This document shows positions 1 through 64,000 of a stretch of DNA of 64,000 nt, piece by piece. The translations under genes were made by a program, and so were the position numbers. Source of the stretch: Planctomycetaceae bacterium. GTDB taxonomy: Bacteria; Planctomycetota; Planctomycetia; Planctomycetales; Planctomycetaceae. The notes under the pieces are model-generated. The model worked only from the letters and a program-made list of their open reading frames with translations. It made no database searches and was not told the DNA's origin. The DNA lies in assembly GCA_024742875.1 (NCBI GenBank), contig JANSXP010000004.1, positions 159,284 to 223,283 of the forward strand. The letters are read 5' to 3'. Numbering within the stretch: the stretch's first letter is position 1; each line of letters begins with the position of its first letter.

Positions 1-433
1 AGGAATCGGCCTGACCAAGATAGGTCGCCAGAGCGGCCAGCAGCGGATCAATGGCTCGCTCCTGAATCTGGTGCGGGGGACTCCAGTCAAACCACTGGTA
101 GTCTCCGTGTTCGGTCACTTCAATCTCCACATCGTGCAGCAGACGCCCCAGATAAATGAGCATCGTCTTTTCGACTTCACCGTCCTGACTGGTGTAGCGG
201 CGGGCCTTCACCATGTAGCGGGTTTCGTAACAGAACTCCGGATCGACCTCGACATCGTCGGCCGAGATGCCCGTTTCTTCCTCCAGCTCCCGCAGTGCGC
301 ACTGCATATCGGTTTCACCAGGATCAACGTGTCCTTTCGGCAGATCCCAGCGGGCCGGATGCTTCATCAGCAGGAAGGACTCGATCGGGTCGCCTTTAAC
401 AATCAGAAAACCACAGGAACGAGGCTGCTTCAT
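1..433 (-). CDS. NUDIX hydrolase, bis(5'-nucleosyl)-tetraphosphatase-like (partial, runs off window start)
   Basis: Reverse-strand translation from ATG at 433: MKQPRSCGFLIVKGDPIESFLLMKHPARWDLPKGHVDPGETDMQCALRELEEETGI...; complete Nudix box GX5EX7REUXEEXGU; absent from ORF track because it is open at the edge. Confidence 0.85.
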   Translation of the reverse strand, partial: MKQPRSCGFLIVKGDPIESFLLMKHPARWDLPKGHVDPGETDMQCALRELEEETGISADDVEVDPEFCYETRYMVKARRYTSQDGEVEKTMLIYLGRLLHDVEIEVTEHGDYQWFDWSPPHQIQERAIDPLLAALATYLGQADS

Positions 434-1035
434 ACTGTTCTCCCATCATCCTGATCCAGAAAGTCCGGATGGCAGTCGACTGATGTCAGCCGCACGTCGC
501 GATCTTCCCGGCGCACCTCAAATGGCTGCGTCACTGACTGCCCCCCCAGGGAAAGATAGTCTCGCAGCGCCCATTCATTTACCGGAAACGCCAGTTCATC
601 CCAGGGCAGGGCGTCCTGCTGCAGTGGAAACAACCGCGTCTCCAGACTCTCCTCACCGGGAGAGAAATCGGGGGACGACAGCCTGGCCAGATAGACCATG
701 TGCACCTGACCAATGCGGGCAATGGTGTAAGTGGCCAGCAGCGTTTCCGTTTCGACGATGGCGTTGGCCTCTTCGCGCACTTCGCGACTGGCGCCTTCCC
801 GCATCGATTCTCCAATCTCCATGAAGCCACCGGGCAGCGTCCAGTAGCCACGACGCGGTGCAATGGCACGGCGCGCCAGCAGAATCTGCCCTTCAAAAAC
901 GCAGAAGCCCGTCACGATGACGCGCGGATTCTCGTAGTGGATCCAGTCACACTGCGAACACACCATGCGTTCCACATGGTCGCCACGCGGCACCTGGGCC
1001 TCAAAATTCGGGAAGGCAGAGATCGGAATATTCAT
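430..1035 (-). CDS. NUDIX hydrolase with N-terminal zinc-ribbon-like segment
   Basis: CSQCDWIHYENPRVIVTGFCVFEGQILLARRAIAPRRGYWTLPGGFMEIGESMREGASREVREEANA; ATGA overlap with the downstream NUDIX gene. Confidence 0.85.
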   Translation of the reverse strand: MNIPISAFPNFEAQVPRGDHVERMVCSQCDWIHYENPRVIVTGFCVFEGQILLARRAIAPRRGYWTLPGGFMEIGESMREGASREVREEANAIVETETLLATYTIARIGQVHMVYLARLSSPDFSPGEESLETRLFPLQQDALPWDELAFPVNEWALRDYLSLGGQSVTQPFEVRREDRDVRLTSVDCHPDFLDQDDGRTV

Positions 1036-1095
1036 GACGCACTCAGCGAAACACGGAACCGTCGCAGTGTCCTCTGCAACGGCTCACCTGTCGAC

Positions 1096-3291
<2,196 letters not shown>

Positions 3292-3560
3292 TGACCTGTG
3301 GTTATCCATCAAACGCCACCAGGACAAGGCGACCGGAACGAATGGCCCCCTTTCGGATCAGGAGAAAATCCCTGGCGACTACGGCGGGCGTTATAGCCCC
3401 AGACTCTCCCGCCCACAACGGGATTCAGCGGGGTGTCTCACGTGCCGTCATAGTTGACCGCTGGAATGCGAAGAATGGGAGAATATAGGCAATCCTGGTG
3501 GACTATCTGGACATACCCTGAACAGAATACTGGGATACCATCATCTACCGGAATACTCTC

Positions 3561-4229
3561 ATGAAAGACCTTCTGTTCGCGTTGGCTGCATTCGCCACGT
3601 TCGCGGCCGCTGCGCCGGCGGAAATCATCACCTTCGACTTTGAGGGCACAGCTGGCACCGACCTTGATGGGTTGGCGACCGGTTCCACCTCGGTAACGTC
3701 TGGTGGCATCACGCTCACATTGACGGCCACCTCCTCGATGGACGGTGTGTTCAATCTCACAGGCACGGGTGGTTTTGGAGTCAACACAGCGGGAGGCGGG
3801 GACGACACAGACGCATTTGACGGGCAGTCCGGAACTGAGTCCCTTACGTTCACCATTTCCTCAAACGTAGCCCTGTCTGACCTTTCACTGGTCTCGCTGG
3901 AATTTGATCGTTTCACAGGCAATACGGACGATGCCGGGGCGATTACCGCCGACGGAAACTTCCTCGGTGGATTTGCGGGCGGTATCTTCGACGACGACGA
4001 TCTGAACGGCAGCAATCAGTTGGCCCTGAACGAATCAGGGTTTTCAACCAGCACCGAATTTGTCCTGCTGCATGCCGGAACTATCACAACGGAAATGGAA
4101 CGAGGTTTCGGACTGGAGTTCATCACGTTCGATGCGACCGCCACCGCGATTCCGGAACCGGGTTCCTTTCTGATGCTCGGTGCTGGTCTCTCAATGGTCT
4201 GGTGGCAGCGACGACGCAAAGCCGCCTAG
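3561..4229 (+). CDS. PEP-CTERM sorting domain-containing exported protein
   Basis: N-terminal signal peptide; C-terminus AIPEPGSFLMLGAGLSMVWWQRRRKAA (PEP motif, TM, basic tail). Confidence 0.85.
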   Translation: MKDLLFALAAFATFAAAAPAEIITFDFEGTAGTDLDGLATGSTSVTSGGITLTLTATSSMDGVFNLTGTGGFGVNTAGGGDDTDAFDGQSGTESLTFTISSNVALSDLSLVSLEFDRFTGNTDDAGAITADGNFLGGFAGGIFDDDDLNGSNQLALNESGFSTSTEFVLLHAGTITTEMERGFGLEFITFDATATAIPEPGSFLMLGAGLSMVWWQRRRKAA

Positions 4230-4352
4230 TGGTCCCTGGATCCGTGGCAGTTGCTTGGATCGTTTCCCACAGGTGCGTATGATCGAGAGCAGGCAGGCTC
4301 GACGGCCTGCCTGACTTCCGTTTTAGTCCCCATTATTCCAAGGCTTACCCTT

Positions 4353-5300
4353 ATGAAGAGTTCGCTGACTCGACGGTCCTTTACGGCCGCATCTGCGTCC
4401 CTGGCCGCCTCAGTCGTCCTCGGAAAGACCGCTACCGCTATGACTTCATCCGCTGCTCCAAAATTCAAAATCTCGCTGGCTCAGTGGTCGTTGCACAAAG
4501 CCTTGTTCGGCAAGAAGATGGACAACCTCGACTTTGCCAAAGTGGCCAAAGAAGAGTTTGGAATCGAAGGCATTGAGTACGTCAATCAGTTCTTCAAAGA
4601 CAAAGCAGAAGACAAAAAGTACCTGGCCGAACTGAACAAACGTGCGGCCGATAATGGCGTCACGCAGCTTCTGATCATGATTGATGGCGAAGGTCAGCTG
4701 GGACATGCCAGCCTCAAAGAGCGGGCCAAAGCTGTCGAGAATCACTACAAGTGGGTGGCAGCGGCCAAAGAACTGGGCTGTCACTCCATCCGCGTGAATG
4801 CGGCCAGCTCCGGCAGCTACGAGGATCAGATCCACCGCGCTTCTGACGGTCTGCGGGCTCTGTCAGAATTCGGCGCCAAGCACAACATCAACGTCATTGT
4901 GGAAAATCACGGCGGGCTGTCTTCCAACGGCGACTGGCTGGCTGCTGTGATCAGCAAAGTGGGTCTTCCCAACTGCGGCACGCTGCCCGACTTTGGCAAC
5001 TTCGGCATCAACCGCCAGAAAGGCGAGTGGTTTGATCGCTATGACGGCACGAAGAAACTGATGCCGTTCGCCAAGGCTGTCAGTGCCAAGACCTACGACT
5101 TTGATGAAGCACGTCCACTGGTCACCATCGACACCCGCTGGAAGAAAGAAACCGACTACGGCAAGATGATGCAGATCGTCGCCGACGCCGGCTACGAAGG
5201 CTGGGTGGGCATCGAATACGAAGGCGGTAAGCTGGGCGAAGCCGAAGGCATCAAGGCCAGCAAAGCACTGCTCGAACGTTCTTTCGCGGCCATCAAATAG
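4353..5300 (+). CDS. Sugar phosphate isomerase/epimerase-like TIM-barrel protein with Tat signal
   Basis: [22 protein letters not shown] Tat-like signal; AP-endonuclease-2-like TIM barrel ([14 protein letters not shown]..., [10 protein letters not shown]). Confidence 0.8.
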
Positions 5301-5454
5301 TCCACGGCAGACGAACGAGCCACGCCCGTTACAATGCCCGGTGAGGACACTCCTCGCCGGGCTTTTGTCTGCGCCCACGTTTCGTCTGCCTGCCAAACGG
5401 TCGACCTGTCGATCTGCCGATTTCAGCAAGCCTCTTCCCCAGCCTGTTGCCACC

Positions 5455-6615
5455 ATGACCCAGAATTCTGACCGCATTTATTTCGACAATAACGCCACCA
5501 CGCGAATCTGGCCCGAAGTGGCCGATGTGATGGCGGACGCCTGGCAGACGGCATTTGCCAACCCAGGCAGTCAGCACAGTTTCGGCCGGGACGCTCGGCC
5601 CGTTCTGGAGAACAGCCGAGACACGATCGCCCGCGTGCTGGATGCGGATCCGTCCGAGGTAATTTTCACCAGCGGCGGAACCGAATCGATCAATGCGGCC
5701 GTCTACGGCCTGACACTGGGCCGCACGGGGACGATCGCGCTTACGGCCGGAGAACACCCGGCCACAACGGCCGCCTGTGAACGAGCCAGACAAAACGGGC
5801 TGAAGCTGGCGACCATTGACGTGGATGAAAACGGCCTGCTGCAGGCGGACTGTGTTCGCGCGCTGCCGTGGCACGATCTGAAACTGGTGTGTGTGATTTT
5901 AGCCCACAACGAAACGGGCGTGATCCAGAATCTGCAGCCCCTGGCCGATCTGTGCGAGCAGCATCGCGTGCCCCTGCTGCTGGACGCTGTGCAGGCGGTC
6001 GGCAAAATTCCCGTCAGTTTTCGGCAGCTGAAAGCCACCGCTCTGGCGTTCGGGGCTCACAAGTTCCATGGCCCGCGAGGCATTGGCGGGCTGCTGCTGC
6101 GACGCGGCGTGCAGCTGCCCCCGTTTCTGGATGGCGGTCATCAGGAATCGGGACGCCGCGCGGGCACCGAACCTGTCCCCCTGATTGCCGGCATGGCCAA
6201 AGCGCTGGAACTGTTTCAAGGCGACGCGGAAAGCAGGATGGCTGACGTCCGCCTGTTGCGAGACTCGCTGCAGCAGCAACTGGCCGAGCAGTGCGCCCCC
6301 GTCGTCGTGCACGGGGCGGCTGTCTCGCGACTGCCGAACACGCTGAGCATCGCTTTTCCCGGAGTCGACGGCGAAGCCCTGCTAGTGAATCTGGATCTGG
6401 AAAACGTGGCGTGTTCGCTGGGCAGCACGTGTGCAAGCGGATCTGCGGAACCCGCTCCCGCGCTGCTGGCGATGAGCATTCCACCGGACGTTTGCAACAG
6501 TTCGGTCCGCTTTTCTTTAAGCGGCATGAACACTCAGCACGAAGTCGATACGGCTGCCCAAAAAATTGCGGCCGTCGTGAATCGGCTGCGCACCGCCCGT
6601 TCCCCCACCTCGTAA
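5455..6615 (+). CDS. Cysteine desulfurase family protein
   Basis: YFDNNATTRIWPEV, ILAHNETGVIQ, AHKFHGPRGIGGL (PLP Lys), CSLGSTCASGSAEPAPALLAM. Confidence 0.92.
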   Translation: MTQNSDRIYFDNNATTRIWPEVADVMADAWQTAFANPGSQHSFGRDARPVLENSRDTIARVLDADPSEVIFTSGGTESINAAVYGLTLGRTGTIALTAGEHPATTAACERARQNGLKLATIDVDENGLLQADCVRALPWHDLKLVCVILAHNETGVIQNLQPLADLCEQHRVPLLLDAVQAVGKIPVSFRQLKATALAFGAHKFHGPRGIGGLLLRRGVQLPPFLDGGHQESGRRAGTEPVPLIAGMAKALELFQGDAESRMADVRLLRDSLQQQLAEQCAPVVVHGAAVSRLPNTLSIAFPGVDGEALLVNLDLENVACSLGSTCASGSAEPAPALLAMSIPPDVCNSSVRFSLSGMNTQHEVDTAAQKIAAVVNRLRTARSPTS

Positions 6616-6795
6616 CGCGGCCGTCAAACGGCAGGCAGCTGCTCGGCACGTAGTGGCTGTCACCACACAAGTCTTCGGCACGCCTCACGACAGCAACGCG
6701 GTCGGCGGGCCGGTTGAGGCGACTCGTCAGCGACAGGCCGCCTTCACATCCTGCGCTGTCACATCCTGCGCTGTCAGAGTGCGGGCCGAAAAACT

Positions 6796-7650
6796 TTAGT
6801 GCACGCAGTAGTCGATGATGCGGGCCAGTTCAGAACGCATCTGAGCGCGGTGTACAATGCGATCCACAAAGCCATGCTTCAGCAGAAACTCGCTGGTTTG
6901 GAAGCCATCCGGCAGATCGATCTTGCAGGTTGCCTGGACCACGCGAGGTCCGGCGAAGCCCACCAGAGCGTTGGGCTCAGCCACCACCACATCGCCCAGT
7001 GAGGCAAAGCTGGCGGCCACACCACCCATCGTCGGATTGGTGAGTACGGAAATGAACAGACCGCCCGCTTTGCGAAATCGAGCCAGGGCGGCACTGACTT
7101 TGCCCATCTGCATCAGTGAGATGATGCCTTCATGCATGCGTGCCCCACCGCCGGACCCGCTGACAATCACCAGCGGCAGTGACTTTTCGGTGGCCGCCTC
7201 CACAGCACGGCACAGCTTCTCACCCACAACGGACCCCATACTGCCCATGATGAATGCCGAGTCCGTCATTCCGAACACCAGTGGACGACCACGCATATAG
7301 CCGCGGCCGACCGTGCAGGCATCCGTCATGCCTGTACGCTTCTGCTCGGCCACGAGGCGATCGGCGTAAGATTTGCGGTCTGAGAATCCCAGCGGATCGG
7401 TCGGTCGCAGGTCGGTAAACCACTCTTCGAAGGAATCGGGGTCCATCAGCTGCCGAATGCGACTGGCCGTGGGAACGTAGAAATGGTGGCCGCATTCCGG
7501 ACAGATGTTCAGGTTCTCTTCAACCTGATTTCGAAAGACGGTTGCCCCACAGGCATCGCATCGCAGCCAGAGTCCTTCGGGGACTCCACGTTTCGGTCGT
7601 TTCATATCCTGCAGCCAGGACTTCTGTCCTGCCTTATTGGTGGTTGTCAC
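6796..7650 (-). CDS. accD: Acetyl-CoA carboxylase carboxyltransferase subunit beta
   Basis: Zn ribbon CDACGATVF...[42 protein letters not shown]. Confidence 0.95.
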
Positions 7651-8303
7651 GTTGTTGTCTCCTGAGGGGTTCCGTTTTCCACAGAAACCGCAGACTCCGG
7701 ACAGTGCTCGGCGTTTACAAAGGCGGCTGAATCAAAGCCACTCGATTCAAAGACTTCAATTGCGTCCGGAGTGTCTTCTCCGCAAAGACAGGCATTCACT
7801 TCCAGCAGCCGACTCTCCAGCGTACAGCGGATCACTGTCGCAATCGGATCCGGCACCACAATCGCAAACACAGAGTACTTTCGAATGGCCTTATTCAGGG
7901 TTTTCTGCATGCGTTCGCAGGCCGCCCCCAGTGTCTCTCCTTCCGGCGGACAAATCGACTGCGGTTTCTCCCGTCCGGTGCGGAACACTTTGGGATAACG
8001 CTTGCGGATGTCGGATTCCGGCAGTCCCTGCCAGAGCCCCTGATCCACATTACCAAGCTCATCCAGTTTTTTCAGCTTCACGCCCCCCTGAGATTCGGCA
8101 ATCGCACGGGCCGTTGCCGCAGCAGGGTCGGTCGGGCACGTGTAAACAGCCTCCAGCCGCAGGCCCTGATGATTCAGCTGCTCCACAATCGAGCGGACCT
8201 GCTCCGTCCCTTTGTCGTTCATCGGCATCTCAAGGGATCCGATCAAACGAGATTGCTCGTCGTAATCTGTGCAGCCTGGTCGAATAAGTACGATTCTGGC
8301 CAT
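7647..8303 (-). CDS. Histidine phosphatase (phosphoglycerate mutase-like) family protein, catalytic His motifs degenerate
   Basis: [32 protein letters not shown] aligns with the RHG...GR.GSLD.PL...G region but has RPG; 4-nt overlap with accD. Confidence 0.75.
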
Positions 8304-8321
8304 GGCGATACTCCTTATCGG

Positions 8322-9026
8322 CTAAGCCTGCAAACCGCAGCGGCGTGCCTCTTCCGAAAGCACGGCACCAGCTTTTGCGTAATCGTCGTGGTCAAAAATT
8401 GAGCTTCCGGCCACAAATATGTCGGCGCCAGCCTCGGCACACAGTCCGATCGTCCCGGCCGCCACCCCACCATCGACCGAGACCAGCAGACGATCTCCGG
8501 CCACTTCTTTGGCACGACTCATTTTGGGCAGGACCGAATCGATGAATTTCTGGCCGCCAAACCCGGGATTGACGCTCATCACCAGCAGCAGGTCGCAGAA
8601 CTCGAGAAACGGCTCGGCCGCCTCGATGGGCGTGTCCGGATTGATGGCCAGCCCGCTGACGACGTCGTGTTTGCGGATTTCCTGCAGCAGATTAGCGGGG
8701 TCGGGGACAGCTTCCAGATGAATGGTGATCGCCTCGCAACCGGCCTTGAGATAGTCGTCCAGGTACCGTCCCGGCTCAGAAATCATCAGGTGGGCGTCAA
8801 TGGGCGTCTGTGTGTAGCGCCGCAGGCCGGCAATCACCATAGCGCCGTAAGAAAGGTTGGGCACAAAGTGACCATCCATCACATCCAGGTGATACAGCGG
8901 CAGCCGAGCGGAATCGATACGTTCGGCTTCAGACCGCAGGTCGCCAAAATCACATTTCAACATCGATGGTGCAATGACCGGCACATGGGCCCGCAGGTAT
9001 TGCAGCATCTCATTTCGTGACAACAT
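8322..9026 (-). CDS. rpe: Ribulose-phosphate 3-epimerase
   Basis: IAPSMLKCDFGDL, LDVMDGHFVPNLSYG, DAHLMISEPGRY, MSVNPGFGGQKFI, VDGGV, AGSSIF. Confidence 0.95.
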   Translation of the reverse strand: MLSRNEMLQYLRAHVPVIAPSMLKCDFGDLRSEAERIDSARLPLYHLDVMDGHFVPNLSYGAMVIAGLRRYTQTPIDAHLMISEPGRYLDDYLKAGCEAITIHLEAVPDPANLLQEIRKHDVVSGLAINPDTPIEAAEPFLEFCDLLLVMSVNPGFGGQKFIDSVLPKMSRAKEVAGDRLLVSVDGGVAAGTIGLCAEAGADIFVAGSSIFDHDDYAKAGAVLSEEARRCGLQA

Positions 9027-9347
9027 GTATTCGCCAGGAATGAGTGATGAAGCGGAAGCAGGTTTCGCTTCCAAACTGTTCAGACTCTGTGAACAGACGC
9101 CTCCGAGTGAAGGCGGCATTTTCATCCTCGGAATTCATCAAGTCCAGTCGAAGCATCCCAAACACCGGGTTTCATCCGAATGGGATTTTGAAACTCAACG
9201 CTTTTCGGAAAAACCCAATTCACAGGCCACAATTGGCATGCCTTTTTGGCAGAAAGCCCGTTTCAGGCTGGAGTTTCGCGTCATGGCCACCAGGGCCAGT
9301 CCACGGCCGCCCGCTAGACGACGGAAACGGTCAGCAGCGAATCGCAG

Positions 9348-9902
9348 TCAACTCGCCGGCAAACAAAATGCGCGGTCCAATCGTTGCAGCAGCGGATGGT
9401 TGGCTGGGCGAAATCGACGAATCCCCACACAGCCGGAGGCTGCAGACATAACGGCGCGGCAGCGACGACCGGTGATCGTCTGCAGCTCCCGCAGGCTTTC
9501 GAGCGACATCACCCAACTGAGAGCCCCCACGTAGTCTTCCCAGACCTGCAGCAGATAATGGTCGGGACGACGCTCCAGCCAGAGCGACAGTGTATCCCAG
9601 ACGGCTGAACCGACTGTGATTCCCTGCAGCGCGCCCGCCGAAAGCGCCCTTTGTCGCCGCACAACCGAGAGATCAGCGATCGTCCAGGCGGCACAGGCTG
9701 GTGGGGCGGCGGCGAGGACGAGCAGGGCGAATGGCGGCAGTCTCAATTGCTGCAATTCGGCTGCCAGTGTTCCCTCAAAACCGTCCAGTGGACCGTGCGA
9801 CTGTGCGCAGCATTGCCGCGTGAGCGTCTCACCGTCAGTGATGTGATAGTCAAACACCTGGCCAAGTTGACTCAGCTGAGCTGGTGTGGATGCCACAGGC
9901 AT
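9348..9902 (-). CDS. Hypothetical protein
   Basis: Open frame of about 185 aa, no strong competitor; no recognised domain. Confidence 0.4.
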   Translation of the reverse strand: MPVASTPAQLSQLGQVFDYHITDGETLTRQCCAQSHGPLDGFEGTLAAELQQLRLPPFALLVLAAAPPACAAWTIADLSVVRRQRALSAGALQGITVGSAVWDTLSLWLERRPDHYLLQVWEDYVGALSWVMSLESLRELQTITGRRCRAVMSAASGCVGIRRFRPANHPLLQRLDRAFCLPAS

Positions 9903-10455
9903 GCAGATTCCTCTCGAAGAATGCAAATACCAGGGCCGACGGGCCCTGGCGATCATTCGTTCGCAGACGATCGCAGGGGAATCGTTCGACGTGCGTGCGA
10001 CCTGAGCCTACATCACAAACTGGCCGCAAGTTGCCCGTGAGCGAATTCGCGCTGGGAATCCCCAGGTCATACTGGGTGCCGACAAACCGCCGCCAATAAA
10101 GAACTGGCATCTCCCCGTTAGATCGTGCGGGTTGCACGCAGCGGCATAATCTGCCGGTGTAGGAATGCGAGACCAGGCCGAATCCGAGTACACGTTTCAT
10201 TCGGTACGGCCGAAAAAACCAGAAAGGTTTATCTAATCGGCACGCTGTTACCGATGAACCAACCAAGCCGTTCATTGCGCAGAAGGTCTATGGGATCAAC
10301 ATGTGGCATGGCGGGGCGGAGGCGACCGGAGTTGGTCAGTCCTTCAAATCCATTTCCAATCCGGTCAATTCGGTCCAGAACTTCTGGCCAAACCACCAGA
10401 GAGACCAGACTGCTGCTGGTGGACTAAGAGAAGCTAACTCAGGAGGAGAGCTTTC

Positions 10456-11817
10456 ATGCGAAAGTACGGAAAATTGTTACTCGTGCTGGGGGTCCTGGCA
10501 GCTAATCCCGCCTGGGTCAGCGCGGACGGCCTGCTGAGCGGTCTGCGGCCCACAGCCAGCGTTCAGAAACAGCGCAATCAGAAGAAAGCCGAAGAAGTCG
10601 GCCGAGCTCTGCAAAGCGTCCGCATCAACGGCTATGACCTGCAGGTCGAAGTTCGCGGCGACGCCGTGAAACTGGACGGCAAAGTTCGCGATGTCACGCA
10701 CCGCGCCCTTGCTGAACAGGCCTGCCGCAAAGTGGCCGGTATCAAGACAGTCCAGAACAATCTGCGTTACGTTCCTGCCGGAGCCGTGCAGCAGACGTCC
10801 GGACAGTATGTCGACAGTGCCGTTCGCCCGGCTTACCACAAGAGCAGCAGTGAAGAGTCTGCCATCCAGCAGGTCCACTTCTCCAAGCCAGGCAAGCGTA
10901 AGCCCCGGGCCAGCAGCAGCAGCAAGTCGTTTAACCTGTTCGGTCAGCGTTCTGCTCAGCCAGCCGCTCAGACGGCTGCGAAGCCAGCTGCACAGACAGC
11001 CGCCAAACCTGCACCGACCGCCATCAAGCCAGTCGTGCAGACGACGCAGCAGCCCACACCTCCGCCATTTGCTGCTCCTCCTGTGACGGAAGCGGCTCCG
11101 GAAGTGAAAGCCATGACGCTGCCGGCCGTACCGGAAGTCAAAGAAGTGGCCAGACCACTGGTGGCTCCCAAAACGGTTCAGCCGAAAGTCGCCGCTCCAC
11201 CCGCCCGACGCAGTAACCAGCAGGTTGCTCAGCAGGTTGCCAACAACCTGTCACAGGTGGGACTGACGGGCTACGACGTGGAAATCCGATTTGACAAAGG
11301 TGTGGCCACGCTCGGCGGTGAAGTTGCCACGGAGGGCCAGCGACAGGCAGCTCAGTTTGCTGCGTCCAAAGTACCGGAAGTCGCTCAGGTAAAAAACCTG
11401 CTGACCGTTCAGCAGCAGATCGCTCAGACCAACTTCCCGGCCGGTCCTGCACCAGCCGCCATGGCCGCTCCTTATGGGGCTGCTCCCAATGGCCCCATGC
11501 CCTACGGTGCCGCTCCGATGATGGCTCCCGCCGGTGCTCCGACGCCAATGGGCGGAAGCAGCATGTACTCAAATCCGCAGCTGCCGGATCACGCGTGGCC
11601 CGCCTACGCTCAGTATCCAAACTCAGCCGCAATTCAGTACCCAACACAGTACAGTGCGTCCGCGTTTCCTTACATCGGACCATTCTACCCCTACCCACAG
11701 GTTCCACTGGGGTGGCGTGAATCGCGTCTGGAATGGGATGACGGTCACTGGCACCTGAGCTTCGGCAAGAAGAAAGACGCCTGGTACTGGCTGTTCAAGC
11801 CCAAAAACTGGGACTAA
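10456..11817 (+). CDS. Exported protein with two BON domains and Ala/Pro-rich linker
   Basis: Strong SD (aggaggag); signal peptide; repeats VRINGYDLQVEVRGDAVKLDGKVRDVTHRALAEQACRKVAGIKTVQNNL and VGLTGYDVEIRFDKGVATLGGEVATEGQRQAAQFAASKVPEVAQVKNLL. Confidence 0.88.
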   Translation: MRKYGKLLLVLGVLAANPAWVSADGLLSGLRPTASVQKQRNQKKAEEVGRALQSVRINGYDLQVEVRGDAVKLDGKVRDVTHRALAEQACRKVAGIKTVQNNLRYVPAGAVQQTSGQYVDSAVRPAYHKSSSEESAIQQVHFSKPGKRKPRASSSSKSFNLFGQRSAQPAAQTAAKPAAQTAAKPAPTAIKPVVQTTQQPTPPPFAAPPVTEAAPEVKAMTLPAVPEVKEVARPLVAPKTVQPKVAAPPARRSNQQVAQQVANNLSQVGLTGYDVEIRFDKGVATLGGEVATEGQRQAAQFAASKVPEVAQVKNLLTVQQQIAQTNFPAGPAPAAMAAPYGAAPNGPMPYGAAPMMAPAGAPTPMGGSSMYSNPQLPDHAWPAYAQYPNSAAIQYPTQYSASAFPYIGPFYPYPQVPLGWRESRLEWDDGHWHLSFGKKKDAWYWLFKPKNWD

Positions 11818-11852
11818 GTGACGGACGTCTCCTGACGTCTGAATGCTCCAGC

Positions 11853-11890
11853 AACGCCTGAGTCGCAACCGTGGCTCAGGCGTTTTTTTT
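11853..11890 (+). terminator. Intrinsic terminator after BON-domain gene
   Basis: AACGCCTGAG / CTCAGGCGTT perfect 10-bp stem followed by a T-run. Confidence 0.9.
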
Positions 11891-12034
11891 GTGGCTCAGG
11901 TGGCCCTCTGCGAGCCACCTGCTGCGGCAAAGTGGTATCCGGGCTCGGGCCCGCGATCGTGGTTGTGACTCGGGAAACCGGTAAAAACGGATCAGACAAT
12001 TCTGTCCGCAAAATCCTGATATTCCCACAAGTTA

Positions 12035-12054
12035 CCTAACCGGAACGATCGATA
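12035..12054 (+). promoter_or_regulatory. Shared upstream motif CCTAACCGGAACGATCGATA
   Basis: 18/20 match to 25401-25420, also upstream of an exported-protein gene; contains ECF-like GGAAC. Confidence 0.5.
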
Positions 12055-12100
12055 TAAACACAAGACATCTGGTGTCAGTAGATCAGGTGCAATCTATGCG

Positions 12101-12162
12101 GACCGACAACACGACGTTGTGGTCAGCAACTTAGTTCCTTCCGGGTCTTCACCCGTTTTTTT
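12101..12162 (+). promoter_or_regulatory. Structured leader: bulged hairpin followed by terminator-like hairpin before the lipoprotein start
   Basis: GACC(g)ACAAC-acgac-GTTGTGGTC then CGGGT-cttc-ACCCG-TTTTTTT, ending 8 nt before the ATG at 12170. Confidence 0.6.
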
Positions 12163-12169
12163 GGTAGGG

Positions 12170-12763
12170 ATGAATGCAATGCAGACGTTCAGCAGACATC
12201 TTAAACGATGGGGCGTGCTAACGACTATCTGCCTGATGACCTTCGTCAACAGCGGTTGTACGTTGACCGGTGGTTTCATCGGCGTGCTTTACGAATATAT
12301 GCTGTTCTGGGAGACTCTCCCGGTCATGCCCATCACGCCGTACCATACGCAGCGGCTGGAGGACGAGCTGCATCGCGAGGAACGCTACGACCGCGTTCCC
12401 GTACTGGACCCCATCGAGGGTGCCAATGCTCCGATCTTCTGTGTGGACCCACCGTCGGACGACCAGGTCATCCGGGCGTTGCCGGATGAAGTGGGCGGCG
12501 GCATCGCCTTCCTGCAGGAGACGCAGCGAAACAACGTTCGCATCGTTGTCGAGCCGATCGTCGACCGACTCGACGAGTGCAAAGTCTACCCCCATGTTGG
12601 CCCGGCCAGACTGCACCACTGCCACTACAAGTGCACGGTGTACTATGACAAGACCATCCGCTCATACTGGCCTATCCCGTTCACTCACACGGACCAGACA
12701 GAAGAAGTCGTCTACATCGACAAAGACCACCTGATCCGCTGTGCCGGACCGGTCGTCAACTAA
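12170..12763 (+). CDS. Hypothetical lipoprotein
   Basis: MNAMQTFSRHLKRWGVLTTICLMTFVNSGCTLTGG: lipobox-like VNSGC; full open frame. Confidence 0.75.
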   Translation: MNAMQTFSRHLKRWGVLTTICLMTFVNSGCTLTGGFIGVLYEYMLFWETLPVMPITPYHTQRLEDELHREERYDRVPVLDPIEGANAPIFCVDPPSDDQVIRALPDEVGGGIAFLQETQRNNVRIVVEPIVDRLDECKVYPHVGPARLHHCHYKCTVYYDKTIRSYWPIPFTHTDQTEEVVYIDKDHLIRCAGPVVN

Positions 12764-12794
12764 GACGCCACACACCTGCTGACACCACCAGACA

Positions 12795-12823
12795 AAGCCG
12801 ACTCCCACGGGACGTCGGCTTTT
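12795..12823 (+). terminator. Intrinsic terminator
   Basis: AAGCCGAC...GTCGGCTT followed by T-rich tail, just after stop at 12763. Confidence 0.75.
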
Positions 12824-12880
12824 CTTATGCGCGTGAGACAAAGACCGGCTGCCGCCCCGCCCAAAACACTCGTGCGAAGA

Positions 12881-13327
12881 TCAGTCTTCGAGCATCTCCT
12901 GCAAAGTTTCGTAGCGAAACTCCATACCTTCGGAGATGGATTCCTGCACTTTGTCAGCGGTCATGACAAATCCCAGCATGCCGCCGGGTGGTTCAAATTC
13001 AATTTCGTCAATCAGCTCGCACGAATTGTCGCCGGTGGCACGAATCGTCTGCGTATGAATCCACTTGCGGGTGGGCCCATCGGTTTGCTCGGCCACAATT
13101 TCGGTCTCCGACACGGACGTCCACTGATGGATAATCCGCTGTTTGAACCCATAGGCCGACACGCGAAATTCGATGTTTGCGCCGGCCGTCACCTGTTCGG
13201 GAGCGTTCAGAATTTCCAGCTCCAGTTCCGGATCGCTGATCTCCGGCAGATTGGCCGTCGCTCCCAGAAACTGACGCAGGCAGGCCGCGCTGCATTGCAG
13301 CTGAGCGGATGTCGTGGATGTTGGCAT
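12881..13327 (-). CDS. SRPBCC-like hypothetical protein
   Basis: IEFRVSAYGFKQRIIHQWTSVSETEIVAEQTDGPTRKWIHTQTIRATGDNSCELIDEIEFEPPGG resembles START/SRPBCC folds. Confidence 0.65.
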   Translation of the reverse strand: MPTSTTSAQLQCSAACLRQFLGATANLPEISDPELELEILNAPEQVTAGANIEFRVSAYGFKQRIIHQWTSVSETEIVAEQTDGPTRKWIHTQTIRATGDNSCELIDEIEFEPPGGMLGFVMTADKVQESISEGMEFRYETLQEMLED

Positions 13328-13775
13328 AAGAATTCGATGTCGAAGACAGGTTCTGACAGGCCACACAGCAGGACTGCGGGCAGGAATTGACAAAACGGCC
13401 GGGGCCGGCGTTTAACCAGGAAACCTTCGGCCGCAGACCATCAGGGCGCCCCCCTTGGCGGGAACTGCCAGCTGGCCGGTACGAGCGCCACGGTGCGTTG
13501 CTCTGTCCCCAGTGTACACGTCCGCGCGTCCTTCACCCAATGAGTGGCGCACGTCAGTCTCTGTCGCGGGAATCCACTCGAATCCGCCGGCAGTCACTGG
13601 GACATCCCGGCACCTGGTCTGATCACCCGCTGGAGATCCCTTGACAGTGTGAGTGGAAGGGTTAATGTGGTCGAGGTGTTTGATCAGGTAAAATCCTGAC
13701 GATCCACGAGATTCGCCTTCAGCGGGCCTGGAGCGGTTCGCATCAAAAATTGCAGCAATTTACTGAGGCTGTTGA

Positions 13776-14126
13776 ATGTCAGATCAGCGTATTGATATCG
13801 AAGAAATCGGTGAAGTCACCGTCGCCCGTTTTCTGGACAAGAAAATCCTCGACGAGGCCAATATCGATAAGATCGGAAGTGAGCTGTTCGGACTGGTGGA
13901 GCAGGACGGTCGCAAAAACATCATCCTCGACTTTTCGCTGGTCGAGTATCTCTCAAGTGCGGCCCTGGGCAAGTTGATTACGATGCACAAGAAAGTGGCC
14001 CACGCTGGCGGGACCTGTGCACTTTGCAACATTCAGAAAGACATTCTGGACGTCTTCAAAATCACACAGCTGCACAAGGTACTGACGCTCTGCACGGACC
14101 TTGACGACGCTCTGGGCAAGTTCTAG
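13776..14126 (+). CDS. STAS domain anti-sigma factor antagonist
   Basis: NIILDFSLVEYLSSAALGKLITMHKKVAHAGGTCALCNIQKDILDVFKITQLHKVLTL. Confidence 0.9.
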   Translation: MSDQRIDIEEIGEVTVARFLDKKILDEANIDKIGSELFGLVEQDGRKNIILDFSLVEYLSSAALGKLITMHKKVAHAGGTCALCNIQKDILDVFKITQLHKVLTLCTDLDDALGKF

Positions 14127-14228
14127 CCCGACGCTGCCAGGGCACACTGTGTGCCCTGACGCGAATGGCGTGATTCTGCCCGCCGCCGGTTTCGTCCAGC
14201 GCACCTCCCTGCTGCAAACACCTTTGAC

Positions 14229-14666
14229 ATGTCCGATCCGTCTGTGCTGTCTGTTCAAATCCCCAGCGACACGAGTGAAGGTCTCGTGGTGCAGGAGCAG
14301 ATCATTAGCCTGATGGAGCAGCACGAATACAGCATGCGTGACGTGTTCGCGATGCGGCTGTCCCTGGAAGAAGCCATTACCAACGCCATCAGGCACGGCA
14401 ATCGGGGCGACAGGGACAAGCAGGTCACCATCAATGCGACGGTGTCTGACGAAAAACTTCGGGTCGAGGTGGAAGACGAGGGCGAAGGTTTCGATCCGGA
14501 TGACGTGCCGGATCCCACATCGGCCGAATTCATCGAACGTCCGTCCGGTCGCGGCCTGATGCTGATGCGGGCCTACCTGAATTTCGTGGAGTACTCCAAC
14601 GGTGGTCGTCGCATCACCATGGAACGTGAACGCAATTCAGAGCTTCCAATTATCGAAGACGACTAA
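14229..14666 (+). CDS. RsbW-like ATP-binding anti-sigma regulatory factor (HATPase_c)
   Basis: LSLEEAITNAIRHGNRGDRDKQVTI...VEDEGEGFDPDDVPDP...GRGLMLMRAYLN. Confidence 0.9.
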   Translation: MSDPSVLSVQIPSDTSEGLVVQEQIISLMEQHEYSMRDVFAMRLSLEEAITNAIRHGNRGDRDKQVTINATVSDEKLRVEVEDEGEGFDPDDVPDPTSAEFIERPSGRGLMLMRAYLNFVEYSNGGRRITMERERNSELPIIEDD

Positions 14667-14701
14667 GCTGGGCCATGGCTTTAGCCGCTTCCCGTCTGGC
14701 C

Positions 14702-16105
14702 TTAATGCCTGGAAGCCAGCTCCCGGGCAGTGTCCAGCAGCATCTCCCGTAACAGGCGCAGAGAGTCATGTGCCTCCTCGTCGGTCATGCACATGGGCGG
14801 GGACACGCGAATCACACGTCCCGCGAGGGGCCCCAGCATGTGGATGCCGTTCCCCTTTTGGTCGCCCTGATAGCACCGCTGCACAACCGCATTCGCCACA
14901 TGCGCAGCATCCGTGTGTCCGCAGTCATCACATTCGATTCCGTACACCATGCCTTCGCCGCGAACACGGCCGATGACGCCCGTCTCTTTCAGTGCACAAA
15001 GCGCGGGAATGAAGATCTGCTCCAGTTCTCGGGTCCGCGCCAGAATGCCTGTGCTTTCAAATTCATCCAGCGTGGCCAGCACAGCAGCCGAAGAGACAGG
15101 ATTGGCACTCCAGGTGTCAGACGTATCACCGTACCCCATCAGATCGCAGACATCGCGGCGGCCCACTGCGGCACTGACAGGGACACCGTTGCCCAGACCT
15201 TTGCCCAGACAGACGAAGTCCGGCTCCAGACCGTACTTCTCAAAGGCATACATCGTGCCCGTGCGACCAAAATTGGACTGCACCTCATCCAGAATAAACA
15301 GAATGTCCCGTTCACGGCAGAACCGCTGCAGCAACTGAAGGTACTCAGCCGGCGGATGATAACTGCCTCCGCCTCCCAAATAGGGCTCGGTGATCAGACA
15401 GCCGACAGGGTGCTCCGCGGCTGCCACAACTTCCTCCAGTTCCTGCCGATAGAAGTCTTCAGCGAACGGCTTCCCGGGCGTCTCCAGATCTGAGCACTCT
15501 TCACGGGGAAAGGTGAGAAATCGAACGCGAGGGTCGCGTTCGGCGTCTTTTTCGCTGCCGGTGACAGCACCCGACAATCCTTTTTTGCCATGGAATCCAA
15601 AGCGAGTCGCCAGCACGCCGGGTCGGGCCGGATCGCGTCGCATGCAGGCCCAGAGAGCCTTCTGCACGGCTTCCGATCCGGAGGCCGCCCAGATCACAGA
15701 TTCCAGTCGTCCGCCGCCGGGGCTGTTCTGCAGGCTGGCCGCCAGACGGCTGCTGGCCTCTGCTTCCAGCGGTGTGATCGCGTTGTAGGCGGTCAGCGAC
15801 ACCGCCTCGACAAAACCTGTTGTTTCGGGGGCCTGCTGATCCCAGCCGAGGTAACTGCGAAACCGACCCAGCCAGGCAACCGGGTTGTGCCCAAGGTTGG
15901 CCACCAGGACGCCGGACGAGTAGTCGTACAGTCGGCGGCCTTCCGGCGTCCAGTGAAAAACGCCGGCGGAACGTTCCAGCACAGCCTGTGTGGGCGTGTA
16001 GGTCCGCAGCGAATGCGGCTCCGTGTCTCCGATCTGCTGCCGAATGTGATTCGACGCCTCTTCGCCGGTAAAAGAAATCACATGAGATGTTCTGTCAGCC
16101 GTCAT
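14702..16105 (-). CDS. Class III aminotransferase (aspartate aminotransferase family)
   Basis: ASGSEAVQKALWACMRRDP, ILFILDEVQSNFGRTGTMYAFEKYGLEPDFVCLGKGLGNGVPVSAAVGR; start could extend to 16204. Confidence 0.9.
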   Translation of the reverse strand: MTADRTSHVISFTGEEASNHIRQQIGDTEPHSLRTYTPTQAVLERSAGVFHWTPEGRRLYDYSSGVLVANLGHNPVAWLGRFRSYLGWDQQAPETTGFVEAVSLTAYNAITPLEAEASSRLAASLQNSPGGGRLESVIWAASGSEAVQKALWACMRRDPARPGVLATRFGFHGKKGLSGAVTGSEKDAERDPRVRFLTFPREECSDLETPGKPFAEDFYRQELEEVVAAAEHPVGCLITEPYLGGGGSYHPPAEYLQLLQRFCRERDILFILDEVQSNFGRTGTMYAFEKYGLEPDFVCLGKGLGNGVPVSAAVGRRDVCDLMGYGDTSDTWSANPVSSAAVLATLDEFESTGILARTRELEQIFIPALCALKETGVIGRVRGEGMVYGIECDDCGHTDAAHVANAVVQRCYQGDQKGNGIHMLGPLAGRVIRVSPPMCMTDEEAHDSLRLLREMLLDTARELASRH

Positions 16106-16209
16106 CTTTGCCCCCACATTCTCGCCAACCACAGCTGTCGGACGGCCCATCGCCAGCCACTGCCGCAGCGGGGGCTGCTTGAAGCCGAAGCGTGCTGTCT
16201 TCAAAGCGA

Positions 16210-16734
16210 CTATGTCACCTGAATCTCGGCAGGCACCACCACATGAATGCCGGCCTCATCGCCCGTCCACTCCGGCACGTCACACCGGGAAGCCTGCCAG
16301 CCATGGTGCATCAGTTCACCGGACGCCGCACCGGAGGATTGCGACACGCTGCCCGTCAGGCGGTATTTGCTGCTGGCTGCATCCTCTACGGACACCGTGC
16401 TGCCCTCTGCCTGATCGACAACAGCCGAGAGGCCAAACATGCGATCGATCACGTCCTTGCAGCCTTTGTGAACTTCCCGTACGGCCGCTCCCACCTGAGC
16501 GTCGGAGTAGCCGTCGATCGGCTCGTTCACGAAGTCAACAAAACGGGCATCTCGCTGCAGAGCCGCCAGCAGTGTGACGGCCTCGCTCCGGGCCGGTTTT
16601 TCCGGTTCCGGTTCCGGAGCGGGAGCTGGTTCCGGGGCGGGCAGTTTCTCTGTGGAGTCCGAGAGTGCAGACAGTACTTTCTGTGCTGTCTCGCCGCTGA
16701 ACAGAATTTTGAAGGCAAGTCCAAGACGTCCCAT
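16210..16734 (-). CDS. DUF2760-like protein
   Basis: ALQRDARFVDFVNEPIDGYSDAQVGAAVREVHKGCKDVIDRMFGL...GELMHHGWQASRCDVPEW...VVPAEIQV. Confidence 0.75.
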   Translation of the reverse strand: MGRLGLAFKILFSGETAQKVLSALSDSTEKLPAPEPAPAPEPEPEKPARSEAVTLLAALQRDARFVDFVNEPIDGYSDAQVGAAVREVHKGCKDVIDRMFGLSAVVDQAEGSTVSVEDAASSKYRLTGSVSQSSGAASGELMHHGWQASRCDVPEWTGDEAGIHVVVPAEIQVT

Positions 16735-16969
16735 GATCGATCTGTGATCCTGTGTGAATTATCAAAAGCACGGTGGGACCGGACTGTCTGCCATCGGAGC
16801 GTCCGGGCCCATACTGCAACGTATCCACCTGGCCGGCATTGCACAATTACGCGACCAAATCCGGCCGCCTGATTTTGCAGATCCAATCTGCCAGTCGGCC
16901 ATCACCCAGCGCGAATCGGGGCGTTGGCGGTGGCCCGGTGATCACTGCACTGGCCGGTTCACGGCTGCA

Positions 16970-19282
16970 CTAGCCGCGGGACTCCTTTTCGGCTTCCCAC
17001 TCCTCGGGTGAGAACAACACATCACGTGCCTGAGCGCCATTGTACTGCCCCACGATGCCGTCTTCCGCCATCCAGTCGATCATCCGCGAGGCGCGTCCAT
17101 AGCCGATTCCCAGACACCGCTGCAGCAGCGAGCAGCTGCCACGGCCTTCCCGCACGACGACGTCAATGGCATCATGATACAGGTCATCATTCTGACGGGG
17201 ACCGGCATCACCCGAGCTGTCGCCGCCACCGGACGATCCGCTGCGCGCGACCACCTGCTCCAGTTCCTCGCTGTATTCCGGCTCGATGTCTCCGAAGAAG
17301 TCGATCACATCGTTGATCTCTTCATCGCTGACATAGGTGCCCTGAGCACGCGTCAGGCTGCTGGTACCAGGCGCCAGATACAGCATGTCGCCGCAGCCGA
17401 GCAGACGTTCGGCTCCGTTATCGTCGATGACGACGCGACTGTCCATTTTGCTGGCCACCTGGAAGGACACACGTGCCGGCAGATTGGATTTGATCAGGCC
17501 GGTGATGACATCCACCGTGGGCTTCTGCGTGGCGAGCACCAGATGGATGCCAACCGCTCGCGACTTTTGAGCCAGACGGATGATATGCGCTTCCACATCC
17601 TTGCCGCTGGTCATCATCAGATCCGCCATTTCATCGGCGATGATCACGATGTACGGCATCTTGTGTGGGACGCTCTGTGCTTCTTCGTGCAGTTCACTGA
17701 TACCCATTTTCGACAGTACGGTGCTGCGGTCCAGCTTGTTGAAACCGTCAAGATGTCGCACGCCGACTTTCGAAAGCAGGTCGTATCGTTCCTCCATCTT
17801 GTCAACTGCCCACGCCAGCACGGCCTCCGCCTTCTTCATGTCCGTAATGACCGGATGCATGAGGTGAGGCAGCGTTTTGTAAGGGCTCAGCTCGACCATC
17901 TTGGGGTCGATCATCAGCATCTTCACTTCGTCCGGCGTGCGGGTCATCAGCATCGACAGAATCAGCGAGTTCAGGCACACACTCTTACCGGTGCCCGTGC
18001 GGCCGGCAATCAGCAGGTGCGGCATTTTGGCCAGATCAACGGCCAGTGAACGACCGCTGACATCCTTGCCGAAGTACAGCGGGATTTTCATCTCATCAGA
18101 CTTCGCACCGGTCGCCTGAATCAGCTCCTTCAACCGGACTGTCACCTGCTTCTCATTCGGCACCTCCACGCCAACGGTGTTCTTGCCGGGAATGGGGGCC
18201 ACAACTCGCACAGAAGGAACACGCAGCGCGATGGCCAGGTCGTCTTCCAGCGCGGTCACTTTATTCAGCCGCAGGCCTGGCTCCAGATCCAGTTCAAACT
18301 GAGTCACCGTCGGGCCGGTGTCAACTTCGGAAACGCGAATGTTCAGGCCAAACTGGCTAAACGTTTTTTCGAGAGTGGCCGCCGCAATGCGCGCCTTTTT
18401 GGCCAGCAGCCCGTAGGGAAAATCTTCCGGCTCTTCGAGCAAAGCCAGGTCAGGCAGATTGTATTGCTGCGGTTCGTATGGTTCGTCATCGAAACCGGAA
18501 TGCACGGTCAGCTCAACGGGCGGATTGATTTTCAAAGCGTCCGCGTCGTCTGGGCCGTCTTCGTCGTCTGCGAAATCTTCATCGTCCCAGTGTTCTTCAT
18601 CACTGACCGTTTCGTCACGAAGGGAGTCCTCCTGTTCGACGGGCGTATTGATGGAGATCGTCGCGAGTTGCTCTTCCTCCGGGTCCTCAGTGCGTGGACG
18701 CGGCTTCAGCGCAGAAGCCACGGACGCCATGCCGGCACCCACGGCCAGCGGCAGTGAGGCCAGACGCACACCGGGAGAGGCAACAGACCAAAGAGGGGAC
18801 AGCATCCAGCCGGACAGGAATCCGCAGGCCAGGAGAATCATCACACCAACGGCTGAGAAGCCATCGTGAAGCAGCACGCCCGTCCATGCCCCAATGACAC
18901 CTCCGCTGCCGTAAATGGAATCGGAGTGCAGATTGGGCACCAGCACCTGCAAAGCCGCACAGGTGGAAACCACCAGCAGCAGCGTTCCGGCGATAGCCAG
19001 CCAGTTGCGTTTGGGCATCTCTCGGGAAAACAGACTGACATCCCATGCCACAAGCACGGCCAGCGCCATCCAGACACCGGCCCCCAGCAGTTGCTTGCCA
19101 TAGTGGGCAATCGTGGCCCCCGTCGTTCCGCAGATGTTGATCGGCGTCTGCCGGGCCGGAAATACCAGATCGGAAGGTGGGTCCGCAGGGTCGTAACTGA
19201 GAAAACTCAAACCAACGAACACGACCAGGGCCATCAGCCCCAGCGCGAGTACGTCGTTTCGAAATCGTTCGTAGTCGAACAT
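16970..19282 (-). CDS. ftsK: DNA translocase FtsK
   Basis: N-terminal TM segments; Walker A IAGRTGTGKSVCLNSL; LMIDPKMVELSPYKTLPHLMHPVITDMKKAEAVLAWAV; C-terminal gamma winged helix. Confidence 0.95.
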   Translation of the reverse strand: MFDYERFRNDVLALGLMALVVFVGLSFLSYDPADPPSDLVFPARQTPINICGTTGATIAHYGKQLLGAGVWMALAVLVAWDVSLFSREMPKRNWLAIAGTLLLVVSTCAALQVLVPNLHSDSIYGSGGVIGAWTGVLLHDGFSAVGVMILLACGFLSGWMLSPLWSVASPGVRLASLPLAVGAGMASVASALKPRPRTEDPEEEQLATISINTPVEQEDSLRDETVSDEEHWDDEDFADDEDGPDDADALKINPPVELTVHSGFDDEPYEPQQYNLPDLALLEEPEDFPYGLLAKKARIAAATLEKTFSQFGLNIRVSEVDTGPTVTQFELDLEPGLRLNKVTALEDDLAIALRVPSVRVVAPIPGKNTVGVEVPNEKQVTVRLKELIQATGAKSDEMKIPLYFGKDVSGRSLAVDLAKMPHLLIAGRTGTGKSVCLNSLILSMLMTRTPDEVKMLMIDPKMVELSPYKTLPHLMHPVITDMKKAEAVLAWAVDKMEERYDLLSKVGVRHLDGFNKLDRSTVLSKMGISELHEEAQSVPHKMPYIVIIADEMADLMMTSGKDVEAHIIRLAQKSRAVGIHLVLATQKPTVDVITGLIKSNLPARVSFQVASKMDSRVVIDDNGAERLLGCGDMLYLAPGTSSLTRAQGTYVSDEEINDVIDFFGDIEPEYSEELEQVVARSGSSGGGDSSGDAGPRQNDDLYHDAIDVVVREGRGSCSLLQRCLGIGYGRASRMIDWMAEDGIVGQYNGAQARDVLFSPEEWEAEKESRG

Positions 19283-19866
19283 CGTTGAGTTTTCCAGGTA
19301 GGTGCCAGGCCGTCGTTTGACCTCCGACTCTGCGCACAAGGGGAGCGCAGACGCGAAAGCGAATGGAAAATTCCAGCTGGCAACCTGGCAGCAGACACCA
19401 GGTCACCGCGAAGGCGGGAGCAGCAAAATGCGACGGCACGATTTGCTGCCAGTGATGAAGGCCCCCCGAAGGGATGCTCAAGTTTATCACCCACTGCATG
19501 AGCTCGCCGGTCGATTTCGAACACCAGCCGGTCAAATCAGCGTCGCAGAAAGCGAAGCTGCCTGCTGTACGTGTCAGTGAAAAGGGCCGTCTGTAGGAAC
19601 TGACCGCGTTGTTTGTGCCGTACGATGCCCGACTGAAGCAAACCGGCTTTCCACAGCGCTGATTGGTGTTTGCCGCTTGACGGTAAAGCTGGTGAGCCGC
19701 TGGATTCTCTTCTGAACAACACCCGGGATTCTGGTTCTGTCAGTCAGCGAAACCCTGCCGGTCACAGGGACTGTGACGGTTGATGATACACTCGACAGCC
19801 CGCCACAATTGCGTGTCACTCGGCTTTTGCGCACACTGAACAGATCCTTTGTCCCCGGGAATCCGC

Positions 19867-21198
19867 ATGACTCCAGACGCCACGCCGAACACATCTTCTG
19901 AGACCAGTCCGACTTCTGTGCCCCAGGCCTGGTACCGCCGGATTGGACCGGGGCTGATCACGGCCTGTGTGGTGATTGGGCCGGGCAGCATCATGACCAG
20001 TTCCACCATTGGAGCCAACGACGGCTACGCGATGCTGTGGGTGGTGGCTGTTTCGGTCGCCTTTATGCTGACGTACATGACACTTGGCGCACGACTGGGG
20101 GCCGTCAGTAATGCGGCTCCCGGTGATCTGATCCGTAAAAAGTCGGGCAAAGGTCTGGCGATCGCGATGGGAATCGGCGTGTTCTTTATCTCGGCCGCCT
20201 TTCAATCGGGAAACAACATTGGCCTGGCCGCCGCCTTCGAGCCGTTTGTGGAAAGCAAACAGGCGGTGTCAGCACTGATCGTGGGATTCAACCTGCTGGC
20301 CATCGGCTTTCTGTTTATCTTCCGCAATCTCTACCAGTCACTCGAACGGCTCATGACGGTTCTGGTTGGGCTGATGCTGGTCAGCTTTGCCATCAACCTG
20401 TTCAGCCTGAAGCCCAACCTGGGGGAACTGGCGGGAGGCTTTCGACCGTCACTGGGCACGTCGGGAGAAGTGCTGCCGGTGCTGGGCCTGATCGGCACCA
20501 CCTTTGTCATTACGGCCGCCTTTTATCAGGCGTATCTGGTGCGTCAAAAGGGCTGGAGAGTGGCCGATATCCAAAGCGGCCTGATCGACGCCCGCATCGG
20601 CTCGGCCATCATGTTTCTGATCACCCTGATGCTGATGTCCACCGCGGCCGCCGCGTTTTACGGGAAACAGGTTGAGCTCAATAACCCGGTGGCTGTGGCC
20701 ACGGCACTGGAGGCCACATTCGGTCCGTCCGCCAAGATCATTTTCTGCCTCGGACTGTTTTCCGCCGCGTACTCGTCGTTTCTGGTCAACTCCATGATTG
20801 GCGGCTTTATGGCGTCTGACGGCCTCGGCTTTGGCAGCGATGCCAACTGCAATGGTCCCAAAATCATGACGACGATTGCCCTGCTGACCGGCATGTCAGT
20901 GGGCGTGGCCGTGATCGCGTGGGATTTTGACCGCACTCCCACAATCATTGCCGCGCAAGCCGTCACTGTGATCGCCGCGCCACTGGTGGCAGGCGTGCTG
21001 CTGTGGCTCACCAGTTCGCGTGAAGTCATGGGCGATCACGTCAATGGACCGGTCACAGTCGTGTTTGCCGGCCTGGGGCTGCTGCTACTGGTGGCGATGG
21101 CCGCTAAGACAGCGTTTGTCGACATCCCGAAAAAAATCAGCGACTACACATCCACCCCGGCGACGGCCCCGAGCAACGGCGAATCCGCTCCAGATTGA
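19867..21198 (+). CDS. Nramp family divalent metal transporter
   Basis: GPGLITACVVIGPGSIMTSSTIGANDGYAMLWVV, multi-TM throughout. Confidence 0.88.
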   Translation: MTPDATPNTSSETSPTSVPQAWYRRIGPGLITACVVIGPGSIMTSSTIGANDGYAMLWVVAVSVAFMLTYMTLGARLGAVSNAAPGDLIRKKSGKGLAIAMGIGVFFISAAFQSGNNIGLAAAFEPFVESKQAVSALIVGFNLLAIGFLFIFRNLYQSLERLMTVLVGLMLVSFAINLFSLKPNLGELAGGFRPSLGTSGEVLPVLGLIGTTFVITAAFYQAYLVRQKGWRVADIQSGLIDARIGSAIMFLITLMLMSTAAAAFYGKQVELNNPVAVATALEATFGPSAKIIFCLGLFSAAYSSFLVNSMIGGFMASDGLGFGSDANCNGPKIMTTIALLTGMSVGVAVIAWDFDRTPTIIAAQAVTVIAAPLVAGVLLWLTSSREVMGDHVNGPVTVVFAGLGLLLLVAMAAKTAFVDIPKKISDYTSTPATAPSNGESAPD

Positions 21199-21243
21199 CG
21201 GGGCGTTGGGGAGCAGCCGACTCCCCACCTGGCGACGATTCGT

Positions 21244-23727
21244 CTACTGAATGGCAATGGGCGCGTCGGCAGGCTGCGTAATGCGGCGTGGCACGGGGGA
21301 AGCTGTGACGCCTGGTTGTGACTCGGCAGCAGGCTCGCCGCTCTGCAGACGGTCTTCGTCAGGGCCAAAGTAGAGGAAATCGTCATTGGACTTCGGTGCA
21401 GTCGCAGCGGGCGTCATATCGATGGCAGGCTGTGTGCCTGAATTCAATCCCATGCCCTGCGGACGCGGACTCATGCCTTCTGCCTGTGACATGCGGCTGG
21501 CAATGTTGCCGGCATCGGGCCCAAACACCTGCACGCCGCGAGCCGTACGCGCATTGTCTCCTGCGGCCACGGTCTGATGGGCGGCAGGAACGATGCCGGA
21601 ATCCACTCGCCCCTCTGCCGAAGGAACGCCCCTTGATGGAACGCCCGTCAGCGTTCCCCGGGTTGTCTGCGTCTGAACGGCCGGTCGAATCGGATTGACG
21701 CCAGGGCCGCCATCCCGTTCCCGCGTGTAGACCGCATGTCGGACTTTGCCGCTCAATTCTGCGTTCCCGGCGGCGGCCTGCTGCACAACATCACGAGCCG
21801 CCACTCGGCTTTCCTGGCCAAACGGCACAACCAGATCATGACCGTCACCGGAGTGCACCGTCGAATAGGACCCGCTGAGCAGCTTTTCGGCAATTTCACG
21901 TCGCAGAGTATCTCGCATGCCCACGACCGGGCCTGCGGCTGTGGCCGCCCGCACTTCGTCCACGACCCAGACATTCTGCTCCATCACGAGACTGGCCGTC
22001 ACCGCATGCTGAGGGGACCTTCCCAACTGAACGGTGGCCCGCTGGGGGGAGACTTTCGTCTGCAGCATCTGCTGCTGCATCAGCCCGGCCACAGCGGAAA
22101 AGCGTGTCGGCACACTTTCCAGGTGAGACAGCACCTGACGATTGAACTCTGAGGACGACGTGCGCTGGAGCGTTTCCAGGTCCTGCGTCTGCCACGCGGT
22201 GGCAAATTCGAGGATGGGAATCGACAGTTCCAGACGGCTCTTCAGAGAAGCCACATGGCCCTGTTCATCAGGATACTGAATATCGTCAATTTTCAGTCGG
22301 CCGTTCTGTGTCAGCAGGCGACACAACAGCAGGCGACCGCTGCCCGTGGTGAACTCCAGTTCTGTCGTGTCGGCAATCGAGTGACTGTCTTTGAGGGTCA
22401 AACCGTCGACTTCAAACCGGGGAATCGAAAGCGCGGGCAGCATCATGGGGTCGACGCGCCGCCATGTCGCACGCGCAAATTCGGTTGTGGAAATCTGGGC
22501 CAGCACCTTCAGATCGCGTTCTGCCAGGGCAGACAGAAACAAAGACGCACGCGTGGGGGCTGTAAAAATCGACGACAAAGACCGCTGGCGGTCAGTGGTG
22601 CGATCGTAAAGTGTCACGTCGCTGACAAAGAAGCGCGACACGCTGTTTCCAGGCATCAGCTCTTTTCGCATCTCCGCTGCGATGGCGGCTGAATCCTGTG
22701 CTCGGGCGGGCTCCACCAGATCGACGCGAATCACTTCCCGTCCGGATGGGATCATGAACGTCAAGCGATCATTGTACGCTCGCACAGCATACTCGGCAGG
22801 AACTTCGTGCGGGCCAGGGAGCGTCACGAGCGACAGATCGGCCAGTTTCAGAGCACTGTCAAAAAACCGACGATCAGAAATTTCCTGCAGGGTCCCGTAG
22901 TCTTCGGCACGGTACGCCGTCAGAAACGCGTTGACGGCATTGATGGCGTCGGCCTGCCGCTTCACGGAACCTGGGTGATGTTCTTCACGGTGATTGAATG
23001 CCTCAACGTCATCCACGAGCCACTGCCCGTCGACACGGGAGATGCTCAAATGAATGTGCCCATTTTTGGAGGGCAGTCGCACGACCGCTTCGGATTCATT
23101 CAGATTGGCTTCGGGCTTGCGAGCCATTCCGTCTTCGTAGTTGGATGCGATACGCGATGTCAGCGAGGTCAGCCACTGGTCGGGCAGCGGACTGAGCGAA
23201 CTGGTGAGTGACGGAGATGTCATCGCCAGAATCTCGTCCCGACTGCCAGACTCCCAAACTCCCAGAAACTCCCGCAGTGTCATCAGCAGATCCATCACTT
23301 CTGCGGTGGACTTGGTGATTCGAGCGCCTCGTTTTTTCTGGCGAATCATCACATCGTCGACCACCCAGTAGTTCTTGACCGGGTCCTTCACCAGATGGAA
23401 CTGATATTTCCCGCCGTCCTCTTCCTGCACGATAACTTCCCGGCGCCCCCCTTCGATATCGCGGGACTCCACAATGCTCAGGTCGCCCTTCGGCAGTCGC
23501 AGCACACGCAGGTCGCTGAGAACATCGTCAGACCTCATGGCCGTGCTCTCAAATCGTGTGGACGCCACACGCCGCAGTGCCGGCTCGTTTTCTTCATCCA
23601 GAGCATCGGTGAACTGTTCAATGACACGCTGTTCCAGTCCGCTGTGAGAAAGCAGTGACTGCGTACAACCTGTAAACAGCGGCAGAACAACAGAACAAAG
23701 GCAGAGTGTGCAAACGGCAGGCTTCAT
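21244..23727 (-). CDS. Lipoprotein with several tandem NTF2/SnoaL-like repeats
   Basis: MKPAVCTLCLCSVVLPLFTGCTQS lipobox; recurring pattern (helix...SxxxF...WxVDDV). Confidence 0.7.
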   Translation of the reverse strand: MKPAVCTLCLCSVVLPLFTGCTQSLLSHSGLEQRVIEQFTDALDEENEPALRRVASTRFESTAMRSDDVLSDLRVLRLPKGDLSIVESRDIEGGRREVIVQEEDGGKYQFHLVKDPVKNYWVVDDVMIRQKKRGARITKSTAEVMDLLMTLREFLGVWESGSRDEILAMTSPSLTSSLSPLPDQWLTSLTSRIASNYEDGMARKPEANLNESEAVVRLPSKNGHIHLSISRVDGQWLVDDVEAFNHREEHHPGSVKRQADAINAVNAFLTAYRAEDYGTLQEISDRRFFDSALKLADLSLVTLPGPHEVPAEYAVRAYNDRLTFMIPSGREVIRVDLVEPARAQDSAAIAAEMRKELMPGNSVSRFFVSDVTLYDRTTDRQRSLSSIFTAPTRASLFLSALAERDLKVLAQISTTEFARATWRRVDPMMLPALSIPRFEVDGLTLKDSHSIADTTELEFTTGSGRLLLCRLLTQNGRLKIDDIQYPDEQGHVASLKSRLELSIPILEFATAWQTQDLETLQRTSSSEFNRQVLSHLESVPTRFSAVAGLMQQQMLQTKVSPQRATVQLGRSPQHAVTASLVMEQNVWVVDEVRAATAAGPVVGMRDTLRREIAEKLLSGSYSTVHSGDGHDLVVPFGQESRVAARDVVQQAAAGNAELSGKVRHAVYTRERDGGPGVNPIRPAVQTQTTRGTLTGVPSRGVPSAEGRVDSGIVPAAHQTVAAGDNARTARGVQVFGPDAGNIASRMSQAEGMSPRPQGMGLNSGTQPAIDMTPAATAPKSNDDFLYFGPDEDRLQSGEPAAESQPGVTASPVPRRITQPADAPIAIQ

Positions 23728-24045
23728 GACAGACCGTTCCTGAGAAAGGAGATCCGGACGGGAGCGTCGAGCGACGCAGAGAACCAGAGAGGAGGGGTGA
23801 CGACGCCGAGAATGGCGCAGTCGAATGCGGCTTGTCGCATGTTCTGCGGAGTCGGTCAACGGGGTAAACTGGCAACCTGACCGACCGGCACAGACTCAGC
23901 CGCCACTGTCTGCTCAATTCGGCAGATGCTGCCACCACAGTGGCGACATCCGGATCTCCCGGGCAGCCGCAGTGTGCACGCAGACCGGCAGATCCTGCCG
24001 CTGGAAGCAACACACAGAGAGCTCGACCGATGCGCAGACGGCCGT

Positions 24046-25215
24046 CTAGTTAACGGTGTGCTTCACGCGTTCGACCACCAGTTCGATCGCCCGCTTCATG
24101 ATCTCGTGATCAACGGTGTGCACATCAATGGGTCGCCCAATGGATTCCAGCATCGTCAGGGTCAGCCGACCGCCCAGATGCTGGCGAAACTCTTCCAGCC
24201 CGCGAAACAGCTCATCAGTTCGTGACAGAACCGGGTGATCAAGCAGCAGGCCCATTTGGGCCAGGCAGTCCATAATCTGCTCAGCCTGATCATGGGGCAG
24301 ACCGTAGACCATATTGCTGTAAGTCACGTCAATCGCCAGCCCAATGGCGACCGCTTCACCGTGTCGCAGGTCAAAATCGGTCATCGCCTCCAGCTTGTGG
24401 GCGGACCAGTGGCCGAAGTCGAGCGGGCGCGCCTCGAGCATTTCAAACGCATCTCCGCCTTCGGTGATGTGCTTCAGATGCCAGCGGGCTGACTCCTCAA
24501 TAATGGGCCAGCAGGCCTCCTGCCGCTGCGGGATCTGAGTCGCTGCGGCATGGATGCGATGAAAGAACTCAGCGTCTTTGAGCAGGCTGACTTTGACGGC
24601 CTCGGAAAATCCACACACAAAGTCGCGGTCGCTGAGCGTATTCAGGAGCTGCCGATCGTTCAGAACGGCCCACGGGACGGCGAAAGTGCCCACCCAATTC
24701 TTCTTTTGAAACAGATTGACGCTGTTCTTGACGCCCACCCCGGAATCCGCCTGAGCGAGGGTTGTTGTGGGAATCCGCACCAGTCGAATTCCACGGTGTG
24801 CGATGGCAGCCGCAAATCCGACAGCATCCAGCACCGCGCCGCCTCCAATCACAATCACATAACTGCGGCGATCCAGATCCGCGTGATTAAAGCACTTGAG
24901 CATCCGCTCGATGATGTGGATGTCGTTTTTGACCGCTTCTCCCCCGTCCACCAGCTGGATGTTTCCCGGGTGACGCAGGCGATCAGCATTCGCGGCACAA
25001 AATGCCAGGATCCGTTGCTTCAGATCCGGGTTCGCAGCCGCCACGGCTTCATCCACCCAGAACTGCATGGCGGGTTTGGTGTCTTCGCCAGTCTCCAGAA
25101 CCTGTTGCAGCACCGATTGATCGGCCCCGAGGACATCCGCGGTAAATCGCAGGCGATGAGTGAATTTGACGGGGAAAACCACGTCAGAATCAGCATTTGA
25201 GGAATCGGCAGCCAT
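24046..25215 (-). CDS. 3-dehydroquinate synthase family protein, EboD-like
   Basis: [97 protein letters not shown]. Confidence 0.85.
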
Positions 25216-25400
25216 AACCCAGCAGGTGGAAATTGAAGGAACAGGCGGGATCGTTGCAGGAGGGAGGACCGGCCAGCATAGGCAGAATTCACGACCGAAA
25301 CCAGCAATCAACGGCAATCGCTGCCTGTTGGCAGGAATCAACCCAGCCGACTGCTGAGAAACTGGGGTGTGTTTACCGCATCCGCTGACTTTGCTGTCGG

Positions 25401-25420
25401 CCTAATCGGAACAATCGATA
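25401..25420 (+). promoter_or_regulatory. Shared upstream motif CCTAATCGGAACAATCGATA
   Basis: 18/20 match to 12035-12054; upstream of Cys-rich repeat protein. Confidence 0.5.
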
Positions 25421-25605
25421 CACGTAAAACACGGTTTTCACCGCAGCTTGCTTTGTGCCCCTTTGCATCATGAACACTGTTTGCGCTCCCGAAAAACAAC
25501 GCAGTGTTACCCAACTTTTGGCGAAGGATTCCATCCGTGACGGCAGCGTACGCTGCACGGGATTCCTAGCCTCCCCCTTCAGCTCAATTTCAGGAGAAGT
25601 GAACA

Positions 25606-26373
25606 ATGAGAGGGATTACATTGTCTGTGGCTCTGGTCGTTATGACCATGACAAGCAGCGCAAATGCAGGCCTGTTCGGTCTGTTCGGCGGCCACAAAGG
25701 CTGCGGAAGCTGCGGTACAGAGCCTAGCTGCTGTGCTCCAGCTGGCTGTGGATCTGCCTGTGAAGCAACCTGCTGTGCTCCAGCCGGCTGCGGAAACGCC
25801 TGTGAAGCAACCTGCTGTGCTCCAGCTGGCTGTGGATCTGCCTGTGAAGCAACCTGCTGTGCTCCAGCTGGCTGCGGTTCTGCCTGTGAAGCAACCTGCT
25901 GTGCTCCAGCTGGCTGTGGATCTGCCTGCGACGCAACCTGCTGTGCTCCAGCTGGCTGTGGCAACGCCTGCGAAGCATCTTGCTGTGCTCCAGCAACATG
26001 TGGCGACAGCTGCTGTGGTGCTGGCGACGGCTGTGGCGAAGGCTGCTGTGCTCCTCGCAAGTGCCGTTTCAAGATGCCTAAGCTGCGTCTGCCTAAGTTC
26101 AAGATGCCTAAGCTGCGTCTGCGTAAGTGCCGCAAGTCAAACGGCTGCGGTGGTTGCGGTGTAGCCGCTAGCTGCTGTGCTCCAGCTGGCTGCGGTTCTG
26201 CCTGCGACGCCACCTGCTGTGCTCCAGCTGGTTGTGGCAACGCCTGCGAAGCCTCTTGCTGTGCTCCAGCTGGTTGCGGTTCTGCCTGCGACGCCAGCTG
26301 CTGTGCTCCTGCTGGCTGCGGTAATGCCTGTGCTCCTTCTTGCTGTGCTCCTGTCTGTGGCGGTTGCAACTAG
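25606..26373 (+). CDS. Exported Cys-rich tandem-repeat protein (CCAPAGCGxACxAx repeats)
   Basis: Signal peptide MRGITLSVALVVMTMTSSANA, RBS aggag; 14-aa repeats; 58 Cys by my count out of 255 aa. Confidence 0.85.
   Translation: MRGITLSVALVVMTMTSSANAGLFGLFGGHKGCGSCGTEPSCCAPAGCGSACEATCCAPAGCGNACEATCCAPAGCGSACEATCCAPAGCGSACEATCCAPAGCGSACDATCCAPAGCGNACEASCCAPATCGDSCCGAGDGCGEGCCAPRKCRFKMPKLRLPKFKMPKLRLRKCRKSNGCGGCGVAASCCAPAGCGSACDATCCAPAGCGNACEASCCAPAGCGSACDASCCAPAGCGNACAPSCCAPVCGGCN
25733..26350 (+). repeat. 42-bp coding tandem repeats in two blocks
   Basis: Unit tgctgtgctccagctggctgtggatctgcctgtgaagcaacc repeated, interrupted by a basic linker with a duplicated FKMPKLRLxK segment. Confidence 0.9.
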
Positions 26374-26430
26374 TCAAGAAGAGGCGAGGGTGAGCTGCAA
26401 AGCCCGAGTCATGATATGAGCTGACGATGA

Positions 26431-26462
26431 GAACAGGTGGGGAGTCGTGAACCCACCTGTTC
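26431..26462 (+). terminator. Strong hairpin 3' of Cys-rich gene
   Basis: GAACAGGTGGG / CCCACCTGTTC perfect 11-bp stem, 10-nt loop; no good U-tract. Confidence 0.45.
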
Positions 26463-26554
26463 CTCGGCTTGCAAATCTCGGATCGTGCGGAACAGAGGTT
26501 TGTAAAGCGGTCATCGGCAAAGTGACACCATCGGACTTGTAGCATAAATCACCT

Positions 26555-26720
26555 TCCGCCCCGGCTGTCGAGGAACGTGAGGTATCCTCACGGGGGAACA
26601 TGCACTGGGTTATTCCGAATAACCAAGTGGTTCCACCGATGCTCAGCTCTTAGGGTGGAACTGATTGGTAAATCGAAAGCGGCGATGAGAAGGGTTTGGC
26701 CCGACTCATCGCCGCTTTTC
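26555..26720 (+). ncRNA. Candidate structured small RNA with intrinsic terminator
   Basis: Three perfect hairpins (26576-26592, 26608-26624, 26630-26661) then a 14-bp terminator stem (26676-26718) with TTTT; upstream GTGACA-N16-ATAAAT promoter-like sequence; no plausible ORF. Confidence 0.5.
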
Positions 26721-26864
26721 GTTGGTCTTTTCAAAGGGAAGAATCCGTCGGGGCGCTCGCTTCCACAAAGACATTGGTTGTCTCTGGTGTGATTTGTGCA
26801 ACAATAGCCGTCCCTCTGTCTCCCTTTCTCTGCCCCCCAAGACTCGACCTTCGGGCCTGAATCC

Positions 26865-27887
26865 ATGTTGCTGGTCATTCTCCGAGTGGCTTACCTGCTG
26901 GTCTGTGCCGGCGCCATCCTCGCCTACATCAACCCGGAAGAAGTTGATGGGACGGCCTCCTCACTGCCCCGCATTATTAACGATCACAAGTTGATCGCGT
27001 TCGTGGTGTTGTTGCTGCTCAGCCAGATCGTGACGATTGTGGACATGATGATTCGGCGCAAGCGGATCGAGGTCATCTCTGCGATCTACTTCGGGATCCT
27101 CATTGGTGTATTGCTGGCGTACCTGATGATCCAGGCGCTGACTCCCATCGTGAAGCCGCCATACGAAGGACTGGCCGTGATGCTCACGCTGCTGATCCTG
27201 CCGTATTTGTGCGTGTCGCTGCTGTTGCAGACCAAAGACGATTTTCGCTTTGTCATTCCGTACGTGGAATTTGCCCGAGATCTCAAAGGCGGGCGGCCGC
27301 TGGTGGTCGACAGCAGTTCGCTGATTGATGGACGCATCGCGGATGTGCTGGAGACTCAAATCCTGGAGTCCCTGCTGATTGTGCCCGATTTTGTTCTGGC
27401 GGAAGTCCAGGACATCGCGGACAGCAACGATAAGAACCGCCGCATCCGCGGTCGTCGCGGGCTCGAGGTTTTGGCCACCATGCAAAAGAATCCGCACGCC
27501 GACATCCGTGTGGAAGAAACCAATCGCACAGAATTTCGCTCCACAGCCGTCGATCAAAAAATCGTCGAACTGGCCAAGCAGGTTCGCGGCGGCGTCATCA
27601 CCAACGACTACAACCTGAACAAAGTGGCCAGTGTGCAGGGGATCCCAGTGGTCAATCTGAACGATGTGGCCAATGCACTGCGCCCCCGGTTCATCCCCGG
27701 CGAACGACTGCGGATCAAAATCATCAAAGAGGGTGAGAGTGCGGGGCAGGGCGTTGGCTATCTGGATGACGGCACCATGGTGGTGTGCGAGGGAGCGGCC
27801 ACCCAAATCGGTGAAGAAGTGGACAGCGTGGTCAGCAGCGTCCTGCAAAGCAGCGCGGGCCGCATGATTTTCACCAAGCCCGCTTAA
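26865..27887 (+). CDS. PIN/TRAM domain membrane protein (YacL-like)
   Basis: N-terminal TMs; PLVVDSSSLIDGRIADVLETQIL...VPDFVLAEVQDIADS; C-terminal TRAM. Confidence 0.92.
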   Translation: MLLVILRVAYLLVCAGAILAYINPEEVDGTASSLPRIINDHKLIAFVVLLLLSQIVTIVDMMIRRKRIEVISAIYFGILIGVLLAYLMIQALTPIVKPPYEGLAVMLTLLILPYLCVSLLLQTKDDFRFVIPYVEFARDLKGGRPLVVDSSSLIDGRIADVLETQILESLLIVPDFVLAEVQDIADSNDKNRRIRGRRGLEVLATMQKNPHADIRVEETNRTEFRSTAVDQKIVELAKQVRGGVITNDYNLNKVASVQGIPVVNLNDVANALRPRFIPGERLRIKIIKEGESAGQGVGYLDDGTMVVCEGAATQIGEEVDSVVSSVLQSSAGRMIFTKPA

Positions 27888-27951
27888 CACCGACTCGCCA
27901 CCCTCTGTGTCACGCCGGCGTAACTGGTCTGCGTGACCTGCCCGCGTTTCG

Positions 27952-29160
27952 CTAGTCGGACTCAGCGACCTGCTGAAACTCATCGCACAGCAAATCGGCA
28001 AACTGTGGGTCGTTGATATGCCGTGCAGAACGAATCACACGAGCGTGCGGATGAGTGTCCAGTCGTGACTGGAGCCTGTCAAATAGAACACTGTTGATCT
28101 CCGGGGCCCAGAACTTCCCACCGGGTTCATCCAGCACAGAGACACCGCCCTCGGGCATCACCACAGCAAAGGGACGTGTGGCGGCTGCGAGCCGGTCAGC
28201 GATAAAATCCGCCATCTGAGCGTTTTCCGCCGCACTGGTCCGCATAAGGGTGACCTCCGCATTGTGCTCGTGCAGCAGGCGATTGGCGAACGCATCCGGA
28301 ACGCTGGACCGCGGTCCAAAATTCACCATGTCGACGGCTCCCAATGAGAGCACAAACGGCAGTTGCGCGTGCACGGCCGCTTCAAAACGCTCGGGACCGG
28401 CCGCCATGATGCCGCCAACCACGCGATCAGCCACTTCCGTTGTGGTGATGTCCAGTACGCCGCTGATCATGCCGGAGGCAATCAGTGATTCCATGGCGCG
28501 ACCACCTGCACCTGTTGCATGAAACACAAGACAGTCGCTGCCCTCAGCTTCCAGTCGGTTTCGTACTTGCGTCACGCAGGGTGTCGTCACACCAAACATT
28601 GTCATGGCCAGACACGGTCGCGGGGAAAACGCGACGGGTGCGGCCTGCACCATGCCGAACATCGCATGAGCGGCGTTGGACAGCACCACCTGGGAGACAC
28701 GGTTGAGCCCCGCGATATCCACGACAGAGTACATCATCGTAATGTCTGTGGCGCCCACGTAGTCGGCCACATTGCCGCTGGCCATTGTGGAGACCATCAG
28801 CCGCGGCAGCCCCACAGGCAGAGCCCGCATGCCGGCAGTGATCATCGATGTGCCGCAACTTCCCCCCAGACCGATCACGCCCGCCACCTCCTGTTGCGCG
28901 GCGGCAGAAGCCAGCCAGTCTGCCAGCCCTGAACTCATGGCGGCGAAACAGGCCGTCCGCTCTGCACTGAGCACACGGCCAGCCAGAATCTTCTCTCGGG
29001 GAACGTCGGGAGTGATGGCGGGAGGCTGAGCGGTTCCCACGTCGACCACCTTCACGCGCACACCAGCATTGCGCAGACAGTCAGCGACAAACCGGGCCTC
29101 CGCAGCCTTGGTATCGAGGGTGGCCACCACGCAGACGGCCTTCCGATCAGACTCATTCAT
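27952..29160 (-). CDS. Tm-1-like (UPF0261) protein
   Basis: VCVVATLDTKAAEARFVADCLR, GVIGLGGSCGTSMITAGMRALPVGLPRLMVSTMASGNVADYVGATDITMMYSVVDIAGLNRV. Confidence 0.92.
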   Translation of the reverse strand: MNESDRKAVCVVATLDTKAAEARFVADCLRNAGVRVKVVDVGTAQPPAITPDVPREKILAGRVLSAERTACFAAMSSGLADWLASAAAQQEVAGVIGLGGSCGTSMITAGMRALPVGLPRLMVSTMASGNVADYVGATDITMMYSVVDIAGLNRVSQVVLSNAAHAMFGMVQAAPVAFSPRPCLAMTMFGVTTPCVTQVRNRLEAEGSDCLVFHATGAGGRAMESLIASGMISGVLDITTTEVADRVVGGIMAAGPERFEAAVHAQLPFVLSLGAVDMVNFGPRSSVPDAFANRLLHEHNAEVTLMRTSAAENAQMADFIADRLAAATRPFAVVMPEGGVSVLDEPGGKFWAPEINSVLFDRLQSRLDTHPHARVIRSARHINDPQFADLLCDEFQQVAESD

Positions 29161-29499
29161 GCCAGGCATAATATTGCCGTCAGAAGATGGACTCGCCTTG
29201 GTGACTCACTCTTTGGCAGAGGATTTTCAGAGACGGCGACGACAGACATCGACACGCTGCAGGGATCTCGGATCCACTCACAACCGTACCTGATCTGCTC
29301 AGTACCTGTCGACTCTGCCGACACCTCTGCGGTGGAGATGAACCAACATATCGCAGGACGCCGGGCTCCGTAGTTTCCGCAATCGAAGAAGCGATTGGGA
29401 GGATTTCCAACAGACGGCCACTGAACGCATTCATCATCGCCGCAATCAACAGGCGAGCTGTTGCATCTGTCCACACCGCGGGTCGCCGGAGAACTCTCA

Positions 29500-30179
29500 A
29501 TGAATTTCCGAATCACCATCCTCCCACTGACTCTTTTGCTCACCATCCCACACTCGGCGAACGCGCTGGATGTCATCACCAGATCGAACTCAACAACCGG
29601 CTTCTTCGACGAGTCAAGTGAGGTGCGGACATTCGAATTTTCGAGCAGTGACTTTTCTTCCTCCTCATTAGTCACTGATGTGAGCGTGTCCGTCACGTTT
29701 GCGAAAAGTGACAACGACTCTTCGTGGCGGAAGATGAGCCGCTCGGCACGGGAACCCCGTGGCTGGACGAAATTCAGTTGCAGCTGACCAGCCCGTCCGG
29801 GACCACAGTCACACTCATCGACTTTAACACGTTTGACTCTAGCTCGGCTGGTTTTCGCGGGACCATCACATTTGATCAGTCCGCCACTCTGGCTGTCGAC
29901 TTCGATACATCGCAGTTGATGAGTGGCACGTTTCGTCCGGTCGGCAGCGCGATCGAGGGACTCGAGCTTCTCAACGGCGAATCTGCAGTCGGGGAATGGA
30001 GCCTGAGCGTGGCGGATTCCGTTGGGGGAGATGGACTGAGCTTTTACGACGCATCTTTGCAAGTGACATCTGTGCCGGAACCAGCGGCCCTCTGGTTGAT
30101 CTTTGCAATGGGCCCGCTGGCACTGATCGCTCGATATCGATCCAGCCGACAGTTTGCCGCTCAGGCTGGTCCGCGCTAG
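29500..30179 (+). pseudogene. Frameshifted PEP-CTERM protein with P-proprotein-like domain
   Basis: Frame 1 (MNFRITILPL...DVSVSVTFAKSDNDSS) continues in frame 3 (EDEPLGTGTPWLDEIQLQLTSPSGTTVTLID...VPEPAALWLIFAMGPLALIARYRSS); frame break near 29725. Confidence 0.7.
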
Positions 30180-30212
30180 CTTCACAACGCGAGGCGGTTA
30201 GCCGTAAAGAGC

Positions 30213-30638
30213 CTACACCTCATCGTCAGGATCGAATTCGCTGTCCAGGTGGGAATGCAGCTGCTGTTGCACATGATCAGGCAGTTGGGCAAATCCCTCG
30301 TGGTCTTCGAACCACATCCCACCTGCCAGCATGACCCGAACGGCTTCGGCCTCATCAATCAGGTCCGGCTCCGCATAGCGGGCATAGATCCAGTTTCCCT
30401 TGTGGGAATACCACAGCTTGTCGTTGATTCGAATCGCACGCGTGGTTTCGAACCACTGCCCGTTTTTGATTCTCAGTCGCACATCAATCTCCCTGCCCGC
30501 AAATCCTGTGAAACGTCCGGCCTTCAAAAAGTGCTGGGATGCCCACTGGTCGTCGGATACACCCAGTGAACGGCCCAGGCGGCCGAATCGGAATCGAATC
30601 AGCACCCTCGACCACCCGCAATGACACGTGAACGACAT
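30213..30638 (-). CDS. Hypothetical protein
   Basis: Open frame with WYSHKGNWIYARYAEPDLIDEAEAVRVMLAGGMWF; no recognised family. Confidence 0.5.
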   Translation of the reverse strand: MSFTCHCGWSRVLIRFRFGRLGRSLGVSDDQWASQHFLKAGRFTGFAGREIDVRLRIKNGQWFETTRAIRINDKLWYSHKGNWIYARYAEPDLIDEAEAVRVMLAGGMWFEDHEGFAQLPDHVQQQLHSHLDSEFDPDDEV

Positions 30639-30751
30639 CACCAGGACTCCAGACGGAGCCAAGCTAAGGGAATGAGGACAATCCCGCACTCGCTCAATTG
30701 AGCTTCACAAACCACCGGCAGATCATAATATGCGACCAGCATAACGCATGG

Positions 30752-30800
30752 ACCTCTCACGGAACGAACCACCCGATGTTTCTTCCGTGAGAGGTTTTTT
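30752..30800 (+). terminator. Orphan intrinsic terminator / possible attenuator
   Basis: ACCTCTCACGGA / TCCGTGAGAGGT perfect 12-bp stem, 20-nt loop, T-run; no + strand CDS directly upstream. Confidence 0.7.
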
Positions 30801-31153
30801 CATGCGCCGCATTCCACCAAAGTGCGGCCACAAACGTCCAGACGGTGATATGCAATGCCTCTTCTTTGAGCGGCGCGACATTCGGCACAGCCCTGGGCAA
30901 TTCACTCACGCCGCCTGGTTTCCCGAAGCCGTTGGTCCGTTGTCCTGCCAGTCCTGTCGGTTGTAGGGATTGAAGAGGAGTTCTTCCCGCACCACCGATA
31001 CGTTGTCAATTTGAATCATCGGCTAGTCCGCGTCCGCCGCAAAAAACGGCCCCGCAGCAGCTTCCCGACCTATGTTTCCCTCGAATCAATGCGCCACCAG
31101 TACGGACCCTCGTCGACGGTGGCCACGGAAACAGACCTCGGGAACACGATTCA

Positions 31154-33097
31154 ATGTGCGGAATTACAGGAGTCCTCTACACAGATCGCCACCGATCGGC
31201 CGATCGTCAGGTCCTGAAGCAGATGGGCGATGCGATCGCCCGTCGCGGGCCTGATGGAGAGGGCTTTTTCCGCGCCAATAACGTGGGGCTTGTGCATCGC
31301 CGCCTGGCCATCATCGACCTTGAAGGGGGCGACCAGCCGATCGCCAATGAGGACGAGTCTCTGCAGGTCGTCTTCAACGGAGAAATTTACAACTACCCTC
31401 AATTGCGGCAGGAACTGGAGTCTCGCGGCCACCAGTTTCGCACAAACTCTGACACAGAAGTTCTCGTTCATCTTTATGAAGAGCATGGCCCCGAGTTGGT
31501 CAATCGCCTGCGTGGCATGTTCGCCTTCGCGCTGTGGGACGCACGGAATCGACATCTGCTGCTGGCTCGTGATCACCTGGGTCAGAAGCCTCTGTTCGTT
31601 TATCGCGATGAGGAAAAGCTGCTGTTCGGTTCCGAGCTGAAGGCCATCCTGGCTCATCCCAATGTCGATCGGTCGATCAGCCCTGCAGCCGTTGAGGACT
31701 ACCTGACGTTTGGCGTGATCCCGGGCGCTCGATCTGTCTTTGAGCGAGTCTGCCGACTGCCGTCCGCGCACTATCTGCTGATCAAAGATCCCACTCACAT
31801 TCCCGAGCCGGTGCGGTACTGGCAGCTGGAATATGAACCACAGGAGGCAGGCAGTGATGCGCAGTGGCAGGAACGGATCGAAGCAGCGATCAGCGACAGC
31901 GTGCAGGCTCACCTGCTGGCCGATGTTCCAGTGGGCGCGTTTCTGAGTGGCGGACTGGACAGCAGTGCAGTGGTGGCGTCTGTGTCTGACCTTGTGAGCG
32001 AGCCACTGCAGACATTTTCCATTGGCTTCCAGGAAAAGAAATACAGCGAACTTCCCTACGCAGAACGGGTGGCTCAGCAATTCGGCACGCAGCACCATGA
32101 GCGAATCGTCACGCCTGATGCGGTCTCAGATCTGGATGATCTGGTCACATTTTACGATGAGCCGTTCGCTGATGCGTCTGCCATTCCCACCATGGCGGTG
32201 GCACGCATGGCGTCCGAATCCGTCAAGGTGTGCCTGTCGGGAGACGGGGGCGATGAGGCCTTTGGCGGTTACGCCCGCTACCTGCACGACCTGAAAGAAG
32301 CCAGGCTTCGAGGTCTGTTGCCGAACTGGTTCCGACGTTCGGCCCTGTCTCCTCTGGCGGCCATCTGGCCAAAAGCCGACTGGCTGCCACGGCCCCTGCG
32401 ACTAAAGTCGTTACTGCAAAACCTGTCCCTGGACCCCGCCGCCGCTTACGCCAACACACTGTCAGCCTGCCGTCGTGGGATGAGGCGACAGCTGCTCAAT
32501 GGAGATTTCCAAAGGCAACTGGGCGGCCATCGCCCGGAGCAGTTCGCCGAAGACGCATTTCAGCTCGGTGGACGCGACGCGTTGTCCGGCATGCTGTCGA
32601 CCGATGTGAACTTTCTCCTGCCGGATGATTTTCTCACCAAAGTCGATCGTGCCAGCATGGCCTTTGGCCTGGAAGTGCGACCACCGCTCATCGACGTGCC
32701 TTTGATGGAACTGGCTGCCCGGATGCCCTCGGCCAGGAAAGTTCGCGGTGGTTCCGGCAAATGGATTCTGAAACAAATCTTCCAGTCGCGTCTGCCCGAC
32801 AGACTGGCACATCGCGGAAAACAGGGTTTCGAACTGCCCGTCGATGAATGGCTGCGAGGGCCGCTGCAGGAGCAGGTGCATGAATTTGTCCTCGCGCCGC
32901 AGGCGCCCATCAATCAATTCGTCGATCACCACTTTGCCAGACGCGTCTACCAGGCGCACTGCCGAAAGACGGGCCGCCACGGACAGCTGATCTGGTCACT
33001 GCTGGTCCTCGGACGCTGGCTGCAAACTTACGGCACAGGCCCTCAGCCGACTGTTGCACGCACACGGCCGGTCACCGCGCAAACTGTGAGCCATTAA
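31154..33097 (+). CDS. asnB: Asparagine synthase (glutamine-hydrolyzing)
   Basis: MCGITGVLY (Cys2 nucleophile), RGPDGEG, FNGEIYNY, GAFLSGGLDSSAVVA, CLSGDGGDEAFGGYARY. Confidence 0.93.
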   Translation: MCGITGVLYTDRHRSADRQVLKQMGDAIARRGPDGEGFFRANNVGLVHRRLAIIDLEGGDQPIANEDESLQVVFNGEIYNYPQLRQELESRGHQFRTNSDTEVLVHLYEEHGPELVNRLRGMFAFALWDARNRHLLLARDHLGQKPLFVYRDEEKLLFGSELKAILAHPNVDRSISPAAVEDYLTFGVIPGARSVFERVCRLPSAHYLLIKDPTHIPEPVRYWQLEYEPQEAGSDAQWQERIEAAISDSVQAHLLADVPVGAFLSGGLDSSAVVASVSDLVSEPLQTFSIGFQEKKYSELPYAERVAQQFGTQHHERIVTPDAVSDLDDLVTFYDEPFADASAIPTMAVARMASESVKVCLSGDGGDEAFGGYARYLHDLKEARLRGLLPNWFRRSALSPLAAIWPKADWLPRPLRLKSLLQNLSLDPAAAYANTLSACRRGMRRQLLNGDFQRQLGGHRPEQFAEDAFQLGGRDALSGMLSTDVNFLLPDDFLTKVDRASMAFGLEVRPPLIDVPLMELAARMPSARKVRGGSGKWILKQIFQSRLPDRLAHRGKQGFELPVDEWLRGPLQEQVHEFVLAPQAPINQFVDHHFARRVYQAHCRKTGRHGQLIWSLLVLGRWLQTYGTGPQPTVARTRPVTAQTVSH

Positions 33098-33101
33098 TAC
33101 G

Positions 33102-35708
33102 ATGACCATAACAACCGCAAAATCAGGCACCACCGCACCGGCTGTGACCTGCACGTCCATTCCGTTTGAGCTCGTCAGCTCGTTGACCGCCAAACAGAAG
33201 GGTGTGCCGGTTTGCAGCGGCGTTTGTGTTCCCAAAGGCACTCTGCATGAAGTCGGAGAATGGCTGGTCGAAACTGGCGGCGCTCACCTGCCCGCCCAGA
33301 CGACCGTTCTGAACCGCTGGAGTGACGGGAGCGTGCGGTGGATGCTGGTCCGATTTATGGCTGGCCGCGTGGCACCCGGACGTACGACGGGCATGCTGGT
33401 GCGTCCCGACAAACGGCCACAGCACTTCACGGCACTCACGACACTGCGGCATCACAAAGACGAACTGCTGCTTGAGATTACCGACGCTCACCGAGCCACC
33501 CGAAACACCGCCACGCTGGTCCCCCGACTGTCTGCCGAAAACGGTCAACCACTGGAACTGCAGATCGAATCCGTCACCGAAGACGTGAGCGGAGACGTTT
33601 GCTGTGTGTTTCAGGTGGCCGTCGGCTGCCGACAGGCTCCGGCGATCGGGTTGAACCTGCAGATCGAAATCTGGCCGTCGCATTCGCTGATTCAAACCAG
33701 CGTCACGCTGACCAACACTCGCCGCGCCCGACACCCGGGTGGACTGTGGGATCTTGGCGACGACGGGTCGTTCCACTTTGGTGGACTGCATCTGGAGGTA
33801 CGCCCGGAATTCTCAGCTGACTGCATTCGCTGGCAGAGCGAACCTGACACGACCCCACGGCTGGCCACAGCAGAGCAGTCGATCGACATCGTGCAGCACG
33901 GCAGCGGAGGGCGAAACTGGTCGAGCGGCAATCACGCCGACCGTGACGGGCGGCCGACCGTCAAAGATCGAGGGTACACCGTGTCGTCTCCTCAGGGAAC
34001 ATTTCGTGGCTATCGCACCCAGCCGACCATCACACTGCAATCGTCACAGGGGCAGGTGGAGGTTCGTGTGCCGGAATTCTGGCAACAGTTTCCCGCCAGT
34101 TTGTCGGCCACCGCGGACAAGATTTCCATCGGCCTGTTTCCCACAGCCTGCGGCCCCTATGAACTGCAGGGCGGAGAACAGAAGACGCTGTCGGCGTGGA
34201 CCAGCATCGGCGAAACAGATGGCTCCCCTGACCGCCTGAACTGGATTCATGACACACCGCGTCTGCTGCAGTCTGCGGACTGGGTGCGACGCTGTGCCGT
34301 GTTTGACTGGCTGCCGGAGTCACTCCAGCATGACGACGCAGGACTGAATCGTCTGTCTGATTATCTTTATGAATGCACAACCGGTCAGCGAAGCTTCGAG
34401 AATCGACGTGCCACCATCGATGAATTCGGCTGGCGCAACTTCGGTGATGTGCCGGCGGACCACGAACAAACTCATTACGCTGGCAGCCGTACCGTTGTCT
34501 CTCACTACAACAATCAGTTCGACCTGATCTTTGGAGGCATACAGAACCTGTTTCTCTCCGGCGATATCCGATGGTTTGACCTGTTTGATCCACTCGCGCG
34601 ACATGTGATCGACATTGACATCTATCACACGACCGAAGACCGCAGTTGCTTCAATGGCGGCCTGTTCTGGCACACAGATCACTACGTAGACGCCGCAACG
34701 GCCACGCATCGCACCTACTCAACCGCCAACGCGACCGATGATGGCCATTACGGCGGCGGACCGTCCAACGAACACAACTACACCACGGGCCTGCTGTACT
34801 ACCACTTCCTGACGGGCAATCCGCAGGCCCGGTCAGCCGTGGTATCACTGGCGGACTGGGTCATCAGCATGGATGACGGTTCCAGGACGATCTTTGGCCT
34901 GCTGGATGACGGCCCCACGGGCCTGGCATCGCAGACCAAATACGAAGACTTTCACGGCCCCGGCCGCGGTGTTGGCAATTCCATCAACGCGCTGCTGGAC
35001 GCTTTCATCCTGACTGGCAAAGCCCGCTACGAAGCCAAACTGGAACAGCTGATTCGTCGCGCCGTCCATCCACGGCAAAGCTGCAGTGAACTGCAGCTGG
35101 ACGATGCTGAGAACCGCTGGTCCTACTCGGTCTGCATGACGGCTTTGGGACGCGTGCTGGCTCATCGCCTGGAGTCCGGCCGGAAGGATGAGCTCTACGC
35201 TTACATCCGTGCCACCCTGGAAAACTACGGACGCTGGATGGCTGACAACGAGCGGCCGTCACTGTCAGCCCCTGAACGGCTCGAGTTTCTGACAGAAGCA
35301 TGGGCCGCACAGGACTTTCGCAAGGCCAACGCTCTGAGAATCGCGGCCAGTTGTACGGACGATGCGAGACTGGAAGCACGCATGCGATCCAAAGCCAGCG
35401 AACTCAATGATGCTGCATGGTCGGACCTTTATCAGTTTGAAGACCGGCACTTAACGGCGCGCTGCCTGTCCATCCTGATGACCGAAGGCGTGCGCGACGT
35501 GTTTCACCGCACGTGTTGCCCGGAATATTTTCCACCAGCCGACCAGCCCCATACCTTCGACGACGACTGGGCCATGTTCGTGCCACAAAAACAGCGCGTC
35601 AAACGGCGGCTCAGGAACCCGCTGCAGATGGTTCGGTTGCTCCCGCGACTGCTGCATCCGGGCCGGTGGCGGCAGACAGTCGCCGCCTGGCGACGACACC
35701 TGGGATAG
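33102..35708 (+). CDS. PcRGLX/YetA-like (RIFT-barrel plus alpha-toroid) protein
   Basis: N-terminus SGVCVPKGTLHEVGEWLVETGGAHLPAQTTVLNRWSDGSVRWMLVRFMAG resembles the exo-rhamnogalacturonan lyase family N-domain. Confidence 0.65.
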   Translation: MTITTAKSGTTAPAVTCTSIPFELVSSLTAKQKGVPVCSGVCVPKGTLHEVGEWLVETGGAHLPAQTTVLNRWSDGSVRWMLVRFMAGRVAPGRTTGMLVRPDKRPQHFTALTTLRHHKDELLLEITDAHRATRNTATLVPRLSAENGQPLELQIESVTEDVSGDVCCVFQVAVGCRQAPAIGLNLQIEIWPSHSLIQTSVTLTNTRRARHPGGLWDLGDDGSFHFGGLHLEVRPEFSADCIRWQSEPDTTPRLATAEQSIDIVQHGSGGRNWSSGNHADRDGRPTVKDRGYTVSSPQGTFRGYRTQPTITLQSSQGQVEVRVPEFWQQFPASLSATADKISIGLFPTACGPYELQGGEQKTLSAWTSIGETDGSPDRLNWIHDTPRLLQSADWVRRCAVFDWLPESLQHDDAGLNRLSDYLYECTTGQRSFENRRATIDEFGWRNFGDVPADHEQTHYAGSRTVVSHYNNQFDLIFGGIQNLFLSGDIRWFDLFDPLARHVIDIDIYHTTEDRSCFNGGLFWHTDHYVDAATATHRTYSTANATDDGHYGGGPSNEHNYTTGLLYYHFLTGNPQARSAVVSLADWVISMDDGSRTIFGLLDDGPTGLASQTKYEDFHGPGRGVGNSINALLDAFILTGKARYEAKLEQLIRRAVHPRQSCSELQLDDAENRWSYSVCMTALGRVLAHRLESGRKDELYAYIRATLENYGRWMADNERPSLSAPERLEFLTEAWAAQDFRKANALRIAASCTDDARLEARMRSKASELNDAAWSDLYQFEDRHLTARCLSILMTEGVRDVFHRTCCPEYFPPADQPHTFDDDWAMFVPQKQRVKRRLRNPLQMVRLLPRLLHPGRWRQTVAAWRRHLG

Positions 35709-35737
35709 ACGTCACCTCTCATTTCACACAGAGACTC

Positions 35738-36943
35738 ATGATTCAGGTCATTTCTGAAAACTCGCCTCCCACCGACACCCGCGTCGTCACCTCTTCGCCA
35801 GACGAGGGGCCGCAGCGGCAGGCGCGGCCAACCGTTTGTCACGTCATTCACGCGCTGGGCGTGGGGGGCGCTGAAATGCTGGTTGACGTAATGGTACGCC
35901 GGCTCAACCCGGACTATCGCTGCGTGATTGCCGTGCTCGACGAAATAGGCGAACTGGGCGAACGGCTGCGTGCAGACGGTTTCACGGTGGAACACCTGCA
36001 GCGACAACCTGGCATTGATCGCGGTTGCGCAAAGCGTCTGGACGCCTTTGCCCGAAGGGAGCACGTCAGCCTGCTGCACGCCCATCAATACACCCCATTT
36101 TTTCAATCGATGCTCAGTCGCGGGCTGACGGGAACTCGCCCGGTGCTGCTGACAGAACACGGGCGACACGTGCCCGATCTGCCCAGCCGCAAACGCAGCC
36201 TTGTGAACCGCCTGCTGCTGCGAAAACAGGACCGCCTGATTGGCTGTGGTGCCGCCGTGCGGCAGGCGCTTATTGACAACGAAGGGCTGCCCGCTCAGCG
36301 GGTTGACGTGATCTACAACGGTGTGGATCTGAATGCGTTTTCGCAGGCGGCTGCCCATGCACGCACACGCATACGCCGCGAATTCGGCTTCAAAGATGAC
36401 GACTTCGTGGCCGTCCAGGTGGCCCGGCTGCATAAGCTGAAAGATCACCAGACCGCACTGGAGACAATCGAGGTGGCAAGACGCACTCACCCGAATGTCC
36501 GCCTGCTGATTGTTGGCGAAGGTGAGGAACGAGCGGCCATCGAAGCAGACATCAGGCAGAAGAATCTTGAGTGCCATGTCCGACTGGCCGGCAGTCGCAG
36601 TGATGTGGCGGATCTGCTGGCGGCGGCGGACACGTTTCTGATGAGCAGTATCAGCGAGGGCATTCCGCTGACGATTATTGAAGCGATGGCCGCCGAGCTG
36701 CCCGTGGTTTCCACGGCCGTTGGTGGCATCCCTGAAATGATTACGAGCGGACAAAACGGTTTTCTGGCTCCCGCCCGACAGCCGGCCGAGCTGTCGCGGT
36801 GTCTCGTCAGCCTGGCACAATCACCTGCGCTGCGCCGAAAGGTCGGAGCGGCCGGCCGTCGCACGGCGGAGGAACAGTTCTCGCTGGACAGCATGCTCAA
36901 TGGCTATCGCCGTCTCTACCAGGAGATGATCCATGTCGGCTGA
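35738..36943 (+). CDS. Glycosyltransferase (GT4-like)
   Basis: VCHVIHALGVGGAEMLVDVMVRRL; VAVQVARLHKLKDHQTALE; EGIPLTIIEAMAAELPVVSTAVGGIPEMI. Confidence 0.9.
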   Translation: MIQVISENSPPTDTRVVTSSPDEGPQRQARPTVCHVIHALGVGGAEMLVDVMVRRLNPDYRCVIAVLDEIGELGERLRADGFTVEHLQRQPGIDRGCAKRLDAFARREHVSLLHAHQYTPFFQSMLSRGLTGTRPVLLTEHGRHVPDLPSRKRSLVNRLLLRKQDRLIGCGAAVRQALIDNEGLPAQRVDVIYNGVDLNAFSQAAAHARTRIRREFGFKDDDFVAVQVARLHKLKDHQTALETIEVARRTHPNVRLLIVGEGEERAAIEADIRQKNLECHVRLAGSRSDVADLLAAADTFLMSSISEGIPLTIIEAMAAELPVVSTAVGGIPEMITSGQNGFLAPARQPAELSRCLVSLAQSPALRRKVGAAGRRTAEEQFSLDSMLNGYRRLYQEMIHVG

Positions 36944-38132
36944 ACAACCTCAATCACTGGTTGTCTTTTCAGACGACTGGGGGCGCCATCCGTCTTCATG
37001 CCAGCACCTGATTCGTCAGCTGCTGCCCGACTACCGCGTGCTGTGGGTGAACACCATTGGCACACGGGCGCCACGACTGGACTGGAACACCGTCAAACGA
37101 GTGGCCGAAAAACTCAGGCAGTGGGGGCGCACGCCTGATGCTGAGCCGACCGAGACTCACGGCAGCCTCGAAGTGACCAATCCCCGAATGTGGCCCTGGT
37201 TCACTCGCGCGGCCGATCGACGTCTCAACGCGTGGCTGCTGGAACGTCAGCTGGCACCTCAAATTCGCCAGTTGCCAGGCCCAGTGACAGCCCTGACCAC
37301 ACTCCCCATTACGGCCGACCTGACAGATCGTCTGCCCGTCGATCGCTGGGTGTATTACTGTGTGGACGACTTCAGCGAATGGCCAGGCCTGGACGCACAA
37401 ACCCTGCGCACAATGGATGACGACATGATTGCCCGGGCGGATCAAATTGTGGCCGTGAGCGAACATCTGCAGACAATCATCGCACGCCACGCTCGCGACA
37501 GTTCGCTGCTCACGCACGGCGTCGATCTGGAGCACTGGATGACCGTCATGCCTGACCAGAGTCGCGATGGTGCCGGCGGATTTCCCGATCTGCCTGGCGG
37601 CCCACTGGCCGTATTCTGGGGAGTGATTGACCGGCGACTGGATACAGCCATGCTAACCGCATTGTCTCGCGAACTGCACGAGGGACACATTGTCCTGGCC
37701 GGTCCGCAGCAGGACCCGGACCCCGCCATCATGAGCCTGCCAAACGTGATGACCACAGGCCCTGTGCCGTTCGACCGGCTCCCAGCGCTGGCCGCCAGAG
37801 CCGATGTGCTCGTCATGCCATACGCCGATCTGCCCGTCACACGTGCCATGCAGCCTTTGAAGATGAAAGAGTACCTGGCCACGGGCCGTCCCGTGGTCGT
37901 CAGTGAGTTGCCGGCTGTGGCCGCCTGGCAGGACTGCATGGACGTTTGCCGTACGGCCGAGGAGTTCGCGTCGGCGGTGCGGGCCGCTGTCACCGCTGGA
38001 CTGCCGGCTGCCCAGCAATCAGCCAGAAAACGCCTGCAGCAGGAAAGCTGGGCGGCGAAAGCAAAAATGCTTCAGCAGACTCTGTGTCGGCAGGATGTTC
38101 CCCTCAAACAGCAGCTCGTCTGCACTCCCTGA
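36933..38132 (+). CDS. Glycosyltransferase
   Basis: VVFSDDWGRHPSSCQHLIRQLLPDYRVLWVNTIGTR; DVLVMPYADLPVTRAMQPLKMKEYLATGRPVVVSELP. Confidence 0.85.
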   Translation: MSAEQPQSLVVFSDDWGRHPSSCQHLIRQLLPDYRVLWVNTIGTRAPRLDWNTVKRVAEKLRQWGRTPDAEPTETHGSLEVTNPRMWPWFTRAADRRLNAWLLERQLAPQIRQLPGPVTALTTLPITADLTDRLPVDRWVYYCVDDFSEWPGLDAQTLRTMDDDMIARADQIVAVSEHLQTIIARHARDSSLLTHGVDLEHWMTVMPDQSRDGAGGFPDLPGGPLAVFWGVIDRRLDTAMLTALSRELHEGHIVLAGPQQDPDPAIMSLPNVMTTGPVPFDRLPALAARADVLVMPYADLPVTRAMQPLKMKEYLATGRPVVVSELPAVAAWQDCMDVCRTAEEFASAVRAAVTAGLPAAQQSARKRLQQESWAAKAKMLQQTLCRQDVPLKQQLVCTP

Positions 38133-39383
38133 ATGTTTCCACCGTCGAGCCGAACGCAGCGCCGCCAAGGAAGTCCTGAAGTGAAATCTGACAAATCAAA
38201 ACAACGTCCCTTCGTTTTGCACACCCGTGTCGTGACAGGCACAGGAGGCGGGCCGGAGAAGACCATTCTGAACTCCCCCCGGTTTCTGCAGCCATACGGT
38301 ATCGACTCGGCCTGTTTGTTCATGCGACCGCCGGAAGACCGGGGGTTCGCATCGCTCGAAGCGAAGGCCGCCGCTGCAGACGCTCCGATCATTGGCGTGG
38401 ATGACCGCGGACCACTGGACCGCAGTGTGCTGACCGAGTGCATTCGCATCTGCAAAGAACGCAACGTCGATATCTGGCACGGCCACGACTACAAGAGTAA
38501 CGCGCTGGGGCTTTGGGTACGTCGCCATCACCCGATGCACCTGGTAACGACGGCTCACGGCTGGGTCCGCTTCACTGCCAAAACACCACTGTACTACTGC
38601 ATCGACCGCTTCTGCATGAAACGACACGATCGTGTAATCTGTGTGTCACAGGATCTGCAGCAACGGTGTCTGGGTCTGGGAATCCGCGATGACCGTCTGT
38701 CGCTGATTGACAATGCCATCGTGGCCGAAGACTACGATCCCTCGCCCCCCACTCTCGCGGAACGTCGACGATTCGGTTTTGATGACCAGCACATTCTGCT
38801 TGGTGCGGCAGGACGCCTGTCCGAAGAAAAAGGGTTTGCTCACCTGATCAGCGCCGTTTATCGACTGGTCCGCAGCGGACATCCGGTGGGACTGCTGATC
38901 GCCGGTGAAGGGCACCTGAAAGAAACACTCGAACAGCAGATACGTGATCTGCAGCTGGAGAATCACGTTCGTCTTACTGGTTTTCTGAAAGACCCCCGCG
39001 AACTGTATCGCGCCATTGACGTGTTTGTGCTCAGCAGTCTGCGGGAAGGTCTGCCGAACGTGGTGCTGGAAGCCATGGCGTCCGGCCGAGCCGTGGTGAC
39101 GACCAACGTCAATGGGATCCCTCGTCTTGTGGAATCCGGCAGGAACGGAATCGTCGTGAACGCGGACAGCGTTGACCACCTGTTCCACGGCATTCGAGAC
39201 GTTCTCGAATCAGATCACGAGCGCCAACAGATCGCTCAGTCGGGTCGCGAGACCGTCGAGACGCGTTTCAGCTTTCAACGGCGGATGGAACACATCGTCA
39301 GCATTTATCGCGGACTGAGCAGAGATCTGGCGAATCGCATTGCCGAACGGCCGGTCTCGTCACACCAGCTGCAAACCGTTTAG
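38133..39383 (+). CDS. Glycosyltransferase (GT4-like)
   Basis: HTRVVTGTGGGPEKTILNSPRFL; LLGAAGRLSEEKGFAHLISA; SLREGLPNVVLEAMASGRAVVTTNVNGIPRLV. Confidence 0.9.
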   Translation: MFPPSSRTQRRQGSPEVKSDKSKQRPFVLHTRVVTGTGGGPEKTILNSPRFLQPYGIDSACLFMRPPEDRGFASLEAKAAAADAPIIGVDDRGPLDRSVLTECIRICKERNVDIWHGHDYKSNALGLWVRRHHPMHLVTTAHGWVRFTAKTPLYYCIDRFCMKRHDRVICVSQDLQQRCLGLGIRDDRLSLIDNAIVAEDYDPSPPTLAERRRFGFDDQHILLGAAGRLSEEKGFAHLISAVYRLVRSGHPVGLLIAGEGHLKETLEQQIRDLQLENHVRLTGFLKDPRELYRAIDVFVLSSLREGLPNVVLEAMASGRAVVTTNVNGIPRLVESGRNGIVVNADSVDHLFHGIRDVLESDHERQQIAQSGRETVETRFSFQRRMEHIVSIYRGLSRDLANRIAERPVSSHQLQTV

Positions 39384-39444
39384 CCCACGCCTGGCTAATC
39401 TGTACTTCACTGTTGAACTTCACGACGCCCACAGCAAGAGCATC

Positions 39445-40506
39445 ATGACTCCAACCATCGCCCCGCCCCCGAAACTGACTGTCTGCGGCGGTACCACGCC
39501 GCCGCCGCAGTGGAACGACTATCTCACCCGTTTTGGCTATGACGGCTTTCATCTGCGTCAGGAATGGGCCCACGTGTTTCGCACGGCACTGCGGCACCAG
39601 CCGCGTTTTCTGTGGGCCACCCGCGGAAACGACATTGCGGGTGTACTGCCCCTCATGCACGTCACCGGTCCGATCTTCGGCAGCTTTCTGGCGAGCCAGC
39701 CCTACCTGAATACCGGGGGCGTGCTGGCCGACTCTCCGGAAATTGCCGCCCGACTGATTGATGAGGCCGTGATGCTGGCCGATGAACTGGATGTCAAACA
39801 TCTGGAACTTCGCCACGAACAGCACGTTGAACATCCGCGACTGAACGCCACGTCCAGCGAAAAGGTGCATATGCGACTGCCGCTGCCGACATCAACCGAC
39901 GCCCTGTGGGACAGCCTGAAGTCGAAAGTACGCAGTCAGATTCGCAAGCCGCTGAACAATGTCGAACTGAGCGTCGAATTTGGCCAGCACGATCAGCTGG
40001 ACAGTTTTTATCACATCTTCTGCCGCAACATGCGTGATCTGGGAACTCCGCCGTTCTCTCCGCACCTGTTTCGTCTGATGCTCGAGCAATTCCCCGATAA
40101 CGCCGAAATCTGCACTGTGCGGTTCAATGGAACAGCAGTCGCATCCGGCTTTCTGATACATGGCCCGGGCACCACCCTGATTCCCAGTGCCAGCGCCCTG
40201 CGGGAATACAACAAAACCAGCTGCAACATGCTGATGTACTGGCACGCGCTGTCACGATCCATCGAGCGAGGACAGCAGGTGTTTGACTTTGGTCGCAGTT
40301 CGGTTGACGCAGGCACACATAAATTCAAAAAGCAGTGGGGATCGCTCGAGTATCCGGCCATCTGGCAGTATTACGGCCGCAAAGGCAGCGTTACCGATGC
40401 CCGTCCGAACAGCGGCAAATACGATCGCATGATCGAAACCTGGAAGAAGCTGCCAGTGTGGGTGACGAAACTTGTGGGCCCGTCCATCGTCCGCGGAATT
40501 CCTTAG
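39445..40506 (+). CDS. FemAB-like GNAT protein (PEP-CTERM/XrtA-associated type)
   Basis: LPLMHVTGPIFGSFLASQPYLNTGG...DFGRSSVDAGTHKFKKQWGSLEYPAIWQYY. Confidence 0.85.
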   Translation: MTPTIAPPPKLTVCGGTTPPPQWNDYLTRFGYDGFHLRQEWAHVFRTALRHQPRFLWATRGNDIAGVLPLMHVTGPIFGSFLASQPYLNTGGVLADSPEIAARLIDEAVMLADELDVKHLELRHEQHVEHPRLNATSSEKVHMRLPLPTSTDALWDSLKSKVRSQIRKPLNNVELSVEFGQHDQLDSFYHIFCRNMRDLGTPPFSPHLFRLMLEQFPDNAEICTVRFNGTAVASGFLIHGPGTTLIPSASALREYNKTSCNMLMYWHALSRSIERGQQVFDFGRSSVDAGTHKFKKQWGSLEYPAIWQYYGRKGSVTDARPNSGKYDRMIETWKKLPVWVTKLVGPSIVRGIP

Positions 40507-41567
40507 CGAGCGGCCTCAGTCTCAGTCGGTCTGTCAGCAGCAACCGTGAAATCCGTAATCACGGGTCGGTGATCAGAACACGTCGTCCACAGAATCTGTG
40601 TGCGATGAAACGCGATCTGCCGACTACCCCAGAGATGATCGATGGCGATCACCGGCAGGGGCATGGGCCACGTTGTGTGCAGTCCCTGCCCGCTGGTTTC
40701 AAAAGCAGAGTGAAATTCTTCGCGAATGGGGTCGAAGTAACGGCTGTCCACCGGCGTATTCAGGTCGCCCACGAACATCACAGGGCCATGCAGTGTCTGT
40801 AGAACCTCGTGCAGTTTTTCGATGTGACGGCGGCGGTGCGACAGCAGATCACTGGCGAAATCGCAGAACAGAATCGTCACTCGCTGTCCAGCGACGGCCA
40901 CCTCGACCGCCTCGTAATTGCCACCTTTGATCCAGGCCAGTCGACGATGCCCGAGAATCGGATAACGAGACAGCAGCATCAGCCGACGCGGCAGATCCAG
41001 CCGCTGATAGCCTGGATAATGCTGCTGAAACCACGCCGCGCTGCGTGTCTTCAGAGTCTCCGCTTCAGCGAGCGCCAGAATGCCAGGACGGGCGTCACGA
41101 ATGACGGCCTCGATACGACTCCAGCCCAGTTGACCGTCACACGCATTCCACAACATCAGGCGAAACGTGGTGGCCGGCAGCGGCAGGGTCGCGTTGCCGA
41201 CATACTGGCTGCGCCACGCCCAGCCTGCCACAAGCGGCAGACACAACAGCAAAAGTCTGCGACGACCGCGCAAGCGTGCAGGGGCCATCAGCAATCCCCC
41301 CAGCACGAGCAGGCACATGGCGGCCGGAGACGTGACGTAGTAAATCAGGCCCGTCCACAGATAGCTGTCGCGTACGGTCAGACGCACGGCGGTCCCGCAC
41401 CCCAGCGCCAATATCACGGCGTTGACACTGAACTGCCGCAACCGCGCCCGCCATCCCAATGGCCGCCATCCCAATGGCCGACTGTCATTGGGTAAACAAC
41501 GATCGGAACCCGAGTTGTCCCGGGAGCTATGGTCAGCCGCAGACACGACAGCCCTCACGACGGGCAA
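40503..41567 (-). CDS. Endonuclease/exonuclease/phosphatase family protein with N-terminal TM segments
   Basis: RLMLWNACDGQLGWSRI...ILALAEAETLK...VMFVGDLNTPVDSRYF...IDHLWGSRQIA...CSDHRPVITDF. Confidence 0.85.
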   Translation of the reverse strand: MPVVRAVVSAADHSSRDNSGSDRCLPNDSRPLGWRPLGWRARLRQFSVNAVILALGCGTAVRLTVRDSYLWTGLIYYVTSPAAMCLLVLGGLLMAPARLRGRRRLLLLCLPLVAGWAWRSQYVGNATLPLPATTFRLMLWNACDGQLGWSRIEAVIRDARPGILALAEAETLKTRSAAWFQQHYPGYQRLDLPRRLMLLSRYPILGHRRLAWIKGGNYEAVEVAVAGQRVTILFCDFASDLLSHRRRHIEKLHEVLQTLHGPVMFVGDLNTPVDSRYFDPIREEFHSAFETSGQGLHTTWPMPLPVIAIDHLWGSRQIAFHRTQILWTTCSDHRPVITDFTVAADRPTETEAAR

Positions 41568-42276
41568 TGGGCAATTGGCGGAACGCCATGGTCCGCAGGT
41601 TGATCCACTGCATCCGTCCGGCCAGGGGTTCTCCGATTCCCGTCAACAGCTTGATCACTTCCACGACCGCCATCGAGGCAATCATTCCGGAGACTGCCCC
41701 GAAAACGGGGAACTCGCGTTTCCAGTTGGGAGGTGACTGCGGATACAGGCACGCCAGACAGGGGGTCTGCCCGGGAATGAGTGTGGTCAGCTGCGCGTCC
41801 AGATCATACATCGCGCATTCCACCAGGGGCTTTTGCTGCTGCACGCACGCGGCGTTCATGGCGAATCGCTCTTCATACAGCGGCGCAGCATCCACCACGA
41901 TATCCACCTGCCCCACCAGTTCTGCGGCGTTGTCAGGCGAGAGGTTTTCACCCACTGGAACAAGCTCCACGTGGGGATTCAATTCCCGCAAACGACGTTC
42001 GGCCGATTCAATGCGCGGCTTGCCCAGCCAGTCGGTGGTCATCAGCAACTGCCGATTCAAATCGCTGGGCTTCACGTTGCCAGCATGCGCCAGCACAAGT
42101 CTGCCAATTCCGGCGGCGGCCAGGTAATAGGCGACTGTGCCGCCCACACCGCCCAGCCGGGAAACGAGCACACTGGCCTGCTTCAGCTTCTGCTGGCCCT
42201 GTTCACCTACGTCCGGCGTCCAGATTTGCCACTCATACCGAGCGCGCTCCGCGTCGGAAAGCCGTCGTTCTGTCAT
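41533..42276 (-). CDS. ThiF/MoeB/HesA family adenylyltransferase
   Basis: ASVLVSRLGGVGGTVAYYLAAAGIGRLVLAHAGNVKPSDLNRQLLMTTDWLGKPRIESA; C-terminal Cys motifs. Confidence 0.92.
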   Translation of the reverse strand: MTERRLSDAERARYEWQIWTPDVGEQGQQKLKQASVLVSRLGGVGGTVAYYLAAAGIGRLVLAHAGNVKPSDLNRQLLMTTDWLGKPRIESAERRLRELNPHVELVPVGENLSPDNAAELVGQVDIVVDAAPLYEERFAMNAACVQQQKPLVECAMYDLDAQLTTLIPGQTPCLACLYPQSPPNWKREFPVFGAVSGMIASMAVVEVIKLLTGIGEPLAGRMQWINLRTMAFRQLPIARREGCRVCG

Positions 42277-42291
42277 GATTCTGTCCCTGAG

Positions 42292-42582
42292 TTATCCGCC
42301 GGAAATCGGGGGAAGCAACAGCACCGTATCACCGTCGGCCAGCGATCGAGCGGCGGCCGCAGAGTGCTCCACGGGCTGGTCATTCACAAACACGAGCAGA
42401 CTGGGCAGCAGTTCTCCGTTCTCCGCCAGCAGTCGGGGCCGCAGTTGCTCATTTTGCCCGGCGACATGCTGCAGCAGTTCCAGCAGACTCCCCACGCCTT
42501 CCGCGTCGATCACCGCCTCGGCCTGCCCGGCCACCTCACGCAGCTGGGCCTCATACACCATTGTGATTTTCAGCATCTCCAA
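42292..42582 (-). CDS. MoaD/ThiS family ubiquitin-like protein
   Basis: Beta-grasp pattern ending LLLPPISGG (C-terminal GG). Confidence 0.85.
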   Translation of the reverse strand: MEMLKITMVYEAQLREVAGQAEAVIDAEGVGSLLELLQHVAGQNEQLRPRLLAENGELLPSLLVFVNDQPVEHSAAAARSLADGDTVLLLPPISGG

Positions 42583-42596
42583 GCCTCGCGTTCCCT

Positions 42597-43241
42597 TTAC
42601 ACTGTCTGTTCCCGGACGTGACCATCTTCCAGCAGAAATCTTCGGCTGGCCAGCTCACGCGCTTCTGCCTGACTGTGTGTGATGTGCAGCGTGGTCACAC
42701 CCGTGGATCGCGTGACGTTGCGCAACAACTCATACATTTCGCAGCGCGTCTGTTCATCGAGCGCACTGAACGGTTCGTCCAGCAGCAGCACGGAGGGACG
42801 AAAGGCGAGCGCCCGCCCCAGTGCCACACGCTGCGACTCGCCTCCGCTGAGCGCGTCGATGGATCGGGACAGCAGCCTCTCAACCCCCAGCAGCGACGAC
42901 AGCTCTTTGACCCGCGCGGCTGTTTCCGGCCCACTGACTTTGCGAATCTTCAGGCCAAACTCCAGATGCTCGGCAACCGTCATGGTCGGAAACAGGGCCA
43001 GATCCTGCGGTACAAAACCGGTCTGACGATCGGCGGGTGGCCAGCGGGTCACGTCCTGCCCACGAATCAGTATCTGACCGGATGCCACCGTTCTCAGACC
43101 GCAGATGGCTTCCAGAATCGTGGTCTTGCCCTGTCCGGTCTGCCCCATGAGCACAGCGTACTCGCCGGCGTCGATGGTGAACGACACGTTCGACAGCGAA
43201 AACTGTCCGGCAACAATCGTGACGTCTTTGAGTTCGATCAT
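42597..43241 (-). CDS. ABC transporter ATP-binding protein (ModC-like)
   Basis: Walker A MGQTGQGKTTILEAI; signature LSGGESQRVALGRAL; Walker B VLLLDEPFSALD. Confidence 0.92.
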   Translation of the reverse strand: MIELKDVTIVAGQFSLSNVSFTIDAGEYAVLMGQTGQGKTTILEAICGLRTVASGQILIRGQDVTRWPPADRQTGFVPQDLALFPTMTVAEHLEFGLKIRKVSGPETAARVKELSSLLGVERLLSRSIDALSGGESQRVALGRALAFRPSVLLLDEPFSALDEQTRCEMYELLRNVTRSTGVTTLHITHSQAEARELASRRFLLEDGHVREQTV

Positions 43242-43289
43242 GCCGCACCTGCGGTTTCCGGAAGGCTCATCAGTCTCTGCTTCATCGGT

Positions 43290-44681
43290 TCACTTCGTCT
43301 TACGCGCCACTTCCGGACGATTGACCGATGGAAAGGCGGCAGACAGCTGACGTTTCACATTCGCGTGCTGAGGAGCGTCGGCCAGATTGTTCCACTCATA
43401 AGGATCCGCGTCGTGATCGTAGAGTTCTTCGCTGCCATCTTCGTAGCGGATGTATCGCCACTTTTCTGAGCGGACCGCATGCCGATTGCGTCCGTGAGTC
43501 GTCAGCGCCGGATGAGGCCAGGCGGCCGCCGGATCGCGGAGCAGTGAAACGATACTGCGGCCCTTAACGTGTTCGGGGACCGGCAGGTCTGTCAGTTCAC
43601 ACAACGTGGGATAAATGCTCATGAAGTCCACTGTTCTGGAGCTGATCGCTCCCTGTGGAGTCACTCCCGGCGCCTTCCAGATGAGCGGTGCGCGAGTGGC
43701 TTCTTCCCACAGGGCGAATTTTCGCCAGTGGTGCTTTTCGCCCAGATGCCAGCCATGGTCGCCCCACAGCACCACGATGGTATTGTCAAAATGTGCGGAC
43801 GCCTCGAACGCATCCAGCAGTCGTCCCAGTTGCGTGTCCGCATAAGTCACCGAAGCAAGGTACGCCTGGATGGCCTGCTTCCACGCCTTGCCGTCACGAA
43901 TCGCACGATGATCACCGCCCGGCTTTGCCGTCTTTACGCCTAGTTCCGGAATGTCGTCCAGATCATTTTCCCGGAAGGGGGGCAGTTCGATCTGTTCCAG
44001 CGGATGCATGTCAAAATATTTTTTGGGCACGCTCCACGGCATGTGCGGCCGAAAGATGCCGCACGCGAGGAAAAAGGGGCGCTTGCGTCCTGTTTGCTGC
44101 AGTTCTTCGATGCAGTAGTTCACCGTGAAGTAATCGCCAACAGCGTCATCTTCGCCTTTGAGCACACTCCACCGCACACCGTTGAAGTCACTCTTGCTGA
44201 ACGCCCCCAGCGATCGCACTTTGGGACGCTTCAGATAGTCATCCCACTCCTGACGTCGACCATACGTGCCGTGGTAAATTTTGCCCGCTCCAGTCACCCG
44301 ATAACCGTGTGCGCGAAAATGAGAGTTGAGCGTCTGCTCGGGCGCGATGTGGGGACGATAATCGTTGGAATTGTGGTACACGCCTGTTGTCGACGGCCGC
44401 ATACCGGACATGAGCGCGGCGCGGGAGGGGTTGCAGGCGGGCGCTGCACAGTAGGCGTGCCGAAAGCTGACCCCCCAGGCAGCCAGGCGATCCAGCTGTG
44501 GCGTGATGGTCTGTCGATTGCGCTGCAGGTGTCCGACCCAGTGGTTGAGGTCGTCGACGGCGATGAACAGCACATTGGGGGGCGACTGATCGGCGGTTGC
44601 CGGCCCGATTGCCAGCAGACAGAAGGCAATTGCCAGACACCCCGTCCCCTCTGTTGATCTTCGTGACGTTGCATCACGCAT
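43290..44681 (-). CDS. Sulfatase (iduronate-2-sulfatase-like)
   Basis: NVLFIAVDDLNHWVG; catalytic ACNPSRAALMSG; VVLWGDHGWHLGEKHHWRKFALWEEATRAPLIW. Confidence 0.93.
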   Translation of the reverse strand: MRDATSRRSTEGTGCLAIAFCLLAIGPATADQSPPNVLFIAVDDLNHWVGHLQRNRQTITPQLDRLAAWGVSFRHAYCAAPACNPSRAALMSGMRPSTTGVYHNSNDYRPHIAPEQTLNSHFRAHGYRVTGAGKIYHGTYGRRQEWDDYLKRPKVRSLGAFSKSDFNGVRWSVLKGEDDAVGDYFTVNYCIEELQQTGRKRPFFLACGIFRPHMPWSVPKKYFDMHPLEQIELPPFRENDLDDIPELGVKTAKPGGDHRAIRDGKAWKQAIQAYLASVTYADTQLGRLLDAFEASAHFDNTIVVLWGDHGWHLGEKHHWRKFALWEEATRAPLIWKAPGVTPQGAISSRTVDFMSIYPTLCELTDLPVPEHVKGRSIVSLLRDPAAAWPHPALTTHGRNRHAVRSEKWRYIRYEDGSEELYDHDADPYEWNNLADAPQHANVKRQLSAAFPSVNRPEVARKTK

Positions 44682-44953
44682 TCCCACGCCTCCCAAAACT
44701 ACTGATTGGTGGCCACGGATTGGGCCACGGATTGAGGCGGTCAGCCGACACAGTCGGTGCGACCGTCATCACCACACGCCTAATTCGTGCGGACAGGCTA
44801 CTGCCTGACGATTTTCACGCAAGTATGAGTCTGATGCAAAATGGCAACATACGCTGCACTGTGTTCTGACAGGCCATCGAGACGCCGGCCAGCAGGACAA
44901 ACCGGACACGACGAATTTCGTGTGAATTCCGAGCACACAGAAGGGACCTCACC

Positions 44954-45721
44954 ATGAAGACATCCATTGCCAACCGTTACGCCGCGCGCATGCTGGCCGC
45001 CCGCACGCCCGCTGATTGCTGGCAGTGGCCCCAGTCCGCCGGCAATTCTCCGGCGGCTCCCGACCCACGCCTGCTCGATGGAGAAATTCGAGGCCTCACG
45101 GCGCGGGTCACTCTCGGAGATGGCACGCTGGTCGAAGCCGGCATTCGGGCAGTCTCGCAGCACGACGTGGTGCTGCTGGTTAACGACCCAGCAAAGATTC
45201 CCGTACAGGGGCAGATCGTCAGCATGCGTGTCTGCCTGAAAGGTGACGTCCTGCTGGATGAGTTGCAATGCATTCTGCACTGGTCGGGAATTGTCCACGG
45301 TCAGGCACTGGTCGCACTGTTCACCGTGGAGCCCATGGGAGCCATCGCCAAACAGTGGCAGGGATCGGGACAGCGGGGCGAGATTCGGTTTCCCATTGAT
45401 GTGCCAGCCGCTCTGGAGTGCGAAGAAGACGAACCGGCCTATGGGCGAATCGTCGACTACTCGCTGAGCGGCTGTCGTTTTCACTGTGTCGACGAAATCG
45501 AGCTGAGCGTGGAGTATGAAACGACCGTGCTGTTCCCGCATGCAACCGTAGAACTGAATCTCACACCACGCTGGGTGCTGAACTCAGAAGACAGTTTTCA
45601 GCTGGGATGTTCGTTCCGACCGGAGCAGGGCGTGTTGATGGCCTGCCGACATCACCCGGCTGCCACGGGACTGAGTTTTCCGCTGGAACCCAAAACAGCC
45701 GACTGGACGCCGCAAAGCTAA
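44954..45721 (+). CDS. PilZ domain-containing protein
   Basis: C-terminal half has RGEIR (RxxxR) and DYSLSG ([DN]xSxxG) c-di-GMP-binding motifs. Confidence 0.7.
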   Translation: MKTSIANRYAARMLAARTPADCWQWPQSAGNSPAAPDPRLLDGEIRGLTARVTLGDGTLVEAGIRAVSQHDVVLLVNDPAKIPVQGQIVSMRVCLKGDVLLDELQCILHWSGIVHGQALVALFTVEPMGAIAKQWQGSGQRGEIRFPIDVPAALECEEDEPAYGRIVDYSLSGCRFHCVDEIELSVEYETTVLFPHATVELNLTPRWVLNSEDSFQLGCSFRPEQGVLMACRHHPAATGLSFPLEPKTADWTPQS

Positions 45722-45781
45722 CGCGCCGCAAAGCTAACGCGCCGCAAAGCTAACGCGCCGCAAAGCTAACGCGCCGCAAAG
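45708..45781 (+). repeat. 16-bp tandem repeat (cgccgcaaagctaacg)x4 plus partial
   Basis: Direct reading; first unit contains the stop codon of the PilZ gene. Confidence 0.95.
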
Positions 45782-45815
45782 ACTGCCAGGCCGCACGAAG
45801 CGGCCCGGCATACTG

Positions 45816-46181
45816 TCAGCTGGATCCGGTCGGATACGTCAAATCGAACTGGGGCGAACCGACGATCGGCCACAGCACAAGAAAGTGGTGGATCATATCG
45901 CTGAAGAACAGCGCCAGCCCGATCACCAGCATCCACCAGGCCAGTGACGCTGATCTTTTCCACAATCCACTGGCGATGAGCATCATCAGGCCACCGATGT
46001 AGCTGTGATGAATCCGCACACCGCACGTCAGACCAGCGAGGACGGACGCCGTATCCCGGGTGGATTCCAGGCGGAGCCCGAACCGCAGCACGCACGTCAG
46101 CAGTTCCAGCGCAATGGTCAGGCCGATAACCCACAGCCAGAACGACGAATGACGGCCTGGGCGTTCCGCAGAAGCAACCAT
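45816..46181 (-). CDS. Hypothetical membrane protein
   Basis: FWLWVIGLTIALELLTCVL, SYIGGLMMLIASGLW, LAWWMLVIGLALFFSDMIHHFLVLW; 4 nt downstream of sulfatase stop. Confidence 0.7.
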   Translation of the reverse strand: MVASAERPGRHSSFWLWVIGLTIALELLTCVLRFGLRLESTRDTASVLAGLTCGVRIHHSYIGGLMMLIASGLWKRSASLAWWMLVIGLALFFSDMIHHFLVLWPIVGSPQFDLTYPTGSS

Positions 46182-46185
46182 CAGC

Positions 46186-47799
46186 TTACCGATCGCGGAC
46201 TTTGACCTGCCACTCTTTGGACATCAGGCTCATATCCGAATCGTCCTCATACTGCTGACTGAGCGCAGCGAGATCTTTCTTCAGCCCGGCAATCACCTCA
46301 GCGTAGTCGGGATTGCTGTATTCGTTTTGAATCTCGTCCGGGTCTTTCTCCAGATCGTAAAACTCCCACTCGCCGAACTGATAAAACTGAATCAGCTTGT
46401 AGCGATCTGTGCGGATCCCGTTGTGCCGGGCCACCATGTGCACGCTCGGGTACTCGTAGTAGTGGTAGTACACAGACTTCCGCCAGTCAGACGGCGTTTC
46501 CCCTTTCAGCAGTGGCACCAGCGACGCGCCCTGCATGTCCGCTGGGATGTCGGCTCCGGCCATGTTCAAAAACGTCTCGGCATAGTCCAGATTCTGCACC
46601 AGATCCGTATTCACGCTGCCAGGCTGTGTGACGCCCGGCCATTTGACGATCAGCGGCATCTTCATGGATTCGTCGTACATCCAGCGTTTGTCGAACCAGC
46701 CATGGTCACCCAGATAGAATCCCTGGTCTGACGAATAGATGACCACCGTGTTGTCGTCGAGCCCGTTCTCCTGCAGATACGTCATGAGGGTGCCCACGCT
46801 TTCGTCGACTCCCTTAATACATCTCAGATAGTTGCGGATGTAGCGATGATATTTCCACCGCACCAGTTCTTTGCCCGTCAGAGCCAGCTTACGCAGTTCG
46901 TTGTTCTTCGGTTCGAACGCCGCATCCCAGGCCTGGCGCTGAGCGGACGTCATGCGTTCCAGATTCTTCAGGCCGGAACGATCCATGGACTTGCCGGTAG
47001 GATTCCAGTTGGGCAGTTCCGGACCAAAACAATCGGCCACCAGATTGAGATGGCCGTCGATGCCCATTTCGTGAAACCGAGCCGGACTCGCATTGTCAGC
47101 ATAGTTGTCAAACAGCGTGGATGGCTCTGGAATCGTGATGTCGTCGTACAGCGTGAGATGACGCAGCGCGGGCATCCATGTGCGGTGTGGCGCTTTGTGC
47201 TGGCACATCAGCATAAACGGCTGATCACCGCCCGCGTTTTCCTTCAGCCAGTCAATCGCCACATCTGTGACGATGTCCGTGCAGTAGCCTTCAACTGTCT
47301 CACGGCCCTGGGGTGTTTTGAAGATCGGGTTGTAATACTGCCCCTGGCCTGGCAGCACCTTCCAGAAATCAAAACCCTGCGGGTCAGTTCCCAGATGCCA
47401 CTTGCCGATCATTGCCGTGCGATAGCCTTCTTTTTGCAGCAGCTTGGGAAATGTCTGCTGGTCCCCGTTGAAGCGATCACCGTTGTCCATGAAGCCATTA
47501 ACATGACTGTGCTTGCCCGTCTGAATGACAGCACGACTGGGACCACAGATGCTGTTGGTGCAGAAACTGTTCCGAAACACCATTCCCTGAGCGGCCAGCT
47601 TGTCAATATTGGGCGTGGGGTTCACGCCTTTCAGCCAGCCGTCGTAGGCACCGATGGCGTGCGGCGCATGATCATCGGTAAAGATGAAGACGATATTGGG
47701 CCGTTTGGCCGCCTCGGTCGCACGACACACGGGGGAAACGCAGACAGAAGCCGCAAGGGCGAACAACAGTACGACAGACAGACGAAGGGGATTCCGCAT
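46186..47799 (-). CDS. Sulfatase
   Basis: [18 protein letters not shown]; catalytic [51 protein letters not shown]. Confidence 0.94.
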
Positions 47800-47882
47800 A
47801 GTGATTCCGAACGACAGCAGGATGAACAGTCAGAACTGCCATAATCGCGGTCGCTGCGGCGAATCTCAACCGATCGCCCGAA

Positions 47883-48128
47883 TTAGCCGCCGCTGACAGG
47901 CGGAAAGCAGGCCACTTCGTCGCTTTCCTGCAGCGTCTGATCGTTATTCGTGAATTCCCCGTTCACCGCGATGTGCAGTGTGACTGCCGCCGCTGTCAGT
48001 TGCGGCCAGTTGTCTGCCAGCGTCTGACGCAGAGTCTGCACATCAGCTCCCTCCGTCAGTTCAACACTGATGTGCGACTGACCGACCGCCTCTTTGGCAG
48101 CCGCAAACAAGAGGATGGTCAGCTTCAT
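47883..48128 (-). CDS. moaD: MoaD/ThiS family (molybdopterin synthase small subunit)
   Basis: MKLTILLFAAAKEAVGQSHISVEL...LHIAVNGEFTNNDQTLQESDEVACFPPVSGG. Confidence 0.85.
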   Translation of the reverse strand: MKLTILLFAAAKEAVGQSHISVELTEGADVQTLRQTLADNWPQLTAAAVTLHIAVNGEFTNNDQTLQESDEVACFPPVSGG

Positions 48129-51100
48129 GACATGATGTTTCCGAAAGGTCGAGATTTGAACGCGGCCTCCAGTTCGGGCATCAGTCCGTAGGCAAACGCC
48201 ATGATCTTCAGCGGATGAACGGTGGGGATTGAGGCCGCCTGCTCCATCTGCATCCGACAGCTGCTGCAGTCGGTAATGCCGGCATCGACGCGTATCGTCT
48301 TCATCTGGTCAATCAGCTCTTTGCCAATCGACAGCGACTGCTCAAAGTGCTCGGCCGCCAGACCAAAGGTGCCCGCCATGCCACTGCACCCTTTTTCGAT
48401 CCGCACCACTTCCACTCCAGGGATGAGCTCCATGAGGTTGCAAAGTCCGGTCTGCGGTCCCAGCGCCTTCACGTGACACGGTGTGTGATAGGCGACCTGC
48501 AGATCCAGACGTGTAAAGTCTTTTCGCAGTCGTCCCTGCTGATGCAGATCCCACAGGAACGTACCCGCGTCAAACGTTTGTTCGGCCACTATCTGCACGC
48601 CCCGTTCACTGCTCAGCAGAGGGTATTCGTTCTTCAGGCACAGCGCGGCCGATGGCTCTGTGCAAACGATGGGATATCCTTCACGCGCATGTTCACTCAA
48701 CTCGGCGATGTTGGCATCCGCCACTTCCCTGGCGGCGTCCAGATCGCCCACCGCAATCATGGCCATGCCGGACACAGACTGCTGCTGGGGAATATGCACA
48801 CGAAAGCCGTTGTGCTGCAGAATCCGCACAAAGGCTTCTGCCAGCTGGGGATCGTGATGGTTGGCAAAGTAGTCCACAAAATAGACCACTGTGGGCACCT
48901 GCGACGTGGGGTCCGCCGTATTGTGTTCACTGCGCACGCGCGGTGACTTCAGAAAAGGCCGCCGGGCGAATCGTGGCAAACGCCGTTTCTCTGCCAGCCC
49001 CAGTGTCTTGCGGAGAACAGCGCGAGAAATTCCGTAGCGGATCAGCCGGTTGGCCATGATGGTGAAGCGACTGGCAAACCGCGCGTAAGTGTGAAATCGG
49101 GACAACAGCCAGTCCGCGTTATCCAGACCGTTAACGGCCACATTCTGCGCGCGGGCTTCGAGCATCAAATGGGGAATGTCCACGCCCGAGGGGCACTCCA
49201 GTTCACACTGCTTGCAGTTAAAACAGCTCTCCGCCACTTCGCGGGCGGCCTGCGAAGACAGCAGTTCTTCCGGCTCTTCGCCGCTGACCAGACGGCGAAG
49301 CAGATTGGCCTTGCCACGCGGCGCGAGCGCCTCCTGCTCGCCCTCATGGAAAAACGGGCACATCCGGCTGAGAATCGAAGTGGTCCGACACGATCCGCAG
49401 CCGTTGCAGCGACTGGCCGTCTGAATGGCCGTTTCCTCACTCCAGTTCAGTTGCAGAATGGGCAGAAGACTGGCCTCGCCATCGCTGGCCGGTGGCTCCT
49501 GGCGAGCCGACACACGCCGCAGATTGCGAACCGTCAGCCTGCCGTCGTCGCTGATAATCTTGTCGGGATTCAGCAGTTTTTGGGGGTCAAAGATCTCCTT
49601 CACCTGCTTAAAACGGCTGTACAACGGACCGTACTGCGATCGAATGAAGGCCGTTCGCGACAGTCCGTCGCCGTGCTCACCGCTAATTGTGCCGCCCACG
49701 GTTTTCACGTGGCGGTACAGATCCCGCGCGATGGCTTCGACCTGCTCGGCCCGACCGGGCAGTGGCGTGGGCAGCATCGGCCGCAGGTGCAGCTGCCCGG
49801 ACGCCGCATGGGCGTACAGCGTGGCGGTCACTTCGTGTTTTTGAAACGCCTTTTGCGCCAGTTTTAAAAAGCCGGAAATCTCCGCCGGCGGCACCGCGAT
49901 ATCCTCCACAAAGGCTAACGGCCGCGAGTCGCCCCTGAGTCGGGCCAGCAGCGACACAACGCTGCCCGGAATGGTCCACAGAAAATCAATCTCGTCCGCC
50001 TCAAACACGGTCCGAGTGGTGACGAACTGATGATCCATCGAATTCAGCAATACGTTGGCATTGCGTGTCTTCTGCTGCACATCCGAAGCGCTGATGCCGT
50101 TAAATTCCAGAAACAGGCCCGCCTCTGCGTCGGAACGCACCACATCACGAACGGCCGAATCAGAATCCCGTGCCAGGCTCAACAGCCGGCGGTCGAGCAG
50201 ATCACAGGCCCCCGGCTCCAGCACAAGCAGCACCTGCATGGCCTGCAGAGCGGCTTCCATACTGCCGAACATCAGCACCATCATCCCGCGGTGACGGGAG
50301 ATCGGCATCGTGTGCAGCGTGGCTTCGGTGATGATGCCCAGAGTTCCTTCCGAGCCGGCCAGCAGGCGCGGAAAATCAAGACCACCACGGCTAAGCACGC
50401 CCCGCAGCATGTAACCACTGCAGTTGCGCAGCAGCGGCGGCTGGTGAGTTTCAATTTCCTCCGCAGCCTGCTGCAACACGTTCGACAGTCGCTCCATCAG
50501 ATCCACGCGACGGGTCGCCGGAGTGAGATCGGCCAGCGGCAATGTCTCATTCAGCACGGGTGCAGCAAATCCACCCGCCGCCGAGGGACTCTCGTTGACG
50601 ATCGTCTGAGGACGATCAGCGCGGGTCTGGTCTCCCGGCACTTCGCGGCCCAGTTCCAGCGTCTGGCCTCCCATCAACACGCACTGCAGACTCTGCAAAT
50701 GATCCCGCGTGGACCCGACGCGAAACGCGTGGGATCCTGCCGCGTCCACGCCAATCATGCCGCCAATCGTGGTGATGGCCGAGTTGGACGGATCAGGCGC
50801 GAAGTATCGTCCGTGCTCTTTCAAACGGGCGTTCAGGGCAGCGCGGGTGATTCCCGGCTGCACACGCACGGTGTCACGATCAACGGCAATCAACCGGTTC
50901 ATATAGCGGGAAAAATCGAGCACGATACCCCGCCCAAGACAACCGCCCGCCAGTCCCGTTCCGGCTCCGCGGGCAATCAGGGGGATATTGGACCGGGAAG
51001 AGTAGGCGGCCAGCAACTCGACATCACCGGTCGAACGGGGAAACGCCACAGCCAGGGGCTTGATCTCGTACAGGCTGGCGTCCGTCGCATACAGCGCAGT

Positions 51101-51178
51101 GGTCACGTCATCGATTCGCAGGTCCCCTTCCAGCGAATCAACCAGATCTTCCGCTATCTGTCGGCGAACGTCTTCCAA
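48125..51178 (-). CDS. FAD-binding and Fe-S-binding oxidoreductase (D-lactate dehydrogenase/GlpC-type fusion)
   Basis: PRSTGDVELLAAYSSRSNIPLIARGAGTGLAGGCLGRGIVLDFSRYMN; CFNCKQCELECPSGVDIPHLM; C-terminal Cys-rich CCG-type domain. Confidence 0.92.
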   Translation of the reverse strand: MEDVRRQIAEDLVDSLEGDLRIDDVTTALYATDASLYEIKPLAVAFPRSTGDVELLAAYSSRSNIPLIARGAGTGLAGGCLGRGIVLDFSRYMNRLIAVDRDTVRVQPGITRAALNARLKEHGRYFAPDPSNSAITTIGGMIGVDAAGSHAFRVGSTRDHLQSLQCVLMGGQTLELGREVPGDQTRADRPQTIVNESPSAAGGFAAPVLNETLPLADLTPATRRVDLMERLSNVLQQAAEEIETHQPPLLRNCSGYMLRGVLSRGGLDFPRLLAGSEGTLGIITEATLHTMPISRHRGMMVLMFGSMEAALQAMQVLLVLEPGACDLLDRRLLSLARDSDSAVRDVVRSDAEAGLFLEFNGISASDVQQKTRNANVLLNSMDHQFVTTRTVFEADEIDFLWTIPGSVVSLLARLRGDSRPLAFVEDIAVPPAEISGFLKLAQKAFQKHEVTATLYAHAASGQLHLRPMLPTPLPGRAEQVEAIARDLYRHVKTVGGTISGEHGDGLSRTAFIRSQYGPLYSRFKQVKEIFDPQKLLNPDKIISDDGRLTVRNLRRVSARQEPPASDGEASLLPILQLNWSEETAIQTASRCNGCGSCRTTSILSRMCPFFHEGEQEALAPRGKANLLRRLVSGEEPEELLSSQAAREVAESCFNCKQCELECPSGVDIPHLMLEARAQNVAVNGLDNADWLLSRFHTYARFASRFTIMANRLIRYGISRAVLRKTLGLAEKRRLPRFARRPFLKSPRVRSEHNTADPTSQVPTVVYFVDYFANHHDPQLAEAFVRILQHNGFRVHIPQQQSVSGMAMIAVGDLDAAREVADANIAELSEHAREGYPIVCTEPSAALCLKNEYPLLSSERGVQIVAEQTFDAGTFLWDLHQQGRLRKDFTRLDLQVAYHTPCHVKALGPQTGLCNLMELIPGVEVVRIEKGCSGMAGTFGLAAEHFEQSLSIGKELIDQMKTIRVDAGITDCSSCRMQMEQAASIPTVHPLKIMAFAYGLMPELEAAFKSRPFGNIMS

Positions 51179-51181
51179 ACG

Positions 51182-51658
51182 TCAGTTCTTCGATGCGTGT
51201 TCCGCGGAATCCTGCCGCTTTTTCATCTGGATATACCGCTCGCTGACTTCCAGATCGAACGCCCCGTGCTGCTCATTGAGAGCCGTACGTCGATGCCGTG
51301 CGCGACAGCGATAACAAACCAGCATATCCGCCATGAAGGTGTACAATAGCATGTCCACCAGCGCGAACGCCATCAGCACACCCAAAGCCAGTTCCGGGTG
51401 GTGATTGTACCAGGCGATCGTGCTCAGGATGATCCCGCAGCCAACCATCGCCAGCCCCAGACCGGGAGGAAAATCCTTCTGGCGCCACAGATCGCTGCAG
51501 CCGCACACACGACAGCGATGGCAGTAATCGCCATCGAAGTCGCCAGCCCCCTCATCACGCGACCAGTCACAGTGGGAACAGCGAACGGGCCCCTGTGCCG
51601 GATCGGGCGTACAGGAGGATCGTTTCATACATACCGGACACTCAAAAATGATCTGCAT
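51182..51658 (-). CDS. Zinc-ribbon membrane protein, hypothetical
   Basis: Multiple CxxC pairs (CPVCMK, CSHCDW, CHRCRVCGC, CYRCRA) around two TM segments. Confidence 0.7.
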   Translation of the reverse strand: MQIIFECPVCMKRSSCTPDPAQGPVRCSHCDWSRDEGAGDFDGDYCHRCRVCGCSDLWRQKDFPPGLGLAMVGCGIILSTIAWYNHHPELALGVLMAFALVDMLLYTFMADMLVCYRCRARHRRTALNEQHGAFDLEVSERYIQMKKRQDSAEHASKN

Positions 51659-51765
51659 GAATTTGCCTCCGGCATCAGCCGTCTGCTGTCAGTAATCCGT
51701 ATTCCGTAAATTCCAATTCCCGAGCATCGGGCCGCCACAGTCAGGCGGTGCTCAGATCCGGTCCG

Positions 51766-52596
51766 CTAGTACGGCACGGACGTGGCGCGTTCCAGAAGAA
51801 TGGCCGTCATCTCACCCATAAACGCCAGAATCAGACCGGCAAACAGGACTCCGGTCGCGGACTGCGTATTACGGTGTTTCATAATCCGCCAGACCATGAG
51901 CGTTGTCACAGCGGGGGTCACAATGCCACCAGCCCACCGCATTCCCAGCCAGATGCGCTGCGTCATTTCAGCCACCATTCCAAACTCCAGCAGCGCCCAG
52001 CAGGACGCCGTCAGCCTCAGTGCAGCGGCCACCAGAATGGCCACGTTGAACCACAGCAGCGGACGAATGCTCATCGTAGGTGTTGTCAGATACCAGTGCC
52101 CCAGCAGCATGCCGGTCAGCATCCCGCCAACGACACCAGCGGACGAGACGTCTGCCAGCAGTTGCAGGGGCAGATGCTTACCCGACGACTGCCAGGAGCT
52201 TAGCAGCAGCATCGTCGAGCAGGTCAGCAGCAATACGAAGATGCACAGGTTACCGGGGAGGCGTCGCCCCAGCGCCCAGACAACAGACCCGAGGTAACTG
52301 ACCACGCAGGCGACGATCGACAGATTGCGAATTCTCTGTTGTGCGGCAGCGGAGAGAGTCGATGGCTGTGTCTCGCTGACGGCAGACTCCGTCTGCCGGT
52401 CTGATGGCGCGGCGGCGACAGATGACGCGGATGGTTCGGCCTCCACCGAAAACAGCAGCGCGGCGAGAACACACAGTCCCAGCAGCACCCGCATTTGAAT
52501 GCGAAAAAAACCGTCGGTCACTTCCTGCCGCGGCATCAGCCACCACATCAGTGTGATCCCGGCAGCCAGTTTCAGGACAAACAGTGCGGCAATCAT
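51766..52596 (-). CDS. Hypothetical multi-TM protein
   Basis: Several hydrophobic segments (FVLKLAAGITLMWWLM, LLGLCVLAALLF, ...). Confidence 0.65.
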   Translation of the reverse strand: MIAALFVLKLAAGITLMWWLMPRQEVTDGFFRIQMRVLLGLCVLAALLFSVEAEPSASSVAAAPSDRQTESAVSETQPSTLSAAAQQRIRNLSIVACVVSYLGSVVWALGRRLPGNLCIFVLLLTCSTMLLLSSWQSSGKHLPLQLLADVSSAGVVGGMLTGMLLGHWYLTTPTMSIRPLLWFNVAILVAAALRLTASCWALLEFGMVAEMTQRIWLGMRWAGGIVTPAVTTLMVWRIMKHRNTQSATGVLFAGLILAFMGEMTAILLERATSVPY

Positions 52597-52635
52597 AAGG
52601 GCCTCACTTCCGGCAGGCAGTCCATGTCCGCACGA

Positions 52636-53250
52636 TTACTTCTTGTTAATCAGCGCCATGGCTTCGGCGCGGCTGGCGGGATCTTTTTTCAGCAACCCGC
52701 GAACGGCGCTCGTAATTGTCAGCGCCCCCGGTTTGCGAACACCGCGAATCGTCATGCAGGTGTGCTCGGCTTCCAGCACAACAATCACGCCTTTGGCCCC
52801 GAGTTCGGACTCCACCAGATCAGCCACCGTGTGCGTCATACGCTCCTGGACCTGGGGGCGCCGGGACACTTCATCCACAACCCGCGCCAGCTTACTCAGG
52901 CCCGTCACTTTTCCTCTTGGGATGTAGCCAACGTGCGCCGTGCCAATAAACGGAAGCAGGTGATGTTCACACATACTGTGAAACGAGATGTCGCGCACCA
53001 GGACCATCTCATCATATTCTTCTTCAAACACCTTATGCAGATGCCGCCCCGGTTCCATGTGAAGTCCACCAAACATCTCCGCGTACATGCGGGCGACGCG
53101 AGCCGGCGTTTCCAAAAGACCATCGCGGTCCGGGTTCTCTCCAACGGCTGAGAGAATCTCGCGGATCGCCGCCTCGATACGAGGTTTGTCGATGTAGCGT
53201 TCCTCGGGAGGCGTGGCTCCGGAACCCAGTGTTTCATTCAATTCAGACAT
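52636..53250 (-). CDS. folE: GTP cyclohydrolase I
   Basis: [73 protein letters not shown]. Confidence 0.97.
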
Positions 53251-53471
53251 TTCGCCTGTTTCAATTTTTGCGGTGTGCGGCAGACGGCTCTGACAACCTT
53301 CTTCTGGCTGTCGGCGGAATCAGCTCGGTCGTCTGGAGTCGAGCATGGCGGCATGCCATTGTCTGGTGGGGCTTCGGCGGCCGGAAAGCAGTATGACGGG
53401 CAAAAGGGGCGGATTCACAAAAGCAATGACCGTTTTTCCATTTCAAAGAAGTTGTCTGCTGGTATGCCGCG

Positions 53472-54362
53472 TCAATCAGCGGGGCATTTTTCAGATCGCT
53501 GCCACGCATCACTCAGCCCCTCGCTCACATCATCAAACTGGTAGGAGAGGGTCCCGGCATACTGACTCACGACACGCTTGTTACCGCCCCGCGGTCGCCC
53601 ATTGGCCGGCCCGCCAAACACGGGGGCCGGTGCCTTTGCCAGGTGTGCCAGCCGTTCATAATAGGCGGCCCGCGTGAGCGTCCCTGAGTTGACAACGTTC
53701 ATCAGATCGGGAACGCCCTCTGCGGCAGCCATGTGGGCCACAGCCGTCACAGCATCGTCAACGTGTATCAGATTCAGCCACTGCTCCCCATCACCGGGCA
53801 ATGGCTTTTTTTCCCGCAGATCTTCCACACGCCGTAACAGACGATTCGGGCCGTAGATGCCTGCCATTCTCAGTACGCACACCTGAGTCGACGGAAATCT
53901 CTGCGCGACCAGCTGCCGGAGTCGTATTTCGGCCTGCAGACAGCACTCCCCGCCCTCCGTCTGCGGGGCGGGTTCTGTCGACTCATCAATGGCCGTGCCG
54001 ACCTGATCGCCATACACGCTGGTGCTGGAAACATAAAGGAACCGCTGGGGCGCAGACGACAGCTGCGAAACGAATCGTGTCAGCCCGTCAATCCAGACAG
54101 CCTGTCGGCTGTCGCCGGACGTGCGATCAAACCCCACCGCCCACAGCACAGTTTCTGCGGCGGGGAGCCGACCAGGCAGGCCATCTGCCGCGAGCTGGCC
54201 CAGCAGTGGAGTCAGACCACATCGGCGGAAAGATTCTGCTCGCTCAGTCGAACGTGTGATGGCCGACACACTGTCACCTGAGCTGACCCAGTATTGTGCT
54301 GCGCGAAGCCCCAGGTAGCCGCACCCGGCAATGAGTCGTGATGTCTGCTGCGAACTGGTCAT
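53472..54362 (-). CDS. NAD-dependent epimerase/dehydratase-like (atypical SDR)
   Basis: LIAGCGYLGLRAAQYWV; FLYVSSTSVYGDQVG; LRMAGIYGPNRLL; LIHVDDAVTAVAH. Confidence 0.88.
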   Translation of the reverse strand: MTSSQQTSRLIAGCGYLGLRAAQYWVSSGDSVSAITRSTERAESFRRCGLTPLLGQLAADGLPGRLPAAETVLWAVGFDRTSGDSRQAVWIDGLTRFVSQLSSAPQRFLYVSSTSVYGDQVGTAIDESTEPAPQTEGGECCLQAEIRLRQLVAQRFPSTQVCVLRMAGIYGPNRLLRRVEDLREKKPLPGDGEQWLNLIHVDDAVTAVAHMAAAEGVPDLMNVVNSGTLTRAAYYERLAHLAKAPAPVFGGPANGRPRGGNKRVVSQYAGTLSYQFDDVSEGLSDAWQRSEKCPAD

Positions 54363-54574
54363 CGTGCCACCCCTGATTTTGTAGATTCGGCCGCCCGATC
54401 AGCGGAGGATGGTGCCCAGAGCAGCAAACGGTGAATGCCGGACTGAGAACTGCTGCATACGACCGTGCTGGTGCCTGCAGCGCAACAGGACGATCTTGTT
54501 TTTCCATGGGCAACCGGGTGCAATACGCCGAGGATATCAAAACTCGCTTTGTCCTGCTCGCAGATTATTCACTC

Positions 54575-55414
54575 ATGTCGTCATCCAGCACACACGCTCG
54601 CAAAATGTTCTGGGCCAGAATTGTGGCCGTCGCCATTCTGCTTTTGGTCGCCGTTGCCAAACCCCGGGTTGAAGCCTGGCTGGGACTGGATTCCCCGACG
54701 GCCCCAGCGGCGACGAGCGAATCCGAATCGCCCTCAAAGTCGAACGAAGGACTGATCGATCCCGACGAATTCATCGCCGCAGGGCCCGCGGAGGGGGCCG
54801 CCGAAGGGCCTGCTGAATCGGAGCCTGAACGGCCGACCACTCAGTCCGGAAAAGTGGAAAGCAGGGTACAGCCTGGGAGCTCACGGAAAGCATCCGACGA
54901 CGTCGCGAAACAGAATCCAGACAAGGCGGGGGCCAGCGAACCGGTCGTCGGCAGGTCAATCGGCAACCGAACAGACGGAATTCGTCCAGCCAACGACAAA
55001 CCCATCCCCGGAAAACTGAAACTGGTCGACAAAGCTCGGCAGAAGTTTCAGTCGACCGCAGGGCTGCTTTACGTGCAGGGCAGTGCGGACGGACACCGGC
55101 TGAAACACGTGCTCAAACACGCCCAGGACATTCCGGAAAAAAACATCCATGGCGTTTTCGATGGCGAGGGCGACCGTGACCAGATTCTCGCGTGGATCGA
55201 TATTGCCTACGAAGCCGGTCGGAAAGGGGGGCGTGGAACGAAGGTCGAGCGGCAGGGTGGCCGGGTGGTCTACACCGTACGAATGAGTCAGCGCATCGGT
55301 TACGTTGGTGGCCGCGCCGGAAAACGCGACAACTATCCCGAATGCCGCTATCTGAGACTGGTCGTCCAGAACGACAACGAAGTCGTTACGGCCTACCCGT
55401 CGCGTTCCATGTAG
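54575..55414 (+). CDS. Membrane-anchored protein with C-terminal EndoU/BECR-like domain
   Basis: N-terminal TM, Pro/Glu-rich linker, C-terminus GHRLKHVLKHAQDIPEKNIHGVFDG...VYTVRMSQRIGYVGG...RLVVQNDNEVVTAYPSR. Confidence 0.6.
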   Translation: MSSSSTHARKMFWARIVAVAILLLVAVAKPRVEAWLGLDSPTAPAATSESESPSKSNEGLIDPDEFIAAGPAEGAAEGPAESEPERPTTQSGKVESRVQPGSSRKASDDVAKQNPDKAGASEPVVGRSIGNRTDGIRPANDKPIPGKLKLVDKARQKFQSTAGLLYVQGSADGHRLKHVLKHAQDIPEKNIHGVFDGEGDRDQILAWIDIAYEAGRKGGRGTKVERQGGRVVYTVRMSQRIGYVGGRAGKRDNYPECRYLRLVVQNDNEVVTAYPSRSM

Positions 55415-55769
55415 CGGCGAATTCTCCCGCACAACTGTTGCACAATCGGCACAGTCAACGTGGACTGCCGGGATTCGCCCGGGAATTCAACTCTGCGGAT
55501 TGCGCGCAACGTATGAGTAAGCAAAACATGCCGGTTTGCCTTCGGCTCGCCCCAACTCTGCAGGGTGCGGGCGAGTGGATTCCTTCAACGTCACATCGGC
55601 AAAGGTCCGATATCGAAGGCGACGGGAATTGCTACTGACCGGTGCTCACGATTCAGCAAAGATTCTTGCTGATGGCAGGCCTCACGACTGCCGCCGCTCA
55701 GAACGCAGCCCTGCCGCTCAATTTGATGCTGGCGATGTAGGCGTACTTCTGTACACAAGGAGACCACCG

Positions 55770-55982
55770 ATGTCTGAAGAAAACATCATCGAAAACAACG
55801 AACAGGAATACGAAGAGATCAGCAGCGACGAAGTCGATCGCGTTGTGGAAGTTCTCGACGGCCTGATCGAAAACATGCAAAGCGAAAACATCAAGCACAT
55901 CCTTGAAGAAGCATCAAGCAACGTCTACTACCTCGTGTACGAAGACGATGAAGATCAGGACATTCTGGAACACGCTGCCTAA
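55770..55982 (+). CDS. Small highly acidic protein (70 aa)
   Basis: MSEENIIENNEQEYEEISSDEVDRVVEVLDGLIENMQSENIKHILEEASSNVYYLVYEDDEDQDILEHAA with AAGGAG-type SD and downstream terminator. Confidence 0.7.
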   Translation: MSEENIIENNEQEYEEISSDEVDRVVEVLDGLIENMQSENIKHILEEASSNVYYLVYEDDEDQDILEHAA

Positions 55983-56084
55983 GCAGGGGCAGGCCGGTTG
56001 ACAGACCGGTTTGAGGGCGACTCAGCACTCATGCTGTGTCCCCACCCTGCGTCGGTTTTCCGGCTGTTCCCAATCAGAAACGAT

Positions 56085-56115
56085 AAACGCCCGGTGACAT
56101 TCATCGGGCGTTTTT
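56085..56115 (+). terminator. Intrinsic terminator
   Basis: AAACGCCCG / CGGGCGTTT 9-bp stem with T-tail. Confidence 0.85.
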
Positions 56116-56140
56116 CCTGTCTATCCATCAGCAGACGTCT

Positions 56141-56989
56141 CTATCGTGCCGCCAGTGTGTATCCCGTGTCCCGCATGGCACGACGAACATATCGCCCCAG
56201 CAGCTGCGTCATCTGAGGGGCCGTTCGAAATCCCGCTTCACGTTCCATAATACGGAGGTCGGGCGTCACGATCAGCACTGTGGGCAGCGTGCGTACGCCC
56301 AGTGCCTGAATCAGTCGACGGTCTCGGTCGCCATCCAGCGACACGGGTACATAGCCCTGACGAACATCTCGAATTACGTCACGGTCCGCATAGGTTTCGG
56401 CCTTCATGCGATCGCAGTACTGACACCAGGAGGCCGACACGCGAATCAGCATCGGTCGACCAGTGCGGCGCGACAAGGCAATCGCCTCCTCGTAGTTAGA
56501 CAGCCAGTTGACCTGTTGTGACGCGGGACGCCGAAACGGATCTTCGAGTGGGCGGGGAGCTACCAGGCCAGCGTCACCTGGACGATACTGACTGCGGCGA
56601 TCGGAAACGAATTCTCTGGCCGATCGGTATCGTGGTCCTGAGTCACTGGCGAAGTCGTCACCCGTCAAACCATGGCGACTCTGGTAATGACTGCGGCAGT
56701 GAGGGCCACAGGTGCAGTATTTCCCATCGCAGTCGCAGTCGGGGCAATTCGAAAGTCTCTCCGGGCGAATCCGACAAACGCCATCGCGGCAATCCAGTTC
56801 TCCTGGCCGCTGATTGAGCCTGAGCGACGAGCGCGTGTTGACCGGTTCCGGTGCTAACCTCGACTCAGCCGGGACTCCCCATGCTGAGTCAGCGGGAAAC
56901 CGGCAGACGCCGTCCTGACACTGAGCGATCGCGAAAACAGAAAACACGGAACAGCTGGTGGCCGCAATGGCTCGGATAAAGAGCTTCAT
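56141..56989 (-). CDS. Exported thioredoxin-fold protein with Cys-rich N-terminal region
   Basis: RVSASWCQYCDRMKAETYADRDVIRD...LGVRTLPTVLIVTPD; N-terminal CQDGVC, CRDGVC, CPDCDCDGKYCTCGPHC. Confidence 0.8.
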   Translation of the reverse strand: MKLFIRAIAATSCSVFSVFAIAQCQDGVCRFPADSAWGVPAESRLAPEPVNTRSSLRLNQRPGELDCRDGVCRIRPERLSNCPDCDCDGKYCTCGPHCRSHYQSRHGLTGDDFASDSGPRYRSAREFVSDRRSQYRPGDAGLVAPRPLEDPFRRPASQQVNWLSNYEEAIALSRRTGRPMLIRVSASWCQYCDRMKAETYADRDVIRDVRQGYVPVSLDGDRDRRLIQALGVRTLPTVLIVTPDLRIMEREAGFRTAPQMTQLLGRYVRRAMRDTGYTLAAR

Positions 56990-57324
56990 ATCATTCCCCA
57001 AAATGGTTGCCTGGATGCGTTAGACACTTCCTTGTTGAGGCAGGTCCTGTGCCGGACTGTCGCGGTTGTGACGCCACCCACAAATTTTGACAAATCGGCC
57101 TGTTTTCCAGCACAAAGGCTAAAGTACGGGGACTTTGACGACGGGCCCGGCTTGTAAACCAGAGTTGTAATTTTCACAAGCGGCATCAGAACCGGGACAC
57201 ACGCCATCAATCTGACAACACGGCTGGCCAAGTCCGCGGACGACTGAGGCCGGCACTTCCTCGATTCCTCACGAATTTTGCGGAAACGCGTGAGGGATTT
57301 TCGCGGCGACGGAAACTGTCCGGC

Positions 57325-57894
57325 ATGGCGGCAAGTGACCCATCATCCGAAGCGGAATCGGACCAGCGAGAACTGGAGCAGCAGCTCGGGCAACATCAGG
57401 GCTGGCTGCGTTCAGTGATTCAGGCACGACTCGGAGGGCCCGAAGGCACCGACGACATTCTGCAGGAAGTCCAGATGGCGGCCATTGAAGGTCATGTCAG
57501 CCTCCGCAAGTCGCACTCCTTTTCTGCCTGGCTGTACCAAATCGCTGTGCGGCAAACGGCCCTGTTTCGACGCCAGCTTGGTCGCCACAGGCGGCGGTTA
57601 CGTCAGGCGGGAGAAAAGGCGCGAATCGAAATTAACGACTGCCCGGAACCGCTCGACTATCTGATGAAGACTGAGCGGCAGGAGATCATTCTTCAGGCAT
57701 TGCAGCAGATCCCCCCGCAGGACCGGGAGATGCTGGTACTCAAATACGTGGAAGGCTGGAGCTATCGATCCATTGCCGACCAACTGAACAGAACCGAACG
57801 CGGCGTGGAGTCTCAGCTACAGCGAGCCCGCCAGCGACTTCGCCGTCGCCTTCTGGCGACCGATCTTATCGATCAACAGAAAGCCGAATCATGA
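57325..57894 (+). CDS. ECF-type RNA polymerase sigma factor
   Basis: Region 2 (DDILQEVQMAA...SFSAWLYQIAVRQTALFRR) and region 4 (LQQIPPQDREMLVLKYVEGWSYRSIADQLNRTERGVESQLQRARQRLRRRL). Confidence 0.9.
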   Translation: MAASDPSSEAESDQRELEQQLGQHQGWLRSVIQARLGGPEGTDDILQEVQMAAIEGHVSLRKSHSFSAWLYQIAVRQTALFRRQLGRHRRRLRQAGEKARIEINDCPEPLDYLMKTERQEIILQALQQIPPQDREMLVLKYVEGWSYRSIADQLNRTERGVESQLQRARQRLRRRLLATDLIDQQKAES

Positions 57895-58595
57895 ACAGTC
57901 AGCTGCAACACCGGATCGATCGTCTCGCAGACAACGAAGTTTGTGCGCAGGAACTCACGCAGTTGCTGGCAGATATCGAACACAACAACGCGTGGAAGCA
58001 GTGCGCACTAACGCTGATCGAAGCAGCAGAATTAAAAAATACTTTGCGACAAATGGTGCAGACTTCCACACAAACCACTCCGCCGGCCCCAGGCGGACGC
58101 AGTCGCCTGATGTCGACCCTGCTGGCTGCCTGCCTGCTCGGTGCCGCGTTTGTTGCAGGCCGCGGACTGAAACCCAGGGCGGAACCACAGTTCGTGCAGA
58201 CGGACACGCCGACAACCGCCGAGCCATCTTTGCCACCAGCACCAATCGAGCAACAAACGCCTGCAGAGAACCAGACCACTGTTGCCACCAACAACTCGTC
58301 AGCCGCGAAATCGCCGCGCCAGCCGAAAGCCGGCCCGGAAGTCGTGGGTTTTGCACAGGTACTGCGGCAGACCGGCGTCAGTCCCCGCTACCCGGTCATC
58401 GCCGGTGAGTTTTCTGACCGCGAGCTGATGGAACTGACAACCATCCCTGAACACATTCGCCGCCGGGCTCGCAGCAACGGCATCGAAATGGAGCGACTGC
58501 CGCGCGTGCTGACCGTACAGCTGGCGGACGGACAGCGTCTGGCCGTCCCCATGGACGCCCTCGGACTGCGGCAGACCCGCGCGGAAGTGCTGTAA
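57891..58595 (+). CDS. Putative anti-sigma factor (single TM)
   Basis: ATGA overlap with sigma gene; N-terminal helical domain then LMSTLLAACLLGAAFVAGRG TM. Confidence 0.7.
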   Translation: MNSQLQHRIDRLADNEVCAQELTQLLADIEHNNAWKQCALTLIEAAELKNTLRQMVQTSTQTTPPAPGGRSRLMSTLLAACLLGAAFVAGRGLKPRAEPQFVQTDTPTTAEPSLPPAPIEQQTPAENQTTVATNNSSAAKSPRQPKAGPEVVGFAQVLRQTGVSPRYPVIAGEFSDRELMELTTIPEHIRRRARSNGIEMERLPRVLTVQLADGQRLAVPMDALGLRQTRAEVL

Positions 58596-58696
58596 CCAGC
58601 TCCTGCACCAATTCCCGTCATTCCCGGACATCGCTCAGGTCGCGTCAGGACCTGCGGCCTGGGCGATTCCACATCCAGATATCATGGAGAAACACA

Positions 58697-59776
58697 ATGT
58701 CTCGAATTCTGCTGACTCTTACTTTGGGTCTGCTGGCCAGCCCGCTGTCCGCTCAGGAAGAACAAAACGATTACTGGGACATGCTGAGTACAGCGACCGG
58801 TCATCACGGCATCACATCCACCCAGGCGGCGAAGTCCGGGCTGAAATGCAGTTCGTGCCACACCAGCGACATCGTGTACGGTGCCCTCGCGCCCAGTACG
58901 CTGACCACAGTCGACAGGAACGATTCGACAAAGACTCTTTACTCGTACTACATGGACCTGGCTTTGCCCGTGGACGACAGCCTGCCAATCGGCATTTCTT
59001 TGAGCAAGCCGGGAGACCTCACGTCCCGCCTGCTGAAACTCGACGGTGGGCTGGTGGTTGACGCCATCTGCCCCGGGCAGTCCGGTGGCCTGGCCGTTCA
59101 TGACATCATCATCAAGGCCAATGACAAAAAGCTGGAGGAGCCGGACCAGTTCATCGCCTATCTCAAAGACTCCAAAGACACGGTGGCGCTGTCCGTGAAG
59201 CGAGCCGGGGTCGACGAAATCGTGAAGATCGACCTGAAGCCACAGCAAAAGCAGGAAGACCGCTACCTGATTGGCGTGGTGCTCAACCAGCTTGATCCCG
59301 TTGTGAACGCACAACTGAAACTGGATCGCGACGTCAGTGTCATCGTGACCGAAGTCATTGAAGGCAGTGCGGCCGATGGAAAACTGGAGCCGCGCGATAT
59401 CCTGCTGAAAGTCAATGAGACACCCGTTAAGGCTCAGGAAGACATCACGGAAGCTGTGAAAAAGTCAGAAGGCAAGGCGCTGACTCTGGGCGTCATTCGC
59501 AACGGCGAGACGGTGCTGCTGGATGTGACGCCCAAACGTGTGGGCGACACCGTGGTAGATTCACTGGTGCAGTCCAAAGATGCCACCCTGTCTCCGCTGC
59601 TGCATCGAGTGCTGATTGATCCCACTGTGGAATATGCCACCGTGGTCGAAGCCTACGAACGAGCAGCGACCGTCGTTCCCGGAAAAGAGAAGTCCAGCGA
59701 TGAGCGGCTCAAACGCATCGAAGCCCAGCTGGATCGCCTGACAAAGCTGGTCGAAAAACTGGCCGAAGAGAAGTAG
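58697..59776 (+). CDS. Exported PDZ-domain protein with CxxCH motif and C-terminal coiled coil
   Basis: Signal peptide; KCSSCHTS; two PDZ-like segments (LVVDAICPGQSGGLAVHDIIIKAND..., VIVTEVIEGSAADGKLEPRDILLKVNE...). Confidence 0.8.
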   Translation: MSRILLTLTLGLLASPLSAQEEQNDYWDMLSTATGHHGITSTQAAKSGLKCSSCHTSDIVYGALAPSTLTTVDRNDSTKTLYSYYMDLALPVDDSLPIGISLSKPGDLTSRLLKLDGGLVVDAICPGQSGGLAVHDIIIKANDKKLEEPDQFIAYLKDSKDTVALSVKRAGVDEIVKIDLKPQQKQEDRYLIGVVLNQLDPVVNAQLKLDRDVSVIVTEVIEGSAADGKLEPRDILLKVNETPVKAQEDITEAVKKSEGKALTLGVIRNGETVLLDVTPKRVGDTVVDSLVQSKDATLSPLLHRVLIDPTVEYATVVEAYERAATVVPGKEKSSDERLKRIEAQLDRLTKLVEKLAEEK

Positions 59777-60196
59777 GCCGAGCGATCAACGCGGGCATCA
59801 TCAGCAGCTAATGACATCTGAGCGCGCATCTTTCTGCCCCCAGACTTCTTGAGTCAATCCTCCAATCTGCCAACGCATATCTGGAAAGACGGGACACCCA
59901 CTACCGGAGGCCAGGAAGACCGGCGGCAGCGCGACAGTCCTTTCCAGCGGGTGACGGCGTTTGACAGTCCTGCGCATACCACGCGTGCGCGTCGAATCGC
60001 AGGTGGTTGGAATTCACTCACAGGGCCACCACGCCCTGGCCGTTCGCCACTCCGATGACAAAACGAGGGACGACAGACTTGCCTGCGGGCGGAGGGCTGA
60101 GCACAGTTCGCAGTCCGAGAGAGAACACTTGCGAAAGCCACCTGGCCTTCGAGCGCGCCCAGGCATTCACCGCCGTCCTGCAACCCTCCCGGGTCA

Positions 60197-60238
60197 GCCC
60201 TCGTAGCTCAGCTGGATAGAGCGTCGAATTCTAATCGG
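60197..60238 (+). pseudogene. Truncated tRNA-Arg 5' fragment
   Basis: First 30 nt identical to 5' half of tRNA at 61422, then diverges. Confidence 0.85.
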
Positions 60239-60455
60239 TTCAGCGAACCGAGAACCCAGTGTTTTTACTAGCCAAACGCGAGACCATCTGGTGTATTTTG
60301 GGTGTGAATGGGTGCCGAAGGTGTAGGACTACACCCGCTCGGTTTGTGATCCCATGATTTGCAAAAATGTCAACCACTCCCTATTCACCGCCACAAGATA
60401 AGGCTCCAGGGCGCAGTTCCTCGTCCCGGACCGTTGTTGCCACGCTGTTGGCTCA

Positions 60456-61044
60456 ATGACGTACGCATTTGTACTCTCATTGCTCGGAGCGTCTTCTCAC
60501 GGTCCGTCCACAGGACGTTACTCACTTGGGGTCCCAGTATTTGCTGAACTGGATCTTTCAGCGTCCGTGCAGCTCACCTCGTTTTCCGCTGTCCGACTGA
60601 CCTACTTACTCGTGATCTGTTGCTTGTTGGGTGGAGGCACAGTCGCCCTATTCTTCTGGTACAGGCCTGACAGCTGGCCTCGCTTTTCAGTGGCACTTGC
60701 TTTTCTGATTGCGGTTGCTGCACTCTCACTCACAGCCCCGTTTGGGCGCGAATTGTTTCACACACCGCGTGATCAGCCGCATTTCGCCGCGATGGGATTT
60801 GGTGTATCACTGTGGCTGATTGTAATCTGCTTGCCAGCCCCCGCACGCAGCTATTCGTTCGCATTCGCTCGTTTCTATAATGTACATGGCATGTGGTGCG
60901 CAATTGTCAAAGATTCTGGAAGGTGCACAGTTGGACAAAGCGAATGCGGTTATCCCGTTGACGCTGGGTGTCGTCTGCCAGTGTGGTATCGCAGGCGGAT
61001 TGGTATTTCTGATGAAGCGACGCGGTCGAGCTGCAGCCAGATAA
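60456..61044 (+). pseudogene. Possible frameshifted small membrane protein
   Basis: Hydrophobic frame from 60456 appears to continue in the +1 frame as MYMACGAQLSKILEGAQLDKANAVIPLTLGVVCQCGIAGGLVFLMKRRGRAAAR ending at 61044. Confidence 0.3.
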
Positions 61045-61049
61045 TGGGA

Positions 61050-61325
61050 CTACGCGCTGGCCAAGCAAATTCGCTGTTCAACCTGCCGCTCCTTGTGAGC
61101 GATAAACTGATTCACGGCGACTCGAAGACTACACCCCGAGCTGGTGTAGGGCTTCTGCTTCCGTGGATTTCTGCCGGCCTCAATCTCGGATCGTTCATTC
61201 AGATAGCGGAGCAGGGCATCGTCACGGTCGACTCCGAAGTACCAGAGTTTTCCGTTGATTTTCTTTGCCCACTGTCCTGTGGCATGTAGAAAGAGCGGAA
61301 ACTTGTCGCTACTTTGCCGCGGCAT
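61050..61325 (-). pseudogene. Tyrosine recombinase/integrase N-terminal remnant
   Basis: DKFPLFLHATGQWAKKINGKLWYFGVDRDDALLRYLNERSEIEAGRNP resembles integrase arm-type DNA-binding N-termini; core and catalytic domains absent. Confidence 0.6.
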
Positions 61326-61421
61326 GGCGTGTTTTCGAAGAAGATCGGGTGCAGTGGCTGGTGTAGCCTCTATCGCCCACTCTTGGGCAAAACGCCACCC
61401 TGACCAGTAAAAACACTAGTC

Positions 61422-61495
61422 GCCCTCGTAGCTCAGCTGGATAGAGCGTCGGATTCCTAATCCGAAGGTCGTGAGTTCGAATCTCGCCGGGGGTA
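61422..61495 (+). tRNA. tRNA-Arg (anticodon CCT)
   Basis: 74 nt cloverleaf: acceptor GCCCTCG/CGGGGGT, D GCTC/GAGC, anticodon TCGGA-TTCCTAA-TCCGA, T arm GTGAG-TTCGAAT-CTCGC; no encoded CCA. Confidence 0.95.
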
Positions 61496-61502
61496 CTTGT
61501 TT

Positions 61503-62696
61503 TTAAGGGGTTTCAGGGCTCTTTTCGCTGTCGGATCTCGGCCTATTCACCTCCGCGTTCACCTTTTTGCCGCGAGTTTGCGTCTCACGGAGGTGTCGGG
61601 CCGTTTCTTGGGCTTGGACGCCAACATAGTACTTCTCTGTCGTCGTGACCGACTCGTGACGCATCAGCTCCTTGAGCACCAAGGGCATCACCCGCTTCGC
61701 CCATCGATGCCCGAATGCACGCCGCAGGTCGTGAGCAGAGGCAAAGACCACCTTCCGATTGCCATCGGCACTGGCCCTCTCGTCCACCTTCACCTGGGCC
61801 ATCGTGCCGATCCGCACAAGCATCTTCGAGACACTATCTACCCGGCGAGTCGGACCACGATGCAGAACAGGGCGAAACACCCACCCCTCTCGCTCTGGCT
61901 CTGGTGTCCTCAGAAGGAATTCCTCGAAGTCCGGTGTGATGGGGTATTCTCGGTCCTTCCCACCCTTCTCATCCTCTGCAGCGATGAGTAGGACGGTGAA
62001 CTCCCCCGATGTGTCGATGCGAATCCCGTCAGACCACTTGTCCCACGTGAGCAACATCGCCTCCCCAATGCGCAGCCCGGAAAGCCACAGCCCCTCAAGT
62101 AGATAGCCAATTGATTCCTGCTGTCGATCGGGCAGCTTCGAGACCGCCCTGAGCATGCGCTCGTATTCCTCCATCGTGATCGGCCGGCCCTTCATCTGCT
62201 TGGCCTTGCGGGCTTTCTTCAATCGTGGGAACACTGGGACCGAGCGAATGAAGCCCTGACGCATGGCCCAGTTCAGCCCTACCTTTAGCTGCCGGAGATC
62301 GCCTTCAACTGTCGATGGTGCTCGTCCTTGCTGGAGTCGCAAGTTCATAAACCGTGTGACCCACTGAGTGGTGATGCGGCTGAGCCGATCCGGCTTCATG
62401 ACGTCTTCAACAACGTTGAGCACCGTCGAAATGTCAATGGCCGACTTCTCGCGCAAGTTCTGTGCATGCTCTTGCTCGTATCGCCTGCGAAACTCTGACC
62501 AGTGGATCACCTTCCCACAGTCATCCACGCCTTGGTTGAGTTCCGCCTGCCACTCGCCAGCTGCACGCAGGGCCTTCCGCTTGCTCGTGGTCCCACTGTT
62601 CTTCTCGATGCGTTTTCCCGTCACAGGGTCTTTATACCGCAGGTAGAAGTTCTTGCCTTTGCGAGTTACCACGTGCACACGGATCTCGTCACTCAT
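61503..62696 (-). CDS. Tyrosine recombinase / site-specific integrase
   Basis: SGLRIGEAMLL (R), SAHDLRRAFGHRW (HxxR), LMRHESVTTTEKYYVG (H...Y). Confidence 0.93.
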   Translation of the reverse strand: MSDEIRVHVVTRKGKNFYLRYKDPVTGKRIEKNSGTTSKRKALRAAGEWQAELNQGVDDCGKVIHWSEFRRRYEQEHAQNLREKSAIDISTVLNVVEDVMKPDRLSRITTQWVTRFMNLRLQQGRAPSTVEGDLRQLKVGLNWAMRQGFIRSVPVFPRLKKARKAKQMKGRPITMEEYERMLRAVSKLPDRQQESIGYLLEGLWLSGLRIGEAMLLTWDKWSDGIRIDTSGEFTVLLIAAEDEKGGKDREYPITPDFEEFLLRTPEPEREGWVFRPVLHRGPTRRVDSVSKMLVRIGTMAQVKVDERASADGNRKVVFASAHDLRRAFGHRWAKRVMPLVLKELMRHESVTTTEKYYVGVQAQETARHLRETQTRGKKVNAEVNRPRSDSEKSPETP

Positions 62697-63042
62697 CTAG
62701 GTGATCTCCCTTGCGAGGTTTTGGTGGGCGCCGGCCTCTTCTGGCGGCCGCCTTGTTCATTGAAATAGCCAGCCGGACTGGCTCGTACTTTTCGCCCCTG
62801 ATAGAAGAAGGGTCGACGTTGAAGTGCTCAGCGAGCTTCACTTGCGAGGTCTCGTTTGTGTGACCGATCCACGCCAGCATCATCACGATTCGCTCTTCGA
62901 CCTTGTTCGACTTCATTGATCGAGGTCGCTTCGCCTTGCACACAGAGTCGGCAATTCTCGTCAGCACGTCGTTCTGTGTGTTCAAGGCCTCTAAACACTG
63001 AGAAGCAATCGAAATCAGCTCCAGTAGGTTTTCACTTGACAT
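62689..63042 (-). CDS. Small HTH-like protein, element-encoded
   Basis: VEERIVMMLAWIGHTNETSQVKLAEHFNVDPSSIRGEKYEPVRLAI; overlaps integrase start by 8 nt. Confidence 0.6.
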   Translation of the reverse strand: MSSENLLELISIASQCLEALNTQNDVLTRIADSVCKAKRPRSMKSNKVEERIVMMLAWIGHTNETSQVKLAEHFNVDPSSIRGEKYEPVRLAISMNKAAARRGRRPPKPRKGDHLDE

Positions 63043-63053
63043 ATTATCCCCAG

Positions 63054-63072
63054 ACACCCAGAATCTGGGTGT
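63054..63072. promoter_or_regulatory. Palindromic operator candidate
   Basis: ACACCCAGA-a-TCTGGGTGT, 9-bp perfect arms just upstream of the 62689-63042 start. Confidence 0.5.
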
Positions 63073-63164
63073 TCGAAGGTTCTGGACGGAACTCAGAACA
63101 GCCGGCGAGGGACTGCAATCCCGTTGACCCGGCTACAAGCCAGCATCGCTCAATGCGAATCCAC

Positions 63165-63198
63165 AGCCCCAACAGACTGCAATCTGGCGGGGCTTTTT
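63165..63198 (+). terminator. Intrinsic terminator in element
   Basis: AGCCCC-aa-CAGA-ctgcaa-TCTG-gc-GGGGCT-TTTT. Confidence 0.75.
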
Positions 63199-63497
63199 CA
63201 TGCGCATTGGCGGGGTGCGACTACGGCGGTCCGCGATTCTGAGCAACCATTTCTCTGCGTCCTCTGACGGGGTGAACCCGCCGTTCACGATTTACGGAAC
63301 GTAGCGCGCAGACTGGTCCTGACAGCTGGAATGATTGGGCAGCGCAACCAAAGAATGGTGATTGCGGAAGCAATGGCGGTGCGATAAAAATTGCATCGTC
63401 GACATCAATCGTCAGGCTGTTCGTGCAGTCTGCGAGCGATGAGAAGCCGAACGGGGCCAAAGGTGTTGGTAGCACCACGACGATCCGACTTTCACCG

Positions 63498-63523
63498 AGC
63501 CGGCCACATTGGTCGGCTTTTTT
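63498..63523 (+). terminator. Intrinsic terminator in element
   Basis: AGCCGGCCA-cat-TGGTCGGCT (one G-T) followed by TTTTT. Confidence 0.8.
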
Positions 63524-63660
63524 CGTGTTCACCCAAATCTTCACTATCTGTGTTTCCAATGTCAAGTCGTGTCCGTCTACCCAGATTGGCGCGCATAGGC
63601 CCCCACGTGCACGGCGTTTGACCGTGCCGTCATGAAACGCAAGCTGCTAAAGGGTGAGGA

Positions 63661-63891
63661 TCAGACGACTCGCTCCCCGGTCTCCTGGTCGATCACATAG
63701 CCACCCCAGCGTGCGACGGCACAGCGGGTGGCTGCCTCTAGGTCGGCATAACGGCCGCGACTGAAGCCACACTCAAAGACCTCGAATCGACCGTTCGGGA
63801 CTGCCTTTGACACTGGGATTTTCGCTCCCCATTTGGTGACTCGAAACTCTCGCTGATCAGTGTGCCCGAAGTTTCGTGGTGCCATTTTCAT
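63661..63891 (-). CDS. Hypothetical protein, element-encoded
   Basis: MKMAPRNFGHTDQREFRVTKWGAKIPVSKAVPNGRFEVFECGFSRGRYADLEAATRCAVARWGGYVIDQETGERVV. Confidence 0.45.
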   Translation of the reverse strand: MKMAPRNFGHTDQREFRVTKWGAKIPVSKAVPNGRFEVFECGFSRGRYADLEAATRCAVARWGGYVIDQETGERVV

Positions 63892-64000
63892 TGCGCATAC
63901 CTTCCCCGCTATTGGCCCAACATCAGGGCGCAACGGTAGTGAGAGTGAGAGAGAGAAACGGAAGCGCACACACTTGTGAAGATGTGTGTGCAGGTTCAGC

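Follow-up and report, generated by a model that had tools for sequence, protein, structure and literature searches.

The window analyzed here, a 64,000-nucleotide stretch of a Planctomycetaceae genome (assembly GCA_024742875.1, contig JANSXP010000004.1), carries on its plus strand a gene for a secreted Cys-rich repeat protein of 255 amino acids (25606-26373) and, directly behind it, a conserved RNA element of approximately 350 nt (26374-26722) that extends from the stop codon to a terminator-like hairpin. The gene for a PIN/TRAM protein follows at 26865-27884. The Cys-rich protein has a signal peptide, CCAPAGCG (CCAPA-type) repeats and a basic KMPKLRLPKFKMPKLRLRK core, which corresponds to the conserved (K/R)xPKLxLPK between two repeat blocks, and its conserved C-terminus ends in GCN before the stop codon in the window and in GCN or GCK across the family. 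No Pfam or NCBIfam family was matched by this protein. In loci of genera g47 and g53 (e.g., L079, L074, and L085), a conserved short inverted repeat around GAATGCGGCGTGTGCATTC lies in the 5' region, ahead of the Cys-rich start, and may be part of the 5' UTR or lie close to a promoter. The PIN/TRAM protein has an N-terminal hydrophobic stretch and is near-universal in the sampled relatives (95 of 98 genomes). The sole Rfam match in the window was a tRNA gene at 61422-61495.

A sequence-only reading of the window had proposed an independently transcribed RNA of approximately 170 nt at 26555-26720. The full alignment of homologues placed the start of the conserved element at about 26374-26383 instead of 26555, and the originally noted span proved to be its 3' half only. 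The structured character of that half was borne out, with a folding energy of -81.8 kcal/mol for 26550-26725 compared to -57.1 ± 4.1 kcal/mol in shuffled sequences (z -6.1; none of 200 shuffles as low), and the whole stretch 26374-26724 reached z -6.7. Covariance models were built for 26551-26724 (R1), for the core only (R2) and for the upstream half or 5' domain (R3). R3 matched the same loci as the core model, with E values down to 1e-51 across both covariance models, and the two halves were therefore regarded as one element of approximately 350 nt. No conserved open reading frame was found inside the element, in line with the sequence-only reading; the longest frames vary in place and sequence among the homologues.

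Full-length folds from four species contained a 5' domain in which stem X and hairpins B and C are enclosed by the long-range helix H1, joining the first 30 nt past the stop codon to the 30 nt preceding the core. By sequence, the element has a conserved two-domain architecture, in which a long-range helix starting 5 to 10 nt past the stop codon closes the 5' domain, and P1 to P5 and the terminator stem make up the 3' domain. Three unpaired loops of the element, GTCGTGA, GTGCGG, and TTCCTGG, were highly conserved.

In the homologue alignment, the 5' domain begins with strand e, GGCGAGGGT (26383-26391; consensus GGCGUAAGG), which is able to pair with strand a of the core. Of 26 homologues, 25 have its onset 8 to 10 nt past the stop codon and one has it at 5 nt, and the nucleotides between the stop codon and strand e vary despite this constant spacing. 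The 5' strand of H1, GCTGCAAAG (26394-26402), pairs with its 3' strand, CTTGTAGC (26536-26543), according to folds and covariation, and the helix reads UUAGCC/GGUUAA in homologues. Folds and alignment further gave stem X, with its 5' strand at 26420-26429 and its partner at approximately 26510-26518, and hairpin C, CTTGCAAATCTC/GAGGTTTGTAAAG (26468-26507), with a conserved GTGCGG in the loop. Hairpin B, GAACAGGTGGG/CCCACCTGTTC (26431-26462), with the conserved loop GTCGTGA, displayed the strongest covariation; two-sided changes occurred in some sequences at all of its counted pairs (9/9), eight of which were retained in 25 to 27 of 27.

Strand a of the core, CCTTCCGCCC (26552-26561), was almost invariant in the alignment and was paired in the folds either with strand e or, as P1, with strand d, GGGTGGAAC (26653-26661), which was likewise almost invariant. 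The fold pairs the P2 strands GGCTG (26563-26567) and CAGCT (26644-26648). They enclose the P3 hairpin CGTGAGG-tat-CCTCACG (26576-26592), seen in the letters, the alignment and RNAalifold; strand b, GGGGAAC (26593-26599), which forms P4 with strand c in the fold and in RNAalifold; the P5 hairpin GGTTATT-ccg-AATAACC (26608-26624), variable in sequence with an equivalent hairpin usual among homologues; and strand c, GTTCCACC (26630-26637), which can pair with b or with d at 26654-26661. The element ends with the terminator-like hairpin T (26676-26722), a stem of 12 to 14 bp formed by AAAGCGGCGATGAG and CTCATCGCCGCTTT at 26676-26718 and supported by covariation. Its loop is TTCCTGG in most homologues, and its T-run is poor in the window and better in many homologues; a terminator scan of the window did not call it. 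All four hairpins listed in the sequence-only reading, namely, P3, P5, GTTCCACC/GGTGGAAC at 26630-26661, and T, were recovered letter for letter at their positions. The third of them is correct in letters and place and represents one of two mutually exclusive pairings, since GGGGAAC at 26593-26599 is a second partner of GTTCCACC.

Compensatory changes were frequent in the homologues. Changes on both sides were seen at 31 of the 42 pairs of the 5' domain in a model-fitted alignment that leans toward structure, and two-sided change cells numbered 145 compared to 55 in shuffles that ignore kinship; sliding the strands against each other abolished the signal. In the core and terminator, two-sided changes affected 25 of 43 pairs, again in a structure-leaning alignment. 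Single pairs were underpowered against a phylogenetic null of 200 alignments simulated along the tree, with none at E < 0.05 in the G-test with APC and one, in hairpin B, by the pair score (E 0.01). Because the alignments lean toward structure, the shuffles are blind to kinship and single-pair tests are underpowered, a helix-level test against the tree-simulated null was used. With 6-pair stretches, the scores were 5.8 for hairpin B, 3.3 for both halves of the terminator stem, and 2.2 for H1, compared to a null maximum of 2.1, so that each of these three helices exceeded the null (0/200 simulations). H1 was only just above it, and with 4-pair stretches its score was reached in 7 of 200 simulations. 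P3 is conserved, yet 40 of 200 simulations reach its score, which is not significant alone, and P1, P4, and the e:a pairing hardly vary and are supported by conservation only. From the core alignment, RNAalifold recovered P1, P3, and P4, and from that of the 5' domain it recovered e:a and hairpin B. The conserved helices thus carry compensatory changes, for which the sequence-only reading had proposed to look, and these mark the element as a putative structured noncoding RNA family.

In a DNA search, five other genomes of the window's genus and one from another genus contained clear relatives, two of which have the RNA on the minus strand. R1 matched at E ≤ 0.1 in 35 of 171 Planctomycetaceae genomes. 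The 29 strong matches (E 7e-8 or better) were confined to the window's own genus, g1, and to g30, g47, and g53; these four genera represent Fuerstiella and relatives. The six weak matches (G195, G112, G039, G009, G117, and G045) had no adjoining Cys-rich gene, and in the two examined in full the terminator part alone aligned, as expected of generic terminators. The core-only model R2, run over 396 genomes of the class, found nothing convincing beyond the four genera, the outside matches having E values of 0.02 or worse. Scanning 85,462 species genomes for an exact pattern yielded 22 stretches in records titled as planctomycetes, several of them Fuerstiella and two of them metagenome bins titled Candidatus Kuenenia. 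Collections of viral contigs, phages, and plasmids gave no match to the RNA.

The novelty suggested by the sequence-only reading held against Rfam 15, in which no match reached the gathering score and the permissive threshold gave chance-level matches only. A literature search, its coverage leaving out most subscription journals and its result hence weak evidence, returned no description of the RNA. Judged by its sequence, the RNA is new to Rfam and conserved across four genera of Planctomycetaceae. Two diverged copies of the Cys-rich gene, RNA, and PIN gene were present in the assembly G147 (L098 on contig C124 and L070 on C170); the second, on a 2-kb contig, may reflect contamination or a strain mixture.

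The RNA lies behind the Cys-rich gene, on the same strand, in every locus with sufficient contig and was never found there without the gene; the distance from the stop codon to the core was 163 to 183 nt in 27 of 27. Strong matches to the Cys-rich protein in a protein search fell into the same genera as the RNA with one exception, genus g6, where the gene is present in G012 and the contig stops at the gene. G001, from the window's genus, had neither a Cys-rich gene match nor an RNA match. The far side of the Cys-rich gene is usually occupied by a divergent 3-dehydroquinate-synthase-like gene. The gene downstream of the RNA varies, with PIN/TRAM nearby in some loci only and approximately 16 kb from the RNA in G004. 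By its conserved same-strand linkage to the Cys-rich gene and its spacing behind it, the element classifies as a predicted 3' UTR element.

Different sequence follows the more divergent Cys-rich genes of other genera, and homology of these tails (g83, g34, and g38) to the RNA was not detected with R2 or R3. In genus g83 (L123/G154, L124/G155, L125/G161, and L133/G159), the Cys-rich genes carry a different conserved structured tail of approximately 280 nt, in which a hairpin GTCCGGGGGAA..TTCCCCCGGAC lies inside ACGTGAGT..ACTCAC and is followed by a strong terminator. This tail also contains the letters AACGTGAG..GGGGGAAC, which resemble the RNA core, with no homology detected. Strong inverted repeats around ACGTGAGG were observed behind other Cys-rich genes in L131 (G044, g38) and L126 (G143, g34). 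The occurrence of a different structured tail on divergent relatives suggests that this type of Cys-rich protein needs a structured 3' end.

The explanation that we favor, at about even confidence and from comparative sequence evidence, is that the element constitutes a structured 3' UTR of approximately 350 nt of the Cys-rich mRNA, presumably cotranscribed and cis-acting, and switching between two folds. The Cys-rich frame and the tail would be transcribed together up to the intrinsic-terminator-like hairpin, and the tail would act in cis on its own message by protecting the 3' end and tuning the level. Two mutually exclusive folds would be available, one combining e:a with c:d and the other a:d with b:c. 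In the most specific version, strand e would be masked by a ribosome at the stop codon, which would push the RNA into the a:d fold, and the tail would thereby report how well the Cys-rich frame is translated.

The footprint of a terminating ribosome would cover the region where strand e lies, which makes a switch that responds to translation a natural hypothesis. In forced-fold calculations, the two folds were no more than 3 kcal/mol apart in 17 of 26 sequences, with e:a more often favored; near-equal energies would be expected anyway for two complementary helices of similar strength, and the case for the proposed switch comes from complementarity and energy models. In L071 (G004:C1:4200844-4201018), from a one-contig 8.9-Mb genome of the window's genus, e:a was 14 kcal/mol worse and P1 was weakened too. 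In L067 (G003), strand c reads GTTCAACC and strand b has changed along with it, so that b:c is kept and c:d is weakened, a single observation that would speak for the reality of the a:d/b:c fold. A stop-codon-coupled 3' UTR switch, in which finishing ribosomes would decide between two folds of the 350-nt tail and link translation to message fate, is an unlikely though specific form of this explanation. No convincing complementarity of the tail to the Shine-Dalgarno region of the Cys-rich gene was found by eye.

Among the alternatives, a trans-acting sRNA derived from the 3' UTR or from a bicistronic transcript, made with the Cys-rich mRNA, processed free, and acting on RNAs or binding a protein via its loops, is tenable without being probable. 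The highly conserved unpaired loops, the compact 3' domain, and the terminator hairpin would suit it, and such 3'-derived sRNAs are a known class (reviewed in PMC9438474 and PMC7821165), but the strict linkage to one gene and the fixed stop-codon spacing exceed the needs of a free sRNA, and at approximately 350 nt, with its long-range closing helix, the element is large for such an RNA. We consider it unlikely that the element is an independently transcribed noncoding RNA gene merely adjoining the Cys-rich gene, as the sequence-only reading had it. Covariation and conservation are typical of such genes, and the promoter-like letters GTGACA-N16-ATAAAT are indeed present at 26522-26549, but they lie inside the element and overlap the 3' strand of H1, and the hexamers are not conserved. 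A sigma-70 consensus scan, to which other promoter types are invisible, found 0 promoters at 26522-26549 (0.2 expected) and none in two homologues. Because the promoter letters overlap H1, lack conservation, and received no score, there is little support for an sRNA transcribed from its own promoter, and a structured 3' UTR is the likelier reading. The element also begins only 5 to 10 nt past the stop codon, and with a first paired strand at 8 to 10 nt (25/26), no promoter would fit between the gene and the element; a promoter within the end of the Cys-rich gene is possible.

That the hairpins and terminator are incidental, with no function beyond termination, is very improbable. Genes are commonly followed by inverted repeats, and the weak model matches elsewhere were generic terminators, but the loci shared by two covariance models, the helix covariation beyond the null and the near-invariant loops all run counter to it. 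Hardly credible is a divergent known RNA (6S, RNase P, SRP, or tmRNA) or a PIN/TRAM leader, which the size and terminator would fit, since nothing came near an Rfam threshold and the RNA occurs without PIN downstream; the known leader of a downstream gene raised by the sequence-only reading was likewise not found. The dissimilarity to 6S, SRP RNA, and tmRNA noted there stood for 6S RNA, with RF00013 matches located elsewhere in the genomes (in G000 only a subthreshold match, on contig C91), and for SRP RNA and tmRNA it was judged by the Rfam scan only. RNase P RNA was likewise accounted for by strong RF00010 matches elsewhere in all five genomes tested.

The favored structured 3' UTR shares with regulatory 3' UTRs of bacterial mRNAs, as described in PMC7821165 and PMC5502269, the position directly behind the frame, the same strand and a terminator-like end. 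It differs in its size of approximately 350 nt and in a covarying multidomain fold conserved over four genera. Besides the null Rfam scan, we know of no comparable 3' UTR family in Rfam. With 3'-end-derived sRNAs, as portrayed in PMC9438474, the element has in common its position, the terminator, and conserved unpaired segments as potential seeds, but it is much larger and has a long-range closing helix, and processing is not implied by the sequence. Translation-coupled attenuators and leaders also use mutually exclusive helices, and strand e is placed so that a terminating ribosome would probably cover it; unlike them, the element is behind the frame and not ahead of a regulated gene, and its downstream gene is not conserved. 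The Rhodopirellula-1 motif, a candidate structured RNA from Proteobacteria and Planctomycetes with no Rfam number given (PMC2864571), is set apart by description only, the present RNA having been found only in Planctomycetaceae.

It is uncommon for a large covarying RNA to belong to no known family, and the function of bacterial 3' UTRs is little explored. The present RNA keeps to a single gene throughout its four genera, in a phylum whose RNA biology has hardly been described. It offers a defined fold with testable competing helices and occurs in Fuerstiella, a genus with a cultured member (PMC5177795). If the stop-codon-coupled switch is true, the translation of a Cys-rich export protein, as influenced for example by cysteine supply, would be linked to the fate of its own message.
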